Notes under the pieces: model-generated
Databases searched by the model: none
What the model was told of the DNA's origin: nothing
Seen by the model: the letters and a program-made list of their open reading frames with translations, nothing else
Origin: Natronobacterium texcoconense
Lineage (GTDB): Archaea; Halobacteriota; Halobacteria; Halobacteriales; Natrialbaceae
DNA length: 64,000 bases
Direction of reading: 5' to 3'
NCBI RefSeq assembly: GCF_900104065.1
Contig: NZ_FNLC01000001.1
Coordinates: 806,001 to 870,000 of the forward strand
Part shown: positions 1 through 64,000 of the stretch, piece by piece
How the letters are laid out: each line of letters starts with the position of its first letter
Numbering within the stretch: the stretch's first letter is position 1
Translations under genes and position numbers: made by a program

Positions 1-1863
1 CCGCAGTTCGGACGGAACCGGGCCGACGAGTCGCTCGACGAGGTCGGGGGTGCCGACCACGACGCGGTCGCCGTCCACGACGCCGCTGACACCCTCACCG
101 GGGTGGCGTTCGAACTCGGTTGCATCGACGGGAATCGACGCGTCGCCGGCCGACGGACGCTCCTCGGCGGGTTCCTCTCGCTCGAGCAGTTCACTGCTGG
201 CGGCGCGAGACTGGACCGTTCCACCGTCCGCGACGGCGGCTTTATCGCCCGAATCGCGTACGTAGTCGGTGATCGCCGACGCAGCCGGGTGTTCGGAGTA
301 CTGTTCGACCGCCGCGGCGCGCTCGATCGCTTCCCCGTCGCCGGTCACCGAGACGACCTCCATATCGCCCGAGGTGAGCGTCCCGGTTTTGTCGAACACG
401 AGCGTCTCGACCGACGGAGCCGACTCGAACAGTGCCGCGTTCGTGACGACGATCCCGCGCTCGAGTGCATCTCGCAATCCGCCGGCGATCGCGAGCGGCG
501 TCGCCAGCCCCATCGCACACGGACAGGAGACGACGAGAACCGTGAGACCGGTGAGCAACGCGTCCGCCGGGGCTGTGCCGGTCGCGAGCCGGTACCCAGT
601 TACGACCGTCGCCAGGACGATCACCAGCGGGACGAAGATCGTCGCGAGTTTGTCGGCGAACCGCTGAATCCCCGGCGACTCGCTCTGTATCTCCCAGAGC
701 AAGGTCGCGATACGGTCGATCGTACTCTCCGCGTCCTCGCCGACCTCGACCACGAGCGCACTGTCGGTGACGACCGAGCCGCCGATCACGTCGTCGCCTT
801 CCTCCCGCGTCACCGGCAGCGACTCACCGGTCAGGACCGACTCGTCGACGGCTGCAGCGCCGTCGACGACCGTTCCGTCGATCGGGACGCGTTCGCCCGG
901 CCGGACGATCACCTCGTCGCCGGGCTCGAGTTCCTCGAGACCGACCGTCTCGGTGCCGTCGGCCGTTCGTCGGGTCGCCTCGCGGGACCGGGCTGCGGTC
1001 AGGTCGGAGACGAGGCTGGTCGCCCGGCGTTTGATCCGACGTTCGTAGTAGGTGCCGAGGCTGACGACCATGATGACGGCGACGGTGACGTCGTAGTAGA
1101 GGTGGGTGCTCCCGGTCGCCAGCGCGACGGTACTGTACGCGTAGGCTGCCACGGCCGCGAGCGAGACCAGCAAGTCCATGTTCGGCTGGCCGACCCGGAG
1201 ACTGACGTAGGCTCCCCTGAGGACGGGATAGCCCGTGTAGAACAGGACGATCGTCGTCATCAGGCCGAGGATCGTCATCGGAAGGAACACGCCCACCTGG
1301 CTCGTCGCGTCGACGTCTAAGATCCCGGTCTCGATCCCGACGTAGCTGGGATAGAGGTAGACTAGATACCACGGCATGATCAGCATGCTGAAGAAGCCAC
1401 CGACCACCAGCCGCGTGGCCAGGTCGTGGTCGCGTCGCCGCGAGATTCCGTCGTCGTCCTCGTCCCTGAAGTACGTCGTGTAGCCGTACCCCGAGAGTCG
1501 CTCCGGAAGTTCCTCGAGTGTCACCTCGTCGGGATCGTAGACGACGCGAGCGGTGTCGGTCGCGTAACTCGCTTCGACCGCATGAATTCCCGCCTCCTCC
1601 TCGCCGAGAATCGAGAGGAACCCCTCGCAGGTCGAACAGTGCATCCCCTCGACGCCGAGAAACACCTCCTCGGCGCCGTCCGGGACGGATCGACTCGTCT
1701 CCTCGCCTGCACGTCGCTCGAGGTCGTCCCGATCCACGCCGTCGATCCCCTCGAGGGCCTCGTGGACCTCCAGACAGCCGCGACAGCAGAAGGTCCCGTC
1801 GACGGCGGCATCCGTTACCGGGGGGTCCGGCGTCGGAAGGTCGCAGAGAGAGCAGGTGGTCAT
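1..1863 (-). CDS. copA: Copper-type P1B ATPase (C-terminus outside window)
   Basis: Heavy-metal P-type ATPase that moves a soft metal, probably Cu+, across the membrane. Over 600 residues are visible and the C-terminal end lies beyond base 1. An N-terminal cysteine cluster (C4, C7, C26, C27, C30) looks like a small zinc or metal-binding knuckle. A heavy-metal-associated domain with MHCSTC follows, then membrane helices, the TGES actuator motif, the metal-site helix with SCPCAMGLATP, and the phosphorylation motif DKTGT. The CPC motif is typical of Cu+/Ag+ pumps. ATG at 1861-1863 is the first start after a divergent intergenic region shared with an HTH_10 regulator. Metal specificity is inferred from motif and family. 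Confidence 0.93.
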   Translation of the reverse strand, partial: MTTCSLCDLPTPDPPVTDAAVDGTFCCRGCLEVHEALEGIDGVDRDDLERRAGEETSRSVPDGAEEVFLGVEGMHCSTCEGFLSILGEEEAGIHAVEASYATDTARVVYDPDEVTLEELPERLSGYGYTTYFRDEDDDGISRRRDHDLATRLVVGGFFSMLIMPWYLVYLYPSYVGIETGILDVDATSQVGVFLPMTILGLMTTIVLFYTGYPVLRGAYVSLRVGQPNMDLLVSLAAVAAYAYSTVALATGSTHLYYDVTVAVIMVVSLGTYYERRIKRRATSLVSDLTAARSREATRRTADGTETVGLEELEPGDEVIVRPGERVPIDGTVVDGAAAVDESVLTGESLPVTREEGDDVIGGSVVTDSALVVEVGEDAESTIDRIATLLWEIQSESPGIQRFADKLATIFVPLVIVLATVVTGYRLATGTAPADALLTGLTVLVVSCPCAMGLATPLAIAGGLRDALERGIVVTNAALFESAPSVETLVFDKTGTLTSGDMEVVSVTGDGEAIERAAAVEQYSEHPAASAITDYVRDSGDKAAVADGGTVQSRAASSELLEREEPAEERPSAGDASIPVDATEFERHPGEGVSGVVDGDRVVVGTPDLVERLVGPVPSELR

Positions 1864-1869
1864 CGTACG

Positions 1870-1879
1870 CGAACGTTCG
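1870..1879. promoter_or_regulatory. Palindrome in copA leader
   Basis: A perfect 10-base palindrome, CGAACGTTCG, lies 7 bases upstream of the copA start codon, inside its leader. It could be an operator for the divergent regulator, but it could also be chance in GC-rich DNA. Confidence 0.25.
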
Positions 1880-2014
1880 AACGCACGTGCGGTAGGGATG
1901 GTGCCGAACGCGTTCGCCTTCCGCCGAATCCGCCCTCACATCCAGTCAGAACCGGATTCTCACGTTCGAGGAACGGACGCTATACATATCCTCCAGGCTT
2001 CACCAGTACAGCAT

Positions 2015-2644
2015 ATGTCCACTTCGCACCGTCGGTCGCCGTCACTGTTCGCCGAGGACGGGCCGATCAGAGCGGTGCTCGAGGTCGAGCCGGCCGATTC
2101 CGTCGGCTGTGCACTCGTCGAGGAGACCCCGAACGCGACGAGCGTCACGCAGACGATCGGCAGTCGCGACTCCTGTACAGTCTGTCGAGTCGCCGCGACA
2201 GTTCGCGAGGAGGACGAACTCGAGACGAAGTACCTGTCGACGGAGGTGTCCGACCACTGCGTTCGGACGACCCTCGATCGGTTCGAGTGTATCACGGACC
2301 TCGAGGGAGTCGACGACGGTGCACTCGTCGTGTCGGTCGTCGTCGATGACCGGGCCGGACTGACCAGCATCCTCGACGCCCTCGAAGAGACGGGCGCGGA
2401 CGTTCGCCTGCGCCGAATTGGGCAGGGCGAGGACGGCGACGACGGAACGATCGAACTCGACGCGATGGCGATTACGGACAAACAGCGGGAAGCAGCGAAA
2501 CTCGCCGTCGAACGTGGGTACTACGAGACACCGAGACGGACCGATCTCGAGGCCCTCGCTACCGAACTGGACGTCAGCAAGTCCGCGGTCTCACAGCGGC
2601 TCAACGCCGTCGAACGAGTGCTGATTCGCCGCCTCGTCGACTGA
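2015..2644 (+). CDS. HTH_10 (Bat-type) regulator with cysteine-rich sensor half
   Basis: A 209-residue DNA-binding regulator. The C-terminal third is the HTH_10 domain of bacterio-opsin-activator proteins (around residues 155-205, with RGYYETP and SKSAVSQRL). The N-terminal half holds five cysteines (C32, C54, C57, C82, C92) and H81, including a CTVC pair that could bind a metal. ATG at 2015 is chosen because a TATA-like TATACATAT at 1981 lies about 30 bases upstream, giving a leaderless transcript; the reading frame opens earlier. It is divergent from copA, so a role in copper control is a reasonable inference. Ligand and targets are unknown. Confidence 0.85.
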   Translation: MSTSHRRSPSLFAEDGPIRAVLEVEPADSVGCALVEETPNATSVTQTIGSRDSCTVCRVAATVREEDELETKYLSTEVSDHCVRTTLDRFECITDLEGVDDGALVVSVVVDDRAGLTSILDALEETGADVRLRRIGQGEDGDDGTIELDAMAITDKQREAAKLAVERGYYETPRRTDLEALATELDVSKSAVSQRLNAVERVLIRRLVD

Positions 2645-2727
2645 TACGGTTTGCTGTACGTCATTTCCGGTGCAACCGCTATCCGGGTCGCGGTTGCATC
2701 GGTAACTCGTTACAGCAATCCGTATGA
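2642..2727. repeat. 85-base nested inverted repeat between convergent genes
   Basis: Outer arms at 2643-2658 and 2711-2726 are imperfect 16-base inverted copies (ATACGG and TTGCTGTA match). Inner arms at 2668-2680 and 2690-2702 match at 12 of 13 positions around a 9-base loop. The element starts at the stop codon of the upstream gene and sits between two convergent HTH_10 genes, so it could end transcription both ways. Its compact nested form also resembles a dispersed intergenic repeat. Confidence 0.6.
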
Positions 2728-2744
2728 GCGTTCCGTCGACAGTA

Positions 2745-3128
2745 TCAGTCGGTGTCCGACTGGACGAGCCAGGGTCTGATCGCCTGGAGCACTGCTACGA
2801 CGAGTTTCGACTCGGCTGCCCGAAGCCGCTGTGAGACCGCGGACTTCGAGATGCCGAGTTCGTCCGCCAGGTCCGCGAGACTGGTTTCCCGTGGTTGATC
2901 GTAGTAGCCACGGAGGTACGCGAGCTCGAGCGCTTCCAGCTGTTTCGTCGTGAGCGAACCGATGTCGACTTCGACGACGTGGTCGCCACTGGGATCGGCC
3001 ACGGTCATCTCCTGAGGGTCGACCGTCGCGTCGAGTTCGGCCAGCTGTCCGAGCACCTCCTGGACCGATTCGATGTCCGAAACCTCGGTCGTTACCCGCA
3101 ATCGATCGGCGTTTTCGATGTCCGTCAT
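2745..3128 (-). CDS. Small HTH_10 domain regulator
   Basis: A 127-residue protein. The N-terminal half is a short alpha/beta region without cysteines. The C-terminal half is an HTH_10 domain (LTTKQLEALELAYLRGYYDQP, then ISKSAVSQRL). It resembles the C-terminus of the convergent gene at 2015-2644, so the pair may be diverged paralogues. It is shorter than most Bat-type regulators, which often carry PAS or GAF sensors. Start at 3126-3128 is the first ATG after the stop upstream. Targets cannot be read from the sequence. Confidence 0.8.
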   Translation of the reverse strand: MTDIENADRLRVTTEVSDIESVQEVLGQLAELDATVDPQEMTVADPSGDHVVEVDIGSLTTKQLEALELAYLRGYYDQPRETSLADLADELGISKSAVSQRLRAAESKLVVAVLQAIRPWLVQSDTD

Positions 3129-3318
3129 TCGTGATCACCGTCTTCGACCGTTCGGGCTACTCGTCGACTCGAGTCGCCGTCCCGCCCCATTGCCACAGCC
3201 GTGATGCCACCGATCGTGGATCACGTGTGCGGCCCTAGTCGGAGAGTCGTCCCCCACCACGCTCAGTGTCTCCCTTTATAATACAGTCAACGACCCCCCG
3301 AAGGGGGAAACGGCCGTG

Positions 3319-4224
3319 TTATTCGTCGTCGCTCGAGACGGTCGACTCGGTCGCCCGGTCGGGACTCTCCCTGGTGGCGTCAGTCGTTCCGGCCCGCTCG
3401 AGCGACCGGTGGCGATTCTCGACCCACGCCCATACCGAGAACCGACCGACGAGGTGGCCGGCCAGGGCCACGCTGACGTAGGCCAGGCCGATGCCGGCGA
3501 GGACGTCGATCACCCAGTGGATCCCGAGGTACATCGTCGAAATCGCGACCGAAATCGCGAGAAACGCCGCGACGACGGCCCACTTCGGGTAAATCTCTCG
3601 AGTGCGGTAGGCCAGGAAGCCGACGGTCGCCGCCAGCGACGTATGTAGGGAGGGGAAGACGTTGGTGTTGCGGTTGACCTGCCTGGTGAGGTGCTGGTAC
3701 TGCGGGTACGTGTCGTACAGCAGCGCCTGGATGAGGTCGGGCATCATGTTTCGCGGGCCGTAGGCGACGACCAGCGTGTAACAGAGCAATCCGAGCAGGT
3801 AGTTGAGCGTGTAGGCAGTAAGCAGTTCCCGGAGCGGCCGCGTGTTCGACAGCGCGAAGTACGCAACGACCGGGAACACGAGCAAGAAGACGTAGCCGTA
3901 GATGTAGATGAACGAGAAGTACGCTGTCAACTCTGCTGTCGCCTGTTCCTGAATCCAGAGGATGAAGTACTGCTCGAGTTCGTAGATCGGTCTCGTGAAG
4001 TGCCAGCCGACGATCAACGAGACGTCGGGAACGACGTCCCTGGCAATGCCGTTAAACAGCAAGACGACTGCGAGGAGGGCCGTGATCGGTGCGGCCGCAC
4101 GCACCCGCTCGCGCCACTCGAGTCGGGTATCGCGGAGCCGGTACCGACCGACGAAGACGGCCGTCGAGACGAGCAGCATGAACGTGACGACGACGACCAG
4201 CTGGAGGAGTACCTCGAGCAACAT
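3319..4224 (-). CDS. PAP2-superfamily membrane phosphatase, copy A
   Basis: A 301-residue polytopic membrane protein of the PAP2/Aur1-like branch. Visible motifs are VFPSLHTS (conserved PSxH) and STMYLGIHWVIDV (SxxxxxxHxxxD), the two histidine motifs that form the phosphatase or phosphotransferase site. YGPRNMMPD precedes them. The classical KxxxxxxRP motif is not evident, as in the inositol-phosphotransferase-like branch. The C-terminal 40 residues are charged and probably cytoplasmic. The start ATG (4222-4224) shares one base with the stop of the binding-protein gene upstream, so translation is probably coupled. Substrate is unknown; a lipid phosphate or polyprenyl phosphate is the usual class. 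Confidence 0.85.
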   Translation of the reverse strand: MLLEVLLQLVVVVTFMLLVSTAVFVGRYRLRDTRLEWRERVRAAAPITALLAVVLLFNGIARDVVPDVSLIVGWHFTRPIYELEQYFILWIQEQATAELTAYFSFIYIYGYVFLLVFPVVAYFALSNTRPLRELLTAYTLNYLLGLLCYTLVVAYGPRNMMPDLIQALLYDTYPQYQHLTRQVNRNTNVFPSLHTSLAATVGFLAYRTREIYPKWAVVAAFLAISVAISTMYLGIHWVIDVLAGIGLAYVSVALAGHLVGRFSVWAWVENRHRSLERAGTTDATRESPDRATESTVSSDDE

Positions 4225-6092
4225 CAGCGTCTCACCCGGAGTCGACCGTTCGCGTCGTAGCTGAATCCGGCCGTTTCGAACGCCTCGCGTGCGGCCTCGA
4301 CGTCGATCTCGCCGTCGTCGCCGAGGAAGGGGACGGCGGGATCGTCGCCGTCCCACGCGAGTTCCTCGGGGACCCACGCTTCGGCGACCGGCGTCGTGAC
4401 CGGCCGGGCGTGGCCGTCGAAGACGTCCGCTACGAGCCAGGACTCGTCGAGCAGTCGCGCGACGATCCGCCGGAAGTGGGGGTTACCAAACGGTGCCCGA
4501 CGGTGGTTGAATCCGACGTGGTAGAACGTCCGGGCGGGCGACTCGAGCAGTTCCACGCCCTCGCTCTCGGCCGCGAGGTCGATCGTGTCGTCGACGACGT
4601 AGCTCTCGATGGGGTCGGTCGTGACGTCGGCGTCCCCGCCCGAGATGATCTCGATCGCCGACGTACTTCGGGGGTCGATCTGGACGCGAAACTCCGCGAC
4701 CGACGGTGCGGGGAGGTCGACGTCGTCACGGAGCGTGAAGTGGTCCGCGTACCGCTGGAAGGTAACGTGTTCCCGTTCGTTTCGCTCGGCGAACTCGAAC
4801 GGGCCGGAGCCGATCGCAGGCACGTTGTCCACGACGACGGCATCGGTCGTACCGTCGGCGATCTGGACGCCCGTCACGTTCGCCGGACGCGATCGCTCCT
4901 GCCAGACGTGTGCCGGCAGGATCGGTACCGTGAGCGCGCGTTCGGCGACCGGTTCGCTCGCCTCGATCGGGATCTCGAGTCGATCCCCGTCCGCATCGAT
5001 TTCGTCGGCGACGACGGGCGCGACGTGACCGCGATGGCGCGGCGAGGGAGCCGACACGCCGTCGGCACCGAGCGTCGTATCTTCGAGAAAGCGGTACGTG
5101 AACGCGACGTCGCTGGCGGTAATCGGCTCGCCGTCGTGGAACTGGCAGTCCTCGCGTAACTGGACCGTGAGGGTGCCGCCGCTCTCGTCTTCGTTTCCGT
5201 CCCACTCCCAGGATTCTGCGAGCCACGGGCGATATCGCGATTCGCCGCCGTCTTCGTCGCCGTTCTCTGCAGTCGTCCCGTCCGTGTCGTCGGTTCCGGG
5301 CACCGGGCCGACCGCGAGCGAATCGTACAGCAGGTCCGTAAACAGCCCCCGGTTGCGGTACTCGACCGACAGCGGGTTGAGGTTCCAGGACGGCCGCGGA
5401 TCAGTGTGAACCGCCCGGATTCGATCGGTTTCGTCGTCTTCGGGCTCGAGTCCAAGGTATCCCAGCCGGGTTCCGGGGTGGAACTCTCCCCAGCCGCCGA
5501 ACCGGTCGGTCCTGACGAGTCGATACTCCTCGGGTGCACAGACCGGGACGAACGGCTGCTGGGTCGTGAACGCCTCGAGCGTCTCCGCGACAGCCTCCCG
5601 GCGCTCGTCGCCGTTGGCCCGTAGCTGGGCCTCGAGGAGGTTGTCGAGCGCCAGATCCGTAACGCCGAACGGGTTCTGCCAGCCGGGTTCGTCGGCGTAC
5701 GTCGAGTGGAGCGTCTCGTAGAGAAATTCCGGCTCGGTCCAGTCGTGGTACCAGCCGACGTAGACGTCGAAGTCGTGGTTGATCAGGACTGTCCGAAGAA
5801 ACTCCTCCGTGGAGAGTAACTCGATCGAGGCGTCGATGCCGACGGTCTCGAGGGCGTCACGAACCCGTCGTGTGAGCTGGATACTCTCGCGGTCGCCGTC
5901 GGCGGGCAGCGTGGTGATCGTCAGCGAGAGTGGGTCGATCCCGTCCCGGTTGACGGCGCTTCGAATCTGGCGGATACAGCCACTCGTCGCGACCGTCGTG
6001 CCCGTCGCGGCGAGCATCGCGCGACGACTGGTTCCGCGGCTCCGACCGTTACTAGACCGATTACGCGTCTCAGCAGAGGGGGAACCAGACAT
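4224..6092 (-). CDS. Circularly permuted family 5 solute-binding lipoprotein, copy A
   Basis: A 622-residue Tat lipoprotein: twin arginine at 23-24, lipobox with C39. The rest has the SBP_bac_5 (DppA-like) fold in swapped order. Residues about 55-205 look like the normal C-terminal lobe (QLTRRVRDALETVGIDASIE, DFDVYVGWYHDWTEPEFLYE). The normal N-terminal part follows: NLNPLSVEYRNRGLFTDLLYD, RPWLAESWEWD and FHDGEPITASDVAFTYRF near 315-335, then GSGPF. It ends at EAAREAFETAGFSYD, where normal members would run into the C-terminal lobe. No permease or ATPase gene is nearby. A one-base overlap links it to PAP2 copy A. Ligand unknown; it may sense or deliver rather than import. Confidence 0.82.
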   Translation of the reverse strand: MSGSPSAETRNRSSNGRSRGTSRRAMLAATGTTVATSGCIRQIRSAVNRDGIDPLSLTITTLPADGDRESIQLTRRVRDALETVGIDASIELLSTEEFLRTVLINHDFDVYVGWYHDWTEPEFLYETLHSTYADEPGWQNPFGVTDLALDNLLEAQLRANGDERREAVAETLEAFTTQQPFVPVCAPEEYRLVRTDRFGGWGEFHPGTRLGYLGLEPEDDETDRIRAVHTDPRPSWNLNPLSVEYRNRGLFTDLLYDSLAVGPVPGTDDTDGTTAENGDEDGGESRYRPWLAESWEWDGNEDESGGTLTVQLREDCQFHDGEPITASDVAFTYRFLEDTTLGADGVSAPSPRHRGHVAPVVADEIDADGDRLEIPIEASEPVAERALTVPILPAHVWQERSRPANVTGVQIADGTTDAVVVDNVPAIGSGPFEFAERNEREHVTFQRYADHFTLRDDVDLPAPSVAEFRVQIDPRSTSAIEIISGGDADVTTDPIESYVVDDTIDLAAESEGVELLESPARTFYHVGFNHRRAPFGNPHFRRIVARLLDESWLVADVFDGHARPVTTPVAEAWVPEELAWDGDDPAVPFLGDDGEIDVEAAREAFETAGFSYDANGRLRVRR

Positions 6093-6128
6093 CTCGGTTT
6101 CGTTCGTTTGTCAGTTCGCCAGTGACGG

Positions 6129-6141
6129 TATAACAGTATTG
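6129..6141 (-). promoter_or_regulatory. Promoter block of lipoprotein copy A
   Basis: On the gene strand this reads CAATACTGTTATA, 37 bases upstream of the start codon. The same 13 bases occur at 8813-8825 ahead of copy B. The TTATA end fits a TATA box; the CAATACTG part may be a regulator site kept after duplication. Confidence 0.6.
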
Positions 6142-6177
6142 CGCTGACTGTCGACCGGAGAGGATCCACTGGCCACG

Positions 6178-6981
6178 CTACGTCGATCCTGACCCACGGT
6201 CGACGAGGACGCTCGAGAGGGCAACGCAGACGACCGCGAGGAGGATACCGGCAATGACGTCGATCACCCAGTGAAATCCGAGGTACATCGTCGAGATGCC
6301 GACCGAGACCGCCAGGACGAGGGCGACGGGGAACCAGCGAGGGTACTGTTCTCGGGTCCAGTAGGCGAAGAGAGCGACGGTCGCAGCCAGCGAGGTGTGC
6401 AACGAGGGGAAGACGTTGGTGCTGTGGTTCACCTGGCCGGTGAGGTGCTGGTACTCCGGACTGGTGTCGTACATAAGCGTGCTCGCGAGTACGTCGGGCA
6501 TCACGTTTCGTGGACCGAACGCAACCACGACGAGATAGAAGGCGACCCCGATCGCGTAGTTCAACGAGTACGCCGCCAGGAGCCGCCGAAAGTGGACGGT
6601 GTTCGACAGCGCGAAGTACGCGACGCCGGGGAAGATAAGCAGGAAGGCGTAGCCGTAGACGTAGATAGCCGAGAAGTACGCCGTCACCTCCGGCGTCGCA
6701 ATCGACTGGAAGACGAGGACGAACTCCCCCTCGAGGTCGTAGAACAGCCAGGTTAGCTGGACCCCGATCTCCTCGGAGATCGTCGGCCCCTCCTGTCGCA
6801 TGACGCGGTTGATCCCGAGAACGACGAGGAGCACGGCGAGCAACGGCCCGCTTTCCCGGAGTCGGGGTCGCCACTCCGTCCGAAGAGTTGCGAGGCGATC
6901 ACGACCGACGAAGGCGGCCGCAGCGATCGGGAGCAAGATACCGACCACGACGACCACGCGAATCAGGACTTCGACGAGCAT
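6178..6981 (-). CDS. PAP2-superfamily membrane phosphatase, copy B
   Basis: A 267-residue membrane protein, clearly paralogous to the gene at 3319-4224 through its whole length. It keeps FGPRNVMPD, VFPSLHTSLAATV and STMYLGFHWVIDVIAGI, so both catalytic histidine motifs are intact. It ends shortly after the last membrane helix and lacks the charged C-terminal tail of copy A. It starts 18 bases after the stop of lipoprotein copy B and is likely co-transcribed with it. With copy A this shows that the whole lipoprotein-phosphatase unit was duplicated. Substrate unknown. Confidence 0.85.
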   Translation of the reverse strand: MLVEVLIRVVVVVGILLPIAAAAFVGRDRLATLRTEWRPRLRESGPLLAVLLVVLGINRVMRQEGPTISEEIGVQLTWLFYDLEGEFVLVFQSIATPEVTAYFSAIYVYGYAFLLIFPGVAYFALSNTVHFRRLLAAYSLNYAIGVAFYLVVVAFGPRNVMPDVLASTLMYDTSPEYQHLTGQVNHSTNVFPSLHTSLAATVALFAYWTREQYPRWFPVALVLAVSVGISTMYLGFHWVIDVIAGILLAVVCVALSSVLVDRGSGST

Positions 6982-6999
6982 GCGATAGATCCCTCGCGA

Positions 7000-8781
7000 T
7001 CAGTACTGCCCCACCAGTCGGTCGTCTTCGTCGTACTCGAACCCGGCGTCCGCGAACGTCTCCCGCGCCGACTCGAGATCGAGGTCGCCGTCGTCACCGA
7101 GGAACTCGCCGTCGCCGTCCCACGCCAACCGCTCTGGCGTCCACTCCTCGGTGACCGGCGTCGCGATCGGCTCCGCGTCGCCACGGAAGACGGTCTCGGC
7201 GAGCCAGGACTTGTCCACCAGTCGTGCGATTGCACGGCGCAACTGGACGTTGTCCTCGCCGAGGGAGTCCCGCCGGGTGTTGAACCCGAGGTAGTAAAAC
7301 GTCCGAGACGGTGGCTCGAAGTGCGAAACGGCGTCGTCGTCCGGGATTCGTGTCGCTGCGTACGCCTGTATCGGCGAGGCGGTTACGTCGGCGTCGCCGC
7401 TTGCAACCCGTTCGACCATCGAGGCGCTGTTCGGGTCGACGTCGAAGTGGATCTCTGCTGCCAACTGATCGGTATCGTCGTCCTCGGTCTCTTCTTCCTC
7501 ATCGGCTCGCTCTCGGAGCGTGAAGTGTTCCTCGTGGCGCTCGAGCGTGAGCGACTCCCGTTCGGACCGACTTGCCATCCGGTACGGGCCACTCCCGACG
7601 GGATCGACGTGGTCGGTGACGAGGTTCCAGCGGCCCTGTGGAGCCGACGCCTGGTCGTCGCTTCGCGCCTCGAGTCGCTCCTGCCAGACGTGTGCCGGCA
7701 GAATGGGGACGGTGAGAACCCGCCCCGTGACGGCCGCTCCCGCCTCGGTCGTGATCGACAGGTCGAACTCGCCGTGGACCTCGAGGTCGTCGACCGCCGA
7801 AACGCGACCACAGTACCGCGGTGCCGGCGAGGGAAGCGGCGAGTCCGGCGTCGTGTCCGCGAGAAACCGATAGGTGAATGCGACGTCGTCGGCCGTCACC
7901 GGCTCTCCGTCGTGGAACCTGGCGTTCTCGCGGAGAGCGAGTCGTACCGTCGTCGACCGTCCGTCCCGTTCGACGTCCCACGAGGACGCGAGCCAGGGCC
8001 GGATTTCGCCGTCCTCGTAGACGCCAAGTGAGTCGTACAGCAGGTCGACGATCGTTCCGCGCCGACGCATCGTCACCGACAGCGGGTTGCAGTTCCGCGT
8101 CGGCCGCGTATCAGTAAGCAGCGCGTGTACTTGCTCGTCGTCGGTCGGCTCGAGGTCGAGGTAGCCGAGACGAGACGCCAGCTGATGGCCGTCGAGGTCG
8201 TCGACGTCGAACCGTTCCGCCCGGACGAGGCGGTGTTCGGCCGGCCGACAGATCGGCTCGAACGGCTTCGTCGCTGTGATCTCCTCGAGCAGCGACGCCA
8301 CGTACTCCTGGCGCTCGTCGCCGTCCGTCCGGCGCTGGGCCTCGAGCAACCGGTCGACGGTTCCGTTCGCGAACCCGAACGGGTTCTGGCGGCCGGCCTG
8401 GGTCGCGAACCGCGAGTGGAGGGCCGCATAGAGGAAGTCGGGATCGGCGCCGACGTCGACGGGATACCGATCGACGAAGAGGTCGGCGTCGTGATCGAGC
8501 AGCACCGATTCCAGGAATCCGGCCTGGGACCGGACGTCGAGCGTGACGTCGATGCCGACCGCCTCGAGGTTCGACTCGAGGTGGCGAGCGATCCGGATCG
8601 CGCCGCGGTCGTCGTCGGTCGGGACCGTCACGAGGGTCAACGAGAGCTGTCTGCCGGTGTCCTCGACGACGGTATCGACGCGACTCACGCAGCCGCTCGC
8701 GGGGAGAAGGGCACCGGCAGCAGCGGCGAGGACGGATCGGCGGCGAAGGGACTCGTCGGAGGGGGCGGGGGTCCAATTCAT
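7000..8781 (-). CDS. Circularly permuted family 5 solute-binding lipoprotein, copy B
   Basis: A 593-residue Tat lipoprotein (R13-R15, lipobox C31), paralogous to 4224-6092. It shows the same swapped order: the canonical C-terminal lobe comes first (RIARHLESNLEAVGIDVTLD, then PDFLYAALHSRF and QNPFGF). NCNPLSV, IRPWLASSWDVE, FHDGEPVTADDVAFTYRFL and VGSGPYRM follow, and it ends at LESARETFADAGFEYDEDD. ATG at 8779-8781 gives a proper Tat signal; an open frame extends to 8844 but crosses the promoter. It has an acidic insert (EEEETEDDDTD) and no transporter partners. Its function is unknown; pairing with PAP2 suggests a link to envelope lipid or phosphate chemistry. Confidence 0.82.
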   Translation of the reverse strand: MNWTPAPSDESLRRRSVLAAAAGALLPASGCVSRVDTVVEDTGRQLSLTLVTVPTDDDRGAIRIARHLESNLEAVGIDVTLDVRSQAGFLESVLLDHDADLFVDRYPVDVGADPDFLYAALHSRFATQAGRQNPFGFANGTVDRLLEAQRRTDGDERQEYVASLLEEITATKPFEPICRPAEHRLVRAERFDVDDLDGHQLASRLGYLDLEPTDDEQVHALLTDTRPTRNCNPLSVTMRRRGTIVDLLYDSLGVYEDGEIRPWLASSWDVERDGRSTTVRLALRENARFHDGEPVTADDVAFTYRFLADTTPDSPLPSPAPRYCGRVSAVDDLEVHGEFDLSITTEAGAAVTGRVLTVPILPAHVWQERLEARSDDQASAPQGRWNLVTDHVDPVGSGPYRMASRSERESLTLERHEEHFTLRERADEEEETEDDDTDQLAAEIHFDVDPNSASMVERVASGDADVTASPIQAYAATRIPDDDAVSHFEPPSRTFYYLGFNTRRDSLGEDNVQLRRAIARLVDKSWLAETVFRGDAEPIATPVTEEWTPERLAWDGDGEFLGDDGDLDLESARETFADAGFEYDEDDRLVGQY

Positions 8782-8810
8782 TCGCTTCTGTCGGACAGTT
8801 TCGACGTTGG

Positions 8811-8827
8811 TATATAACAGTATTGTG
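8811..8827 (-). promoter_or_regulatory. Promoter of lipoprotein copy B
   Basis: On the gene strand this reads CACAATACTGTTATATA. It contains the 13-base block shared with copy A (8813-8825) and a TATA box about 30 bases before the ATG at 8781, consistent with a leaderless transcript. It also contains CACAATA, the reverse of the TATTGTG box seen at thiol genes; that match may be chance. Confidence 0.6.
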
Positions 8828-8967
8828 TCCGACGTTCGTCTCACCGCCGCTCCCTATCGGGGTTTGGATCGGCGAGTCGTCCGCCAGCGGGCTCGGAGTA
8901 AGCGATCCGTACCGACCGGTCGGTCGCGAACACAACATCAATAGGCGAACCGACGAAACGTTTGCCC

Positions 8968-9264
8968 ATGCGCATCGCCGCCGAACGGATCGAACGGCTT
9001 CACGACCTCGCGAGAGCGGCGGCGATGGAAGACGATCAGGAGCGCGCACGATACTACGTCCGACTCGCACGCCGAGTTGCCGAACGGAACCGGCTCACCC
9101 TCCCCCGGAAGTTCCGCCGGTTCACCTGCGACGACTGCGACGCCTACCTCCGACCGGGACGGAACGCTCGAGTTCGCCTCCAGGACGGCCACGTCGTGAT
9201 CACTTGCGATTGCGGGTCGCAGGCGCGATATCCGTACGAGGGGGACGACGAACGCGAAACGTAA
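8968..9264 (+). CDS. rnp4: RNase P protein component 4 (Rpp21/Rpr2 family)
   Basis: A 98-residue protein subunit of archaeal RNase P, the tRNA 5-prime processing ribozyme. The N-terminal helices (ERIERLHDLARAAAME, ARYYVRLARRVAERNRL) and the conserved PRKFRRFTCDDCDAYL lead into a zinc ribbon made by CDDC and CDCG. ATG at 8968 matches the usual family start (MRIAAERI); a TTG six bases earlier is less likely. It is the first gene of a probable operon with yhbY and mscS, a common haloarchaeal order. Confidence 0.92.
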   Translation: MRIAAERIERLHDLARAAAMEDDQERARYYVRLARRVAERNRLTLPRKFRRFTCDDCDAYLRPGRNARVRLQDGHVVITCDCGSQARYPYEGDDERET

Positions 9265-9316
9265 GCGTCGTTCCGTTCGCGAAGATTCAAACCACTCGAC
9301 GCCATTACTCGTGGGT

Positions 9317-9565
9317 ATGGACCGACAGGAACTCCAGAAACGAGCGCACGACCTCGACGTCACCGTCTGGGTCGGCAAGAGCGGTATCGAATCCGTCGTC
9401 GACGAACTCGACGACCAGCTAACCGATCGAGACCTGGTGAAGGTCAAATTCCTGCGTGCCGCACGCGCCGGGAGTTCGACCGAGGAGAAGGCCGAGGATC
9501 TGGCAGACCGTGTGAGTGCGGAACTCGTCGAAACCCGCGGTCACACCGCCGTGCTGCATCGATGA
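9317..9565 (+). CDS. yhbY: YhbY-type CRM RNA-binding protein
   Basis: An 82-residue single CRM domain protein. WVGKSGIESVVDELDDQL and LVKVKFLRAARAG match the YhbY fold, whose GxxG-like loop (GKSG) contacts RNA; in bacteria it associates with pre-ribosomes. ATG at 9317 is chosen over GTG at 9311. The stop codon overlaps the start of the MscS gene (ATGA at 9562-9565), indicating coupled translation. Its place between rnp4 and mscS suggests a ribosome or tRNA maturation role. Confidence 0.9.
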   Translation: MDRQELQKRAHDLDVTVWVGKSGIESVVDELDDQLTDRDLVKVKFLRAARAGSSTEEKAEDLADRVSAELVETRGHTAVLHR

Positions 9566-10473
9566 TCCCGATCCCTCTCCAAGCGGAGACAGGAGAGGAA
9601 CTCGGCCCGATCGGGAACGCACTCGAACCTGTCGCGGGCGGCCCACTCGCCGCTAGCCTCGAGGGAGCAGTCCTCTTTCTGATCGCGTTTCTCGTCGTCT
9701 CCGCGATCGGGCGGCTCGTCGTCGTCCCGCTCGTTCGACGGGGGCTCGAGACCCGCGAACTCGACGCCCACGCACGGAAACCGCTGTTGAAGCTGACCCG
9801 GTTCGGCGTCGTCTTCCTGGCGATTGCAATCGCTTTCGGCTTCGCCGGCTTCGGCAACTTCCTCGTCTCGATGGCCGGCATCGCGGCTGCCGGCGCAGTG
9901 GTGGTCGGGCTAGCAATGCAGAGTACGATCGCGAACTTCGTCGCCGGCGTGTTCATCTTCGTCGACGAACCGTTCCGGATCGGCGACTGGATCGAGTGGG
10001 ACGAGTACTCGGGCGTCGTCGAAGACGTCAGTCTCCGGGTCACGCGCGTCCGGACGTTCGACAACGAACTGCTGACAGTCCCCAACGCACAGCTTACCGA
10101 CTGCGTCATCAAGAACCCCGTCGACGCCGACAAACTCCGGATGCGGTTCGTCTTCGGCATCGGCTACGACGACGACATCGACCGGGCACGCCAGATCATC
10201 GTCGACGAAGCGATGCGCCACCCGGACATCATGGACGACCCCGAACCGTCCGTTCGACTCACCGAACTCGGCGACTCCGACGTCGGCCTCGAGTCGAGAT
10301 TCTGGATCGCAGACCCCTCACGTAGCGATTTCGTCCGGATCAAAGGCGAGTTCGTCACCGCAGTGAAACGGCGGTTCGACGAGGAAGGGATCGACATCCC
10401 CTACCCCGTCCGGACGCTCGAGGGTGCTCTCGGACTCGAGACTGGGCGGAGTGTTCTCGAGTCCGCGGAGTAG
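9562..10473 (+). CDS. MscS-family mechanosensitive channel
   Basis: A 303-residue small-conductance mechanosensitive channel. Three N-terminal membrane helices are followed by the pore helix region (AGIAAAGAVVVGLAMQSTIANFVAG) and the beta domain (FRIGDWIEW, GVVEDVSLRVTRVRTFDNE, VPNAQL). The C-terminal alpha/beta domain ends near IPYPVRTLEG. Length fits simple MscS proteins. It would release solutes on hypo-osmotic shock, relevant to a salt-loving cell. It is coupled to yhbY by a four-base overlap and ends the operon. Confidence 0.93.
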   Translation: MIPIPLQAETGEELGPIGNALEPVAGGPLAASLEGAVLFLIAFLVVSAIGRLVVVPLVRRGLETRELDAHARKPLLKLTRFGVVFLAIAIAFGFAGFGNFLVSMAGIAAAGAVVVGLAMQSTIANFVAGVFIFVDEPFRIGDWIEWDEYSGVVEDVSLRVTRVRTFDNELLTVPNAQLTDCVIKNPVDADKLRMRFVFGIGYDDDIDRARQIIVDEAMRHPDIMDDPEPSVRLTELGDSDVGLESRFWIADPSRSDFVRIKGEFVTAVKRRFDEEGIDIPYPVRTLEGALGLETGRSVLESAE

Positions 10474-10606
10474 TCGGTCTCGGACAAACCGATCGCCCGT
10501 CTGTTGAAATTCGTAGAATTGGTCTAAGCGATTTCTGCGGGCAGAAAGGGCTGAAACACGATTAAATACAGCAGACGAGGGCCGAACGACTCGAGAGGTC
10601 CATCAG

Positions 10607-11776
10607 CTACGTTTCTGTGAGATCAACCTTTGCAGAGCCAACCTGAAGATACCGTTCTTCTTGATCGTCCGGGACCTCAAATGCAAATAATGCTTGCTCA
10701 CTAACGCCAGGTGAAATATCCCAGTCCGTTACTTGCTGATATTCAACGGTATACGTTCGATCCTGGTCATCAACGAGTTGGAAATCTAATTCAGTAGACA
10801 GGCCGTGACCAGAATGGGGGACTTCGATTTCCTCATTGGCTTCGTTCGTCATATCTATTCGCAACCTCACAAGTTCAGTATCGGGGCCAGTCCCGTATCG
10901 AGTCGTTCCTACGTACAGTCGATCGTCTACTGTAACCTCTGTAACTTCGTATGTGATTTCATCTTCTGTGAAGTTTTCTCCCACGAAGTAAATCTCCTCT
11001 TCCTCAGCCGCTGGCTCATCAATTTCTACAGCAGACTCGGTTTCGGGTTCGAGTAGCATTGATCCGGAAAACGCTGCAACAAGCACGATCGCAACTGTTG
11101 CCCAACGACTGAACGTAATCCCGGACCCATGCCTCAATATTCCTCGGACAATCGGGAGGGACAGCGCTCCTGCGCTCAGCAGTAAAAGCCCTCCAAGAAT
11201 ACTGTCCGTGAATGCACCGAATCCTGCGAGAAGTAGGAGTAGTCCAATAGGATATGCGACCAGCTTCCCGAGGGTGATATTCCACTGGCTTCGTTCGGAT
11301 GAGGTCGACCCGATCGAACCGTCTAAGTATTCCGTCTCTACCTCTTCTGAATTCCAAAACCGCCAGTTCCCGTTTGATTTTCGGAACGTCCAGATTTGGT
11401 CGACCCGGTTATCTCTAAAATTCGAGTTGTCGTTTTTCCGCGTATCCTGAACGATCCGAACCTGGGCTTCCCCGTCCCCTATCTCCAGAAATTCGTAGTC
11501 TTTGACCTCGAACGAGATGTCATAGTCATTGAATAACCGCTTTGCCGTTTTGACGTTTTCGTCTACGTGGCCGGCTTCAGGATGAAACGTTTTCTTGTAG
11601 AGTTCTAGATTCTGTTCATTCAGCGCTTTGAACTGTGCTTTTATCACCTTCTTGATCTGACTTTTGTCTCCTGTGTTGTCTCCCTTACCGTTACCTGAAA
11701 CAGGAGTACCACAACTGCTACAGTATTTCGAATCAGATGATAACTCGTTACCACACGCAGAACAATACCCTCCCAT
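10607..11776 (-). CDS. Zinc-ribbon, NTF2-like and DUF4352-like membrane protein
   Basis: A 389-residue protein of unknown function with four visible parts. Residues 5-22 form a zinc ribbon (CSAC...CSSC). Residues about 40-150 resemble an NTF2/SnoaL-like fold (AQFKALNEQNLELYKKTFHP, WTFRKSNGNWRFW). Three membrane helices come next. The C-terminal 130 residues look like a DUF4352 immunoglobulin-like extracellular domain (TELVRLRIDMTNEANEEIE). ATG at 11774-11776 is used; the frame opens at a TTG at 11785. Codon use is AT-richer and Lys/Asn-richer than the neighbours, and an IS remnant lies beside it, so it was probably acquired by transfer. Confidence 0.75.
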   Translation of the reverse strand: MGGYCSACGNELSSDSKYCSSCGTPVSGNGKGDNTGDKSQIKKVIKAQFKALNEQNLELYKKTFHPEAGHVDENVKTAKRLFNDYDISFEVKDYEFLEIGDGEAQVRIVQDTRKNDNSNFRDNRVDQIWTFRKSNGNWRFWNSEEVETEYLDGSIGSTSSERSQWNITLGKLVAYPIGLLLLLAGFGAFTDSILGGLLLLSAGALSLPIVRGILRHGSGITFSRWATVAIVLVAAFSGSMLLEPETESAVEIDEPAAEEEEIYFVGENFTEDEITYEVTEVTVDDRLYVGTTRYGTGPDTELVRLRIDMTNEANEEIEVPHSGHGLSTELDFQLVDDQDRTYTVEYQQVTDWDISPGVSEQALFAFEVPDDQEERYLQVGSAKVDLTET

Positions 11777-11909
11777 ACTATACAATCAGATCCACAATAA
11801 AAATACATATTGGCTAATACGGTATTCCAAAATCCGCATTGGACTCATCGAGAGCCCTTCACAGATCGACGTCCGTGAAACTATCGCTCACTAGAGTTGC
11901 GATTTCCCG

Positions 11910-12071
11910 TCATTCTCCGCCGTACTCTTCGTCGAGGTATGGATCGTGTCTTCGCCCACAGGTCTCACATTCGTAGACCTGTATCCGCCATCCCGGTGTC
12001 GTGTAATGCGCGGAGTACGTCTCACGTGTTCCACAACGAGGGCAGACAGTAGGCGGGGATAACTCCATCAT
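11910..12071 (-). CDS. 53-residue zinc-ribbon protein
   Basis: A short gene starting with two consecutive ATGs (12069-12071, 12066-12068). The protein has two CxxC knuckles, PTVCPRCGTRETY and YECETCGRRHDP, 22 residues apart, making a complete zinc ribbon and little else. It ends in an acidic tail (LDEEYGGE). Its size fits the many small zinc-finger proteins of haloarchaea. It lies between the transferred membrane-protein gene and the IS remnant, on the same strand as the former. Function unknown; nucleic acid or protein binding is possible. Confidence 0.65.
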   Translation of the reverse strand: MMELSPPTVCPRCGTRETYSAHYTTPGWRIQVYECETCGRRHDPYLDEEYGGE

Positions 12072-12093
12072 TGCAGGCGACCGAGCGAATCAC

Positions 12094-12661
12094 ATTGACA
12101 TCCTCCTCCGCGTGAACGCGGAGGAATCCCGAGCGGATGGAAATCAAAGATTTTCGGGCATCGCGGAATCTTCGATTCCGCTCAGCGGTGGGAGTTTCAG
12201 GTTCGCAACCACGGACGCCGCCACTTTACGGGAGTTCGCATCTAACCCAGTCATCGTGGTCGGTGGCTGTCTAGCCGTGCCAAGCGGCTGTTACTCCTAC
12301 CCTCGACGTCGTTGACTCTCATCTGTTGTTTTTGCCACCAGGGAGTCGCTGACGTTTCGACGGACTTGGAGTTGTCGTCGGGCTTACTCGACCGACGGAC
12401 ACACGACGAACCCTTCGAGGATTCGTGTTCACCGCGTCGGCGTTTCGGATACTGTCTCATTGGGGTGGCGGCATGGCCGCCTCCGAAGGTCGTTCGGAAT
12501 CCGCTCCGTTCCGACCTGACCTTACTGCTGTATAGCAGTTCTTAGCACTTGGAAGTGTGTATTGGAAACCTAGCTATGCAATTATTGGTGGAATGTATTA
12601 CTAAGTGACGGCACGTATCCACGCCGTGAACGAAGTGGTATTGCGCCTGTTCAGCGTATAA
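12094..12661 (-). mobile_element. Decayed IS200/IS605-type element, tnpB lost
   Basis: Both ends match those of the intact element at 31690-33152. The right end has ATTGACATCCTCCTCCGC and a hairpin at 12105-12124. The left end has GTATTGCGCCTGTTCAGC beside TATAA at 12657-12661. The roughly 480 bases between hold no tnpB; only a 69-codon open frame (12251-12460) remains. A strong stem at 12163-12181 (8-base arms, 3-base loop) lies just inside the right end, where the guide-RNA scaffold of TnpB elements is encoded. The strand follows the intact relative. Confidence 0.75.
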
Positions 12662-12851
12662 CTCCGTTCCCTGTACTGAGCAATCGCTCCTCCTACTCCT
12701 CTTCCTCGTCGCCCTTCTACCCGTTCTCTATTCCTGCTCTCTAAGCAGTGCAACTCGAGAGAGTGATCGCCGCTCGAGCCCCCATTAGGACCGAAATCAC
12801 GTAACTCGTTTTCGTCACGATCACAGATGGATCGCGGGCTACCGGAATCCG

Positions 12852-13670
12852 TCAGTCGGCACCGAGGTCGGTCACTGTCGCGTTCTCCGGTGGCTCGAAC
12901 GCGAACGTTTCGTCGTCGACGTCACCGTTGAACGTGACATTCTCGAACCGTTCGGTCATGACGTAGCGTTCGTTCTCCTCGTCCGCTTCCACGACGAGTT
13001 GCTCTTTCAGCGGGAACTCGTACTCCGCGTCGATCCAGAGGCGCTGTTCGTGAACGACGAGCTCCTCGCCCGGATCGACCGTCTCGAGAGCGTAGACGAA
13101 TTCGGTGTCGCCGACGAGGACGGAGAGTCCCTCCGTGACCGTTTCGTTTTTCGCTTCGACGGCGAGCACGTGGGCGTCGCGGTCGGCAACCGTCTCGGTG
13201 CCCTCGTACTCGAGGTCGTAGAGGTCCTGCTGGTAGTCGGCCTGTTCAGCGCGGTCCGACCGGACCGCGTCGTCGTCGAACGGCTCCTCGGGCGCGAAGT
13301 AGCTCGCGGCGTTCGCGTCGGGATCGTACCACCACGTCGTCGAGGCGTTCGAGACGTAGACGTCGCCGACGCGGTCGGGTTCGGACGACTCGAGGACCTC
13401 GCTGCGGTAGTCGACGTACGGCCGTTCGTAGACTGCGACGCGTTCGGTTCGCGTCTCGGCGTCGCTCCCGTTCCCGATCACGATTTCGGTCGTCCGTTCG
13501 CCGTGGACGCTCTCTAGCTCGTCGGCGTGGACGAACGCGCCCTCGAACACGTCGGCCGGGTCCTCCTCGAGGGTCGACGGGTTCGAGTCGCCGGCTGGCA
13601 GGGAACAGCCAGCGAGGAGGGTGATAATAACGAGAATACTGAGTAACGGAGCGACTCGACGGTACGCCAT
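12852..13670 (-). CDS. LolA-like lipoprotein
   Basis: A 272-residue secreted lipoprotein with a hydrophobic signal and lipobox (ITLLAGC). The mature part has the half-barrel look of LolA/LppX-like proteins: repeated beta strands such as RTTEIVIGNG, DVYVSNASTTWWYDPD and RLWIDAEYEFPLKEQ. Haloarchaea often carry such proteins annotated as outer-membrane lipoprotein carrier relatives, though they have no outer membrane. ATG at 13668-13670 places the signal at the N-terminus; a GTG three codons earlier is possible. Function is probably binding or shuttling of a hydrophobic molecule at the cell surface. It stands alone. Confidence 0.75.
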   Translation of the reverse strand: MAYRRVAPLLSILVIITLLAGCSLPAGDSNPSTLEEDPADVFEGAFVHADELESVHGERTTEIVIGNGSDAETRTERVAVYERPYVDYRSEVLESSEPDRVGDVYVSNASTTWWYDPDANAASYFAPEEPFDDDAVRSDRAEQADYQQDLYDLEYEGTETVADRDAHVLAVEAKNETVTEGLSVLVGDTEFVYALETVDPGEELVVHEQRLWIDAEYEFPLKEQLVVEADEENERYVMTERFENVTFNGDVDDETFAFEPPENATVTDLGAD

Positions 13671-13752
13671 CGTCGTCACTGTATGGGGGAACCATCCTAA
13701 GCCTTACCAACGAATCTTGGATCAGTTGGCTGTCCTGTGACGAGAGGTATGC

Positions 13753-13857
13753 GACTCGACCGTCGAACGCTACGGCGGAAAGATCCGGGTCGGCTCTGCA
13801 CCCGGCGAAGGGACGACGGTCTCGTTTACCCTGCCGGCCACGGACGAGACGTCGTAA
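13753..13857 (+). pseudogene. C-terminal remnant of a histidine kinase
   Basis: The last 30 or so codons of a sensor kinase survive: VERYGGKIRVGSAPGEG followed by TTVSFTLPA and a TAA at 13855-13857. This is the G2-box end of the HATPase domain. No HisKA domain, N-box or sensor lies upstream; the preceding DNA is the promoter side of the lipoprotein gene. It is therefore a deletion remnant. Confidence 0.7.
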
Positions 13858-14198
13858 TCGCTCTCAGCCCCATCTACGGAGCGCCCGATACGCGGCGTAG
13901 ACGCCGGCCACGGCCGTTCCTCGAGCGGTTCGTCGAGTTCGTCGAAGACCGACTCGAGACGGTCGCGTTGCTCGATCGTCTTCTCGCGGTGGTTCTCGAG
14001 GCCCCGTTTCAGGGCGTCGTTGTGGACGGTCTCGAGTTGTGCCTCGAGAACCTCGTCGTGGCGTCGCTCCACGTAGTACAGTTCCTGGGGGTGGTAGACG
14101 AAGGTGTCGTGGCGATCGGTGACTGGCCGTGTCACAGTCAGGAGACGTCCACGTTCGCCGCGACGTCGCAAAAACGCCAGTTCGTCGAAAGCGAACCG
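13770..14198 (-). pseudogene. Truncated gene fragment, possibly a regulator
   Basis: An open frame without a convincing start reads FDELAFLRRRGERGRLLTV, then DTFVYHPQELYYVERRHDE and a coiled-coil-like stretch with EVLEAQLETVHNDALKRGLE. An in-frame stop sits just before 14198 and no start with an upstream signal is seen. The 3-prime part runs antisense across the histidine-kinase remnant, so the original C-terminus is also lost. The charged helix pattern recalls small haloarchaeal HTH proteins but I cannot assign a family. Confidence 0.4.
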
Positions 14199-14254
14199 TC
14201 AGCGCGGCGTGACCGTCTCGGGGACATCCGAGAGGTGTGACTGCCCAGTCTACG

Positions 14255-15193
14255 CTACGTGCCACTTCGCGTCGTCGACACCAGATAGATCCCGGCGGCC
14301 ATCACTGCGCCGCCGACGACGAACCGCGATCCCGGCGACTCGCCGAGCAGCGTCGCTCCGAAGAACGCCCCGACGACGGGCTGGGCGAAGAAAAACGCCG
14401 AGACGACGCTTGCGTCGACGTACTCCATCCCCTTGTACCAGAGGTACCACGCCGCGGCGGTCCCGAACAGCCCCAGATAGAGGACCGCAACGATCAGTTC
14501 CGGCGTCGGCTCGATCGCCCACAACGACGTTCCCGTCGCCGCGACCTCGAGCGGCACGAGCGCGCCGAGCACTGGAACCGCGACGGCACACGAGTAAGTC
14601 GCCGTCTCGAGTGCGGAGTAGCGCTCGATCAGCGGCTTCCCGAAGACGGTGTATGCCGCCCAGGTCGCGCTCGCGACCAGCAGCATGCCGATCCCGGCGG
14701 TTGCCGAACCGGTCACGTCCGAGAGATCGTACTGGCCGGTCAGCACGACGACGGTTCCGAGGGTCGCGACCGCGATTCCGACGACGAGACGGCCGGACAG
14801 CCGTTCGCCGAGGACGGTGACGCCGAGCAGGATCGTGAACACGGGCGTCAAGACGGTCACGAGCGATCCCTGGCTGGCGGTGGTCAGCGCCGTCCCGAGA
14901 AACTGCGTCGCGAGCGAGCCAGCGACGACCACGCCGAGCGCAGTGAACCCGAGCAGATCTCGCCGGGAGAACTGCCGAGGCGGTGCTGTTACGTGAACGA
15001 TGGCGAGCAACGCGGCCGAACCGACCGCGACGCGGAGGAAGGCGAGCGTCATCGGCGGTACAGCGTCGAACCCCCACTTGCTCACGACGTAGAGGCCACC
15101 CCAGAGCGCGGCGGCCGCAAGCGGTGCCAGCGCGAACAGATACGTCGAGATACCCGACTCCACGGCGTTCGGCGACAGTGAGACGGATCGCAT
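14255..15193 (-). CDS. EamA/DMT-family transporter
   Basis: A 312-residue permease of the drug/metabolite transporter superfamily with ten predicted membrane helices in two EamA repeats (LWGGLYVVSKWGFDAVPP opens the first; ASATWAAYTVFGKPLIERYS opens the second). Such proteins export amino acids, purines or other small metabolites; the substrate cannot be told here. ATG at 15191-15193 gives a short N-terminal tail; the frame opens slightly earlier at 15211. It is next to, and on the same strand as, an HTH_10 regulator but separated by about 85 bases. Confidence 0.88.
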   Translation of the reverse strand: MRSVSLSPNAVESGISTYLFALAPLAAAALWGGLYVVSKWGFDAVPPMTLAFLRVAVGSAALLAIVHVTAPPRQFSRRDLLGFTALGVVVAGSLATQFLGTALTTASQGSLVTVLTPVFTILLGVTVLGERLSGRLVVGIAVATLGTVVVLTGQYDLSDVTGSATAGIGMLLVASATWAAYTVFGKPLIERYSALETATYSCAVAVPVLGALVPLEVAATGTSLWAIEPTPELIVAVLYLGLFGTAAAWYLWYKGMEYVDASVVSAFFFAQPVVGAFFGATLLGESPGSRFVVGGAVMAAGIYLVSTTRSGT

Positions 15194-15278
15194 TCGACTC
15201 GAGATACACATCGAGGGAGGATGGACGCTCTCGTTAGGATGTTAACGATGCGTCTGGTTCACACGATCGACGCGGATG

Positions 15279-15998
15279 CTACGTCGGCTCACGTCGCAGT
15301 ACCGATTCGACCGCCGACACCGTCGGCTCGAGGAGTTTCCCTTCGGCCCGTCGCAGTGTCTTCGAGACGGCTGCGTCCGAAACCTCGAGCGCGTCCGCGA
15401 GGTCGCCGAGCGTCGCGGATCGCGGCACGTCGTAGTAGCCGGTGTCGATGGCTAGCCGAAGCGTCTCGCGTTCGGTCGCCGTAAGTTCGCGGGATCGTTC
15501 GAGGACGGTCGATCCGATCGCATCCGCGTGGACGTCCTCGAGGACGGTTTCGGGGTCGAGGACGCGTCGATTACGGAGTTCGACGTCGTCGTCGCGACGC
15601 TCGAGGATAGCGAGCGCTGCTTCGGCAGCCGCGTCGCTGTCGAATCCGACCTGCCACCGTTCGCTTCCGTCGACGTTCTCGAACGGCCCCGTGAGGTAGC
15701 CGTCGTGGTCGACGATCGTTCTCATGACGTCGGTCGTCCCCATCGTGAGTCGTGCACGGCCCGTCCGACCGTGCTTTGCGAGTAACTCGAACTCGATGGT
15801 CTCCTCGTGACTTCGGACGACGTCCAGGCCGCACTCGAGTGCCGATCCGTCGGCGGCGTCGGCGAGGATCCGCAACTCGAGGTCGCCGCGGTCGTGGTCG
15901 TAGTGCCAGTGTGGGGTCACGAAGGCCACGTCGTACTCGTCGCTGGCTTCGGTCAGCGGGCAGTCACACTGTCGGACCGACAGGGCGAGCGAGATCAT
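15279..15998 (-). CDS. HTH_10 regulator with bacterio-opsin-activator core
   Basis: A 239-residue regulator. Residues 1-150 form the alpha/beta sensory core common to Bat-like proteins (CDCPLTEASDEYDVAFV near the start, with C11 and C13). Residues about 185-235 are the HTH_10 domain (LTATERETLRLAIDTGYYDVP, then EVSDAAVSKTLRRAEG). ATG at 15996-15998 is the first start. It is unlike the short HTH_10 genes near 2-3 kb, having a full core domain. Targets may include the adjacent EamA exporter, but nothing in the DNA proves it. Confidence 0.82.
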   Translation of the reverse strand: MISLALSVRQCDCPLTEASDEYDVAFVTPHWHYDHDRGDLELRILADAADGSALECGLDVVRSHEETIEFELLAKHGRTGRARLTMGTTDVMRTIVDHDGYLTGPFENVDGSERWQVGFDSDAAAEAALAILERRDDDVELRNRRVLDPETVLEDVHADAIGSTVLERSRELTATERETLRLAIDTGYYDVPRSATLGDLADALEVSDAAVSKTLRRAEGKLLEPTVSAVESVLRREPT

Positions 15999-16105
15999 AT
16001 CATCGGCTCAGTGCGAACGACTAATCCAGTTTCGGTCGGCCTCGAGTGATCGTCGGAAGAAAACAGGGCCGTCGCTCGAGGATCGGGTATCGAAATGAAG
16101 TATGA

Positions 16106-16412
16106 GTGTGGATTCCGCGGTTGCCCGGCGTTCCGACCGGGGGAATCCCGGTTGCCTTCTCCACCCCGCGACCCGTCGAGCGACAGGTGTCCGGCGGTCC
16201 ACTGCTCGCTTCCGCGCCTGATGGGCTGTCGCCGGTTAACCACGATGGGGCGTCCCTGCGGACGGCCACCGTGGACCGCTGTCCCCGACGGACGAGGCTT
16301 CTATGTTGGCTCCCGAGGCCCCGGTCGGTCTGACCGGACGCCCGCGGCATTCGGTCCCCGCTAATGACCATAGCGCGGGTTGTGAGCAGGGCCAAACTGC
16401 CCGACCTATCCA
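16106..16412 (-). ncRNA. ffs: SRP RNA (7S RNA)
   Basis: The RNA part of the signal recognition particle, about 307 bases. The diagnostic helix 8 motif is present on the minus strand (ATCAGGCGCGGAAGCGAGCAG, matching the bacterial GTCAGGTCCGGAAGGAAGCAG pattern; over 20 bases total, so key part is GGCGCGGAAGCGAGCAG). The 5-prime UGGAU (16408-16412) can pair with AUCCA (16109-16113), closing helix 1. Helix 5 forms from CCGCGGGCGU and ACGCC...CCGCGG, with CCGACCGGGG pairing CCCCCGGTCGG. A TATA-like CTTAAG lies 25 bases before the proposed start. Ends are estimates within a few bases. Confidence 0.88.
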
Positions 16413-16432
16413 TCCCCTCGTAGGTGGTCGGA

Positions 16433-16439
16433 ACTTAAG
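16433..16439 (-). promoter_or_regulatory. TATA box of the SRP RNA gene
   Basis: CCTTAAGT on the minus strand lies about 25 bases upstream of the inferred first base (16412), the usual archaeal spacing. It helps fix the 5-prime end. Confidence 0.55.
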
Positions 16440-16475
16440 GGCCTTTCGCCTCCACGATCGCACGAGGGCGGCTAC

Positions 16476-17093
16476 CTAACAGTCCTGATTGGTCGTTTCG
16501 CCGGTCCGTTCGACGTCCCCGTCCGGATCGACGAGCAGCGAGTCGTTCGAGGAATTGCAGTCTATCAGCCGGGTCGGGACCGAACGCGACCACTCGTGGT
16601 TTTCGCCCCACTCGAGTCGAACCGTGTTCGCGACGGGGTCGCGCAAGACGAGTGCAACGTACGACGTCCGGGAGAGGCCGACTGTCTCCGAGGAGACGGC
16701 TTTCCTGCCGTCGGAAACGGTTACAGTCGTCTCGATCGGATCGTCGGAATCTGCCATCGCCACGACCCAGTGTGAATCGTCGGTCTCACCGATCCGGAGT
16801 ATCGCTTCGGGAGTCGCCTCGTAGATGTCGATTCCGAACTCGTGCTCGAGCAGGAACAGTGGCGGGTTCGCGTCGGATTCGTCGAGCGTCGTCGCCGTTG
16901 CGTCGCCGGTCGCGTCGCCGATGGCGGAGCCCGGTCCGGACACGTCCTCGAGACAGCCTGCGACATACGCGAGTACGGTCGACCCGGCGAGGAATCGACG
17001 ACGGTTTATAACTCCTGTTTCGCGCCCGCTGGCAAGTGCTTTCTCCCGACGGTCACTCGAAGTCCCCGTGATCTGCCTCGCCCGACTCCCCAC
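16476..17093 (-). CDS. Tat-exported lipoprotein, unknown function
   Basis: A 205-residue protein. A twin-arginine signal (NRRRFLAGSTVLAYVAGC) ends in a lipobox cysteine near residue 47. The mature part is a small beta-rich domain (TVTVSDGRKAVSSETVGLSR, SYVALVLRDPVANTVRLEW) without a family I recognise. The only ATG at 17093 gives an unusually long 28-residue stretch before the twin arginine and overlaps the upstream DUF2270 gene by 41 bases on the same strand; a TATA-like GTTATAAAC near 17005 suggests the true start may be lower. Two late cysteines (C187-like and C-terminal) could form a disulfide. Confidence 0.65.
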   Translation of the reverse strand: MGSRARQITGTSSDRREKALASGRETGVINRRRFLAGSTVLAYVAGCLEDVSGPGSAIGDATGDATATTLDESDANPPLFLLEHEFGIDIYEATPEAILRIGETDDSHWVVAMADSDDPIETTVTVSDGRKAVSSETVGLSRTSYVALVLRDPVANTVRLEWGENHEWSRSVPTRLIDCNSSNDSLLVDPDGDVERTGETTNQDC

Positions 17094-17748
17094 GCTCTTT
17101 CGCCGATAGCGGGACGGCCAGCACGAGCAACGCGAGGTAGTACACCGCGACGGCGGCGAAGACGAAGGTGCCGTGGATCCCCGGCAGCGACGCGCTCTCG
17201 AGCAGCGGTTCGCCCGGATCGAACGCCCAGAGGTGAAAGAGCCAGCCGACGAGCATCGCGGACATCAAGGGTAGGTAGACCCGGCGCAGTCGGTGGCTGA
17301 ACGCCCCGCGATAGCTGATCTTCGTCGTCGGCTCGCGGTAGTCTCGGCTGAGCTCCCGTCGCCAGTCGTCGTGTTCGACGCCCTCGGACGGATCGAGCGC
17401 GTTCGCAAAGAGGTTCTCCTGAAGGACCCGGACGCGAGAGCGCCAGATATCGTAGTCCCGGAACCGTCGAGCCTCGATGAACAGGAAGACGGTGCCCATC
17501 ATGAGCCCCGCGAGGATCACGGCGTGGGAGACCTCACCCGAGAACGCGTAGGCAACGATCGCCGACATCACGGTCACCGCCCAGTTGGTCGTGGTGTCGA
17601 GCCGGTTGCGCCACTCGACGGTCCGTTCCATCTCGCCGCGATAGAGGTGGGCCGCAACGGAGCCGAGGCCGGTGCTCTGGTCGACCATCTCGCGACCGAT
17701 CTCGGCCTGCTCCGAACTCTCGGGATCGAAATCCGAGTCTCCCGCCAT
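17053..17748 (-). CDS. DUF2270 membrane protein
   Basis: A 231-residue protein of the DUF2270 family, common in haloarchaea and of unknown function. The N-terminal part (AHLYRGEMERTVEWRNRLDTTTNWAV) is the family signature before the first helix. Four membrane segments follow, with a conserved cytoplasmic loop (FIEARRFRDYDIWRSRVR). ATG at 17746-17748 (MAGDSDFDPE) is preferred to the upstream start at 17796, which would add a basic stretch not typical of haloarchaeal proteins. It follows the potassium-channel gene by about 70 bases. Confidence 0.85.
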   Translation of the reverse strand: MAGDSDFDPESSEQAEIGREMVDQSTGLGSVAAHLYRGEMERTVEWRNRLDTTTNWAVTVMSAIVAYAFSGEVSHAVILAGLMMGTVFLFIEARRFRDYDIWRSRVRVLQENLFANALDPSEGVEHDDWRRELSRDYREPTTKISYRGAFSHRLRRVYLPLMSAMLVGWLFHLWAFDPGEPLLESASLPGIHGTFVFAAVAVYYLALLVLAVPLSAKERGESGEADHGDFE

Positions 17749-17820
17749 ACTCGAGGCTACGACTCGCAGAAACAACGCCTTTCGCACTGGCAGCAACGAG
17801 TGACTGTTCGGCGGAACACG

Positions 17821-19458
17821 TCATTCGTCCGTGTACGCGTCCCGGAACCGGGAGAGTTGCTGGTCCGTTCCGGCGACGACGAGCCTGTCGTCGCCAGTAA
17901 GCTCTACGCCGTCGACCCCTGATCGGAGTTCGCCGTCGCGTACGAGACCGACGACTGCACAGCCCGTCTCCTGGCGGATCTGCCCCGTAGACACCTCCGT
18001 CTCGACGAGGGCTGGCACCGAAACCGTACTGAGCCGGAGCTGGTTACCGAGTGGCATCACCTCGTAATCGAACGTCCGAAGCGTGATCAGCCGCCCCGCG
18101 ACGTTCGGCAACGCGAGGACGTAGTCGGCACCCGCCGCCCGTAGCGCAGGGACGTTTGCTGCGGTGTTCGCACCGACGATGACCTCGAGCGACGGTTCGA
18201 GTTCTGTCGCCGTCAGCACAGTCCGGATCGCGTCCTCGTCGCGCTCGAGCGCGACGACGAGCGTCTCCGCGTCCTCGATCCCGGCCTCGCGGAGCGTCTC
18301 CTCGTCGGTCGCGTCGCCGACGACGTCGATCGCCGATCCCTGTTCGCGGTCGATCACCGTCGTCTCGATCCCCGCACGTTCGAGACTCCCGGCGGTGACC
18401 GATCCGACGAGCCCACGCCCGGCCACGACGACGGGACCACCGGCTACGCGGTATCGTCGACCCGACGAGGCCAACGACTCTGTGGTAGACTCGAGTTCGG
18501 ACGGCGTTCCGGCCACGAGTAGCGCCGTGTTCTCGTCGATCCGCACCTGTTCGGGGAGTCTGGTGACGAAGTCGCCGCGAATCCACGCGCCGAGAACGGT
18601 GACACCGGCCTCCTCGATTCGACTGGCGGCAGCGACGGGTTCTCCGAAGAGTTCTATACCCGGTTCGGCGTGATATTCACGAATCTCCAGATCGGTACCG
18701 AGTTCGATCTCGTCGCCGAGGTCGGGTGTGACGACGTTTCGAACGCGGTCCCCGAGTGCCTTTCCGAGCCGCTGTTTCGGCAACATAACCTCGTCGACGC
18801 CCGCGTACCGGAAGTACCGTGCCTGCGAGATATCGTCGACGAGGACGAAGACGCTCGCGTCGGGATCTCGATCCTCGATCGCGAGGACCGTCTTGACGAG
18901 GTCGCGTTCGGTCGAATCGACGACCACCGACAGCGCGTCGCCGAGTTGGCTCGCGTCGAGCGCGTCGGCCGACGCCGGATCGCCGTACAGAACGTCGAAG
19001 CCGTCCCGATGGAGTTCCTGTGCACGATCCCGGTCGTCCTCGAGGATCACGTACGGCGTCCCACTGGCCTCGAGTTCGTCGACGAGCGTGTCACAGAGGG
19101 CCGTGTATCCGACGATGATGACGTGGTCCTCGAGGCCGTCTATCTCCGTCGGCGGCGTCGGCTCGACGAGGGTCTCGAGCCACGGGACGACGAACTGTGG
19201 GATCGCGACGAGCACGTAGGCGATCCCGGTCACCTGGATCAACAACACGAGTGCGGTCATCTCGAGGGTCTCCCAGGGTGCATCCTGTCCGTATCCCGTG
19301 GTCGTCATCGACTGAACGACGACCTCGAGCGACTGGTACCACGTCCGCGACTCGCCTTCGTAGGCCGCCATTCCCCACTGGTAGACGAACGAGTAGAGGC
19401 CGATCAGGAACAGCAACGAGCCGACGTAGACTACGAGTCGTTTCGGCAGCGCTACCAC
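17821..19458 (-). CDS. Potassium channel with two TrkA (RCK) modules
   Basis: A 545-residue K+ channel subunit. Two membrane helices flank a pore loop with the selectivity filter TTTGYG near residue 53. The first TrkA_N module (DHVIIVGYTALCDTLVDELE) and a TrkA_C domain follow, then a second TrkA_N (VVVAGRGLVGSVTAGSLERAG) and second TrkA_C ending near DRLVVAGTDQQL. The first Rossmann motif is GYTALC, degenerate against the usual GxGxxG, while the second is GRGLVG. Tandem RCK gating rings are known for MthK/GsuK-like channels. It would conduct K+, the main cytoplasmic cation here. The gene has its own start at 19458. Confidence 0.9.
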   Translation of the reverse strand: MVALPKRLVVYVGSLLFLIGLYSFVYQWGMAAYEGESRTWYQSLEVVVQSMTTTGYGQDAPWETLEMTALVLLIQVTGIAYVLVAIPQFVVPWLETLVEPTPPTEIDGLEDHVIIVGYTALCDTLVDELEASGTPYVILEDDRDRAQELHRDGFDVLYGDPASADALDASQLGDALSVVVDSTERDLVKTVLAIEDRDPDASVFVLVDDISQARYFRYAGVDEVMLPKQRLGKALGDRVRNVVTPDLGDEIELGTDLEIREYHAEPGIELFGEPVAAASRIEEAGVTVLGAWIRGDFVTRLPEQVRIDENTALLVAGTPSELESTTESLASSGRRYRVAGGPVVVAGRGLVGSVTAGSLERAGIETTVIDREQGSAIDVVGDATDEETLREAGIEDAETLVVALERDEDAIRTVLTATELEPSLEVIVGANTAANVPALRAAGADYVLALPNVAGRLITLRTFDYEVMPLGNQLRLSTVSVPALVETEVSTGQIRQETGCAVVGLVRDGELRSGVDGVELTGDDRLVVAGTDQQLSRFRDAYTDE

Positions 19459-19598
19459 GATTACTCACCGGACGAACCGGCGATCCCGGCCCGTCCGCTC
19501 GATCGTCGCGTCTCGATCATGGTGACGACGTCATCGCCGTCCCCTATCGTCTTTTCCGGTGTCTCAGAAAACCGAAGTGATAGTACAGGCCGAGCGGG

Positions 19599-19849
19599 TC
19601 ACTCAGCTACGGGTTCTACGCCCTCGAGAACCCCGTCACACGCCGCGACGAGGTCGGTCTCCTCGACGTCGCGGTTTCGCCCTCGGCTTCGGCGGCGACG
19701 TTCGAGACGCCGTCGTCCCACGCTGGATCGACCCCTTCGTCTCGAATTCCGGCCTGTCGACCGTGAGGGCGAACTCAGCCTCTCTCAGACAGTTCGTAGT
19801 CGCTATCGCCGGTGTCGAAGAGACGGGACGACATCTCGAGGCCTTGCAT
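19599..19849 (-). pseudogene. Frameshifted remnant of a small protein gene
   Basis: Reading frames change at least twice. MSSRLFDTGDSDYELSER near the 5-prime end runs to a TGA, EFALTVDRPEFETKGSIQ continues in the next frame, DDGVSNVAAEAEGETATS in a third, and DVEETDLVAACDGVLEGVE ends at TGA 19599-19601. Each piece has haloarchaeal acidic composition and the pieces join smoothly, so this looks like one protein of about 80 residues broken by small indels. Sequencing error is an alternative. Family not recognised. Confidence 0.45.
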
Positions 19850-19982
19850 CCCGGTCCTCGGGGTGTACGCTCGCACACCTTGGCTGATCCCCTTGCGTCC
19901 AGCGGGTGTAGTGTGATCGAATATCGCTCCAGTCGCGCGAAAGAGGAAAAGGCCCATTATCGCGCCGACACATCGAACGCAT

Positions 19983-20297
19983 ATGGGACTTACCAGCACT
20001 GCAAAGAAACTGCAGGGACTCTCGGACCGCGCCGAAGCGATGTACAAACAGGTACAGAAACTCCAGGAGCGGATTATCGGCCTGGAAGAGGAGATGGACG
20101 ACACCCACGACACCGTCAAGCGACTCGACCACCAGATCTCCGAACAGCGCGAACTGCTGATCGCAATCGCCGACGAACAGGGACTCGACGGCGAACAGAT
20201 CCTCGCGGACGCCGCGATCGACGAGGCCGAACTCGAGGATGACGGTGACGACGAGGCTGCTGAAGAGTCAGTCGACGAAGCCGAAACCGAAGCGTAA
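19983..20297 (+). CDS. DUF5798 coiled-coil protein
   Basis: A 104-residue protein of a haloarchaeal family (DUF5798). Residues 5-60 form a heptad-rich coiled coil (AEAMYKQVQKLQERIIGLEE, DTVKRLDHQISEQRELL), and the last 30 residues are an acidic tail rich in Glu and Asp. A TATA-like CATTAT lies about 30 bases before the ATG. Function unknown; coiled coil plus acidic tail suggests oligomer formation or a protein scaffold. It sits between the channel and cysteine synthase genes with its own promoter. Confidence 0.8.
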   Translation: MGLTSTAKKLQGLSDRAEAMYKQVQKLQERIIGLEEEMDDTHDTVKRLDHQISEQRELLIAIADEQGLDGEQILADAAIDEAELEDDGDDEAAEESVDEAETEA

Positions 20298-20437
20298 GCC
20301 CCGTTCGGTACAACGCCGTTGTCCTACGTTCGACGGATTCTCGAGTGCGTTTCCGTCGATCTTGCCGGCGAAAACCGACCCTCCGCGACTGATCGTAAAG
20401 GTAAGACCTAACAACAGTGGCAACATTTGCCAGCACA

Positions 20438-21418
20438 ATGACGACCCACGAACGACCGATGGAGTCGGTACTCGAGACGATCGGTCAGACCCCGCTCGTT
20501 CGCATCCAGGACGGGGCCGAGGACGTCCGGATCTACGCGAAACTCGAGTCGTTCAACCCGGGAGCGAGCGTGAAAGACCGGATCGGCCGGTACATGCTCG
20601 AGCGGATGCTAGAGCGCGGCGACATCCCTGCGGGCGGGACGGTAATCGAACCGACCGCGGGAAACACGGGGATCGGGCTCGCGATTGCCGCCCAGCAACT
20701 CGGACTGGACGCCATCTTCGTCGTCCCAGAGCGGTTCAGCCAGGAGAAACAACAGCTAATGGCCGCGCTGGGTGCAGAGGTCATCAACACGCCGACCGAG
20801 GACGGGATGGACGGTGCGATCGCTCGCGCACACGAACTGGCCGACGAACTCGACGATGCCGTCGTCCCCCAGCAGTTCGCGAATCCGCTGAACACTGAAG
20901 CCCACTACGCGACCACCGGCCCCGAAATCTACGAGGCCCTGAACGGCGAGGTGGGTGCAGTCGTCGCCGGCTGTGGGACGGCAGGGACGCTCATGGGAAT
21001 CGCCCGCTACGGGCTCGAGCAGGACGACGAGACGTACGTCGCCGCCGTCGAACCCGAAGGCTCGCTGTACGGTGAGGTCGTCGGCGAGGATCGCGAGGAA
21101 GGCGAGTACAAGATCGAAGGCATCGGCACCCACGACCCCAGCACGAACGAGCTGTTCGACCCCGAACTGGTCGACGGCGTCTATCCCGTCGCCGACGAGG
21201 ACGCACACGACGAACTCGTCCGACTCGCACGCGAGGAAGGCCATCTGGTCGCCTCGAGCGCCGGCGCAGCGAGCGTCGCGGCGAAACGCGTCGCCCGGAA
21301 AATAGCGGATGGCGAGATAGAGACGCCACACGACACCGTCGTGACGGTGTTCCCGGACTCGAGCGAGCGGTACCTCTCGAAGGGGATCTATCGGTCGTTC
21401 GAGGAGTGGAGTTCCTGA
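20438..21418 (+). CDS. cysK/cysM: Cysteine synthase (PLP-dependent)
   Basis: A 326-residue beta-family PLP enzyme that makes cysteine from O-acetylserine (or O-phosphoserine) and sulfide. The PLP lysine is in NPGASVKDRIGRYM, the substrate loop in EPTAGNTGIGLAIA, and the phosphate-binding loop in GCGTAGTLMG. The C-terminal S-loop (SSAGAASVAAKRVA) is also present. ATG at 20438 follows GTAAGACC and TATA-poor DNA; an upstream ATT-type start at 20417 is unlikely. It could belong to the sulfur network further along the window, though no thiol-type box is clear. CysK versus CysM cannot be settled. Confidence 0.92.
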   Translation: MTTHERPMESVLETIGQTPLVRIQDGAEDVRIYAKLESFNPGASVKDRIGRYMLERMLERGDIPAGGTVIEPTAGNTGIGLAIAAQQLGLDAIFVVPERFSQEKQQLMAALGAEVINTPTEDGMDGAIARAHELADELDDAVVPQQFANPLNTEAHYATTGPEIYEALNGEVGAVVAGCGTAGTLMGIARYGLEQDDETYVAAVEPEGSLYGEVVGEDREEGEYKIEGIGTHDPSTNELFDPELVDGVYPVADEDAHDELVRLAREEGHLVASSAGAASVAAKRVARKIADGEIETPHDTVVTVFPDSSERYLSKGIYRSFEEWSS

Positions 21419-21424
21419 TCGGTT

Positions 21425-21625
21425 TCAACTCGTCACCGAGTTCGAAGACTGCCGGAGCGTCGTCGCATCGACGACGTCCAGGTCCTCGTCGCGTTCGACT
21501 TCCCAGACCCGAAGCACGAGGTGTGCTTTGCAGTGATGTTCCACCATCTCCATCCCCGTAACCCGGTTCCGCAGGACGAGCTGGCAGGTCCCGTCGTTCG
21601 AACAGCTCCCGAACCGGTCACACAT
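21425..21625 (-). CDS. Small cysteine-containing hypothetical protein
   Basis: A 66-residue protein starting MCDRFGSCSNDGTCQLVLRN. Four cysteines (C2, C8, C14 and one in EHHCKAH) with nearby histidines could bind zinc. The C-terminal half is a short charged beta or helical region (LVLRVWEVERDEDL). It ends 6 bases from the stop of the convergent cysteine synthase gene. ATG at 21623-21625 is used; a start ten codons upstream is less likely. I do not recognise the family beyond its haloarchaeal look. Confidence 0.65.
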   Translation of the reverse strand: MCDRFGSCSNDGTCQLVLRNRVTGMEMVEHHCKAHLVLRVWEVERDEDLDVVDATTLRQSSNSVTS

Positions 21626-21772
21626 GAGTACTGGTACCGAGTACTCCGCTGGCAAATAAGTCTCTGTCGGTGAGCAGGCCGCTCGCCGTAATAGCGGCCG
21701 AAATCCCGTCGTATTCGGGGCTGGTATTCGTCGGTGGCGATTTCGGGCCGGAATCGCCCTCGAGACGCCCGT

Positions 21773-22183
21773 TCATGTGATCAGTCGCCGGTGGTCGACT
21801 TTCATACAACGGCCTTGCACTACCGTTCGACCGTCGTCTCTCGCACGCCTGGCCGCCTCGTCGTCGCGGATACCCTGCTGGGTCCAGACGACGTCGACGT
21901 CGTCGCGCTCGAGCGCCTCGTCGACGATCTGACTGACCTCCTCGCTCGGCCGGAAAATACAGACGACGTCGATCTCGGCGTCGATGTCGGCGAGCGAATC
22001 GAACGCTTCTCGTCCGAAAATCTCGTCGGCGAACGGGTTGACCGGAATCACGTCGTACCCCCGATCGCGAAGATAGGCAGGGACGTCGTGAGCCGCTTTC
22101 CCCGGCGTACTCGAGCAGCCGACCACGGCGATCGTCTCGTACTCGAGTGCTTCTCTGATCTCGTCGTCGGACTCGACGGTCAT
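21773..22183 (-). CDS. CoA-binding domain protein (YccU-type)
   Basis: A 136-residue single-domain Rossmann protein of the CoA_binding_2 family. ETIAVVGCSSTPGKAAHDVP is the nucleotide loop, VIPVNPFADEIFGR and VDVVCIFRPSEEVSQIVDEA are family hallmarks, and QGRCMKVDHRRL ends the domain. Proteins of this type bind CoA or acetyl-CoA; the exact cellular role is not established. The gene is isolated, with about 200 bases to its neighbour upstream. Confidence 0.88.
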   Translation of the reverse strand: MTVESDDEIREALEYETIAVVGCSSTPGKAAHDVPAYLRDRGYDVIPVNPFADEIFGREAFDSLADIDAEIDVVCIFRPSEEVSQIVDEALERDDVDVVWTQQGIRDDEAARRARDDGRTVVQGRCMKVDHRRLIT

Positions 22184-22382
22184 ACCCCTCGATATTCGAT
22201 TCTCGCGTAAACACCTGTCGTCGGTTCAGTCGATCCTGTCTACAGAAACGTTGGAACCACTACGAAAGCCCCTGGCTCCGGGAAGACGGACGACGGTGAG
22301 GCGAACGTCGGAAGACGAGCAAAGCAAGGGTCTTGGCAAATCCTATGGCTAATTTAGAGACCGTGATTCAGTAGTTCGTACG

Positions 22383-23234
22383 TCAGAACAAGCCGAACTC
22401 CATCGACGCGCGTCCCACGACGAACGCGAGCGCCGCGAGGAACATCCCGTACTTCAGCCAGGACTGGCCCGCGGTCGGGTCGTCGAAGCTCCGGACGGCC
22501 GCAGCGAGCATGACCAGGTCCGCCGGGACGACCAGCACCAGATAGACAGCGCCGAAGTACTCGAGAAGGTAGGGAAGTGGACTCGCGAGCACACCGACCA
22601 CGAGCAACGCGGCGGCGATCCACAGCGCCCGTCGCTCGCCGATCGCGATCGGCAGTGTGTTCAGTCCCTCCTCGCGGTCGCCCTCGAGATCCTCGACGTC
22701 CTTGACGATCTCTCGAGTCAAGGTCGCGAGCGCCGCGAGCAAGAAGAGCACGACCGCCGGACCCACCTCGCCGACCGCCGCGGCACCGAACAGGAACGTA
22801 CTCCCGACGAGGTACGCGACCAGCGCGTTCCCGAGCCCGGGGAGTCCCTTGAAGAACTCGGTGTAGGCGACCAGCGCGACGAGGTTGATCCCCGCAATCG
22901 CGATCGCCAGCCACGGTAGCGTCACCGCAAGCGCGACCGCTAGCACGAACAGGACGATGCTAAAGGCCAGTGCACCCCGAGGACTCACCGCACCGCGTGG
23001 AATCGCCCTGTCGGGCTGGTTGATTCGGTCGATCTCCCGATCGAAGTAGTCGTTGATCGCGTTCCCGGCACCCACCGCCAGCCCGGTCGCGCCCACCGCC
23101 GCTGCCACCGCGAACGGCTGCTCTGCGATCCCGCCAGCGACGAACGCCCCAATGAACGTCAGCACACTCGCCGCAATCACGTTTACCGGCCGCGTCAACT
23201 CTAGTAGCCCGCGGATCGTCTCCCCCGCTGTCAT
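22383..23234 (-). CDS. Digeranylgeranylglyceryl phosphate synthase (UbiA family)
   Basis: A 283-residue membrane prenyltransferase. It adds the second geranylgeranyl chain to geranylgeranylglyceryl phosphate in archaeal ether-lipid synthesis. The two Asp-rich motifs of UbiA enzymes are present: NAINDYFDREIDRINQP with PDRAIPRG, and REIVKDVEDLEGDREEG. About nine membrane helices are predicted. Closely similar UbiA proteins make quinones or chlorophyll side chains, but the short length and IPRGAVSPR context fit the lipid enzyme. The downstream gene (23310-23492) is unrelated in function. Confidence 0.88.
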   Translation of the reverse strand: MTAGETIRGLLELTRPVNVIAASVLTFIGAFVAGGIAEQPFAVAAAVGATGLAVGAGNAINDYFDREIDRINQPDRAIPRGAVSPRGALAFSIVLFVLAVALAVTLPWLAIAIAGINLVALVAYTEFFKGLPGLGNALVAYLVGSTFLFGAAAVGEVGPAVVLFLLAALATLTREIVKDVEDLEGDREEGLNTLPIAIGERRALWIAAALLVVGVLASPLPYLLEYFGAVYLVLVVPADLVMLAAAVRSFDDPTAGQSWLKYGMFLAALAFVVGRASMEFGLF

Positions 23235-23309
23235 GCACGGGAGTGATCAGGCAGGCAGGTTAAACGGTACGATCCACCGACGAGTTCGGGAACCGAGAAA
23301 CGAGGTTGG

Positions 23310-23492
23310 TTAGCGCCACTCCTCGAGGTCACAGAGCAGCTCACAGTCGACCGAGATCCACTTCGTCACCCGATCGTCCCCCGTCGCATCGACCGGAACG
23401 GCCGTCCAGACCTCCTCGTCGTCCGTGAGCAACTCGAGCGGTGCGTCCGCGGTCTGGCCGTCGTCCGGCTGGGGAAGCTCGTTCACCGTCAT
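23310..23492 (-). CDS. Small DUF7511-like protein
   Basis: A 60-residue acidic protein (MTVNELPQPDDGQTADAP, then EEVWTAVPVDATGDDRVTKW and a C-terminal DCELLCDLEEW). The pattern recalls the short haloarchaeal DUF7511 family, whose function is unknown; this naming is from memory and moderate. ATG at 23490-23492 is chosen because a TATA-like box (GTATACTTAG on the coding side) overlaps the earlier start at 23513. It lies upstream of the lipid prenyltransferase on the same strand. Confidence 0.6.
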   Translation of the reverse strand: MTVNELPQPDDGQTADAPLELLTDDEEVWTAVPVDATGDDRVTKWISVDCELLCDLEEWR

Positions 23493-23652
23493 GGTATACT
23501 TAGTCGTATGCATCCCTTCAAAAAGCCCCCAGCGGTAATTTTCAACGACCGGGAATCGAGGGAATCGGTGGCCGCTCGAGGGGTGTGGAAGACTGTCGAA
23601 ACGGGTGAAAATCGAGGCACTTATACGGAACCCGCGGTTACAGATGCGGTGA

Positions 23653-23727
23653 GGGCGCTTAGCTCAGTCTGGACAGAGTACTTGGCTTCGGACCAAGCTG
23701 TCGCGGGTTCAAATCCTGCAGCGCCCA
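23653..23727 (+). tRNA. tRNA-Arg (UCG anticodon)
   Basis: A 75-base tRNA without encoded CCA. Acceptor GGGCGCT pairs with AGCGCCC, the D arm is GCTC/GAGT, the anticodon stem CTTGG/CCAAG holds the loop CTTCGGA, giving anticodon TCG, and the T arm is GCGGG/CCTGC around TTCAAAT. It reads CGA codons. No intron is seen and no integrase or direct repeat sits at its 3-prime end. Confidence 0.95.
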
Positions 23728-23903
23728 TGCTTTTTCGACTCGGTTAGAATCCAACGCCCAGTAACCAGGCCTGTCCATCGTTCGGTCTCGAAGAAATACT
23801 ATTCCTTCCCGAGCCAGCAGTCGAACAGTTCACAGCACACCCTCGAGCAACCACACATTCCGCGACCCATAGCTTCAAACCGATCCAGTCCGGGTACCCG
23901 ACC

Positions 23904-25739
23904 GTGACACGGGAGATCCGACACTACCTGAGTGCGCGCAGCACGAAAGGACCGACGCTCGCACCGGATGGTCGGCTGGCGTTTCTCGGGGATACGACCG
24001 GAACGATGCAGGTCTGGACCCTCGAGAAACCCCGAGAGTGGCCGACCCAGCGGACGTTCTACGACGATCGCGTCTCGTTCGTCTCGTGGTCGCCCGCTGG
24101 AGACGAGATCGTCTTCGGGAAGGACGCTGGAGCCGACGAACACGACCAGCTGTTCCGGCTCGAGCCCGACGATGGAACGATCGAACAGCTCACTGATCGC
24201 CCGGACGCGATCCACGCGTGGGGTGGCTGGAGCCCCGGGGGTGATCGAATCGCGTTCGCTGCCAATCGCCGGGACTCGTCGAATTTCGACGTGTACGTGA
24301 TAGACGTCTCCGACCAGCCCTCGTCCGAAACCGAACGCGACCCGACGCTCGTCTGCGAGGGCGACGGCCGACTCCAGGTGAGCAACTGGGGTCCGGACGG
24401 CGAGCGACTGCTGGTCACGAAGGCCCACGCCAGTTCCGACGACGACCTCCACGTGGTCGACGTGGAAACCGGCGAACGCCGACACGTCACGCCACACGAG
24501 GGCCACGTCCGCTACCGCGATCCGACGTTCGGGCCGAACGGCGACGCGATCTACTGTGTGAGCGACGCGAACGCCGACACTCTGGAACTCGTGCGGATCG
24601 ATCTGGACAGCCTCGAGGTCGAGACGGTCGTCGATGGTGGCGAGTGGAGCATCGACGGGTTTGCGCTCGAGGCCGAAAGCGGTCGGCTTGCGTTCACGCG
24701 CAACGTCGACGGCTACTCCGAACTCCACGTCGGCCGGCTGGCGTCTCCGACAGAGGCCGACACGGTCGAGGCCGAGGTTCCAGAAGGCGTCGTTTCCGAC
24801 CTGACGATCGGTTCTGAAGGCGAGCGAGCGGCGATGACGGTCTCTGCGACCGATCTGAACTACTCGATCTACACGGTGGATCTCGAGGGCGTCGGTGAGG
24901 ACACAGCCCCAGAAGTAGAACGCTGGACGTGTCCCTCGTCGGGCGGCGTCCCGCTCGAGGAGTACCACGACCCCGATCTGGTCCGGTACGAGACGTTCGA
25001 CGGGAGGGAGATTCCTGCGTTCTTCACCCTTCCGGACGACTACGAGGAAGGAGAGACGCCGGTGATCGTGGACATCCACGGTGGACCGCACTCGCAGCGT
25101 CGACCCTCGTGGCGTAACCGTCCAGTCCGGCAGTACTTCCTGGACGCCGGCTACGCCATCTTCGAGCCGAACGTCCGCGGGTCGTCGGGCTATGGCCGCG
25201 AGTACGCTGCCCTCGACGACGTCGAGAAGCGAATGGACTCGGTTCGCGACGTCGCGGCGGGCGTCGAGTGGCTCCGCGACCGACCCGAGCTAGACGCCGA
25301 TTCGATCGTCTGCTACGGCCGGTCCTACGGCGGGTTCATGGTGCTCGCCTGCATCACCGAGTACCCCGACCTGTGGGCGGCCGCCGTCGACTTCGTCGGC
25401 ATCGCCGACTGGATCACGTTCCTCGAGAACACCGGCGACTACCGCCGCTCCCACCGCGAGGCCGAGTACGGCTCGCTCGAGGAGGATCGGGAGTTCCTCG
25501 AGTCGATCAGCCCCATCCACGACGTCGACCGGATCGAGTGCCCGCTGTTCGTCCAGCACGGCGCGAACGACCCGCGCGTTCCTGTGGGCGAGGCACGACA
25601 GATCGCCGACGCCGTCGAGGAGCAGGGCGTCCCCGTTGAGACCTGTATCTTCGAGGACGAAGGCCATCACACGACCAAACTCGAGAATCGGGTTGAACAG
25701 TTCGAGCGGATCGCTGATTTCCTCGAGGAGTACGTGTAG
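23904..25739 (+). CDS. S9-family prolyl oligopeptidase-type peptidase
   Basis: A 611-residue serine peptidase of the acylaminoacyl-peptidase/dipeptidyl-aminopeptidase kind. Residues 1-340 form a beta-propeller with WD/TolB-like repeats (LAPDGRLAFLG, WSPAGDEIVFG, WSPGGDRIAFA, WGPDGERLLVT). The alpha/beta hydrolase domain carries the catalytic Ser in GRSYGGFM, Asp in NDPRVPV and His in EGHHTT. DIHGGPHSQ is the oxyanion region. The start is GTG at 23904, giving MTREIRHYLSAR. It probably trims peptides in the cytoplasm. It is alone between a tRNA and a pilin gene. Confidence 0.9.
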   Translation: MTREIRHYLSARSTKGPTLAPDGRLAFLGDTTGTMQVWTLEKPREWPTQRTFYDDRVSFVSWSPAGDEIVFGKDAGADEHDQLFRLEPDDGTIEQLTDRPDAIHAWGGWSPGGDRIAFAANRRDSSNFDVYVIDVSDQPSSETERDPTLVCEGDGRLQVSNWGPDGERLLVTKAHASSDDDLHVVDVETGERRHVTPHEGHVRYRDPTFGPNGDAIYCVSDANADTLELVRIDLDSLEVETVVDGGEWSIDGFALEAESGRLAFTRNVDGYSELHVGRLASPTEADTVEAEVPEGVVSDLTIGSEGERAAMTVSATDLNYSIYTVDLEGVGEDTAPEVERWTCPSSGGVPLEEYHDPDLVRYETFDGREIPAFFTLPDDYEEGETPVIVDIHGGPHSQRRPSWRNRPVRQYFLDAGYAIFEPNVRGSSGYGREYAALDDVEKRMDSVRDVAAGVEWLRDRPELDADSIVCYGRSYGGFMVLACITEYPDLWAAAVDFVGIADWITFLENTGDYRRSHREAEYGSLEEDREFLESISPIHDVDRIECPLFVQHGANDPRVPVGEARQIADAVEEQGVPVETCIFEDEGHHTTKLENRVEQFERIADFLEEYV

Positions 25740-25910
25740 GGTGCGTCTCGAGACGTTCGACAGATCGTGCTCGGACAACCGTCTTCGACTCGAGTCATAA
25801 ATAATCGACAAAAGAGAGATATCGTCCCCGAAGACCGATTCTCGAGTTCGATCCCAATGTACGGTAGTCGTATCCCAAAGACGGCTTCAGGGAGTCGGTT
25901 TCGTTACTGA

Positions 25911-26366
25911 TTAGGTTTCGGTCTCAAAGCTATTGATCGATGCTGTGGCGCTGACCTGATCGTCGACTGGTTCGCTATCGTTTGTAGGTTCATCGCCCAG
26001 ATACGCTATAACCGTATAGCTGTCCCCTCCAGTAACTGTAGCTGACATACCCGTTGAGGTCAGGACTCCATTGCCGTCGATATTACTCGAATTATTCTCA
26101 AACGTGCCATCGCTAGTATCTACGATCGCAACACCGTCAGCGTTACCCAGCGACGTCACGGATACTTCAACTTCGCTCTTGTCGGCGTCGTCGATGTTCA
26201 CGCCCGCCTGTGGGTCCTGCTGAATGTCGTCGCCGATTCCGAGTACGAACGTCGCGATCACGGCCGCGAGAATGACTGTAATCGCGACCATGAGAATAAC
26301 GCCAATAACTGGCGAAACGGCACGTTCGTCCTCGCTTCCGAACTGTTGAGTTAGTGTGTCGAACAT
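25911..26366 (-). CDS. Type IV pilin-like protein (Pilin_N)
   Basis: A 151-residue secreted pilin. The class III signal ([20 protein letters not shown]) has the archaeal prepilin peptidase site before AVSPVIGV, followed by the hydrophobic helix that packs pilus cores. The head domain is beta-rich with Asn/Asp/Ser/Thr and possible N-glycosylation sites (NNSS). The archaeal family name is Pilin_N/DUF1628. A TATA-like AATAATATT lies about 30 bases before the ATG, so the transcript is probably leaderless. Base composition is more AT-rich than the neighbours, as is common for surface genes. Confidence 0.85.
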
Positions 26367-26857
26367 ACGTATTTATGCACTCCCGAACGGTCGGAAATAT
26401 TATTGCCGAGGCTGCGTATACTGCTATACGCGCAGGGGTGGAGCTGTCCTACACGACCACCCGGCGCATCTTCCCGCCGTCCGTTTTGGTGCTGACTTAG
26501 CCTGTGGAGTGGCTGCATATATAATTAACTCATACTTCAACGAGTTAAATGAAATGAGGATCGGACTCGGTTTCAAACCTGATAACCAGGGAGTCCCAGA
26601 AGCATTACAGGACAGCCTTGAAGCAACGCCCTCGTGCGATTTGTGGTTCCTTCGGACCTGTAAATCCGCTAACCACTGCTATCAGAATAGCCGACCGCAA
26701 TCACCGCGAACAGTTAGATGGTTGTTACGATCTTTCCTTGCAGAGCGGTTTCGAATCGCTGGTTCAGTTCAATTGGCTGACTGCTCGAGGACTGCCGAAC
26801 CAACGTGTCGGACTGAGTCGAGGACAGGGTGCTCCGGTTACGGGACACCCACGACGG
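26367..26857. other. AT-rich intergenic stretch, no gene
   Basis: Apart from the pilin promoter next to 26366 there is no frame with haloarchaeal amino-acid composition. Open frames here are Arg/Ser/Cys-rich and lack starts with promoters. It may hold decayed mobile DNA. Confidence 0.5.
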
Positions 26858-27346
26858 TTACTGACTCCGGTCGTAGAACTCCGTGTGTGGTTGGATGGTG
26901 TCTACTTTTGGTGGGGAGACGTGTCGAACGACGAAGACGTCGTATGATCGCTCGGCGGCGACGTGAACGCCGACACTCGTCAGCGGCGTCACGACGCGGC
27001 CGACGTTGTCGCTGCCGAGGAAAACGACGCTGGGGTCGTGCTCGAGTGCCAGGCGTTCGACGTGGTCGGCGATCCGGTCCTCCGGTGGGAACTCCCTGAT
27101 GCGTTCGTATTCGAAGGTCGCGTCGGAAGCGAGCGCCTCGACCTGCTCCCGGAGACAGTCGACGACGGCGTCGACGTCGTAGGGTTCGTCCTCGTCGATC
27201 CAGCCCTTTTCGCGTGCGTATCTGGTTCGTTCGGGAACGACCGTTACGGCTGCCACGTCCTCCTCGAGTGCGCGACCGTATTCGACAGCCCTGACGAGCG
27301 CGGCTTCCGCGAGGTCCGATCCGTCGAAGGGAACGACGAACGTCAT
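26858..27346 (-). CDS. UspA-like stress protein lacking the ATP motif
   Basis: A 162-residue universal-stress-protein fold. It opens with FVVPFDGSDLAEAALVRAVE and has VVFLGSDNVGRVVTPLTSVG where classical members have the G-2x-G-9x-G-S/T ATP loop; here that loop is replaced, so nucleotide binding is doubtful. It closely resembles the gene at 61148-61648 (same PFDGS start, YARDRGW-like and GSENAG segments), so the two are paralogues. ATG at 27344-27346 fits the fold; the open frame extends five codons upstream. Confidence 0.82.
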   Translation of the reverse strand: MTFVVPFDGSDLAEAALVRAVEYGRALEEDVAAVTVVPERTRYAREKGWIDEDEPYDVDAVVDCLREQVEALASDATFEYERIREFPPEDRIADHVERLALEHDPSVVFLGSDNVGRVVTPLTSVGVHVAAERSYDVFVVRHVSPPKVDTIQPHTEFYDRSQ

Positions 27347-27398
27347 AGCCGGCGCTACCACGTCACGAGCATTAATCCGGTGGGGATGTCAGAACCGA

Positions 27399-28157
27399 TT
27401 ACGAACTGTCTTCGGTCTCGAGTGCAGCCCTCGCTCGCTCACCGGTGTCGCACAACAGTTCGAGGTCGTCCGTGAAGACCTCGATTGCGACGGTGCCGTC
27501 GAATCCTGCGAGGTGGTCGGTAACGATGTCGTAGTCGATCTCGCCGGCTCCGATCGGAATGTGGGTGTCGCCGCGGCTGCGGGCGTCGTGGACGTGGAGG
27601 TGGGAGACGAGGTCGCCGTAGCCCGAGAGGAACCGGTCGACGCCGTCGTTGCCGTCTTCCATGTAGGCGTGGCCGACGTCGAAACAGACTGCAGTGTCGG
27701 TTTCCGCCGCGAGATCCCCGAGCACCGAGAGCGGGAGCCCTCGTTTCTGGTGACCGACGTTCTCGACGACGAGTTCGACGTCCTCCGTCTCGGCTGCCGC
27801 GTCGATCGCCTCGAGCTGGTCCGCGAAAATCGGCCGGAGGTCAGTGTCGTGGGGGTTGCGAGCGGTGCCGTGGAGAACGGCCTTTCGCGCGTCGACGGAG
27901 CCTGCCCACTCGAGCAGTCGCGTCAGGTACGACAGGATAGCGTCGTTGATCTCGGGAACGGACGTCGCGACGACCTGTTTGAACGGCAGGTGGACACAGA
28001 GGTCGGCGCCCGCGTCGTCGAGGACGGTCTCGAGGCGCTCCCGGTCGATTGCGTCGGTGTCGGTTCCCTCGCCGACCGACAGCTCCGCGAAGTCGAAGCC
28101 GTCGATAGTCCGTTCCGTCCGGTCGATCGAATCGCCCACGGTGAGCCCGAGCTCCAT
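27399..28157 (-). CDS. Xylose-isomerase-like TIM barrel protein
   Basis: A 252-residue sugar phosphate isomerase/epimerase-type TIM barrel (AP endonuclease family 2 superfamily). Metal-binding residues are suggested by VENVGH, CFDVGHAYME and HLHVHDAR, and IEVFTDD near the end. ATG at 28155-28157 gives MELGLTVGDSID; longer starts would add 45 residues of non-matching sequence. Substrate is unknown. It is divergent from the flavin-binding gene at 28270. Confidence 0.82.
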   Translation of the reverse strand: MELGLTVGDSIDRTERTIDGFDFAELSVGEGTDTDAIDRERLETVLDDAGADLCVHLPFKQVVATSVPEINDAILSYLTRLLEWAGSVDARKAVLHGTARNPHDTDLRPIFADQLEAIDAAAETEDVELVVENVGHQKRGLPLSVLGDLAAETDTAVCFDVGHAYMEDGNDGVDRFLSGYGDLVSHLHVHDARSRGDTHIPIGAGEIDYDIVTDHLAGFDGTVAIEVFTDDLELLCDTGERARAALETEDSS

Positions 28158-28269
28158 ACGTATTCTCGGATCGGTGATGGCATAGGTGTTGTCCGGCGCT
28201 ACAGGAGGCGACACAGCGTCGTGTCGTGGCGGCTGTGCTTTTTTAATCTCGGCGTGGTAGCGAATTCGG

Positions 28270-28713
28270 ATGAAGGGACTTCGATGGGTCAATTTGACCG
28301 AACCGGAGCGAAACGAGTTCCTGGGAAAAGGTGGAACCGGGGTGCTGACGTTTGGAACCGGAGCCGACGAGTCGCCGACTGCGTTTCCGGTCTCGTACGG
28401 ATACGCTGCCGAAGGCGGAACCTTCTATTTTCGGCTCTCCTTCCCTCCGGGAACCAGCAAGGAAGACGTTATCGACAACCCGGTGACGCTCGTCGTCTAC
28501 GGCGAAACCGACGAAGGCTGGCGAAGCGTCGTCGCGAGAGGCCCGCTCGAGCCACTCTCTGACCTGCCGGAGGACTCGATCACAGTCCAGCAGATGTGGG
28601 CAGTCAAAATCCCGACCGTCGACATCTTCGACCGGCCACGGGACGAGATTCCGTTTCAGGACTTTTGCCTGGATCCGGAGACTGTCACGGGTCGAAAGAG
28701 CGTTCCCGACTGA
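28270..28713 (+). CDS. Pyridoxamine 5-phosphate oxidase-like FMN protein
   Basis: A 147-residue split-barrel flavin protein. LTEPERNEFLGKGGTGVLTF and AFPVSYGYAAEGGTFYFRL form the FMN-binding barrel of the PNPOx-like superfamily, and VVYGETDEGWRSVVARGPLE closes it. Haloarchaea carry many of these with unknown substrates (nitroimidazole, heme or F420-like oxidoreductases). A T-rich TATA box (TTTTTTAAT) about 32 bases before the ATG suggests a leaderless transcript. Confidence 0.85.
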   Translation: MKGLRWVNLTEPERNEFLGKGGTGVLTFGTGADESPTAFPVSYGYAAEGGTFYFRLSFPPGTSKEDVIDNPVTLVVYGETDEGWRSVVARGPLEPLSDLPEDSITVQQMWAVKIPTVDIFDRPRDEIPFQDFCLDPETVTGRKSVPD

Positions 28714-28778
28714 GCCACGGTCGAACCCCGCCAGCAGTCGCTACAAGAGTTAACCCATCACGGTCCCAACAGGTCCGT

Positions 28779-29222
28779 ATGTGTGCCCGCGTCACGGACG
28801 TCATGACCGAGGACGTCGTCACCTGCGAGCGTGAGACGGCTCTCGAGGCGGCGGCGAAACGAATGGTCGCCGAGGAGGTCGGTAGCGTCGTCGTTACGAC
28901 CGACGGTACGCCGTACGGGATCGTCACCGAGACGGACGTCGTCTACGCTAGCTACCGGGCCGATCGACCGATTTCGGAGATTCCGACACAGAAGGTTACG
29001 AGCCATCCGTTGGAAACCGTCGAACCGACGGCCCCCGTGCGGTTGGCCGCCGAACGGATGCGCGAGGAGCGAATCAAGAAACTCGTCGTGCTCGAGGATC
29101 TGACCCTGCGCGGTATCGTGACGACCTGGGATCTCGTGGAACACTACGGCGAGTTGACGCGAAACGTCAAGGCGATCCGTCAGCGTCGACAGCGACGCGC
29201 CGGCGAGTGGACGGATTTTTGA
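28779..29222 (+). CDS. CBS-pair protein
   Basis: A 147-residue protein made of two CBS domains (MCARVTDVMTEDVVTCERET, GIVTETDVVYASY, then PLETVEPTAPVRLAAERMRE and GIVTTWDLVEHY). Such pairs bind adenine nucleotides or SAM and often regulate a partner. A basic tail (RQRRQRRAG) could touch nucleic acid. ATG at 28779 is the first in frame with the domain; 5-prime extension would be translated from promoter DNA. Partner unknown. Confidence 0.88.
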   Translation: MCARVTDVMTEDVVTCERETALEAAAKRMVAEEVGSVVVTTDGTPYGIVTETDVVYASYRADRPISEIPTQKVTSHPLETVEPTAPVRLAAERMREERIKKLVVLEDLTLRGIVTTWDLVEHYGELTRNVKAIRQRRQRRAGEWTDF

Positions 29223-29419
29223 CGTCTCACGGGACGGAACTACAGCCGAGAAACTCGATCCCGGTACCAGATGGCTTTGCATTTGACGGACAATAACAAC
29301 CCATTTTTCATCGGTCAGGGCTCGAGGGTGGAAGTAGCGATCGTCGTGAGACGGTTTTGTGGCCTGGGTTCAGTCCGCTGAGGGACATCCATCGCCGTTT
29401 CCACGGTATTGGAAATAGA

Positions 29420-29435
29420 GCACAATATATTAATA
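29420..29435 (+). promoter_or_regulatory. Thiol-type box and TATA of the VKOR gene
   Basis: GCACAATAT (29420-29428) abuts the TATA element ATATTAATA (29427-29435), about 28 bases before the ATG. The box is the reverse of ATATTGTGC, the sequence found at trxA, the TrmB-like regulator and other thiol genes in the window. Its place at the BRE/TATA position would allow either activation or repression. Confidence 0.55.
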
Positions 29436-29459
29436 GCTGCTCTTCGTACTACGACGTGT

Positions 29460-30095
29460 ATGTCAACGCAAACTCGATCCATCCAATCTTTCGACTCCGA
29501 GTGGGAGTACGCCTCGAGCGTCTCGTTCCTGTTCGGGGCGTTCGCGGCAGTAGCGATCGTCGGCTGGCTGGCCAGTACGCTGCTGACCGCGATTCACGTG
29601 TTCGCCATTCCTGCAATACCGGCGGACGCACCAGTGCAGGGCAGTATGGAGGTCATCACGAGCCAGTGGGCCTACGTCTTCGGCGTTCCGCTCGCGACGT
29701 TCGGGGCGTTCTACTATCTGACCACGCTCGGGCTCACGCTCTGGTGGTTCGACACGCGCCACCCGCTGATCGTCAAGATCCTCACGCCGATCACGGCGTC
29801 GGGCGTCGTCTTCTCGGCGTTTTTCGTCTGGCTCCAGCTCGTCCCGATCGGCGCGATTTGCCCGTTCTGTATGATGTCCGCAGCCGCGACCGTGATCCTG
29901 TTCGGGCTCGAGCTAGCGATCCTCCGACAGAGTAACGCGCCGCCGCTCTCCGAGATGGTCGGCGACTTCGGCCGTCTGCTCGGCCAGACCAACGTCGCCG
30001 TCGTCGTCGTCCCGATGCTGATCGGCCTGGTGAGCGTCGGCGGGATGTTCCTGATCCCGCTGCTGCCGCTCCCGGACCCGGTTCCGTTCGCGTAA
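29460..30095 (+). CDS. Vitamin K epoxide reductase family protein
   Basis: A 211-residue membrane thiol oxidoreductase. Five membrane helices are predicted, and the redox motif CPFC sits at the end of the fourth (LQLVPIGAICPFCMMSA). In bacteria and archaea VKOR uses quinone to re-oxidise a DsbA/thioredoxin-like partner for disulfide formation outside the cell. The second loop cysteine pair of human VKOR is not evident. The long N-terminal extension before helix 1 is polar. No dsbA is adjacent, but trxA-trxB lie 3 kb away and share a promoter box. ATG at 29460 follows the TATA box at leaderless distance. Confidence 0.87.
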   Translation: MSTQTRSIQSFDSEWEYASSVSFLFGAFAAVAIVGWLASTLLTAIHVFAIPAIPADAPVQGSMEVITSQWAYVFGVPLATFGAFYYLTTLGLTLWWFDTRHPLIVKILTPITASGVVFSAFFVWLQLVPIGAICPFCMMSAAATVILFGLELAILRQSNAPPLSEMVGDFGRLLGQTNVAVVVVPMLIGLVSVGGMFLIPLLPLPDPVPFA

Positions 30096-30130
30096 GCGGT
30101 TTCGGTCTCTTTTCGACGCGGACGAATTCC

Positions 30131-30901
30131 TCACTCCTTCCGAGCGACGAGCGAGATGCTCTTCACGCCGTACCGCTGGCACGCACCCTGTGCTCGTTCC
30201 GAGGTGAACTCGTACTGTGGGTTGTCCCTCGAGGCCGTCATCTCGAACCCTGGTAGCTCGAGCAGCGACGCGTAGTCGTCGATCTGTTCGGCGCCGCCGA
30301 TACACGCCGCCCACAGGTCTGCGTTCTCCTTGATGCTCGCGGGCATCCGCGACTCGCTGATGATGTCCGAAACTGCGAGCCGTCCGCCGGGCCTGAGTAC
30401 GCGATGGATCTCCTCGAAGACGCGGTCTTTCTCCGCCGAGAGGTTGATCACGCCGTTGGAGACGACGACGTCGAACGACTCGTCCGCGAAGGGGAGTCGC
30501 TCGACGTATCCCTGTTCGAAACGGACGTTCTCGAGTCCAGCATCGTCCCGCAACGCTCGAGCCTTCGCCAGTTGTTCGTCGGTCATGTCGAGTCCGATCA
30601 CGCTCCCGCTATCGCCGACGTGCATCGCGGCGACGAAGGCGTCCATCCCGGAGCCGCTGCCGAGATCGAGCAGGTCCTCACCCACCTGGAGATCGGCGAG
30701 ATCGAAGTGGTATCCCACTCCTGCGAACGAGTCGACGGCGGCTTCGGGAATCTCGTCGAGTTCGTCGGGTGGATACCCCAGCCGTTCCGCCAGCGGACGC
30801 CCCATCTCGAAGTGAAACTCCTCGTCGGGCGTCCGGGCGACGTCGCTGTAGACGGCTTTGACCTCCTGCTCGAGTTTCCGGGTGTCGAGCGAGTGGGACA
30901 T
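30131..30901 (-). CDS. ArsM-like SAM methyltransferase, arsenite cysteine missing
   Basis: A 256-residue class I methyltransferase related to arsenite methyltransferase: GEDLLDLGSGSGMDAFVAA binds SAM, GVGYHFDLADLQ precedes it, and VSNGVINLSAEKDRVFEEI is the diagnostic block. In ArsM this block has a Cys (SNCVINL); here it is Gly. The later Cys in DLWAACIGGAEQ remains. An arsenic role is therefore doubtful; another soft nucleophile or small thiol substrate is possible. The ATG overlaps the stop of the upstream OsmC gene (TAATG), so the pair is coupled. Confidence 0.8.
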   Translation of the reverse strand: MSHSLDTRKLEQEVKAVYSDVARTPDEEFHFEMGRPLAERLGYPPDELDEIPEAAVDSFAGVGYHFDLADLQVGEDLLDLGSGSGMDAFVAAMHVGDSGSVIGLDMTDEQLAKARALRDDAGLENVRFEQGYVERLPFADESFDVVVSNGVINLSAEKDRVFEEIHRVLRPGGRLAVSDIISESRMPASIKENADLWAACIGGAEQIDDYASLLELPGFEMTASRDNPQYEFTSERAQGACQRYGVKSISLVARKE

Positions 30902-31449
30902 TAGCTCACCTCGAGGTCGGTCTCGAGCGTGACGCCGTTCGCGACGTTGTCTACCAGTGGCGAGGTGCGTTCCACCCGCTCCTGAAGTTCTGCGACCGCT
31001 TCCTCCGTGGCGTCCGTGTCGACGTGGACGGTACACGTCACGGTGTCGTAGCCCGGACGAACCTCCTCCGAGATTCCGAGGAACCCCCGGAGGTCTACGT
31101 CGCCTTCCAGTTCGAACCGAAGCTCCTCGAGTTCGATGTCCATGGCCGCGGCGTTCGCTGCGTAGCCGACGGTCAGACACGAACCGATCGCGGCGAGGAG
31201 CAGTTCCACCGCGTTCGGTGCCGTTCGTTCGCCGAGGATCTGTTCCGGTTCGTCGCCGCCGATTTCGAACGTCTCGGTGTGAATCCGTTCGCCGCCCTGG
31301 TCGAAGTCGTCGATTCTGGTTACGCCCCTGAGTGCTCCGTCCCACTCGGTCTCCGCTCGGAACGTGAACCGGCCGACGTCGGGTTCTTCGGTGATCGCCT
31401 CGACCGCCTGGCCGAGTGCTGTTACGTCTACGCCATTTGTTACTGACAT
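30901..31449 (-). CDS. OsmC-family peroxiredoxin-like protein
   Basis: A 182-residue OsmC/Ohr-family protein. GGDEPEQILGERTAPNAVELLLAAIGSCLTVGYAAN contains the family first cysteine in the helix GSCLTVGY; the second (usually VxCP or similar) is in a CTVHVD strand rather than the usual site. These proteins reduce organic peroxides using cysteine thiols. ATG at 31447-31449 fits the fold; a frame opens earlier at 31533. The stop overlaps the start of the ArsM-like gene, suggesting a shared role in detoxifying thiol-reactive compounds. Confidence 0.85.
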   Translation of the reverse strand: MSVTNGVDVTALGQAVEAITEEPDVGRFTFRAETEWDGALRGVTRIDDFDQGGERIHTETFEIGGDEPEQILGERTAPNAVELLLAAIGSCLTVGYAANAAAMDIELEELRFELEGDVDLRGFLGISEEVRPGYDTVTCTVHVDTDATEEAVAELQERVERTSPLVDNVANGVTLETDLEVS

Positions 31450-31689
31450 CTTCTCTCGTCTCCTTCTGGGTGCTGTTCGGACGTACAATGAACTGTCCGG
31501 GCTGTGCAGCTGTCGTCTCCGACGGACGGGCAATGCGCCCAGTATTCAGTTACGACTCCGTATACGATGTGGGTATGTTGTGGTAGTCGACCACCTCGTG
31601 ACCGCGTTGCAGACGGTGACCGACGGTCACGTGGTGACAGAGGCGCGGTAAACCACGAAAATACGGTTCTCCGATGGATTCCATCACAA

Positions 31690-31740
31690 ATTGACATCCT
31701 CCTCCGCCTGAAGGCGGAGGAATCCCAAGCGTTGGGATAT
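31690..31740 (-). ncRNA. Right-end scaffold of putative omega (guide) RNA
   Basis: In TnpB elements a non-coding RNA spans the 3-prime end of tnpB and the right end, with the guide taken from flanking DNA. Here the region 3-prime of tnpB contains a strong hairpin (31701-31720) and ends in the conserved ATGTCAA on the minus strand. The 5-prime limit lies somewhere inside tnpB. Transcription is inferred from the family, not shown. Confidence 0.45.
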
Positions 31741-32996
31741 TAGGGTTTGCAGTCTCCCCGTTCTCTCGGTGTGAACCGTCCGCTCTCGCGGTCGAACAGG
31801 AAGACTCCAGGCTGTGCCAACCAGCCGTTACTCATATCCCCGGTCGGGGGACTCTGAGTTATCTTTCGCCGGATGTTCACCGCACCGTTTACGTCTGCAT
31901 TCATCGTCGTTTCGCACGACTCACAGACGTACAGACCACGCTCCACGCGGTTGCTGTCTCGAATCTGCCCGCAACACGAACACGTTTTGCTCGTATTCTC
32001 CTCGTCTACGCGGTCAACGAGGATCCCGTGTTCCTCAGCCTTGTATTCGAGCAGGTTCGTGAAGCGGTCGAACTCCCATCCGTGGAGTTGCTTGTTCCCC
32101 GACGCACCCCAGTTCCGCGAGTCGCCGTTCTCGTCTTCGCGGATGTCGCTGAGGTCGCCAACTGCTATCTTCTCCACGCCTTCTTCGACACACCGTTGTA
32201 CGATGTGTTTCGAGAGGGTGTGGAGGAAATGGTCTTTGCGCCGAGAGAGTTTCCTGCGGGCTTTCCGCGCACGCTTTGACGGTCCGTTCTCCCCTTCGGT
32301 CTGGTACTCGTCGCGGGTGAAGTAGTGCTTGTCCTCTTTCAGTACGTTCCCCGGATACAACTCCGAAGAGCCGTCTTCGTAGTCAATAGCGAGGTAGTTG
32401 CTGATACCGAGGTCGATACCCGCCGTGTTGTCACCGGGAGTATCCTCGACTGGAATCTCTTTCTTGCAGACGAGGTGCAGTTCCCACTCGTCGCCGTTCC
32501 AGACGGCACGCACTTGCTGGATGTTCTCCACTTCTACGTCGGGCCGAGTTTCGTACTCGGCGAGGATGAAGTCTGACCGTCCGTCTTTCAGATTCCAGCC
32601 TTTCGAGAGGCGAAGCTGGCCGTGCTTGTCGTCATGTTTGATGCCTTTCTGTTTCCACGTCACAGTGGAGCGTGGGTGTCGGTCGCCATGTTTCCGATAG
32701 CCGGGTGGGTTATTGCCGTCGTCGGAGTTGTACCAGCCGGTGAACGCCTCAGCAAGTTCTTCGAGAACTCGCTGGCTTGACTGAGAATGCAGGTCACTGT
32801 AGCGTTCGTGGTCTTTCAACTCCGATTTGAGTTCGGCTTCGTCAGGGATTTCGCCGTTTTCGTCCCACCGTTCTTGGATGTAGTAGCGTCCGACATTCCA
32901 CAGTTTGGATGCTGCGAACCCGCACTGGTCGAGGTCGTCACGAACCTGACTATGGTTCGTGATGCGTGCGACGTAGGTGCGGGTCGTCTCCAGCAT
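31740..32996 (-). CDS. tnpB: TnpB (IS1341-type RNA-guided nuclease)
   Basis: A 418-residue TnpB. The N-terminal REC/WED part holds SKLWNVGRYYIQERW. RuvC-I is NTAGIDLGISNYLAI (Asp present), RuvC-II is KIAVGDLSDIRED where canonical TnpB has Glu in place of the Gly, and RuvC-III is NADVNGAVNI (Asp present). The zinc finger CSCCG...CESC lies between. The C-terminal tail (SPPTGDMSNGWLAQPG, GRFTPRERG) is of a haloarchaeal type. ATG at 32994-32996 is chosen; the open frame runs 39 codons further into the left-end DNA. Nuclease activity is uncertain. Confidence 0.9.
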   Translation of the reverse strand: MLETTRTYVARITNHSQVRDDLDQCGFAASKLWNVGRYYIQERWDENGEIPDEAELKSELKDHERYSDLHSQSSQRVLEELAEAFTGWYNSDDGNNPPGYRKHGDRHPRSTVTWKQKGIKHDDKHGQLRLSKGWNLKDGRSDFILAEYETRPDVEVENIQQVRAVWNGDEWELHLVCKKEIPVEDTPGDNTAGIDLGISNYLAIDYEDGSSELYPGNVLKEDKHYFTRDEYQTEGENGPSKRARKARRKLSRRKDHFLHTLSKHIVQRCVEEGVEKIAVGDLSDIREDENGDSRNWGASGNKQLHGWEFDRFTNLLEYKAEEHGILVDRVDEENTSKTCSCCGQIRDSNRVERGLYVCESCETTMNADVNGAVNIRRKITQSPPTGDMSNGWLAQPGVFLFDRESGRFTPRERGDCKP

Positions 32997-33247
32997 CGGA
33001 CTGTGTTCATAACCAGTTATGAAATAGAAGATATTAAAGTATGTGTTTGACGTGAAATATCCGGGTCTGTCGGAGTCGGTGGAATGGGGCACTGAGTGAC
33101 GGCGCGTATCCACGGCCTGAAGGCCGTGGTATTGCGCCTGTTCAGCCTATAAGGGCGTTCTGCCAGTTCGATCGACGGTAAACGGCGGTGATGTACCAAA
33201 AAGACAGGCTGCCGAATTTCGTCGTCCCCGACGTCCGCACTCGAGTC

Positions 33248-34282
33248 CTAGTCGCTCGCTTCCGCGAGCAACTCCTGCGTTCCTTCGTCGACCTGCTTCT
33301 CGAGCCACTCCTCGGCGTCGAGTGCGGCCATACTCCCCGTGCCGGCAGAGGTGATCGCCTGCCGGTAGTCGGGGTCCATCACGTCGCCTGCGCCGAAGAC
33401 GCCCGCGACGGACGTCTCGGTCGTCATGCCCTCGAGCGTCTCGAGGTGGCCGCTGTCGGCCAGTTCGACGGGCGTTCCCTCGAGGAAGTCGGTGTTCGGG
33501 ACGTGACCGACGCCGTAGAAGATGCCGCCGACGTCGACTCGTTCACGCTCGACGTCCTCGCCGTCGTCTAGTTTCTTCTTCGGAAGGCCGTCGGGATGCG
33601 AGATCAGCGTCGCGCCGGTGACGCCGGTCTCCTGACTGCCGTGAATCTCGAGCAGTTCGGTGTTCCACTGGAACTCGACGTCGTCGTGTTCGAGCGCGCG
33701 GTTGGCCATCACCTCCGAGGCTCGTAGCTCGTCGCGGCGGTGGACGACGGTGACGCTGTCGGCGAACTTCGTGAGGAAGAGTGCTTCCTCCATCGCGGAG
33801 TCGCCGCCACCGATCACGAGCACGTCGTCGCCACGGTGGAAGGCACCGTCACAGGTCGCACACGTCGAGAGGCCGTAGCCCATCAGTTCGTCCTCGTTCT
33901 CGGCGCCGACCCAGCGGGCGCTGGCGCCGGTCGCGACGATCAGTGCCCGCGTTCGGAGGACGTCTCCGTTCGCGAGTTCGAGTTCGAACGGCCGACCATC
34001 GAGCGTCGCGTCCTCGATAGTTCCGTGGGTGAACTCGGCGCCGAACGACTCGGCTTGCTCTTTCCCGCGCTGGATCAGTTCCATCCCGCCGACGCCCTCG
34101 TGGAAGCCGAGGAAGTTCTCGACGTCGGTCGTCAGCGTGAGCTGGCCGCCGGGTTCGGGGCCCTCGAGCACGAGCGGCTCGAGGTCGGCTCGTGCGGCAT
34201 AGACCGCCGCCGAGAGGCCGGCGACGCCGGATCCAGCGATCACTACGTCTCGAATCTCGGTCACGTCTTTCGCCTCGTTCAT
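33248..34282 (-). CDS. trxB: Thioredoxin reductase
   Basis: A 344-residue FAD/NAD(P) disulfide reductase. The FAD motif GSGVAGLSAAVYAAR, NAD(P) motif VIGGGDSAMEEALFL and redox pair CATCDGA are present, with GVFGAGDVMDPDYRQ near the end. It transfers electrons to TrxA; archaeal enzymes may use NADH, NADPH or F420H2-linked donors. The start overlaps the trxA stop (ATGA at 34279-34282), so the two proteins are made together. The C-terminal tail is acidic as usual here. Confidence 0.93.
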   Translation of the reverse strand: MNEAKDVTEIRDVVIAGSGVAGLSAAVYAARADLEPLVLEGPEPGGQLTLTTDVENFLGFHEGVGGMELIQRGKEQAESFGAEFTHGTIEDATLDGRPFELELANGDVLRTRALIVATGASARWVGAENEDELMGYGLSTCATCDGAFHRGDDVLVIGGGDSAMEEALFLTKFADSVTVVHRRDELRASEVMANRALEHDDVEFQWNTELLEIHGSQETGVTGATLISHPDGLPKKKLDDGEDVERERVDVGGIFYGVGHVPNTDFLEGTPVELADSGHLETLEGMTTETSVAGVFGAGDVMDPDYRQAITSAGTGSMAALDAEEWLEKQVDEGTQELLAEASD

Positions 34283-34632
34283 TCGGTGTACTCGCTGATC
34301 AGGTTCCGCAGTCGTTCTTCGGGCAGTACGCCGACGTGCTGTTCGACCTGTTCCCCGTCGGCGAACAGCAGGATCGTCGGAACGCCACGGACGCCGTACT
34401 CTCCTGCCAGTAGCTGGTGTTCGTCGACATCGACCTTCGCGATCGTAGCTTCGGTCTCGTCGGCCAGCGTCTCGAGAACGGGCTCGAGCATCTGGCAGGG
34501 GCCACACCAGTCGGCGTAGAAGTCCACGAGCACGACGTCGTGTTCGGCGACGACGTCGTCGAGGTGGTCTTCGCCGTCGACGTGGAGGGGTTCGTTCCGC
34601 GAACTCGATCCGCTGTGTGCATCAGTTGCCAT
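34279..34632 (-). CDS. trxA: Thioredoxin
   Basis: A 117-residue thioredoxin with the classic active site WCGPC in LVDFYADWCGPCQMLEP and the cis-proline region VRGVPTILLF. A 24-residue charged N-terminal extension precedes the fold. ATG at 34630-34632 lies about 28 bases after a TATA-like element, so the message is probably leaderless. It is first in an operon with trxB, and the promoter carries TATTGTGCAAT, the best copy of the thiol-type box in this window. Confidence 0.95.
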   Translation of the reverse strand: MATDAHSGSSSRNEPLHVDGEDHLDDVVAEHDVVLVDFYADWCGPCQMLEPVLETLADETEATIAKVDVDEHQLLAGEYGVRGVPTILLFADGEQVEQHVGVLPEERLRNLISEYTE

Positions 34633-34655
34633 CACGCTACAGTAGGAGCCGAGAG

Positions 34656-34686
34656 TGTTTAAGAGTTTTGTACTCATTGCACAATA
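34656..34686 (-). promoter_or_regulatory. trxA-trxB promoter with thiol-type box
   Basis: On the gene strand TATTGTGCAAT (34676-34686) lies upstream of a TATA-like CTCTTAAAC (about 34657-34666), and the ATG is 28 bases further. The 11-base box is identical to one of the two half sites ahead of the TrmB-like regulator at 39837-39847. Confidence 0.6.
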
Positions 34687-34751
34687 CAAACACATGGTCT
34701 GCTGGAGCGAGTTACCGGTGCCGTCCGCGAGAAAGACGTGATAGAACGCGC

Positions 34752-35099
34752 TCACTCCTCGTCGACATCCGCAATCGCGACCGGGTCCGGGTACGACTCG
34801 AGGTCCCGCACCTCGATCGTCGTCCGTCCGTCGTCCGACTCGCGGTAGTGATGAAGCTGAATCCACTCCCTGTGGCGATTGTACCGGACCGCCACTCGCT
34901 CCGTGATCTCCCCGACGTCGGCGTCGATCCGGATCGAGATCGTCTCGTAGGCCCTGATCTCGTAATCGCCGTCCGCATAGCCCGTCACTTCGAGCGTCGT
35001 CCGTTCGGGTTCGAGTTCCTCGGCGGCGTGCTCGAGGATGCGATCGGCGAGGTCGTCGAGAACCTCGAGCGAGGGAATGTCGGCGTCGCTGATCGTCAT
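34752..35099 (-). CDS. Hypothetical acidic protein
   Basis: A 115-residue protein (MTISDADIPSLEVLDDLADR at the start). The middle has alternating beta strands (TTLEVTGYADGDYEIRAYET, VRYNRHREWIQLHHYR) and the end is acidic. No cysteines, no signal peptide and no domain I can name. The gene has its own start at 35097-35099 and a stop 120 bases from trxA's promoter. It probably is a soluble small alpha/beta protein of a haloarchaeal family. Confidence 0.55.
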   Translation of the reverse strand: MTISDADIPSLEVLDDLADRILEHAAEELEPERTTLEVTGYADGDYEIRAYETISIRIDADVGEITERVAVRYNRHREWIQLHHYRESDDGRTTIEVRDLESYPDPVAIADVDEE

Positions 35100-35287
35100 C
35101 GCTCGAGTGTGACAAGAAGCGATGGTGGTCCGCTCCGGACAGCGACGGGTTCGAGCACGGTTTTCGCGAGAGCGATCGGGTCGGTCACGCCGTCAGGCTA
35201 CCACCGCACTCGAGTTAACCGTTCGCCACGATTTCGACGGCTGAGGGCTCGAGGTTCGACACACACGTTGTAACCGATGGCCAGCGG

Positions 35288-36412
35288 TCACGACGACTCC
35301 TCGCCGGAGCCAGCGGTCGCGTCGCCGGGGACTTCGTCGAGCGTGGTCTGTCGTCCTCTCCGACCGGGGCGAGTGTAGCGATCGTAGAGTCCGAGCGTGA
35401 GCGCACCCAATCCGAGCAGGAAGGCGATCAACTCGAGTAACCCACCCAAAAACGGGATCAGGCCCAGAAGCGCGAAGCCGACGAGTCCGACCACGAGCGC
35501 GAGCCAGCGGTTCTGGACGTCGGCGAGTCCGAGCACCCACGAGCCGACGGCGTACTGCCCGTAGACGACGCCGATCCAGATCGCGAGGGCGAAGACGAAC
35601 GCGAGGGCGATGGCGAGCGGAATCCCGATGATCGTGACGGCGACGAGCGCGATCACGATCGGCACGCCGATCATCGTCAGGAAGCCAACCCCGCCCGAAA
35701 CGAGTGGACTGTCGGCCACGCGAGCAGCGACGCCTCGCGAAAACGACGGGAAGACGGCAAGCAAGACGATGCCGAGCAGGAGGTTGGCGAGGAGGCCGTA
35801 CATCACTGACAGCCAGGTGGGGATGGTAAACGCATCGACGAAGTCGTCGACAGTGTTGCCGATGGTCGAATCCTGGACGACGCCACCCGCGACGGTCGCG
35901 TCCGGATCCTCCTCGAAGTTCTCGGCGTCGTATCGGAACTCGCCGCCGACGTCAGCGTTCGGGCCCAGGACGATCGTTTCGGCTCCGACACGAACGTCGC
36001 CGTCGACCGCGCCGTCGACGGCGAGAGCGCCCGCACCCGCGTCGAGACCGCCGCCAATACGGGCCGTCTCACTCACTTCGACCTGTCCGGCACCGACGGC
36101 GACGCCACCCTCGACGGTGCCGTCGATACGGACGTTTCCGGCAGCACCCTCGAGTGATCCCTCGACGGTGCCACCCTCGGCGACGTGGATGTTTCCGGCG
36201 ACACCGGCGACGTCACCCGTGACAGTGCCGTAGACGACGACGGAGCCCGCGACTCCTTCGACGCTGTCGTAGGTCTCGTCTTCCTCGACGACCACCGCAC
36301 CGAAGGTCCCTTCGGCGGACTGGCCAGCGACGATCCCCGTTCCGAGCGAGAGAACGAGGATCCCGACGAGAACGAGGACAGTTAGTCTGGGACTGTCGTG
36401 TGAAATAGCCAT
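35288..36412 (-). CDS. Bactofilin-like beta-helix protein with membrane domain
   Basis: A 374-residue envelope protein. A signal helix (LTVLVLVGILVLSLG) precedes about 140 residues of short repeating strands (SVVVYGTVTGDVAGVAGNIH, GTVEGSLEGAAGNVRIDGTV, GAVDGDVRVGAETIVLG) typical of the bactofilin/polymer-forming beta-helix. Four to five membrane helices follow, and the tail is charged. Bacterial bactofilins form cytoskeletal filaments; the secreted orientation here suggests an outer-face lattice instead. Function unknown; the gene stands alone with a TATA-like box near 36450. Confidence 0.8.
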   Translation of the reverse strand: MAISHDSPRLTVLVLVGILVLSLGTGIVAGQSAEGTFGAVVVEEDETYDSVEGVAGSVVVYGTVTGDVAGVAGNIHVAEGGTVEGSLEGAAGNVRIDGTVEGGVAVGAGQVEVSETARIGGGLDAGAGALAVDGAVDGDVRVGAETIVLGPNADVGGEFRYDAENFEEDPDATVAGGVVQDSTIGNTVDDFVDAFTIPTWLSVMYGLLANLLLGIVLLAVFPSFSRGVAARVADSPLVSGGVGFLTMIGVPIVIALVAVTIIGIPLAIALAFVFALAIWIGVVYGQYAVGSWVLGLADVQNRWLALVVGLVGFALLGLIPFLGGLLELIAFLLGLGALTLGLYDRYTRPGRRGRQTTLDEVPGDATAGSGEESS

Positions 36413-36816
36413 GGAAGAGCTTCGTCACGATGATGTAAATCTGTTTACTATAGATACTGTAAATTGAGGGTGGGTGATGGTAGGAGCGTGATCGATTCTC
36501 GTCGCTCGTAATTTCGAGACTGCATCGTACAGAGACCGAGCGACTCCGTCTTCGGTAGCGTTCGCTTCGACGGCCCCGATTCGATGTGTCACTTGCCGTT
36601 TCTGTTAGTGGCGTGTTCGATGCCAACAGTTAACGATTCGTGGGGTGAACGGACCATCAGTATCGCTGTCTCACCACGCTGTGGCGGTCAGGCTGCGACG
36701 CTGTGGCGGACTCGGCAGCGAAGTCGCCAGGAGAGACGACGGCGCTTCGAGTTGCTGGCCGCAATACGACGGCCCACGTGAGTCGGCTCCTGACGGACCC
36801 ACAGACGACTGCTATC
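36413..36816. other. Intergenic region between divergent genes
   Basis: It holds the promoter of the bactofilin-like gene (AT-rich TATAGATACTG near 36450) and the leader of the HTH_10 gene at 36817. Open frames here are Arg-rich and unconvincing. An upstream start at 36703 for the HTH_10 gene is possible but adds a Ser/Thr-rich stretch not seen in related regulators. Confidence 0.45.
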
Positions 36817-37506
36817 ATGGTGTTGACTGCCGAAATCACGATCCCTGCCGACACGTTCGCTCTCGGCAGCCTATTCCAGGCGTATCCCGACGCAGTTATC
36901 GAATTCGAGCCCGTGGTGCCGCTCCAGAGCGATCGGGGACCGAATCTCCCGCTCGTCTGGATCGGCGGCGTCGAACCCGATGCAGTTCTCACGGTCTTGA
37001 GCGAAACCGACGGTATCGAAGTCGTCGAACGGCTCGCGAGCGCCGATGGAGAGACGCTGTTCGAACTCGAGTGGTCGGACGAACTCGACGGGATGGTACA
37101 GCCGCTTCTCGACACCGGTGGACGGATTCTCACCTCCAGAGGGACGGTCGAGCACTGGGAGTTTCACCTGCTTTTCGACTCGCACGTGTCGCTCTCGGAG
37201 TTCAACATGGCCGTCACGGGAAACGGGATCCCCGTTACCTTGCGCCGACTCTCGAGTTCGATGGTGCAGCGGGAAGTCGGCGACGAGGAGAGTAACCGTT
37301 CCCTTCCGCCGAACCATCGAGAGACGCTGTTGCTGGCCTATCGCAGCGGCTACTACGATACGCCTCGGGAGTGCCAGCTCGCCGATCTCGCGGCGAAAGA
37401 AGAGGTAAGCGACAGTGCGCTGTCGAAGCGGATTCGTCGGGCTACCGCGAGCCTGATCGAACGCACCCTCATCGTGGACGAGGATTCCGGTACTCCGAGA
37501 CGGTGA
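36817..37506 (+). CDS. HTH_10 (Bat-type) regulator
   Basis: A 229-residue regulator. Residues 1-150 are the Bat-like core (MVLTAEITIPADTFALGSLF, ALGSLFQAYPDAVIEFE), typical of haloarchaeal opsin-activator relatives. The HTH_10 domain is near the C-terminus (RETLLLAYRSGYYDTPRECQ, SDSALSKRIRRATASLIE). Many proteins of this exact opening motif have the internal start chosen here. Its position ahead of the Tat-exported pair at 37805-38775 (same strand, 300 bases) suggests it may control them, but this is inference. Confidence 0.8.
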   Translation: MVLTAEITIPADTFALGSLFQAYPDAVIEFEPVVPLQSDRGPNLPLVWIGGVEPDAVLTVLSETDGIEVVERLASADGETLFELEWSDELDGMVQPLLDTGGRILTSRGTVEHWEFHLLFDSHVSLSEFNMAVTGNGIPVTLRRLSSSMVQREVGDEESNRSLPPNHRETLLLAYRSGYYDTPRECQLADLAAKEEVSDSALSKRIRRATASLIERTLIVDEDSGTPRR

Positions 37507-37628
37507 GGCTACAGCCCGCTGTGAGTCAGGAGGGGTCGTGACTGACGACAGTCATTGCGACGCTTTCGGTGTCGAACCCCTGCGCGATTGGGTTTATTAT
37601 TAGCCGTTCATTTGTGAGCGGTTCCAGT

Positions 37629-37725
37629 GACCTCACCCGTTCGGGACTGTCTGTGGGGGTTTACGTCCACAGATAGGGTCCGTTCATCTCGTGACACGAA
37701 TGTTCACAACGATACGTGTGAGGTC
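37629..37725 (+). promoter_or_regulatory. Structured leader with nested repeats
   Basis: GACCTCAC at 37629-37636 and GTGAGGTC at 37718-37725 are perfect inverted 8-base arms. Inside is a hairpin with TCTGTGG at 37650-37656 and CCACAGA at 37667-37673. It lies between an AT-rich TTTATTATT near 37591 and the ATG at 37805, so it may be a leader RNA structure or operator. Confidence 0.4.
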
Positions 37726-37804
37726 GTGACCACTGCAGGTGGGACGCGACGAGAGGGTACGAACGGATGAGCCGAACGAACGACCAGGACGTTATTCGAT
37801 AGAC

Positions 37805-38245
37805 ATGACAGACGAAACTAGCGGACCAGGGAGCGACTCGAGGCGAACGTTCATCAAAAAAGGGGCGCTCGTGGCCGTCGGTCTCACGGCCGGTACTGGA
37901 GCGACTGCCACCACTGCAACGGCCAACGACGAAACCGCGGTTCTACAGGGACACGATTACTATCCGGACGTCGATTTCGACGTCCTGACGCAGTTCGGAA
38001 CGGGGACGCGAAACAACTTCTTCGAACGCTTCGACGAAGAAGAGGTGCTGGGCGACCCGGGCGACTGGGAGGTGTACGTGATACGGATCGATATCGGCGA
38101 GAGTGAAGGCGAACTGGGACACCTGCTGATCGATACTGACGACGACGATCTGGACGTCGAACCCGGTGACTCGGGCACGATGGACGAAATCGGTTCGTTC
38201 CGCAACCGCGAGCGGAACCTGATCGAAACGGAGGTCGACATCTAA
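37805..38245 (+). CDS. Tat-exported small protein, paralogue 1
   Basis: A 146-residue secreted protein with a twin-arginine signal (SRRTFIKKGALVAVGLTAG). The mature domain, about 100 residues, starts DETAVLQGHDYYPDVDFDV and includes NNFFERFDEEEVLGDPGDWEVYVIRIDIGES, then a loop rich in Asp (DTDDDDLDVEPGDSGTMDE). It is paralogous to the next gene: DYYP, a FFE motif, W-x-VY and GD-x-GTM match. The Asp-rich loop could bind calcium. Two bases separate it from the second copy, so they are co-transcribed. Function unknown. Confidence 0.7.
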   Translation: MTDETSGPGSDSRRTFIKKGALVAVGLTAGTGATATTATANDETAVLQGHDYYPDVDFDVLTQFGTGTRNNFFERFDEEEVLGDPGDWEVYVIRIDIGESEGELGHLLIDTDDDDLDVEPGDSGTMDEIGSFRNRERNLIETEVDI

Positions 38246-38247
38246 CC

Positions 38248-38775
38248 ATGACACCGAACGACCAGGAGTACACGGAGGAGTCGAGGGGGCTCGAGAAGCG
38301 AGGAGTTGCTGGGGCTACCGCACTCGCGGCCGGTGCCGGCATCGCGGCCGCCACGGGCAGCGTGACGGCTCAGGAAACCCAGGAGATCGTGATTAAGGCG
38401 AACGATTACTACCCGAACGAGGAGTTCGTCGTCCTGACCGATTACGAGGAACGGAACCGGACCGAGTTCTTCGAGGAGTACGACAGTGGCGAAGACGTGT
38501 TCGAGGACTCCGACGACTGGGACGTCTACTCGATTCTCGTCGAGGTCGGCGAACCGTCAGGCAGGCTAGCGGTCATGATGATCGACAACGACGTGGATCC
38601 GAACCCCGGCGACAGAGGGACGATGGGCGATTCGGCGTCGTTCAAGGACGCCGAGTGGGATCTGATCGAACTCGACGTCGAGTTCGACGACGACGTCGAT
38701 GACGAAGATGACGATAACGAAGCCGACGACGAAGCTGACGAGGACGAGGCCGACAGCGAGGGGAGCCTCGGCTGA
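38248..38775 (+). CDS. Exported small protein, paralogue 2 with acidic tail
   Basis: A 175-residue paralogue of the upstream gene. The signal has a KR pair in place of RR (LEKRGVAGATALAAGAGIAA), so it is a borderline Tat signal. The mature domain (DYYPNEEFVVLTDYEERNRT, then SDDWDVYSILVEVGE and GDRGTMGDSASF) matches paralogue 1. A C-terminal tail of about 35 Asp/Glu residues is extra. The pair may form a heterodimer or bind cations together. Function unknown. Confidence 0.68.
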   Translation: MTPNDQEYTEESRGLEKRGVAGATALAAGAGIAAATGSVTAQETQEIVIKANDYYPNEEFVVLTDYEERNRTEFFEEYDSGEDVFEDSDDWDVYSILVEVGEPSGRLAVMMIDNDVDPNPGDRGTMGDSASFKDAEWDLIELDVEFDDDVDDEDDDNEADDEADEDEADSEGSLG

Positions 38776-38842
38776 CGACACCGTTTTCCAATAGCGTCGT
38801 AGTCGGCCCGGACTGACGCGAAAGCGAACTGACGCTGCGGGT

Positions 38843-39265
38843 TCAGTACGGCGGACGCTGCGCCTGTACGACCGTCGCGAGTTGCTGGTGTTCGTCCGCC
38901 AGCAGTTCGTTCAGATCGTCGATCGTGATGATTCCGGTCAACTCGCCGCTCGAGTCGACGACTGGGAGCCGACGAACGGCGTGCTCGCTCATCAGTTCGG
39001 TCGCCTGGTAGAATCCGCTATCGTGCTCGACCGTACACAGATCCGTCGACATGACGTCGTCTGCGGTCATCCCATCGGGACTCTCGCCCTGGCCGATCAC
39101 CTGAAGTGTGAGGTCGCGATCGGTGACGATACCGACCGGCTCGTCGTCGTCGGTGATTACGACGCTGCCGACGCTCTCTTCGTCCATCGTCGTTGCGATA
39201 TCTTCGATCGGGTCGTCGGTCGTTGCGGTGACGACGTCACTGCGTGCGAGGTTTTCGACTGGCAT
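38843..39265 (-). CDS. CBS-pair protein
   Basis: A 140-residue protein of two CBS domains (MPVENLARSDVVTATTDDPI, PVGIVTDRDLTLQVIGQG, ADDVMSTDLCTVEHDS, LPVVDSSGELTGIITIDDL). The second repeat has a Cys (C89-like) that other CBS pairs lack. ATG at 39263-39265 fits the domain; an earlier frame start at 39283 adds a few residues. It is followed, on the same strand, by the TrmB-like regulator at 120 bases. Adenosyl-ligand sensing is the family role; a link to sulfur genes is suggested only by position. Confidence 0.85.
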   Translation of the reverse strand: MPVENLARSDVVTATTDDPIEDIATTMDEESVGSVVITDDDEPVGIVTDRDLTLQVIGQGESPDGMTADDVMSTDLCTVEHDSGFYQATELMSEHAVRRLPVVDSSGELTGIITIDDLNELLADEHQQLATVVQAQRPPY

Positions 39266-39385
39266 ACGGGTTTCCCTCCCCACGCTCGAGGGTATAATAC
39301 TGCACCCCGTTTGTTGGCAGTAGAGACAACCACTGCATCGAGAACACTCGTCTTCAGCCGAATGAAAACGAATTCGACAGAGCCG

Positions 39386-39790
39386 TCAGCTTTCGGCGGG
39401 GACCGTGGTCTCTTCGACGCCCTCGTACTTGTCCTCGAACTCCTGGATGAGCTGGCCCATCTTCGCGTACCAGTCGTTGAGCATCCGCTGCATGTCGTCG
39501 GCGATCTGATCGGGGTCGGTCGGGTAGTAGACGTGGTAGTAGCCGCCCTGATCGTAGTTGATCTGTTCTTTCTGGATGAAGCCACTCTGGAGGAGGCGCT
39601 GGATCGAGCGGTAGGCCGTCGAGCGTTCGCGGTCGACACGCTCGGCGACTTCGTCGATCGTCAGCGGTTCGTCGCTTTCGACCATCGCCCGGAAACACTC
39701 CTTGTCGAGTTGCTTGAGACCGTGGATACACTCCAGCAAGCCTTCACACTCCATATCCTGCTGGAGTTGTTCTGCCATCGAGTTAGCCAT
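39386..39790 (-). CDS. TrmB-like single winged-helix regulator, OxsR-like
   Basis: A 134-residue transcription factor. Residues about 40-85 form a winged helix (LTIDEVAERVDRERSTAYRS, IQRLLQSGFIQKEQ). The N-terminus has three cysteines at 15, 21 and 32 (MECEGLLECIHGLKQLDKEC) and the C-terminus is a long helix likely used for dimer contact. This resembles OxsR, a thiol-based TrmB-like regulator described in Haloferax volcanii, where one cysteine is needed for redox response. Its own promoter holds two TATTGTG half sites, consistent with autoregulation. The assignment as OxsR orthologue is inference. Confidence 0.82.
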   Translation of the reverse strand: MANSMAEQLQQDMECEGLLECIHGLKQLDKECFRAMVESDEPLTIDEVAERVDRERSTAYRSIQRLLQSGFIQKEQINYDQGGYYHVYYPTDPDQIADDMQRMLNDWYAKMGQLIQEFEDKYEGVEETTVPAES

Positions 39791-39818
39791 ATCTTATCTC
39801 GAGGTAGGCGGTACGGCC

Positions 39819-39847
39819 GTATAAGTATTGTGTGAATATTGTGCAAT
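39819..39847 (-). promoter_or_regulatory. Double TATTGTG site at the TrmB-like gene
   Basis: On the plus strand TATTGTG occurs at 39826-39832 and 39837-39843, 11 bases apart (one helical turn), the second as TATTGTGCAAT. Reading the gene strand they lie just upstream of TATA-like CTTATACGG (39817-39825). Spacing by one helical turn suggests a dimer on one face of the DNA. Confidence 0.6.
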
Positions 39848-39883
39848 GCTGATACTGGCGATTTGAGGGCCGAACGAATCCGT

Positions 39884-41737
39884 TCAGTCGTGTGGGTGGA
39901 ATCGCTTGATGGCTCGATCGACCGCGTTCGTCTGCCCGAGGAAGGTGACCCGATCTCCGTCACGGAGTTCGTGGTCACCGGTCGGGACCTCCGTCCGCCC
40001 GTCGTCGTGGGTGAGCAGGCCGACGATACAGCCGTCCGGAATCTCAGCGTTGACCTCGGCGATCCGCTTCCCGACGAGATCCGCCGCCGTGACCTCGATT
40101 TCCTGGACGTCTCCCGTTCGCCCGAGTTCGTTCATCCACGCCGACAGCGACGGTCGCTCGAGCACGTTCTCGAGCGACCAGGCGGTCGCCATCGAGAGAT
40201 CGATCGCGCGGACGTCCAGCGATTCGAAGGCGTCGACGTTGTCGGGCTGATTGACTCGCGAGGCGACGTTCTCGACGTCGAACGTCGTCTTCGCGAGCTG
40301 ACAGACCAGCAGATTGACGTCGTCGTCCGGCGTGGTCGCGATGACCGTCTTCGCGTCGGAGACGCCGGCTTCCGCGAGGGCGTCGGCGTCGGTGCCGTCG
40401 CCCTCGAGCGCCCGGAGTCCGCGTTTCCGGGCCTTCTCGACTGCGTCAGGGTCCTCGTCGACGACGAGGACGTTCTCTCCGTCCTGTTCGAGCCGTTCTG
40501 CCAGCGAGAGGCCGACTCGACCTCCGCCGACGATGATTGTGCGCATTGGTGAAACCTCGAGGTAGTTCGCGATCTGTCGTGCGAGGCCGGCCTGGAGGAC
40601 GACCGTCGCGAAGATGATCAGGAAGACGGTACCAGCGAGTAGCTGAGCCTCTTGTGGTCGGCCCAGTGACTGTAGTTCGACGGCGAACAGCGTCGCCACG
40701 CTTGCGGGGATGATCCCGCGCGGGCCGACGGCACTGAGGAACAGCCGTTCTCTGCGGGTGTATCGCGCGCCCGTCGTCGCCAGATAGATGACGGCCGGCC
40801 GGAGCACGAGCGTGACTGCGACGACGACCGCGAGACCGGCCAGGCCGAGCGTGAGGATGTCCTGGAAGTCGATCAGCGCCGCCAGCACGACGAAGACAAA
40901 CGAGAGGACGACGACCGAGAGGTCGTCCAGGAAGTCGATGACTTCCTCGTGGTGTGGGAGATCGACGTTGCCGAGGACGAGGCCGGCCATCGCTGCGGCG
41001 GCGATGCCGGTCTCGTGGGCGACTAGCTCGGCACCGCCGTAGGCCGCGACGATTCCCGCGAGGACGATCAGTCTGGCGTGAAGCGGCCCGGTGCTCGGGG
41101 TGAGGTTCCCATGGCTGAGGGCGTACCACACGATCCCGGCGACGAGTGCCCCCACCGCCAGTCCGACGAACAGCCGAGCGACGAAGTCGACGACCAGCCG
41201 TGACAGACCGCCGTTACCGGCGACGAGCACTTCGAAGACGACGACGACCAGTATCGCAGCGGTCACGTCGTTGATTACGCCCTCGCCCTCGAGGAGGGCC
41301 GCGACGTGGTCGCGGACGGTGACGACCTGCAGGATGGGACCGATCACCGTCGGACCGGTCGCGATCAACAGCGCCCCGACGAGCAGGCCGACCTCGAGGC
41401 TCGTCTCGAGGAAGACGACGACAGCGGCGGCCGTCCCGAGCCAGGTGATCGCTGCGCCGACCGTGACGAGTCTGGTCAGTGCCCGCGGACTCTCCCGGAG
41501 TTTCCCGAGGTGGAGGTGGTAGCCGCCCTCGAAGAGGATGATCGCGACGCTGACGCCGACCATCGCCGAGAGGCCGCCGCCGAAGGTGTCTTTCGAGACC
41601 AGCCCGAGCACTTCGGGACCGATTGCGATGCCGGCGCCGATCAGAAACAGGACGCTGGGGATCCGGAACCGGTCCGCGAGGACGCGGGAGGCGACGCCGA
41701 GCGTCAGGATGAGGGCGACGACGGCGACGAGTATCAC
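39884..41737 (-). CDS. CPA-type Na+(K+)/H+ antiporter with TrkA domains
   Basis: A 617-residue fusion. Residues 1-390 are the antiporter with 11-12 helices: ATGPTVIGPILQVV and the EGEGVINDVTAAILV helix carry the Asn-Asp ion-binding pair (N then D) of CPA1 antiporters. GIIPASVATLFAVEL is a late conserved helix. A TrkA_N module (MRTIIVGGGRVGLSLAERLE) follows at about 400 and a TrkA_C domain ends the protein (VTAADLVGKRIAEVN). The TrkA part would gate transport by nucleotide binding. It would help hold pH and Na+/K+ in a halophile. Its promoter is shared with nothing visible. Confidence 0.9.
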   Translation of the reverse strand: MILVAVVALILTLGVASRVLADRFRIPSVLFLIGAGIAIGPEVLGLVSKDTFGGGLSAMVGVSVAIILFEGGYHLHLGKLRESPRALTRLVTVGAAITWLGTAAAVVVFLETSLEVGLLVGALLIATGPTVIGPILQVVTVRDHVAALLEGEGVINDVTAAILVVVVFEVLVAGNGGLSRLVVDFVARLFVGLAVGALVAGIVWYALSHGNLTPSTGPLHARLIVLAGIVAAYGGAELVAHETGIAAAAMAGLVLGNVDLPHHEEVIDFLDDLSVVVLSFVFVVLAALIDFQDILTLGLAGLAVVVAVTLVLRPAVIYLATTGARYTRRERLFLSAVGPRGIIPASVATLFAVELQSLGRPQEAQLLAGTVFLIIFATVVLQAGLARQIANYLEVSPMRTIIVGGGRVGLSLAERLEQDGENVLVVDEDPDAVEKARKRGLRALEGDGTDADALAEAGVSDAKTVIATTPDDDVNLLVCQLAKTTFDVENVASRVNQPDNVDAFESLDVRAIDLSMATAWSLENVLERPSLSAWMNELGRTGDVQEIEVTAADLVGKRIAEVNAEIPDGCIVGLLTHDDGRTEVPTGDHELRDGDRVTFLGQTNAVDRAIKRFHPHD

Positions 41738-41810
41738 GACCGATCACCGACGTCGCGTCCGGATCGAGAGTCTGGTTCGTCGCCCGACACAGTTTCCCCC
41801 ATTCCCACGA

Positions 41811-42836
41811 TTAATCGTTCCCTCCCGCCGTCGCGGTCGGTCCGACGTCTTTCGTTCGGACGGCCTGTGCACCGTAGTAGAAGATGACGCCCGTGACGAA
41901 CGCCGACGAGCCGACGAGCAAGATGAAACTCGCCGTATCGAGGATCGGTATCGCGAGCCAGGTAGCGAGTTCGCCGAGAGCGACGGCGAGGCTCGCCAGC
42001 AACAGCATGATACCGAAGTAGATGGTGACGTCGTCCTCGTCGACGTAGGCCGTCGCTGCCGAACCGATGCGAGCGCCGAGTGCGCTTCCAGCCAGCAGTC
42101 CGGTTACGATCCCGAGGTCGACGACGCCGTCTAATCCGTACGTGAAAGCACCGACTGCCCCGGACATGAGTGCGCCGAAGAGACTCGTCCCGACGGCGGC
42201 AGCGAGGGGGACTCCGATGAGGTAGTAGATCGCAGGCATACGGATGAATCCGCCACCGACGCCGAGGAACCCTGAGACGACACCGACGCCACCACCGACG
42301 CCCGAGATCGTCCACATCGACGCCTTGCTCCCGTCGGTCAGCGTGACCATCGGTGGGATGTTGTAGGATTTGATCTTCTTCGCGATCTCCGGGATGTCGT
42401 CGTCGGCAACGTCGTTTTCACCGTCGGTGTCGGCGGCCTTCTCGAGCGCGCTCCGAACGAACAACACGCCGATCGCCGCGAGCAACAGCACGTACGCAGT
42501 CCCGACGACGACTTCGGCCTGCCCGATCGCCTCGAGGCCGTAGACGAGCATCTTTCCGGCCTCGATGCCGACGGCGATACCGACGAACATCAACGCACCG
42601 AGTTTGTAGTCTACTTGCCCGACGTCGTGGTGTTTCATCGTCGCGATGACGGCCGTCCCGAAGACGAAGGCCATCGAACTGCCGATCGCGACCGGCGCGG
42701 GGTAGCCGAGGATCAACAGCGCGGGCGTCACGAGAAACGATCCACCCATTCCGAAGAAGCCGAAGAAGACCCCGACCATGAAGCCGAAGGCGACGAACAG
42801 CGCCAGGAGTCCGACACTCAGTCCGAGTGGCTCCAT
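41811..42836 (-). CDS. Sulfite exporter TauE/SafE-family permease
   Basis: A 341-residue permease with about nine helices in two repeats: VGVFFGFFGMGGSFLVTPAL and GGVGVVSGFLGVGGGFIRMP are the two conserved glycine-rich TauE/SafE motifs. A 60-residue acidic cytoplasmic loop separates them. The family moves organosulfur or sulfite-like anions, or sulfur compounds in general. It starts one base after the 48-residue protein gene upstream and is probably co-transcribed from the promoter with TATTGTG at 43083. Its neighbours are sulfur-related, so a role in sulfur compound export is likely. Confidence 0.88.
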   Translation of the reverse strand: MEPLGLSVGLLALFVAFGFMVGVFFGFFGMGGSFLVTPALLILGYPAPVAIGSSMAFVFGTAVIATMKHHDVGQVDYKLGALMFVGIAVGIEAGKMLVYGLEAIGQAEVVVGTAYVLLLAAIGVLFVRSALEKAADTDGENDVADDDIPEIAKKIKSYNIPPMVTLTDGSKASMWTISGVGGGVGVVSGFLGVGGGFIRMPAIYYLIGVPLAAAVGTSLFGALMSGAVGAFTYGLDGVVDLGIVTGLLAGSALGARIGSAATAYVDEDDVTIYFGIMLLLASLAVALGELATWLAIPILDTASFILLVGSSAFVTGVIFYYGAQAVRTKDVGPTATAGGND

Positions 42837-42837
42837 A

Positions 42838-42984
42838 TTATGCGTTCTCGATCGTTTCGATGAGGGCTGGTGCGACCGCTCGTTCGACGACGCCGTAGCC
42901 GACGTAGAGACCGACCGCTTCGACGAGGACGACGGCGACGAGCAACGTGGCCTGTACCGGTGACGAAAGAGCGACGCCGATCAT
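42838..42984 (-). CDS. 48-residue one-helix membrane protein (DUF7512-like)
   Basis: A short gene with ATG at 42982-42984 and TAA at 42838-42840. The protein MIGVALSSPVQATLLVAVVL continues with VEAVGLYVGYGVVER and ends IETIENA: one membrane helix with a conserved-looking YVGYG. It resembles a small haloarchaeal family often found by TauE/SafE permeases, which I recall as DUF7512. The stop lies one base from the permease start. It may be an accessory subunit or a stabiliser of the transporter. Confidence 0.7.
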   Translation of the reverse strand: MIGVALSSPVQATLLVAVVLVEAVGLYVGYGVVERAVAPALIETIENA

Positions 42985-43060
42985 TCGCCGCTCACCCGAA
43001 CCCCAACCGATTGTGTGCGAATCATGGTTTTCTACTCAATACTCACTAACCGAAGGGTGC

Positions 43061-43092
43061 GTATAATGCTTTTGGGACTGGTGCACAATATT
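43061..43092 (-). promoter_or_regulatory. Promoter with thiol-type box ahead of the TauE operon
   Basis: On the gene strand AATATTGTGC (43083-43092) is followed by a TATA-like GCATTATAC (43061-43069). The start at 42984 is about 80 bases on, so a short untranslated leader of about 50 bases is implied. A second partial copy, ATTGTGTGC, lies at 43010-43018. Confidence 0.5.
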
Positions 43093-43120
43093 ACTGCAAG
43101 ATATGTCACGGCTATCCAAC

Positions 43121-43132
43121 GAGAATATTCTC
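43121..43132. promoter_or_regulatory. Perfect palindrome GAGAATATTCTC
   Basis: A 12-base perfect palindrome in the AT-rich intergenic region between the TauE operon and the stress protein gene. Symmetry suits a dimeric regulator. No second copy was noticed in the window. Confidence 0.4.
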
Positions 43133-43344
43133 ATACGTTTTACGAATATAGACGCTGGAACGGCCACCTGTGTAACCACTGGCGCGCACCGAACCACTAC
43201 CCCATCCAGGCTCGAGCGCGAGGAGTTTTTCGTCCCTCTCGAGAATCGATGAAATAGATCACGCGACCGTGTCTACACGCCCGGTCGACACTCTCTGTAT
43301 TGAGGAAACCAAACAATATTATACCGTCGGCTACTACTACCTGT

Positions 43345-44190
43345 ATGAAAGCGGTCTGTGCGACCGACCTCTCGGCTGCCAGTGAAGCGACGATCGAGAG
43401 CGAGACCTGCCTCGAGTGTCTCGGACGGATCGGTATCGACGAGATGCATCTGGTGACGGTCATTCCCTCGAACGTCCACGCTGGAATGCCAGGTATGGAC
43501 TTCGAGGGGCGACGACGACGGGCACTCGAGCGGTATCGCAGCGTCATCGAAGACGCCGGCTTCGAGGTGGAAACCCACGTCGTTCGCGGAACCCCCCACC
43601 GGCGGATAACGGGTATCGCCGAGACGATCGGTGCGAGCCTCACCGTCGTCGGCTCCCGCGGGAAGAGCCCACTCGAGAACCGGGTCATCGGGTCGACCGC
43701 GCGCAACCTCGCGCGCACGACGGTGACGCCGTTGCTCGTGAATCGGATCGAACGCGAGAGTGACGACCCGGACGTCGTTCGACAGCACCTCTTCCAGCGG
43801 ATGCTGCACGCGACGGACTTCTCCGAAAACGCCGAACACGCGTTCGACTCGTTCTCGTACCTGCGTCACGCGACCCAGGAAGCGACGCTCGTCCACGTCG
43901 AGACGCCGAAAGACCCTGGACCGACTGACGACGACGAACCCGAGCAACGACTGTCGGAGCTGGCCGCCCAACTCGAGGAGTGGGGGATCGAAACGCGGGT
44001 CGACGTCCGACAGGGTGATCCTGCCGACGAAATCCTCTCCGCCGAGACCGAGTTCGAGCCGACGACGACGCTGGTCGGTTCGCGCGGCCACAGTCGGCTA
44101 CGCCGGCTCTTGCTCGGGAGCGTTTCGGAAGATATCGTGGCTCGAGCGACCGGGAACGTGATGCTCGTCCCGCCACGCCGGACGGCCTGA
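43345..44190 (+). CDS. Two-domain universal stress protein
   Basis: A 281-residue protein with two UspA domains. The first ends with VVGSRGKSPLENRVIGSTARNLA and the second with VGSRGHSRLRRLLLGSVSEDI, both matching the ATP-binding G-2x-G-9x-G-S/T loop. A CATDLSAAS start and C22/C25 (ETCLEC) add cysteines. ATG at 43345 lies about 22-30 bases after AATATTATACC, a TATA-like element. It is divergent from the TauE operon. Many haloarchaeal Usps protect under oxidative or salt stress. Confidence 0.9.
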   Translation: MKAVCATDLSAASEATIESETCLECLGRIGIDEMHLVTVIPSNVHAGMPGMDFEGRRRRALERYRSVIEDAGFEVETHVVRGTPHRRITGIAETIGASLTVVGSRGKSPLENRVIGSTARNLARTTVTPLLVNRIERESDDPDVVRQHLFQRMLHATDFSENAEHAFDSFSYLRHATQEATLVHVETPKDPGPTDDDEPEQRLSELAAQLEEWGIETRVDVRQGDPADEILSAETEFEPTTTLVGSRGHSRLRRLLLGSVSEDIVARATGNVMLVPPRRTA

Positions 44191-44211
44191 ACCGATCTCG
44201 GTTCGTCGCTG

Positions 44212-44565
44212 TTATCCGATCGTTAGAACGCGGTCGGCCGTCGTCACGATCTCGAGTAGGTCGGACATCGTCGACATCGGGCAGTACTCGCTCTCCTCGC
44301 TGTTTCGAAGCTCCAGACACGTGCCACAGGCCTGCAGGTCACCGCCGGCGTCGACGAACGCCTCCATGCGGTCGCGGACGTCGAACTGTTCGTCGGTGAT
44401 CTCCTCGGCTTCGACGCCTTCGCCGAGGAGAAACACCGAGACGTCGTGACCGTCCTCGAGTGCCGTAATACCGAGTCGGAGCGCGTTCCAGGCTCGTTCG
44501 GGATCGGCGGTCTCGAGAACGATTCCGATACTGTCGAGCGACGATTCGGGATTCTGTGAACCCAT
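44212..44565 (-). CDS. DsrE-family sulfur-carrier-like protein
   Basis: A 117-residue DsrE/DsrF-fold protein (SLDSIGIVLETADPERAWNA, then VFLLGEGVEAEEI). The cysteine cluster DLQACGTCLELR and EYCPMST is where sulfur-carrying cysteines lie in DsrE/TusD proteins. It probably binds or moves persulfide sulfur. ATG at 44563-44565 sits about 22 bases after a TATA-like TTTATTATATT, so the message is nearly leaderless; an in-frame TTG lies seven codons upstream. It lies convergent to the stress protein. Confidence 0.85.
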   Translation of the reverse strand: MGSQNPESSLDSIGIVLETADPERAWNALRLGITALEDGHDVSVFLLGEGVEAEEITDEQFDVRDRMEAFVDAGGDLQACGTCLELRNSEESEYCPMSTMSDLLEIVTTADRVLTIG

Positions 44566-44936
44566 GGTTGTGTTAGGTGTCCCCAATATAATAAACTATT
44601 CTTCTCGGTGAGGGAGACACGAACCGCATCCAGCTGTCGACTGGAGAACGCCGAGCGATGGCCTGTTGGATCGATTGATCCGAACCTCGTACGTCAAACG
44701 ACCGTTCTCGAGACTCGTCTCCAGTTCATCGATGTCGACAGCCGCGACCAACGCGGTAACCTCGACAGCGAGTCACTGACTGTCGCAGAATTCGATACGT
44801 AGATACACGAGTGAAACGAGTAATCGTCTCGAGCAGTATGGTTCTCGTCCTGCTGTCGGTCCTGAAACAGTGAGTCGATACGCAATACCGGTCGGTGGGA
44901 CGAATCAGTCCCCGGAGACGTTGCCGTCTCGGACTG
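44566..44936. other. Intergenic region, no clear gene
   Basis: It holds the DsrE promoter (TATA near 44585) and an open stretch on the minus strand, about 44600-44760 (VEVTALVAAVDIDELETS...), without start and with an upstream stop. That may be a decayed small gene. Other frames are not convincing. Confidence 0.4.
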
Positions 44937-45491
44937 TCACTGCTGGGCGACGACTGCGAGCGTTTCCGGCCGGTCGTGAACGCGCTCGATTTCGAACCCA
45001 ACGTCCTCGAACTGACTGGTCACCTTCGAGACGCCGAACCGTTCGTCCATCGATGGGCCGTCTTCGCCGGTTCCGTCCGCCGACCAGTCGATGGTGACGA
45101 TCCGGCCACCGGGACGGACGACGCGGGCGAGTTCCGCCATCGCCTCGTCACTGGCGTACTCGTGGTGGGTCATGATCGAAAACGCGGCGTCGAGTTCGTC
45201 GTCGTCGAACGGCAGCGACTCGATACCGGCAGTGATCAGGTCGGTGTTCTCCGGAACCCCGTTCTCACGGTGGAGTTCGTGCATCTCCTCCTGAACGTCG
45301 ACCGCGTACACCGTCCCGACAAACGGCGCAACGTCGGCTGTGTAGAACCCGGTTCCCGATCCCAGGTCGGCGACGACATCGTCGGCCGCTGCCCCGAGCA
45401 TCTCGAGTAGTTCCTCGCGCGAACAGAAGCGGTATCGCGACGGGTCTTCCAGCGCGTCAGCCCGGTCGACCGGGAAGGTGTGAAATCCCAT
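44937..45491 (-). CDS. Class I SAM methyltransferase
   Basis: A 184-residue methyltransferase. DVVADLGSGTGFYTADVAP binds SAM, and MTHHEYASDEAMAELARVVRPGGRIVTIDW is the post-core region. It opens MGFHTFPVDRADALEDPSRYRFCSREELLE, which is a pattern common in haloarchaeal UbiE/ArsM-like enzymes. ATG at 45489-45491 is favoured over that at 45506. Substrate unknown; a sulfur or thiol substrate is possible from its neighbours. It is divergent from the thioredoxin gene at 45648. Confidence 0.83.
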   Translation of the reverse strand: MGFHTFPVDRADALEDPSRYRFCSREELLEMLGAAADDVVADLGSGTGFYTADVAPFVGTVYAVDVQEEMHELHRENGVPENTDLITAGIESLPFDDDELDAAFSIMTHHEYASDEAMAELARVVRPGGRIVTIDWSADGTGEDGPSMDERFGVSKVTSQFEDVGFEIERVHDRPETLAVVAQQ

Positions 45492-45593
45492 ACCGAAGCT
45501 TGGCAAGTAGATTGTATGAATGTATCTATTCTACCGCCGTCGATCATCCCGAAATTGCCGTTTCGGTCGGATACCGCCACTCACTACGATAGA

Positions 45594-45617
45594 ATATTGC
45601 ATATTAATCACACAATT
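45594..45617 (+). promoter_or_regulatory. Thioredoxin promoter with partial thiol-type sites
   Basis: AATATTGCAT (45593-45602) and CACACAATT (45609-45617) flank a TATA-like ATATTAATC (45601-45609). They match the TATTGTG pattern only in part. TATA to the chosen ATG (45648) is about 43 bases. Confidence 0.35.
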
Positions 45618-45647
45618 GTTATGGCGGTTGAGCGCGTACGAGCCGGT

Positions 45648-46085
45648 ATGAGCGATATCGACGACGAGCGACAGCGCATTCGCGAACGGAAGAAACGGGA
45701 ACTACAGGAACGGCTCGAGAACGGTGACGAACTCGACACGTCGGAGACCGACGACAGGTCCCGTGCTCCCGGCGAACCGATCAGTATCAGCGGCGAGGGA
45801 CACCTCGAGGAGGTCGTTGTCGAACACGACGTCGTCCTCGTCGACTGTTACGCCGACTGGTGTGGTCCCTGCCAGATGCTCGAGCCGACGATCGAGGCGC
45901 TGGCTGCCGAAACGGACGCTGCAGTCGCGAAAGTCGACGTCGACGCTCACCAGCGACTGGCTCAGCAGCTCGGTGCACAGGGCGTGCCGACGCTGGTCCT
46001 CTACGCCGACGGTGAACCCGTCGAGCGCATGGTCGGGGTACAGAATCGGGGAACGCTCGAGGGGCTCATCGAACGCTATAGCTGA
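45648..46085 (+). CDS. Thioredoxin with charged N-terminal extension
   Basis: A 145-residue thioredoxin. The active site is WCGPC in VVLVDCYADWCGPCQMLEP, with one extra Cys just before (C in LVDCYADW), and the cis-Pro is in AQGVPTLVLY. Residues 1-55 form an Arg/Glu-rich helix (DERQRIRERKKRELQERLEN) plus linker, absent from ordinary thioredoxins. It may dock to a partner or membrane. ATG at 45648 fits better than 45621, given the TATA position. It lies in the sulfur region and could reduce persulfides from rhodanese or DsrE proteins. Confidence 0.88.
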   Translation: MSDIDDERQRIRERKKRELQERLENGDELDTSETDDRSRAPGEPISISGEGHLEEVVVEHDVVLVDCYADWCGPCQMLEPTIEALAAETDAAVAKVDVDAHQRLAQQLGAQGVPTLVLYADGEPVERMVGVQNRGTLEGLIERYS

Positions 46086-46171
46086 GCGAGTGTTACGTCG
46101 TCGAAACTGTTCTCCGCCGCGTTGTGATTGTTAGAGCGCAGTATGGTAGACGAACGAGCGAGAAACGGGCG

Positions 46172-46633
46172 TCAGTCGGCTCCTGCAGGGCTCGTTTCGG
46201 TCGTGGCGCGTTGACTTCGCCAGTAGCCCTGGACGTACGCACCGACGAACATGCCGGCCAGCGCCCAGAGGATCGTGACGTTACCGACGCCGAGACTGGC
46301 GTAGGCCGCGCCGGGACAGATCCCCGACAGGCCCCAGCCGACGCCGAAGATCGCGCCGCCGATCAGGACGTTGCGGTCGAACGATTTCAGTCGCCGCCCG
46401 TAGGTGTCGCCAGTCAGCGGTGCGCGATCGAATAGTCGGGGCACCAGCGCGAACGCGAGACCGGTGACGACCGCAGCCCCGCCCATGACGAACAGCAGTC
46501 CGAAGTCCTCGAACTGCAGGAAGTTCAGGACGACTTCGGGGCGGGCCATGTGGCTGAACCCGAGACCGAAGCCGAAGATCAGGCCGCCGACGAAGATCAG
46601 CGGCACGAACAGGGGATGACGGTTCTGGCTCAT
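46172..46633 (-). CDS. YeeE/YedE half-transporter, second half
   Basis: A 153-residue membrane protein with four helices and the motif GVGWGLSGICPGAAYASLG, which carries the cysteine that conducts thiosulfate in YeeE-type proteins. FGLGFSHMARPEVVLNFLQF is the family N-terminal motif. It makes a pair with the upstream half (46635-47192), which starts just before: the two frames are one base apart. Together they would form the full YeeE-like channel. The pair imports thiosulfate or a similar sulfur compound. Confidence 0.88.
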   Translation of the reverse strand: MSQNRHPLFVPLIFVGGLIFGFGLGFSHMARPEVVLNFLQFEDFGLLFVMGGAAVVTGLAFALVPRLFDRAPLTGDTYGRRLKSFDRNVLIGGAIFGVGWGLSGICPGAAYASLGVGNVTILWALAGMFVGAYVQGYWRSQRATTETSPAGAD

Positions 46634-46634
46634 C

Positions 46635-47192
46635 CTATGGACTCACCCCCAGTGCCATCACGATCTGGGCAGTTCCGATCGCCACGATCAGGAACGTGAT
46701 CACGCCGACGATCGACGTCTTCGAGCCCGAGCCGACGCCACAGACGCCGTGGCCCGAGGTACAGCCCTTCCCGATCCGGGTGCCGATCCCGACGAGAATC
46801 CCGCCGAGGAACAGCCGCCACGGTTGGACGTCCGTCAGCCAGAGTGAGAAACCGCCGACATCGTACAGCTGCCCGGTCGTTCCCGACTCGTAGAGGCCGC
46901 TCGAGACGAGCCCCGACTGGAACGTCAGCGCGTAGACGAACGCGCCGGCGACGATACCGAGGGTGAAGACGACGCGCCAGTCCCGGGAACCCACGTACCG
47001 CTGGAATCGCGACTGGTCCGAGACGTACGACAGGGACGACTCGAGGAACGTACTCGCTCCGGCGGGAATGCCGGTGCCGAGGTAGATGACGACGGCCCCG
47101 AGACCGACGAGCAGTCCACCGACGGCGTAGCGGCTGATGCCGGCGGGGAACAGGGTCTCGTACAGCGCGGGTGCGAGGAGTTCAGTTACCAT
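46635..47192 (-). CDS. YeeE/YedE half-transporter, first half
   Basis: A 185-residue membrane protein with five helices. LGGILVGIGTRIGKGCTSGHGVCGVGSGS contains the conserved GKGCTSGHG with two cysteines for thiosulfate passage. LVGLGAVVIYLGTGIPAGASTFLESS is the family first repeat. The TAG stop is one base before the ATG of the second half, and the rhodanese fusion gene ends 17 bases upstream, so all three are one transcript. It supplies sulfur to the cytoplasm, and the rhodanese fusion could process it. Confidence 0.88.
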   Translation of the reverse strand: MVTELLAPALYETLFPAGISRYAVGGLLVGLGAVVIYLGTGIPAGASTFLESSLSYVSDQSRFQRYVGSRDWRVVFTLGIVAGAFVYALTFQSGLVSSGLYESGTTGQLYDVGGFSLWLTDVQPWRLFLGGILVGIGTRIGKGCTSGHGVCGVGSGSKTSIVGVITFLIVAIGTAQIVMALGVSP

Positions 47193-47209
47193 TCGGCTGG
47201 TGAATGTGG

Positions 47210-48403
47210 TTAGTCACCTGCCAGCGACTCCTGGCTGGCGGCGCAGTTGTTCGGTCCGAGCTCGAGTTCGAACGCCTCGTCGTCGGTCGCCTCCTGCTGG
47301 CCGAGGTTCGTCGAGATGATGTCCTCGTAGTTGGCCGGGCGAGGTGGCATGTCCGAGAGAATCAGTTCGACGAAGTCGTCCTCGTCCATCGTCAGGGCGT
47401 CCATCTCCTCCTCGAGCTGGCCGACTGGTGCCGTGTAGGTGCCATCCTCGGCGGGTTCGGCTGCGTCGCTGAAGTGAGCGCCGCCGATGAGCGTGTCGTC
47501 GGGCATCGTCAGCACGCGCTCTTGCAGCGACTCGTAGAGCATGCTCGCGGCTTCGGGTGCGCCGTCGTCACCCTCCTCGAGGTCTGGGCGTGCCACGCTC
47601 TCGACGAACAGGCCGTCGCCGGTGGCAAGCAGCGAGTTGCCGATCAGATACGACGTCATGTCCGTCGTATGGCCAGGCGTGAAGACGGCCTCGATCGTGA
47701 CGTCGCCGACGGCGAACTCGTCGCCGTCTTCGACCAGCGTCATCTCGTCGGCGTAGGTGGCACCACGGTCCGCGGACGCCTTCGGAATCGCTCCCTCGAC
47801 GCCTTCGTCGGCGAGCGCGCGAACGCCCGAGATGTGGTCGGCGTGGATGTGCGTATCGATCGCGTACGTCAGGTCGATGTCGAGTTCTGCGGCGTCCTCG
47901 AGGTAACGATCGGTGAACGATCGGAGCGGGTCGATCACGGCCGCTTCGCCGTCGTTGTAGACGAAGTAGCCGAGACAGCCCGAGGAGGGACGCTGGTACT
48001 GGAGCAGCGTTCCGGGGCCGTCGTAGCGGTCGACCTCGACGGCCTCGTAGATGCGCGCCCAGCCGTTCATACCTTCCTCGAGGTGGTCGACGTCGTAGCC
48101 GCGTTCTTTCAGTGCACCCGCGGCGAACTCGCTTGCGCCACCCTTCGCACAAAGAACCGTTATTTCGCGGTCTTCGGGGATCTGCTCGAGGACGTCGTCG
48201 TCGATCTCGTCCTCGAGAAATTCGAAGTAGGGAACGTTGATCGACTCGACGTTTTCGCCATCGATGCGCCACTCGTCGTAGTCGGATTCCATGCGCGCGT
48301 CGAGGATCGTGACTTCGTCACCCGAATCGATCCGGGCTTTCAGTTCGTCTGGAGTCACTGACTCGACTTCGACGTCCGGTGTCGGAAAGTCCATGTCGTC
48401 CAT
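47210..48403 (-). CDS. Rhodanese-metallo-beta-lactamase fusion, persulfide dioxygenase type
   Basis: A 397-residue protein. An N-terminal rhodanese (about 15-105) has active Cys in VLCAKGGAS. The metallo-beta-lactamase domain (about 125-300) has HIHADHISG and FTPGHTTDMTSYLIG, giving the iron-site histidines of ETHE1-like persulfide dioxygenases. The C-terminal 60 residues carry a Cys near the end (NNCAASQES). In ETHE1 relatives the pair oxidises glutathione persulfide and transfers sulfur; haloarchaea use other thiols. ATG at 48401-48403 fits a leaderless start after TATA-like CTCTTAAG. First in an operon with split YeeE. Confidence 0.9.
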   Translation of the reverse strand: MDDMDFPTPDVEVESVTPDELKARIDSGDEVTILDARMESDYDEWRIDGENVESINVPYFEFLEDEIDDDVLEQIPEDREITVLCAKGGASEFAAGALKERGYDVDHLEEGMNGWARIYEAVEVDRYDGPGTLLQYQRPSSGCLGYFVYNDGEAAVIDPLRSFTDRYLEDAAELDIDLTYAIDTHIHADHISGVRALADEGVEGAIPKASADRGATYADEMTLVEDGDEFAVGDVTIEAVFTPGHTTDMTSYLIGNSLLATGDGLFVESVARPDLEEGDDGAPEAASMLYESLQERVLTMPDDTLIGGAHFSDAAEPAEDGTYTAPVGQLEEEMDALTMDEDDFVELILSDMPPRPANYEDIISTNLGQQEATDDEAFELELGPNNCAASQESLAGD

Positions 48404-48433
48404 GTGTACGGTTCTCCGTACTGGCCCCTCGCA

Positions 48434-48472
48434 CTTAAGAGTTTGTGTAGTATCCACTATAGAACACAATAC
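48434..48472 (-). promoter_or_regulatory. Promoter of the rhodanese-YeeE operon with thiol-type box
   Basis: GTATTGTGT on the gene strand (48464-48472) lies about 25 bases upstream of TATA-like CTCTTAAG (48434-48441), with the ATG at 48403. A TTGTGT/ACACAA inverted pair spans 48442-48469, so the region may hold more than one half site. Confidence 0.5.
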
Positions 48473-48600
48473 TGGTTGCAGTGTTTTCGACTGTATTCCC
48501 TCGAAACACACGCGTAAAGTCAAAATATACACGACAGAACGCCAGCTCCAATTCCTCCACAGAATGGCGGCTGTTCATCACAGGTGCAATAATCGATACG

Positions 48601-48628
48601 CTTTTATGGGTATAGTCGGTATTGTGTG
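48601..48628 (+). promoter_or_regulatory. Promoter of tusA-dsrE with TATTGTGTG
   Basis: TATA-like CTTTTATGG (48601-48609) is followed by TATTGTGTG (48620-48628), placing the box between TATA and the expected start of transcription near 48630. That position would suit a repressor. A GCACAA half copy follows at 48644-48649. Confidence 0.5.
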
Positions 48629-48653
48629 GTAGCTCCAATACAGAGCACAAAAT

Positions 48654-48899
48654 ATGAGTTCGGAATACGACACCGCGGAGACGCTCGACGTGAAAGGACA
48701 GTCCTGCCCGATGCCCGTCGTCAAGACCAAGCAGGCGATCGACGACCTCGAGGCCGGTGCGGTCCTCGAAGTCGTCGCAACCGACTCGGGCAGCATGAGC
48801 GACATTCAGGGATGGGCGAAGGGTACCGACGGCGTCGAACTCCTCGAGCAGGTCGAGGGAGACGACGTCTACACGCACTACGTCGAGAAGACCGAGTAA
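48654..48899 (+). CDS. tusA: TusA-like sulfur carrier
   Basis: An 81-residue TusA/SirA protein. The sulfur-carrying Cys is in QSCPMPVVKTKQAIDDL (CPxP motif), and GSMSDIQGWAKG is the second family block. It accepts persulfide sulfur from a rhodanese or cysteine desulfurase and passes it on. The gene is followed by dsrE after one base, so they are co-transcribed. It is divergent from the rhodanese fusion; both promoters carry TATTGTG boxes. Confidence 0.93.
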   Translation: MSSEYDTAETLDVKGQSCPMPVVKTKQAIDDLEAGAVLEVVATDSGSMSDIQGWAKGTDGVELLEQVEGDDVYTHYVEKTE

Positions 48900-48900
48900 G

Positions 48901-49476
48901 ATGAGTACGGACAGCCCAACGTCATCGGCCGACGAAATCGACGCCGCGGAGCTACAGGAGCTGCGCGAGCGAGTCGAAGAACTCGAGTCGTCGGTCGCCA
49001 AGGCGGACGACGACGGCGGCAAGAAGATGACGATCATCGCCACCAAGGGGACGCTGGATATGGCGTATCCACCCCTGATCCTCGCGAGTACGGCGGCCGC
49101 GTTCGACTGGGACGTCGTCGTCTTCCACACGTTCTGGGGGCTGGACATCCTCCACGAGGAGAAATCCAGGAATCTCAAGCTGAGTGCCGTCGGCAACCCG
49201 AACATGCCGATGCCGAACGCGCTAGCGGCGCTTCCCGGCATGGACGCGATGGCCACGAAGATGATGGAGAAGAAGATCGACGACAACGATACGGCCACTA
49301 TCGAGGAACTGATCGACGCCTCGGTCGACCAGGGCGTCGAACTCCAGGCCTGTCAGATGACGATCGAGTTGATGGAGTACGACGAGGACGACTTCTACGA
49401 CGGCGTCGTCACCGGTGTCGGCGCGGCGACCGCACTCCAGCACATGGCCGAATCGGACGTTCAGCTCTTGATCTAA
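48901..49476 (+). CDS. DsrE2-like peripheral sulfurtransferase
   Basis: A 191-residue DsrE/DsrF/DrsH family protein. A coiled-coil N-terminus (AAELQELRERVEELESSVAK) precedes the fold, which includes MTIIATKGTLDMAYPPLILA, WGLDILHEEK and a Cys at LQACQMTIELM, the equivalent of the DsrE2 sulfur-carrying Cys. GNPNMPMPNALAALPG is a typical loop. With TusA it forms the common TusA-DsrE2 pair that passes sulfur. The coiled coil could bind another partner. It starts one base after the tusA stop. Confidence 0.9.
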   Translation: MSTDSPTSSADEIDAAELQELRERVEELESSVAKADDDGGKKMTIIATKGTLDMAYPPLILASTAAAFDWDVVVFHTFWGLDILHEEKSRNLKLSAVGNPNMPMPNALAALPGMDAMATKMMEKKIDDNDTATIEELIDASVDQGVELQACQMTIELMEYDEDDFYDGVVTGVGAATALQHMAESDVQLLI

Positions 49477-49560
49477 TCCCTTTCGTCTCGCAGCGACCGA
49501 GTTTCAGCTGGCGCAAGTGACGCCAACATTGAACTATGATTAGTTAGAAATTCGAGTGGA

Positions 49561-49674
49561 ATGAGCGACGACCAGCCCTCCAGCACAGGCGACGACCGAC
49601 TCGAGGAGGCGACCGATTCGGAGGTCGCGGACGCGATCGCAGCGGTCGACGAACGAACCGAAGACGACGACTGA
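49561..49674 (+). CDS. 37-residue acidic protein
   Basis: ATG at 49561, TGA at 49672-49674: MSDDQPSSTGDDRLEEATDS then EVADAIAAVDERTEDDD. Codon use is strongly haloarchaeal (Asp, Glu, Thr), and AT-rich DNA lies 20-40 bases upstream. The EVADAIAAVDERT part could be a short helix. I recognise no family; small acidic proteins of this kind are common and their function is unknown. It may be a real microprotein or a chance frame. Confidence 0.4.
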   Translation: MSDDQPSSTGDDRLEEATDSEVADAIAAVDERTEDDD

Positions 49675-49724
49675 CCTCGATCGGGCGACTCGCTGCCCAC
49701 CAGTCCTCGTACAGCGCGGTGGTC

Positions 49725-50390
49725 TCAGAACAGTTCGACGCGAATCCCCTCGTTCTCGAGGTCCTCCGCGAACGCGTCGGCGTCGGTTTCGATGGGATCG
49801 AACGTGTCGTAGTGGATCGGCAACACCAGTTCCGGCCCGACGCTGCGCGCGAAGTCGGCGGCCTCGTGGCGGTCCATCGTGAAGTGGCCGCCGATCGGCG
49901 GGAGGAAGACGTCCGCGCTGATATCCTCGTGATGGCCCAGGAAGTCCGTATCCGATGGGACGAAGACGGCCGCCCCCTCGAGTTCCAGGACGAGCCCGAT
50001 CACCTCGCCATCGGCGTGGAACGGTTCGCCGTCGTCGTCGACGTGGTCGCCGCTGGGGTCGTTGTACGCCGGGACCGACCGGACGTCGATTCCTGCGACT
50101 GTCATCTCGCCGTCGTAGGGCAGGTCGACGACCTCCTGATGGAGGTCTGTCGTGTCGACCTCCTCGTAAACGGCGACGGTCGCGTCGTCCGTGGCGACGG
50201 CTTCGATGGCGTCGGGATCGTAGTGGTCGAAGTCGTCGTGGGTGACGAACACGACGTCGCCGTCTCCCGGCTCTCCCTCGAGCACGTCGCTCCAGGGATC
50301 GACGTAGACGACTGTCCCGTCGTCGGTTTCGATGCGGACGCTCGCGTGGCCGGGTCGCTCGAACGTGAGCGAGTCGTAGTCGACGGACAT
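49725..50390 (-). CDS. UlaG-like metallo-beta-lactamase hydrolase
   Basis: A 221-residue MBL-fold protein. VTHDDFDHYDPDAIEAV gives the HxxxDH metal site, HADGEVIGLVLELEGAAVFVPSDTDFLG the middle, and LPPIGGHFTMDRHEAADFA with LPIHYDTFDP the later ligands. UlaG-type enzymes hydrolyse lactones or phospho-sugars; substrate here unknown. The start at 50388-50390 is MSVDYDSLTF; the open frame reaches further upstream into non-matching sequence. It stands alone and convergent to the 37-residue gene. Confidence 0.87.
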   Translation of the reverse strand: MSVDYDSLTFERPGHASVRIETDDGTVVYVDPWSDVLEGEPGDGDVVFVTHDDFDHYDPDAIEAVATDDATVAVYEEVDTTDLHQEVVDLPYDGEMTVAGIDVRSVPAYNDPSGDHVDDDGEPFHADGEVIGLVLELEGAAVFVPSDTDFLGHHEDISADVFLPPIGGHFTMDRHEAADFARSVGPELVLPIHYDTFDPIETDADAFAEDLENEGIRVELF

Positions 50391-50517
50391 CACTCGAGGC
50401 TGCACCACGTACCGTCTTAATACTGCCCGAATCGCCGATTTCGATGCTCGCTCACTCGCGCGGTCGGTCGCTACCGCGTGAACGAAGGTTTTTGTAACGA
50501 GGGTCTCTCCCCCCGAT

Positions 50518-51174
50518 ATGACCGAATCGAAGGTCGACGGCACGGACACGGTCGCCGTCGAAGATGTCCTCGAGCAACTGGACGAACTCGAGGAGTCCGT
50601 CTCGAGTACGTCGGAACGCGAGGACGTTCGACGGGTGCGACGGATGCTCGAGCGCGTCCCGGGCCGAGAGTCCGTCAGCAACGGCATCCAGCGATACACG
50701 ACGCGAGACGTCGCGGAAGGATTCGTCGGAGCCGTGCTCCTCTCGCTGCCGTTGCTCGTCGAGGACGGCGTCTTCGAGATTGCAGAGTGGTTTCTCGAGA
50801 CGACCGTCGCCGGAATTCCGGTGATGCTCGTCGCGAACGTGACGTTCATCCTCCTGTTGACGACCGGGTTACTCTACTGGACCGACTTCCGCGACGTCGG
50901 GGTGACGAAACCGCTGTTCGGGATCGTCCCCCGTCGGCTGGTTGGCGTGTTGATGGTCTCGCTTTTCACCGCCGTATTCCTGCTGGTGCTGTGGGGGCGA
51001 CACGCAGAAGAGGATCCCACCACACTCGAGGCGCTCGGACGCGTGACCGTCATCTGGGCCGCAGCCGCAATCGGCGCGTCGCTCGGCGACATCCTCCCCG
51101 GAGAGAGCGAGGGGACCGACGTCACGCTCGAAACCGTCGAGAATCTCGTCGGTTCCGGCGACGAGGACGATTGA
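50518..51174 (+). CDS. DUF2391 membrane protein
   Basis: A 218-residue protein of the DUF2391 (TIGR02587-like) family. The first 55 residues are charged and helical with heptad-like leucines (EDVLEQLDELEESVSSTSER). Residues 65-190 hold four to five membrane helices (RDVAEGFVGAVLLSLPLLVE is the opening). The tail is acidic. The family occurs in archaea and some bacteria with no known function. ATG at 50518 follows a pyrimidine-rich leader. It is convergent with the MaoC gene. Confidence 0.8.
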   Translation: MTESKVDGTDTVAVEDVLEQLDELEESVSSTSEREDVRRVRRMLERVPGRESVSNGIQRYTTRDVAEGFVGAVLLSLPLLVEDGVFEIAEWFLETTVAGIPVMLVANVTFILLLTTGLLYWTDFRDVGVTKPLFGIVPRRLVGVLMVSLFTAVFLLVLWGRHAEEDPTTLEALGRVTVIWAAAAIGASLGDILPGESEGTDVTLETVENLVGSGDEDD

Positions 51175-51210
51175 CCGGCGCAACTGCGTCGACCGATCTC
51201 GGACGAGCGA

Positions 51211-51888
51211 CTACTCGTCCGGTGACGACGAAATCGCGACGACAGCCTCACCGTCGACTACCGTCCGTCGCTCGTCTTCATCCTCAGTTCCTGGGGTCGA
51301 CACCGTCGTCCGGAGCCGATACCGCTCGTCGCCAAGCGCCTCGAGAATCTCGCATTCGGCAGTTACCGTCTCGCCGACCTCGACGGGTGCGAGAAACTCG
51401 AGATCCTGTGAGAGGTAGATCGTTACGCCCGGGAAGCGAGCCAGTGCAGCGCTGATCGTACCGGCGACGAGCGTCCCGTGTGCGATCCGTCCACCGAACC
51501 GGCTCTCGCCGGCGAACGCTTCGTCGAGATGAAGCCGGTTTGTGTCCCCCGAGGCGGTTGCGAACGCGGAGACGTCGGTCTCCGCGATCGGTTTGGTGAA
51601 CCGAACGTAGTCGCCGACCTCGAGTTCGTCGGACTCGTCGACGGACCGCTCCATCAGCCACGTCTCGTCGCCGAACGCGAGTTCGGTGACGGGCGGTTCG
51701 GCCGCCGTCTCTGACTTTCGTTGTGGCTCCGTCGCGCTCGAGGGGGGTGACATACCCATCGTCGCGAGGAACGCGTTGTTGGCCTCGACGTAGCTGTTGA
51801 GGACGTGTTTCGAAATACTCGACCATCGCTCGTTGATCGGCGCGACGCTTGCCGTGTCGTACTTGGGATCCGGACTGTGGCTACTCAT
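51211..51888 (-). CDS. MaoC-type enoyl-CoA hydratase with N-terminal helix
   Basis: A 225-residue protein. Residues 80-210 are a hot-dog fold MaoC hydratase: DVSAFATASGDTNRLHLDEAFA contains the catalytic Asp and His (SGDxNxxH), and SRFGGRIAHGTLVAG is the second motif. Residues 1-50 add SISKHVLNSYVEANNAFLAT, a helix like those of haloarchaeal polyhydroxyalkanoate (PHA) granule proteins. It probably supplies (R)-3-hydroxyacyl-CoA for PHA, but no phaEC gene is in the window. ATG at 51886-51888 is used; an earlier start would add a basic stretch. Confidence 0.85.
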   Translation of the reverse strand: MSSHSPDPKYDTASVAPINERWSSISKHVLNSYVEANNAFLATMGMSPPSSATEPQRKSETAAEPPVTELAFGDETWLMERSVDESDELEVGDYVRFTKPIAETDVSAFATASGDTNRLHLDEAFAGESRFGGRIAHGTLVAGTISAALARFPGVTIYLSQDLEFLAPVEVGETVTAECEILEALGDERYRLRTTVSTPGTEDEDERRTVVDGEAVVAISSSPDE

Positions 51889-52028
51889 AGGTTCTCGAGT
51901 TCGAAGGTGGGAATTCACACGGCATTGCAGCGACGCAAAGTAGTTGGTTCTTCGATGACTTGATGCCGTTGCCAAAGATTGTTGTACCGACGTCGATGAC
52001 CGTCACGCCCCCTGAGAGACCGATCCCC

Positions 52029-52862
52029 TTACACGGCGCTTAGACTCCGAACGAATTTCCCGCTGACGTCGTTGAACGCCTGCGGCCGGTCCTGATTGAC
52101 CAGGTGCCCCGACTCCGACAGCACGAGGTGTTGCCCGTCGTCGACCGCCGACGCGATCCGTCTCCCCTGTCGCTCGACCAGCGGCGCCTCCTGTGCGCCG
52201 TGTACGACGAGCGTCGGCGTCGTGACGTCGGATAGCTCCGGCGGATCGTACTGCAAGAGTGCGTCGAAGACCTTCCGAAACTCCGCCCGGGGAACCTCGC
52301 CGACGGCCTCCATCGCCGCTGCCCGAACCGACGAATCGACAGACAGCCACCGCTGGCCGGTCGTCGCCCGAATCGAGTACAGCAGCGACCGGAACGTCGA
52401 CTGCGGCCCTGTCATCGACAGCGTCGTCGACAGCGCCGGCATCGGCGAGACGAACGGCTCGAGTCCTGGCGGAAGATTGACTGGAGGCATCGACTGCACC
52501 GCGCCGGCGAGGATCGCTCCCGCCGCTCGGTCGGGGTGGCGGTGCAGATACTCCTGGACGACCATCGACCCGAGCGAGAGCCCACAGAGAACCGGTGCGT
52601 CGTCGATTGCGAGGTGCGAGAGGAGTGCCTCGAGGTCGTCGGTAAAGAGTTCTATCGAGTACTCGTCGGCGTCGGTTGCCCCCGTATTCCCGTGCCCGCG
52701 TACGTCGAGCGTGACGACCCGATAGTCGCCGGCGAAGTGCTCGACCTGTGGCTGCCAGGCCCGGCCGTTCAGCCAGCCGCCGTGGACGAAGATCAGCGGC
52801 GTCTCGCCGTCGCCGTGGACCTCGTACCAGAGCGTGCCGTCCTCGAGGGGGAGTCGTGTCAT
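52029..52862 (-). CDS. Alpha/beta hydrolase
   Basis: A 277-residue alpha/beta hydrolase. The oxyanion loop is IFVHGGWLNGRAWQP, the nucleophile elbow CGLSLGSMVVQEY, and the catalytic His is in SESGHLVNQDRP. Catalytic Asp is probably in TPTLVVHGAQEAPLV or just after. It opens MTRLPLEDGTLWYEVHGDGE. Substrate cannot be told; esterases, lactonases and haloperoxidase-like enzymes share this layout. It starts at 52860-52862 and is separate from neighbours by about 85 bases. Confidence 0.88.
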   Translation of the reverse strand: MTRLPLEDGTLWYEVHGDGETPLIFVHGGWLNGRAWQPQVEHFAGDYRVVTLDVRGHGNTGATDADEYSIELFTDDLEALLSHLAIDDAPVLCGLSLGSMVVQEYLHRHPDRAAGAILAGAVQSMPPVNLPPGLEPFVSPMPALSTTLSMTGPQSTFRSLLYSIRATTGQRWLSVDSSVRAAAMEAVGEVPRAEFRKVFDALLQYDPPELSDVTTPTLVVHGAQEAPLVERQGRRIASAVDDGQHLVLSESGHLVNQDRPQAFNDVSGKFVRSLSAV

Positions 52863-52945
52863 CGTCCCTCTCTCCGGGGCGACGACGTTTAGCTCTCGGG
52901 GTGTCCTTCGTGACGTGGAACGGAAAGAAGCAAGAGTAGTAGAAA

Positions 52946-54598
52946 TTAGCGACCGCGGCCCGCGTCGTCTTCACTTGCCCAGCGCTCCCAGAACGACTCG
53001 AACTCGCTTTCGTCTTCGGTGAGTCGATCCCACTGTGCGAGGCCGCGTTCTTCCCGCGTGCCGGGGATGGTGTTGTCGAGGAACAGCGCGGCGAGACCGC
53101 CGACGGCCATCCCGGTCGAGCCGATGATGAAGACGGTGTCGACGATCGCGATCGCAGCGGCCTCGATCCAGCCCACGAGGACAGTGCCGGCGATCAGTTC
53201 GGCACCGACCAGCGGGGCGATGCTCGCTTCGATGCCGATGGCGTCCCGGAACGCGAGCGTGTTCTCGAAGTTGGCCATGTACTCGGGGATCGCCAGCCCG
53301 ACGAACAGGGCAAAGCCGATGATGAAGACGTTTCTCGAGGAGTCGAGGTCGACGTGCCTGAGGTTGGAAACACCGACGGCGACGATCTGGGCGAACATGG
53401 CGATAAAGAGGCCGCCGACGATCGGGTCGGGGATCGTCGCGATCAACTGGCCGAAGTAGCCGATGACGCCGAAGATCAGCATAACGACCGCACCGATCTG
53501 GACGACGTATCGCGAGGCGACGCCGGTGAGACCGATCGCGCCGATGTTCTCGGAGTACGACGTCGATCCGCCGGTGCCCATGATCCCGGAGAAGACGTTC
53601 ATCAGACCTTCCATCCCGATCCCGTGGTTGATGCGTTTCTCGCTCGGTGCCGCCGAGCCCGTCAGATTCGCGACGGCGTAGTAGTCGCCGATGCTCTCGA
53701 CGATCGATGCGAGCACGCCGGCGAACATCCCGATGACGAACGCGGTCGTGATCTCGGGAGTACCCCACTGGAACGGGTAGATCGGCAGGAGGAGTGACGC
53801 GTCGGTGACCTCGCCGAGCGGGACGTAGCCGGGGTGATCTCCGGAGAGGACGCCGTCGATCGTAATCGGGCCGAGTTCGATCGGGCCGATCGAGACAGGG
53901 CCGAACGTCCCACGAACGGACAGCATCGCAGCGACGATCCAAGCAAGCGCCATCGCCAGAATGACCGGATACAGCCGGAACGCCTTGTGCTTGATGTCGA
54001 GATACTGCGAGAACAGGACGATCAGCACGAGCGTCAGTCCGAGCAGCCACCAGCTCTGGTCAGGCGTGGTGATCTGGGGCGCGTCGAACAGCGCCAGCCC
54101 GATCAGTGCGATCGTCGGCGCGATGACGACCGGCGACAGGAACCGCTGGAGTTTGCCGACCAGACCGAGGTACCCCATCAGTACCTGAACCGTGGCGGCG
54201 ACGATGATTGCCCCCTGTAACTGCAGGAGTGCAGCCTGCCAGTCCGGTTGACCGGAGACGCCCCCGGCGGTCACGACGGCGACGATGGCGAGCGCCGGCG
54301 CGAGCATCGAGAACGGCGCCCCCTGGACGATCGGGTACCGGTTCCCGAACGTCGTCTGGGCTAGCGTCGCGATCCCCGAGACGACGAAGAACGTCCCGAC
54401 GAAATGTGCCGTGATGTCGCCGGGCATCCCCATCGCCTCGGCCAGGATCAGCGGCACCGCGATGTTCGCACCGACCATCGTCAGGTAGTGCTGGATGCCA
54501 AGCACCGTCGATTCACCCAGCGGCGGTCGGTCGTCGACCCCGTACTCGATCCCCTCGTCGGCGCTCCGCTCGGCGCCGTCCGTTCGCTCCCCGCTCAT
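52946..54598 (-). CDS. NCS2-family purine/pyrimidine permease
   Basis: A 550-residue permease of the nucleobase-cation symporter 2 (uracil-xanthine) family. It has about 14 helices. Family motifs are QHYLTMVGANIAVPLILAEA early and GTGGSTSYSENIGAIGLTGV (with the conserved Gln/Glu helix VESIGDYYAVANLTG) later. It takes up uracil, xanthine or urate with H+ or Na+. The family motif near residue 310 (VESIGDYY) includes the Glu used for substrate contact. The acidic tails are normal. Its start at 54596-54598 fits. Confidence 0.9.
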   Translation of the reverse strand: MSGERTDGAERSADEGIEYGVDDRPPLGESTVLGIQHYLTMVGANIAVPLILAEAMGMPGDITAHFVGTFFVVSGIATLAQTTFGNRYPIVQGAPFSMLAPALAIVAVVTAGGVSGQPDWQAALLQLQGAIIVAATVQVLMGYLGLVGKLQRFLSPVVIAPTIALIGLALFDAPQITTPDQSWWLLGLTLVLIVLFSQYLDIKHKAFRLYPVILAMALAWIVAAMLSVRGTFGPVSIGPIELGPITIDGVLSGDHPGYVPLGEVTDASLLLPIYPFQWGTPEITTAFVIGMFAGVLASIVESIGDYYAVANLTGSAAPSEKRINHGIGMEGLMNVFSGIMGTGGSTSYSENIGAIGLTGVASRYVVQIGAVVMLIFGVIGYFGQLIATIPDPIVGGLFIAMFAQIVAVGVSNLRHVDLDSSRNVFIIGFALFVGLAIPEYMANFENTLAFRDAIGIEASIAPLVGAELIAGTVLVGWIEAAAIAIVDTVFIIGSTGMAVGGLAALFLDNTIPGTREERGLAQWDRLTEDESEFESFWERWASEDDAGRGR

Positions 54599-54721
54599 AC
54601 TCGAGTCATTCTCCTGTCGGAGAACGAGCCAGGTGGTTCAAATGAATATTGATACGCAGTTGTCGGAGTCGACGCTACGCGGCTGGCTGCGGGCGCGCTC
54701 TCGGTATCCCGAAAAACCCTG

Positions 54722-54874
54722 CTACTGATCTTCCGTGTACTCCTGCAGGACCGAACCGACAGTGTTCGATACCTGCTCGAGGGCGACGTCGTGGGTCTTC
54801 CTGAGGTCTCCCTCTCGAGCGGCCTCGAGATGCTGGAGTGCCTCACGAAGGTGGTGTTCTGTTTCGTCGGTCAT
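54722..54874 (-). CDS. 50-residue small protein
   Basis: ATG at 54872-54874, TAG at 54722-54724. The protein MTDETEHHLREALQHLEAAR continues EGDLRKTHDVALEQVSNTVG and ends SVLQEYTEDQ. It is all helical, with heptad-like leucines, and looks like many short haloarchaeal helical proteins (DUF7553-like naming is from memory). It is upstream of the NCS2 permease on the same strand but 120 bases away. Function unknown. Confidence 0.55.
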   Translation of the reverse strand: MTDETEHHLREALQHLEAAREGDLRKTHDVALEQVSNTVGSVLQEYTEDQ

Positions 54875-54997
54875 CGCGTGGGAACCGCAGTAGGCGATTC
54901 GACCGGTTAAGTTCGTCGGTGGTCCGAACGCCGACCGATGGCGGGTTCGTAACGCCCACCGACGGTTTCAAGTCTACTTGTACGAACTCAAATACAA

Positions 54998-56302
54998 ATG
55001 CAAGGGTTCGTTCTCGGCGGCGTCAGTTCCGGCGTCGGCAAGACCGTCGCGACGCTCACGATTCTCCAGGCACTCGAGGACGCCGGCTACGACGTCCAGC
55101 CTGCGAAGGCGGGGCCGGATTTCATCGATCCGAGCCACCACGAGGCAGTCGCCGGTCGCCCGTCGCGGACGCTCGACCTGTGGCTCGAGGGGGAAACGGG
55201 TGTCCGGCGAAACTACGCCCGCGGGGAGGGCGACATTTGTGTTGTCGAGGGCGTGATGGGACTGTACGACGGCGACGGCTCGAGTACGGCGATGGTCGCG
55301 GAGGCACTCGGTCTCCCAGTCGTGCTCGTCGTCGACGCCAGCGCGGGAATGGAGAGCATCGGCGCGACCGCGCTCGGATTCGCCGAGTACGCCGACGCGA
55401 TCGGTCGCGATATCGACGTCGCGGGAATCGTCGCCCAGCGCGCCCACGGCGGCCGCCACGAGGAGGGCATCCGGGAGGCGCTGCCAGATAATCTCGAGTA
55501 CTTCGGTCGGATTCCTCCCAATCCCGACCTCGAAATTCCGGATCGGCACCTCGGCCTCGAGATGGGCGGCGAAGCGGCGTTGCCACGGGAGGCGCTGCGG
55601 GAAGCCGCCGAGACGCTCGAGGCCGAACGACTGGTCGACGCCGCGTCTACACCTCCGGAACCCGCGGCCATGGAACCATCAGAACCCGTCGACGCCACTG
55701 TCGCCGTCGCCAGTGACGCGGCCTTCTGCTTTCGGTATCCGGCGACGATCGAACGGTTCCGCGAGCGGGGCGAGGTCGTGACGTTCTCACCGGTCGCGGG
55801 CGACGCCGTCCCCGACTGCGACGGCGTCTACCTCCCGGGCGGCTACCCCGAACTCCACGCGGACGCCCTCGAGTCGTCGGATACGCTCGCGGAACTCGGC
55901 GACCGAGCAAGCGACGGTCTCCCGGTATTCGGCGAATGTGGCGGCCTGATGGCGATGAGTCGGTCGCTGACGACCACGGCGGGCAACCGCCACGAGATGG
56001 CAGCCATTTTGCCCGCGGACGTGACGATGCACGACCGCTACCAGGCGCTCGATCACGTCGAACTCGAGGCCACAGGGTCGACGCTCACTGCGACCGTCGG
56101 TGAGACGATTCGGGGCCACGAGTTCCACTACTCGAGCGCCGACGTCGACGGCGACGCTCACTTTGCCTTCGAGACGGTTCGGGGCGACGGCATCGACGGT
56201 GACCACGACGGACTGCTCGAGTACGAATCGTTGGGGACCTACGCCCACGTCCATCCCGAAAGCGGCGCGTTCGATCGGTTCCTCGAGGCGCTCGACGACT
56301 GA
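54998..56302 (+). CDS. cbiA: Cobyrinate a,c-diamide synthase (CbiA/CobB)
   Basis: A 434-residue ATP-dependent amidotransferase of cobalamin synthesis. GVSSGVGKTVATLTILQALE is the P-loop of the dethiobiotin-synthase-like half, GVMGLYDGDGSSTAM the second half-site, and GLPVFGECGGLMAMSRSL carries the glutaminase nucleophile Cys, with HVHPESGAF near the end. It converts cobyrinate to its diamide. A coenzyme B12 riboswitch was looked for and not found. No other cob genes are adjacent. ATG at 54998 lies just after a TATA-like TCAAATACAAAT. Confidence 0.92.
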   Translation: MQGFVLGGVSSGVGKTVATLTILQALEDAGYDVQPAKAGPDFIDPSHHEAVAGRPSRTLDLWLEGETGVRRNYARGEGDICVVEGVMGLYDGDGSSTAMVAEALGLPVVLVVDASAGMESIGATALGFAEYADAIGRDIDVAGIVAQRAHGGRHEEGIREALPDNLEYFGRIPPNPDLEIPDRHLGLEMGGEAALPREALREAAETLEAERLVDAASTPPEPAAMEPSEPVDATVAVASDAAFCFRYPATIERFRERGEVVTFSPVAGDAVPDCDGVYLPGGYPELHADALESSDTLAELGDRASDGLPVFGECGGLMAMSRSLTTTAGNRHEMAAILPADVTMHDRYQALDHVELEATGSTLTATVGETIRGHEFHYSSADVDGDAHFAFETVRGDGIDGDHDGLLEYESLGTYAHVHPESGAFDRFLEALDD

Positions 56303-56358
56303 CTCTCGTCGTATATCAGCCACTACGTATTTACAACGACCAGTTGACAGGAGTAGGT

Positions 56359-57279
56359 ATGGCCGACTACGTGCCGACGAGTGTCGTTTTGCCCACCACG
56401 GGATGGAACGGCGCCTGTGCGGAGGTCGTCGCCCAGCTCCGGGAGGAAGACGAACTCCTCGTGGTCTGTGACGACGAAAACGAAGCGGTTGCAGACCGCG
56501 TCGCCGACGTCTCCAACGCCAGGCTCGTCGTCGCCGGCGACCCCGAGGGTTGTTCCGGGAAGGCCAACGCCGTCGCCGCCGGGATGGAGGCCGCGGAACA
56601 CGACCGGATCGCCTGGAGCGACGACGACTACCACCACCCACCGGACTGGCTCGAGGGGCTTCGACAGGACTACGAGGAACACGGGCCGGTCTCTGAGACG
56701 CCAGTCTTCGTCGGACAGGACCCTCTCGGTGCCTTTCTCGAGCCCACGCAGGCACTCAGCGGGACGCTCATGGTCTACGTCGCGGATATTCCCTGGGGTG
56801 GCGCAGTCATGTTCGAGCGCGACGACCTCGGAGACGAGGACGCGTTTCTCGAGGAACTCCGTCGAACGGTCAGCGACGACGGCCTCCTCTCGGAGTACGT
56901 CGACGTCACGACGCTCGGACGAACCCGTCGCGTCGAAATCGGGGGATCGGCCCGCGAGTCGCTCGAAAACCAGGTCCGGTTTACGCAGATCGTTCGCAAC
57001 CACGACGTCAGGGGAATCGCGCTCATGACGGGGATTGCGACGGTGTTGACTGCCGTCGCCGTGCTGTTTCCGTTACCCATGCTGGCGCTGACGACGCTTT
57101 CGATGGCCGCTATCTACGCTGCGTTCGGGATTCGGCGGTGGACGTTCCTGACCGCGTACCCCGTTTTGCTTGCCTCCGTTCCACTTACCCTGTACGGACT
57201 GGCTCGCCACACGTTCGTCTGGGGTGGCCGCCGATACCGGTGGGAGGACAAGTTCGACGTGACGGTCGTCTCCGAGTAA
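56359..57279 (+). CDS. Family 2 glycosyltransferase with membrane anchor
   Basis: A 306-residue GT2 protein. The nucleotide-sugar domain (TSVVLPTTGWNGACAEVVAQ) has IAWSDDDYHHPPDWL, the DxD-like metal site in the form SDDDYH. ALSGTLMVYVADIPWGGAVMFER is the acceptor region. Two to three C-terminal helices (VRGIALMTGIATVLTAVAVL and ALTTLSMAAIYAAF) anchor it. A GGAG at 56350 could be a ribosome-binding site before the ATG at 56359. Acceptor unknown; a lipid or surface polymer is likely. It overlaps nothing and follows cbiA by 57 bases. Confidence 0.82.
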   Translation: MADYVPTSVVLPTTGWNGACAEVVAQLREEDELLVVCDDENEAVADRVADVSNARLVVAGDPEGCSGKANAVAAGMEAAEHDRIAWSDDDYHHPPDWLEGLRQDYEEHGPVSETPVFVGQDPLGAFLEPTQALSGTLMVYVADIPWGGAVMFERDDLGDEDAFLEELRRTVSDDGLLSEYVDVTTLGRTRRVEIGGSARESLENQVRFTQIVRNHDVRGIALMTGIATVLTAVAVLFPLPMLALTTLSMAAIYAAFGIRRWTFLTAYPVLLASVPLTLYGLARHTFVWGGRRYRWEDKFDVTVVSE

Positions 57280-57358
57280 CGGCCCGCCGGTCGGGAGAGG
57301 TAGTCGCACACGCAAGGGAAATCACCACAACGCTGTCTCACATCCATTTTTCCGGATA

Positions 57359-58408
57359 ATGACAGCGGGACTAGGAGATGACGGGATCGATGAGTGTTCA
57401 GGTCCCGTCGAAGTCGACTCTACCTCGAGTCGTCGCGTCGAGAGTGACCGGTCGGGTACTCGAGTACTGACAGACGGCGGGCAGGCCGAGACCGAACCGG
57501 CGGACGAAAGCGAGGACGAGGAGGAACAGGCGACCGAGGACGAAGCACAGGACGATCAGGAAGACGAAACGGAAGACGAGAGCGAGGCGGACGAAGGGAA
57601 CGAGGAAGGTGGCGACGAGAGTGAAGGCGAAGAGGAAGCAGAGAGCGAGCAAGAGGAGGAAGAGCAAGTCGAAAGCGAGCAGGAAGACGAAGCCGAGACC
57701 GAAGAGGAAACTGAAACCGAGGACGAGAAAGAGGAGGGCGAACCCGAAGAAGAAGGCGAAGAAGACGAGTACCACGTCGAAGACGCCGACGACGTCTACG
57801 AAGGCGACGATGCCTCCGGCGTCCTTCACCTCGATCTCGACGGCCTGTTCCTGGATCTGCTCGGCCTCGAGGTCAACCTCAACGAGGTAACGCTGGACGT
57901 GTCGGCGCGACCCGGCCAGAACAACCTGCTCGGGAACCTGCTGTCGGCGGTGACCGGGCTACTGGACGGTCCCAGCGCGCTCCTCGACAAGGTGACGTCA
58001 CTCCTGAGCAAGCCGAAGGAGTGGGCGAGCGGACTGGCGAGTCGGCTGAAAGACGGCGTGATGAGTATTCTGGGGAAGCCGAAACAGGCTCTCGGTAGCC
58101 TCGTCGGTCGCGGCGAGGAGATGGCAGCGGACGCCGGCGAACTCGAGGAGGAAGCCGAGGAGAAAGCGCCCGACGTCGAGGGTGGTCGGCTCTCCGCGGC
58201 TGGAAGCTGGATTCGAGGCAAGCTTTCGGCGGCAGGAGGCTGGCTGAAGGAGAAGCTGTCGGGGCTCGTTCCGAGTCTGCCGAGCCTCCCGATCGAGGAG
58301 ATCGTTGCGACGATCGTTCGCGAGACCCTCCAGGCGTTGATCGACCAGCTCGAGCCCGAGCGTGAGCAAGCAGAAGAGGACACGGAACCAGCGGAAGCGG
58401 AGGCCTAA
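57359..58408 (+). CDS. Very acidic protein with LLGLxVxL-type domain
   Basis: A 349-residue protein. Residues 40-145 are nearly all Glu, Asp, Ser and Gln. Next comes LHLDLDGLFLDLLGLEVNLN and SARPGQNNLLGNLLSAVTGL, a block I have seen in bacterial and haloarchaeal surface or spore-associated proteins (LDLLGL then NLLGNLL). The C-terminal half holds amphipathic helices with repeated glycine (SWIRGKLSAAGGWLKEKLSG). No signal peptide. First gene of a four-gene operon; the next starts three bases after the stop. Function unknown; the acidic half may be an electrostatic brush on a surface or particle. Confidence 0.6.
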   Translation: MTAGLGDDGIDECSGPVEVDSTSSRRVESDRSGTRVLTDGGQAETEPADESEDEEEQATEDEAQDDQEDETEDESEADEGNEEGGDESEGEEEAESEQEEEEQVESEQEDEAETEEETETEDEKEEGEPEEEGEEDEYHVEDADDVYEGDDASGVLHLDLDGLFLDLLGLEVNLNEVTLDVSARPGQNNLLGNLLSAVTGLLDGPSALLDKVTSLLSKPKEWASGLASRLKDGVMSILGKPKQALGSLVGRGEEMAADAGELEEEAEEKAPDVEGGRLSAAGSWIRGKLSAAGGWLKEKLSGLVPSLPSLPIEEIVATIVRETLQALIDQLEPEREQAEEDTEPAEAEA

Positions 58409-58410
58409 CT

Positions 58411-58947
58411 ATGAGTGAAACATCAGCATCAGAGTCAGAAGCGGACGGAGAGGCGGAACAGGAGATGGAATCGGAGTCGGAGTCGTTCGTCCAGCGAATC
58501 GACTTCCAGAAAGTCACCGAGAACATCAACGTCAACGAACTCGTCGAGGGGACGCGATGGGAAGACGAGATCAGCGAGGATCAGCCCCTCGGGGAGGCTC
58601 TCGGTGGGCTGATCGGCGCGATTCTCGGACGGCAACTCGGCGAGCGAATCGGGCGTGCGCTCGGCGATATGGCGCTCGAGGAACTGATCGGGACGGACGA
58701 GGAGGAAGAAGAGGCCGAGGAGGAAGCCGAAGACGCCGACGAAGAGGAGGAAGACGAAGCTGAAGAGGAAGTCGAGGAGAGCGACGACGAATCCGAAGAC
58801 GAGGCGGAAGAAGAGGAGGCCAAGGGTGACGAAGAAGAGGAGATGGAATCCGAAGAGACCGCCGAGGACGAGAGCGAGGAGTCACAGGAAGAAGCGGCTG
58901 AAACGGCGGAAAGCACGGAGGACGACGAGGGCAATACAAATGAGTGA
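58411..58947 (+). CDS. Acidic protein with glycine-zipper segment, paralogue A
   Basis: A 178-residue protein. After an acidic start, residues about 25-95 read FVQRIDFQKVTENINVNELV and later LGEALGGLIGAILGRQLGER with GRALGDMALEELIG: a GxxxG glycine zipper that could insert in a membrane or pack as a helix bundle. The last 80 residues are Glu-rich. The segment GRQLGERIGRALG is closely matched in the next gene (GRQFGERIGRELG), so the two are paralogues. The stop overlaps the next start by 8 bases (ATGAGTGA). Confidence 0.65.
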   Translation: MSETSASESEADGEAEQEMESESESFVQRIDFQKVTENINVNELVEGTRWEDEISEDQPLGEALGGLIGAILGRQLGERIGRALGDMALEELIGTDEEEEEAEEEAEDADEEEEDEAEEEVEESDDESEDEAEEEEAKGDEEEEMESEETAEDESEESQEEAAETAESTEDDEGNTNE

Positions 58948-59728
58948 GGAGACGAGTCTGAAACAGGCCGTCACCGACGAGGTCAGCGACCAGGTCGGCG
59001 TCTCCGAACTGCTCGGCGAGGGGAGTATCGAAGACGAGATCGACGGCGGCGAGATCGGTGCGTCCGTCGGCCGGCAGTTCGGCGAGCGGATCGGCCGCGA
59101 ACTCGGCGCGTCGATCGGTCGAGAGATCCACGAAGCCCTCTCACAGGAACTCGAGAGGGAGGGCGAAGACGACGAGACCGATACCGAACTTCGCGAGAGC
59201 CTCGGGACGGCGATCCGGTCCGGCGTCAGCGAGGCGTTCGAGGACAGCACGGTTCGTGACTCCCTCGCGTCGATAGCTGGGAGTGTTACGGACGGGGAGG
59301 GGCTCGAGGACGTTCTCGAGCGTGAAGACGACGGGGAAAGCGAAGAGCCGGAAGTCGAGGAAGCGGACGAAGATGCTGAGGAGGAGGAAGAGCGCGGCGA
59401 AGATGCTGAGGAGGAGGCTGAAGAGACCGAGGAGGAAGCCGTCGAAGAGAGTGGGGAGGAAGAGGCCGACGAAACGGAGGCGGAGGGAGACGAGGAATCC
59501 GGCCCATCGCCCGAAGACCTCGAGGATCTCAGGCGGGACACGCTCGAGGACTTCCTCGGGGTCATGTCCTACCAGGACCTCCAGTCCGTCGCGAAAGACG
59601 TCGACGTGAAGGCGAATCTCAGCAGAGAGGAGATGACAGCAGAGATCATCGAGACGGTGACGGACGGCGAGGCGGAGGAGGGAGAGAGCGACGAATCGAA
59701 CAAAGAGCAGACGGCTGACGCCGAATAA
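58940..59728 (+). CDS. Acidic protein with glycine-zipper segment and SAP/Rho_N-like end, paralogue B
   Basis: A 262-residue protein. Residues 30-70 hold EIGASVGRQFGERIGRELGA and SIGREIHEALSQEL, the same glycine-zipper theme as the upstream paralogue. A long Glu-rich middle follows. Residues about 205-245, LRRDTLEDFLGVMSYQDLQS and AKDVDVKANLSREEMTAEII, have the helix-turn pattern of Rho_N/SAP-type domains, which bind nucleic acids in some families. The start ATG at 58940 overlaps the upstream stop. This is the only gene of the four with a recognisable small domain at its end. Confidence 0.65.
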   Translation: MSEETSLKQAVTDEVSDQVGVSELLGEGSIEDEIDGGEIGASVGRQFGERIGRELGASIGREIHEALSQELEREGEDDETDTELRESLGTAIRSGVSEAFEDSTVRDSLASIAGSVTDGEGLEDVLEREDDGESEEPEVEEADEDAEEEEERGEDAEEEAEETEEEAVEESGEEEADETEAEGDEESGPSPEDLEDLRRDTLEDFLGVMSYQDLQSVAKDVDVKANLSREEMTAEIIETVTDGEAEEGESDESNKEQTADAE

Positions 59729-59785
59729 CGCGCCGGCCGCGTAAGCCGGTCGACTCGAATCACGACTCGACAACGAGGATCGACA

Positions 59786-60604
59786 ATGACTGAAACTGAC
59801 GAGGTACGCGATCAGGTGACCGAGATACTGAACGAGGCCGATACGGTAGGAGAATCCGTTACCGGGTCGAGCGACGGGTCAGGGGGCGAAGAGTTCGTGG
59901 AGGCCGCCGAGCGAGCCAGCGACCTCCTCGAGTCGACGGAACCGGGGACGCTCCTCGAGGCGGTCGGACTCGAGACGCTCCCGGACGGCACCGAACCCGA
60001 CTCGATCCCCCAGGCGATCGTCGAGGGTGACGCGGACGCAGTCGAGGATCTCGAGCGACTGTTGCGTCTGGGCAACCTCGCAAACCGGGTGGACGAAGGG
60101 ATGGCCGACGCCGCGATCGGTGGGTTGCGAACGGCCGTCGAAGCCGAGGCCGATAGCGAGTCGAGCGGGGAAGACGAGGTAGGCGACGAACGGTCGGACG
60201 AGGGAGCACCGGCAGAGAGCGACGGAGACCGAACGGAAGACGACGAGACCGGAGACGACGGCGGAGAAACGGAGATGGACCTCGGCGAACGGCTTCGCTC
60301 GTCGCTTCGCGAGACGGTCACGGAGTTCGGCGACGAAGTCGAGCAGGTACAGCAGCAACTCGAGGGAGTGACCGCCGATGACGACGGGGAAGAGGGAGGG
60401 ACGGCCGAGAGTGAAGCGGATGAGATCGAAGACGAGACCGAGGGGGAAGCTGCCGAGGACGACTTACTTGAGCCGGATCTCGGTTCGGGCGACGATCGCT
60501 CGTCGGGCGGAGCCAGGCGCCACTCGACGATGGCGCCGTCGCCGTCGGAGCGGCCGGACATGAAAGCGGTGTCGCGGTTCTCGACGATGCCGGACAAGGA
60601 GTGA
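59786..60604 (+). CDS. Acidic protein with basic-aromatic tail
   Basis: A 272-residue protein. The first 115 residues are helical (SDLLESTEPGTLLEAVGLET, then LERLLRLGNLANRVDEGMAD). Acidic linkers surround a coiled segment (MDLGERLRSSLRETVTEFGD, EVEQVQQQLEGVTA). The C-terminal tail, SSGGARRHSTMAPSPSERPD and MKAVSRFSTMPDKE, is basic with two repeats of a RHSTM/RFSTM theme, perhaps a docking or phosphorylation site. It is 57 bases after the upstream gene and on the same strand. Function unknown. Confidence 0.6.
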   Translation: MTETDEVRDQVTEILNEADTVGESVTGSSDGSGGEEFVEAAERASDLLESTEPGTLLEAVGLETLPDGTEPDSIPQAIVEGDADAVEDLERLLRLGNLANRVDEGMADAAIGGLRTAVEAEADSESSGEDEVGDERSDEGAPAESDGDRTEDDETGDDGGETEMDLGERLRSSLRETVTEFGDEVEQVQQQLEGVTADDDGEEGGTAESEADEIEDETEGEAAEDDLLEPDLGSGDDRSSGGARRHSTMAPSPSERPDMKAVSRFSTMPDKE

Positions 60605-60646
60605 CGACGGGAACACGCCTTTCTCGCTCGCGGCCGAAGACCATCC

Positions 60647-61102
60647 ATGTACGACTCGATTCTCGTCGCGACCGACGGCAGCGAGTCGGGAACGGCCGCA
60701 GCCGATCATGCGATCGAACTCGCGGCACAGTTCGACGCCACGCTGTACGGGCTGACAGTTCTCGAGAGCCGGACCGACTACGACAACGCGATCGTCGATC
60801 CCGAGGAAGTCGCCCGTCGGCGAACCGAACGCGCGGAGTCGTTGCTCGCGGACCTCGAGTCGGCCGCGGCCGACGTCGGCGTCGCCGTCGAGACGGCGAT
60901 GAAGTCGGGTGTCTCTCACGAGGAGATTCTCGCCGCCGCGGGCGAGTACGACGTAGATGCGATCGTCGTCGGCGGTCAGGGCCGGTCGTCGTTCAGGCGT
61001 TCGCTGCTGGGGAGTACGGTCGACGCCGTCGTCAGGTTCACCGACCGGCCGGTCGTCGTCGTGACCGGTGACGAAGACGAGACGACGTCTCCACCCCACT
61101 GA
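60647..61102 (+). CDS. Universal stress protein UspA family
   Basis: A 151-residue single UspA domain. It opens MYDSILVATDGSESGTAAAD and has VGGQGRSSFRRSLLGSTVDAVV, the intact ATP loop (G-2x-G-9x-G-S/T). ATP binding and dimerisation are expected. It stands right after the acidic operon with 42 bases between, and ahead of a second stress protein. A joint role in stress survival is suggested by location only. Confidence 0.92.
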   Translation: MYDSILVATDGSESGTAAADHAIELAAQFDATLYGLTVLESRTDYDNAIVDPEEVARRRTERAESLLADLESAAADVGVAVETAMKSGVSHEEILAAAGEYDVDAIVVGGQGRSSFRRSLLGSTVDAVVRFTDRPVVVVTGDEDETTSPPH

Positions 61103-61147
61103 GGAGCTATCGCCGGAGGCCGAAGGTTTACTTTTGCCGTCGTCTCA

Positions 61148-61648
61148 ATGAGGGATATGTCGTTGCTCGTTCCGTTCGACGGCTCACCGCTCGCGACGAA
61201 GGCTCTCGAGAAGGCCTCGACGTTCGGCGACCTCCTCGACGAAGAGGTCGTTGTTCTAACTGTCATTCCCGACGACTCGGAGTACGCCCGGGATCGAGGC
61301 TGGATTACGCGGGGTGAGCCGTTCGATCCGGAGGCGATCGCTTCGGGGATGGAGACGCGTGCCCGCGAGGTCGCACCGGAGGCGACGTTCCGCGTCGAAG
61401 AGGTCCAGTCCGACGAGCCGACCGCGACCGCGACGATGAACGTCGTCCGCGAGATTCGCCGCGTGGCCGCGAAGGTCGGAGCGAGCGTGGTGTTCATCGG
61501 CTCGGAGAACGCTGGCTCGGTGATCTCGCCACAGTCGAGCGTCGGTAGTCCAGTCGCGAACGACCAGCGCTACGACGTCTACGTCGTTCGCCAGCCCGAT
61601 ACCGGCGACAGCGACCCCGTCTCGGACGTCGATTCGACGATCGAGTGA
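61148..61648 (+). CDS. UspA-like stress protein lacking the ATP motif
   Basis: A 166-residue protein, paralogue of the gene at 26858-27346. It opens MRDMSLLVPFDGSPLATKAL and has YARDRGWITRGEPFDPEAIA; the ATP loop of ordinary Usps is replaced by FIGSENAGSVISPQSSVGSP. ATG at 61148 is used; a second ATG three codons later is possible. No extra domain. It may bind another ligand, or act as a dimer partner for an ATP-binding Usp such as the one just upstream. Confidence 0.83.
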   Translation: MRDMSLLVPFDGSPLATKALEKASTFGDLLDEEVVVLTVIPDDSEYARDRGWITRGEPFDPEAIASGMETRAREVAPEATFRVEEVQSDEPTATATMNVVREIRRVAAKVGASVVFIGSENAGSVISPQSSVGSPVANDQRYDVYVVRQPDTGDSDPVSDVDSTIE

Positions 61649-61767
61649 CTCGTTCCGGTTTTCGACTCGCGTTTCGATACCCGACAGTCGAGGAGTGACG
61701 AACCGCCGCCCACCGTCGCTTTCGGAGGAACGTTTATTCGGCTGACTGACCTCGGTTCGAACGATAT

Positions 61768-63747
61768 ATGGCCAACCGGAATGGGTGGGGGCGTGGCCGG
61801 TCCGTTCCCACCGGATCGCCCCAGGTCCCTCCCGACTCGTTCGTCGAGCAGGCAAACGTCGCAGACGAGGACGTCTACGCGACGTTCGACGAGGAGTGGC
61901 CGGCATGCTGGGAACGCGCTGCCGACCTGCTCTCCTGGGATCGACCGTACGACGCCGTCCTCGAGGACGACGATCCGCCCTTCTATCGCTGGTTTACGGG
62001 TGGGCGGCTGAACGCCGCGTACAACTGCGTCGATCGCCACCTCGAGGCGGGACGGAAGACCCACGCGGCGATCCGCTGGGAGGGGAAACACGGTGAGCGA
62101 GAGACCTACACCTATCGGGATCTCTACGTCGCGGTCAACGAGTTCGCGGCCGCGCTGCGGGATCTCGGCGTCGAGGAGGACGACGTCGTCACGATCTACC
62201 TGCCGATGATCCCCGAGTTGCCGATCGCGATGCTCGCGTGTGCCCGCATCGGCGCACCCCACAGCGTCGTCTTCGCCGGGCTTTCGTCGGACGCGCTCGC
62301 GACCCGGATGGACGCCGCCGACAGCGAGTACCTCGTCACCTGTGACGGCTACTACCGTCGCGGCGACGCGTTCAACCAGAAGGGGAAGGTGGACAATGCA
62401 CGGCTCGCACTCGAGCACGAGGTCGAAACGGTGGTCGTCGATCGTCTCGGCGACGAACTCCCGCACGTACTCGGGGAACGGGAGTGGGATTACCACGACC
62501 TCCGCGAGGAGTTCGCAGGCGCGACGGTCGATCCGGTTTCGCGCGACGCGGAGGACATGCTGTTTCTGATGTACACGTCGGGGACGACGGGCGAACCCAA
62601 GGGCGTCGTCCACACGACCGGCGGTTATCTGGCACACGTCGCCTGGACGAGCCACGCCGTCCTGGACGTCGAACCCGAGGACACCTACTGGTGTTCGGCG
62701 GACATCGGCTGGATCACGGGCCACTCCTACATCGTCTACGGCCCGCTGGCGCTCGGGACGACGACCGTGATGTACGAGGGGACGCCGGACTACCCCGACC
62801 GGGATCGACTCTGGGAGATCGTCGACCGCAACGCAGTCGACGTCTTCTACACTGCGCCGACGGCAGTCCGGGCGTTCATGAAGTGGGGTGAGGAGTACCC
62901 AGAGCGCCACGACCTCTCGTCGCTTCGCTTGCTCGGCACGGTCGGTGAGCCGATCAGTCCCCGTCCCTGGAACTGGTACCGAGAGCACGTCGGCGACGGG
63001 GAGTGTCCGGTCGTCGACACCTGGTGGCAGACCGAGACGGGTGCGATACTGATCTCGACGCTGCCCGGCGTCGACGAGATGAAACCCGGTGCTGCGGGGC
63101 CGGGACTGCCGGGTATCGACGTTCAGGTGATCGACGAACGAGGCGAAGCGGTCGACCCTGGACAGATCGGCTACCTGACCGTCGGTCGGCCCTGGCCGGG
63201 GATGGCACGAACACTGTACGGCGGCGACGACCAGTACCGTGAGGAGTACTGGAAGCGATTCTCCGACCCCGACGCCGGGGAGTGGCGCTACTTCAGCGGC
63301 GACGCAGCGGCCATCGACGAGGATGGCTACGTCACCGTGCTGGGCCGGGTCGACGACGTGATCAACGTCTCCGGTCGCCGACTGAGTACGATGGAGATCG
63401 AGAGCGCGATCACCGACGTGGAAGGCGTCGCCGAGGCTGCCGTCGTCGGCCGCTCGAGTGGGACGACCGCGACGGAGATCTACGCCTACGTGAGCACCGA
63501 AGGTGGGTTCGGTCCCGGTGACGACGCCGTTCGCGAGACGATCGTGGACAACGTCGAGACGGCGATCGGCCCGATCGCGACGCCGGATACGGTAGTCTTC
63601 ACGCCGGAACTGCCCAAAACTCGGTCGGGCAAGATTATGCGGCGACTGCTCGAGGACATCGCGAACGGCGACGACCTGGGCGATACGAGTGCGCTTCGGA
63701 ACCCGGAGATCGTGGGGGAGATCCAGGCGGCGATCGGCGAGGACTGA
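61768..63747 (+). CDS. acs: Acetyl-CoA synthetase
   Basis: A 659-residue AMP-forming acyl-CoA synthetase. The P-loop-like motif is LMYTSGTTGEPKGVVHT, the A5 motif WWQTETGAILISTLPG, A7 EWRYFSGDAAAIDEDGYV, A8 GRVDDVINVSGRRLSTMEIE, and the acetylated lysine is in LPKTRSGKIMRRLLED. It activates acetate in two steps through acetyl-AMP. The N-terminal 30 residues are extra. ATG at 61768 follows a TATA-like ACGATATAT close by. The Bat-type regulator after it may control it, since haloarchaeal acs genes often have such a neighbour. Confidence 0.93.
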   Translation: MANRNGWGRGRSVPTGSPQVPPDSFVEQANVADEDVYATFDEEWPACWERAADLLSWDRPYDAVLEDDDPPFYRWFTGGRLNAAYNCVDRHLEAGRKTHAAIRWEGKHGERETYTYRDLYVAVNEFAAALRDLGVEEDDVVTIYLPMIPELPIAMLACARIGAPHSVVFAGLSSDALATRMDAADSEYLVTCDGYYRRGDAFNQKGKVDNARLALEHEVETVVVDRLGDELPHVLGEREWDYHDLREEFAGATVDPVSRDAEDMLFLMYTSGTTGEPKGVVHTTGGYLAHVAWTSHAVLDVEPEDTYWCSADIGWITGHSYIVYGPLALGTTTVMYEGTPDYPDRDRLWEIVDRNAVDVFYTAPTAVRAFMKWGEEYPERHDLSSLRLLGTVGEPISPRPWNWYREHVGDGECPVVDTWWQTETGAILISTLPGVDEMKPGAAGPGLPGIDVQVIDERGEAVDPGQIGYLTVGRPWPGMARTLYGGDDQYREEYWKRFSDPDAGEWRYFSGDAAAIDEDGYVTVLGRVDDVINVSGRRLSTMEIESAITDVEGVAEAAVVGRSSGTTATEIYAYVSTEGGFGPGDDAVRETIVDNVETAIGPIATPDTVVFTPELPKTRSGKIMRRLLEDIANGDDLGDTSALRNPEIVGEIQAAIGED

Positions 63748-63874
63748 CTGGTTTCGCAGATTCTATAGTTTCGAAACGGATACTGGTCGTCAATGGTCGG
63801 CGAATTTTCTACTATTCGAATTCTCGCACCACCAGTCGATACAGTTATGTTCGTCTCTCCAGAAAGCGCGAAGT

Positions 63875-64000
63875 ATGAGTCTGGAGAGGGAGGAGTGGGA
63901 CGTCCTCTCCCGCCGGCAGTACGAGTCGCTGCTCGATGCCGCCGAAACCTACCGCGAGGCACTCGTCGTCCGGCTCTGTGGGGAGGTCGGGCTCCGGCCG
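63875..64000 (+). CDS. N-terminus of Bat-type regulator (cut by window)
   Basis: The first 42 residues only: MSLEREEWDVLSRRQYESLL, then DAAETYREALVVRLCGEVGL and RP at the edge. This is the opening found in haloarchaeal Bat proteins whose N-terminus looks like a tyrosine-recombinase core-binding fold (LVVRLCGEVGLRP). PAS, GAF and HTH_10 domains would follow outside the window. TATA-like ACAGTTATG lies 30 bases upstream. Probably a regulator near acs; the assignment is from the first 42 residues only. Confidence 0.6.
   Translation, partial: MSLEREEWDVLSRRQYESLLDAAETYREALVVRLCGEVGLRP

Follow-up and report, generated by a model that had tools for sequence, protein, structure and literature searches.

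Two lipoproteins of the haloarchaeon Natronobacterium texcoconense have the family 5 (DppA/OppA) solute-binding fold in circularly permuted form, and each is encoded together with a membrane protein of the PAP2_3 family in a cassette that has been duplicated as a whole. A natural circular permutation in this fold, annotated as an ordinary substrate-binding protein, appears to be undescribed: a search of the open literature, with most subscription journals outside it, returned no permuted OppA/DppA-type protein and no haloarchaeal pairing of a solute-binding protein (SBP) with a PAP2 protein, and no solved structure of a permuted family 5 SBP was found. Below, we describe the cassette, the evidence for the permutation, the enzyme and the relatives of both proteins, and consider what the pair may do.

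The cassette and its surroundings

The window, that is, the whole stretch of 64,000 nucleotides that was analysed, contains two SBP genes and two PAP2_3 genes, which are listed with their main features in Table 1. In copy A, the ATG of the PAP2 gene at 4224 has exactly one base in common with the stop codon of the SBP gene, in keeping with the coupling by overlap described in an earlier note on this DNA; in copy B, 18 nt lie between the two genes. The start of SBP B is placed at the Met at 8781, which is an invariant start in 54 relatives; a longer reading frame begins at 8844. SBP B carries a Tat-type RR pair and a GC lipobox, of which the RR and the Cys are invariant, at the level of the motifs, in the same 54 relatives, and from such motifs the SBPs are predicted to be exported as lipoproteins. 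Neither reaches the cut-off of any NCBIfam equivalog.

Table 1. Features of the duplicated cassette and of the regulator gene downstream of it (positions in the window)
Feature	Position	Strand	Description
SBP A	4224-6092	-	Lipoprotein of the SBP_bac_5 family with a circularly permuted chain, 622 aa; matches PF00496 in two stretches (137 bits)
SBP A, former canonical C-terminal segment, now N-terminal	5532..5906	-	Residues 63-187
SBP A, former canonical N-terminal/middle segment, now C-terminal	4254..5243	-	Residues 284-613
PAP2 A	3319-4224	-	PAP2_3 membrane protein, 301 aa; PF14378 68 bits
SBP B	7000-8781	-	Lipoprotein of the SBP_bac_5 family with a circularly permuted chain, 593 aa counted from the Met at 8781; matches PF00496 in two stretches (174 bits)
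SBP B, former canonical C-terminal segment, now N-terminal	8173..8646	-	Residues 67-224 of the 614-aa ORF
SBP B, former canonical N-terminal/middle segment, now C-terminal	7027..8091	-	Residues 252-606
PAP2 B	6178-6981	-	PAP2_3 membrane protein, 267 aa; PF14378 61 bits
PAP2 B, FPSLH with catalytic His195	6397..6411	-	Residues 191-195; invariant in 39 and 37 relatives
PAP2 B, S-T-M-Y-L-G-F-H-W-V-I-D with catalytic His237 and Asp241	6259..6294	-	Residues 230-241; His and Asp invariant
HTH_10 (bat-type) regulator	2745..3128	-	Downstream of the cassette; PF04967 78 bits

A homologue of the HTH_10 gene in Table 1 is found near the cassette in eight loci, and the gene is a possible regulator of the cassette. 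It is convergent with a second HTH_10 gene (1856-2644, plus strand). Upstream of the cassette, the region 8962-10473 (plus strand) encodes an RNase P Rpr2-type protein and an MscS-type channel.

Circular permutation of the family 5 fold

The earlier note had read, in both lipoproteins, a canonical C-terminal part in front of the canonical N-terminal part, and this order is confirmed by Pfam and by phmmer comparison with PDB chains and with canonical proteins encoded in the organism's own genome. In SBP A and SBP B alike, positions 267-364 of the PF00496 profile (gathering cut-off 32.4 bits; whole-protein scores in Table 1) are matched near the N-terminus and positions 1-285 at the C-terminus. 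Residues 63-187 of SBP A align to 405-529 of a canonical haloarchaeal SBP (L085:15404-17101; i-E 4e-8), and residues 376-617 to 176-401 of the same protein. SBP B aligns to PDB entry 4qfk in three pieces, with 67-201 on 374-506, 258-331 on 49-128 and 464-557 on 241-331. The junction is sharp: residue 617 of SBP A corresponds to canonical residue 401 and residue 63 to canonical residue 405. The cut point is the loop behind the conserved E-A-G-Y helix, and the old C-terminus runs on into the old N-terminus; both chains end just past the A-G-F/Y helix, where the earlier note had placed their ends.

What has been exchanged, however, is two segments of the chain and probably not, as had been thought, two whole lobes. 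We take domain II of DppA to span approximately residues 261-478, which places the cut inside lobe II, so that lobe II is where the new termini and, with them, the lipid anchor are expected.

Homologues classed as permuted or canonical were scored with two profiles of canonical proteins, one in native order and one rotated at the cut. The rotated profile scored higher for 130 of the 138 permuted-class homologues, a number that still includes one misclassified fusion protein (L219, see below), and for none of the four canonical proteins, which are a weak control because they had also been used to build both profiles. SBP B reached 119.7 bits with the rotated profile, as one domain covering 84-605, against 97.5 bits with the native one; for SBP A the two were tied (102.3 and 102.4 bits, respectively), with no gain from rotation. 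An AF2 model of SBP B (mean pLDDT 83.6) is confident over residues 64-614 except for short loops. When it was searched sequentially against the PDB with Foldseek, the best 50 rows were all binding proteins of the family 5 type, with TM scores of 0.3-0.5, and such low values are expected when a permuted chain is matched to canonical structures. It is highly improbable that the permutation is merely apparent, an annotation or fusion artefact arising from two partial genes: nothing beyond the odd order of the segments speaks for this, whereas more than 100 archaeal and bacterial homologues have the rotated order in intact reading frames, and both the confident model and the low sequential TM scores argue against it.

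The window SBPs share with the cluster C proteins (DppA, OppA, NikA and AppA) the PF00496 family, the FHDG...T-A-DDV core and the two-segment match to PDB chains. They differ from them in being rotated at the loop past the E-A-G-Y helix, in carrying the lipid anchor on a different part of the fold and in having no adjoining permease or ATPase. A precedent for permutation is known in another SBP cluster, namely MglB-2 (Tp0684) of Treponema pallidum, described as a 'Type Ic/Cluster Bc' permuted ligand-binding protein (PMC4990184). It, too, is a bilobed ligand-binding lipoprotein of the ABC type whose chain has been circularly permuted in nature, but it has the cluster B glucose-binding fold, is ABC-linked and has no PAP2 partner.

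The PAP2 enzymes

Both PAP2 proteins score above the PF14378 cut-off of 27 bits (68 bits for PAP2 A, 61 bits for PAP2 B). The catalytic triad His195/His237/Asp241 is intact and, along with Arg158, is invariant among the relatives (39 and 37) compared. As read from their sequences, the proteins have neither the classical KX6RP motif nor the Arg of the third motif, a loss that they share with Aur1-like PAP2_3 proteins. The AF2 model of PAP2 B (mean pLDDT 88.5) finds its best PDB matches with Foldseek in 9ivc (Aur1-Kei1) and 9vj4 (IPC synthase), with an E-value of 6e-4 and a TM score of about 0.5; phosphatases of the PgpB type follow close behind. With these enzymes, which are their best though moderate structural matches, the window proteins have in common the PAP2_3 family and the His/His/Asp triad; they are distinguished by their archaeal origin, an identity of only about 17-20%, the missing KX6RP motif and the pairing with a binding lipoprotein.

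Conservation of the gene pair

The pair was followed through an order-wide survey of 293 genomes together with the organism's own genome, from which 40 loci were hand-picked for family spread rather than at random. In 35 of these 40 loci, representing 22 genera and seven haloarchaeal families, a PAP2 gene lies directly downstream of the permuted SBP gene; the others are L046, L051, L053, L061 and L063. Among 76 named loci that came from an independent scan, PAP2 directly follows the SBP in nearly all. The two genes are mostly spaced by -3 to +10 nt, as measured where there is no doubt about the start, and the pair is often present in duplicate. No ABC permease or ATPase genes adjoin the two window copies, and elsewhere none lie beside PAP2-linked SBPs apart from a handful of matches that are weak or distant (L060, L067 and L198). 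The architecture and the linkage are firm, and the recurrence of the pair in other haloarchaea away from ABC genes is of the kind that the earlier note had named as support for its reading. In Natrinema, the second SBP (copy A) is usually without a PAP2 of its own.

Some neighbouring families recur. A motif search over all collected loci, which yields counts and not frequencies, found a GT-C/PMT_2-like protein motif in 16 SBP loci and a WPYTS membrane protein in 18. The latter (L054:9597-10862 and homologues, 19 loci) matches no Pfam family and is for the most part encoded immediately before the pair. An arylsulfotransferase-like protein is encoded near approximately seven loci. The GT-C/sulfotransferase neighbourhood is present in a minority of loci only. 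Second-tier PAP2 relatives, at about 40-45% identity, are without an SBP at 13 of 20 sampled loci, and two PAP2 relatives that have no SBP lie near the same recurrent families.

The SBP tree (112 rows, from a quick search with SH-aLRT support and no bootstrap) places the PAP2-linked permuted SBPs in one clade of 51 rows, with SH-aLRT support of 100, beside the ABC-linked permuted SBPs. Within it, 43 rows are PAP2-linked, eight have neither kind of partner and none is ABC-linked. The A and B types split before the genera of Natrialbaceae in the SBP tree and the PAP2 tree alike, and these matching splits indicate that the cassette was duplicated as a unit. The duplication with retention of both genes, as read in the earlier note, is supported and is ancient, the double cassette being older than the Natrialbaceae genera. 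Three further proteins (L218 and L227/L234) have long branches placed outside the main clade of permuted SBPs and may have been permuted independently; the four rotated canonical outgroups do not form one clade.

The PAP2-linked and ABC-linked clades, defined beforehand by neighbourhood and tree, were also compared position by position. About 27 positions, including most of a GxQNPFG stretch, do not vary within the PAP2 clade but do so within the ABC clade, although the former is less divergent and lower divergence alone yields some fixed positions. Dedication to a single ligand or partner would be expected to leave such a pattern. Both clades, however, retain an Asp-Pro motif at 134-135, which leaves room for ordinary binding of peptides.

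Permuted relatives that belong to ABC transporters

It had been supposed that permutation goes with the orphan state of these binders, and this idea was rejected, because ABC-linked permuted paralogues exist. The organism's own genome encodes a permuted SBP_bac_5 protein, the C5 paralogue (L046:6851-12927), directly followed by DppB/DppC permeases and two Opp-type ATPases; judged by gene content, the operon encodes a complete ABC importer of the Dpp/Opp type in which the binding protein is permuted. ABC-linked permuted SBPs are common in haloarchaea: homologues of this paralogue are ABC-linked at 34 of 40 sampled loci, as are plasmid-borne alphaproteobacterial homologues (Nitratireductor, Ketogulonicigenium and Roseomonas; L236-L238), also permuted, in all three cases inspected. 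The ABC-linked group (L046, L098-L137 and L236-L238) shares the permutation with the window SBPs and differs from them in the permease and ATPase genes that follow; its members are annotated simply as ABC transporter substrate-binding protein. Their position in operons indicates that the large family 5 fold tolerates moved termini while working with permeases. In the phylum outside Halobacteriales, nearly all of the matches listed cover the canonical N-terminal segment only.

The Ketogulonicigenium and Roseomonas operons adjoin hydantoinase/oxoprolinase and peptidase genes. A methanogen-side relative (L218:6730-8472) is a permuted SBP with a C-terminal PGF-type anchor, near ABC ATPases. Another candidate, L219:4355-7390, had been labelled as permuted by the best-hit classifier and was rejected. 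In this protein of 1011 aa, two family 5 SBPs are fused in tandem (N-C-N-C), and an ABC operon follows the gene; a permutation could arise by way of such an intermediate.

What the pair may do

The best-supported reading, to which we give a probability of about 0.4, is that a permuted ABC-type lipoprotein has been co-opted by an Aur1/PgpB-like envelope enzyme, for which it binds a ligand or the substrate; the contact between the two, the ligand and the reaction are what we infer. Each cassette would then encode two proteins that act as a unit at the outside of the cytoplasmic membrane, where the Tat-exported, lipid-anchored SBP would capture a ligand in its cleft and pass it to, or gate, the PAP2_3 enzyme encoded downstream, rather than an ABC permease. 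The enzyme would be an Aur1/PgpB-like lipid phosphatase or phosphotransferase, and its substrate likely a phosphorylated lipid of the envelope or else a glycan intermediate linked to a polyprenyl carrier. The binder would descend from, or have a common ancestor with, the permuted ABC-type SBPs that are still paired with permeases in the genome. The 'ligand-sensing or lipid-modifying unit' of the earlier note may be apt, since it fits the GT-C-like and arylsulfotransferase-like neighbours and the Aur1/PgpB-like model of the enzyme. In favour of co-option are the conserved adjacency, the single clade without ABC-linked members, the joint duplication, the invariant export and catalytic residues, and the positions fixed in the PAP2 clade. 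Against it stand the eight clade members of 51 without PAP2, the Natrinema SBPs that lack a PAP2 of their own, the many second-tier PAP2 relatives without an SBP, the Asp-Pro motif common to both clades, the moderate TM score to Aur1 with PgpB-type phosphatases close behind, and the small share of loci that have the GT-C/sulfotransferase neighbourhood.

Alternatively, the SBP might feed an ABC importer encoded elsewhere, with PAP2 as a metabolic neighbour that, for example, removes the phosphate from the nutrient in question before it is taken up. Several SBPs can make use of a single set of permeases, and the genome, with its several Opp/Dpp operons and a permuted paralogue with its own ABC operon, could supply such an importer; the retained core fold residues and Asp-Pro motif would also suit it. 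We nevertheless find this rather doubtful, given that the PAP2 clade contains no ABC-linked protein and many fixed positions of its own, and that one membrane enzyme, with no permease, is linked to the SBP across seven families. Descent of the gene order from an ancestral operon, with no joint function, is improbable: cassettes have been lost or split (copy A in Natrinema, several loci without PAP2), as it would allow, yet the linkage persists over 22 genera in otherwise differing surroundings and the SBP and PAP2 were duplicated jointly.

Another possibility is that the SBP fold is past small-ligand binding and acts on PAP2 as Kei1 acts on Aur1, by stabilising or controlling it. The mycobacterial lipoprotein LpqW, which we take to have an SBP5-like fold and no ABC partner, offers a parallel. 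It channels PIM4 toward lipomannan and acts against PimE (reviewed in PMC3229680), and it resembles the window SBPs as a lipoprotein steering envelope glycolipid synthesis; it differs in belonging to another clade and in having its partner in the PimE pathway. Conservation of the gene pair would also be consistent with a scaffold or regulator, which is unlikely all the same: GxQNPFG is conserved in the canonical ligand-lobe segment, which suggests that the binding site has been kept.

Returning to co-option by the envelope enzyme, we tentatively suggest that a permuted SBP was repurposed once, early in the haloarchaea, as the binding subunit of a membrane lipid phosphotransferase, so as to serve an enzyme and not a transporter. 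The PAP2-linked clade would then let one test how a binding protein from transport comes to be recruited by an enzyme of the envelope, and this in haloarchaea, whose enzymes for recycling lipids and glycan carriers are poorly known.
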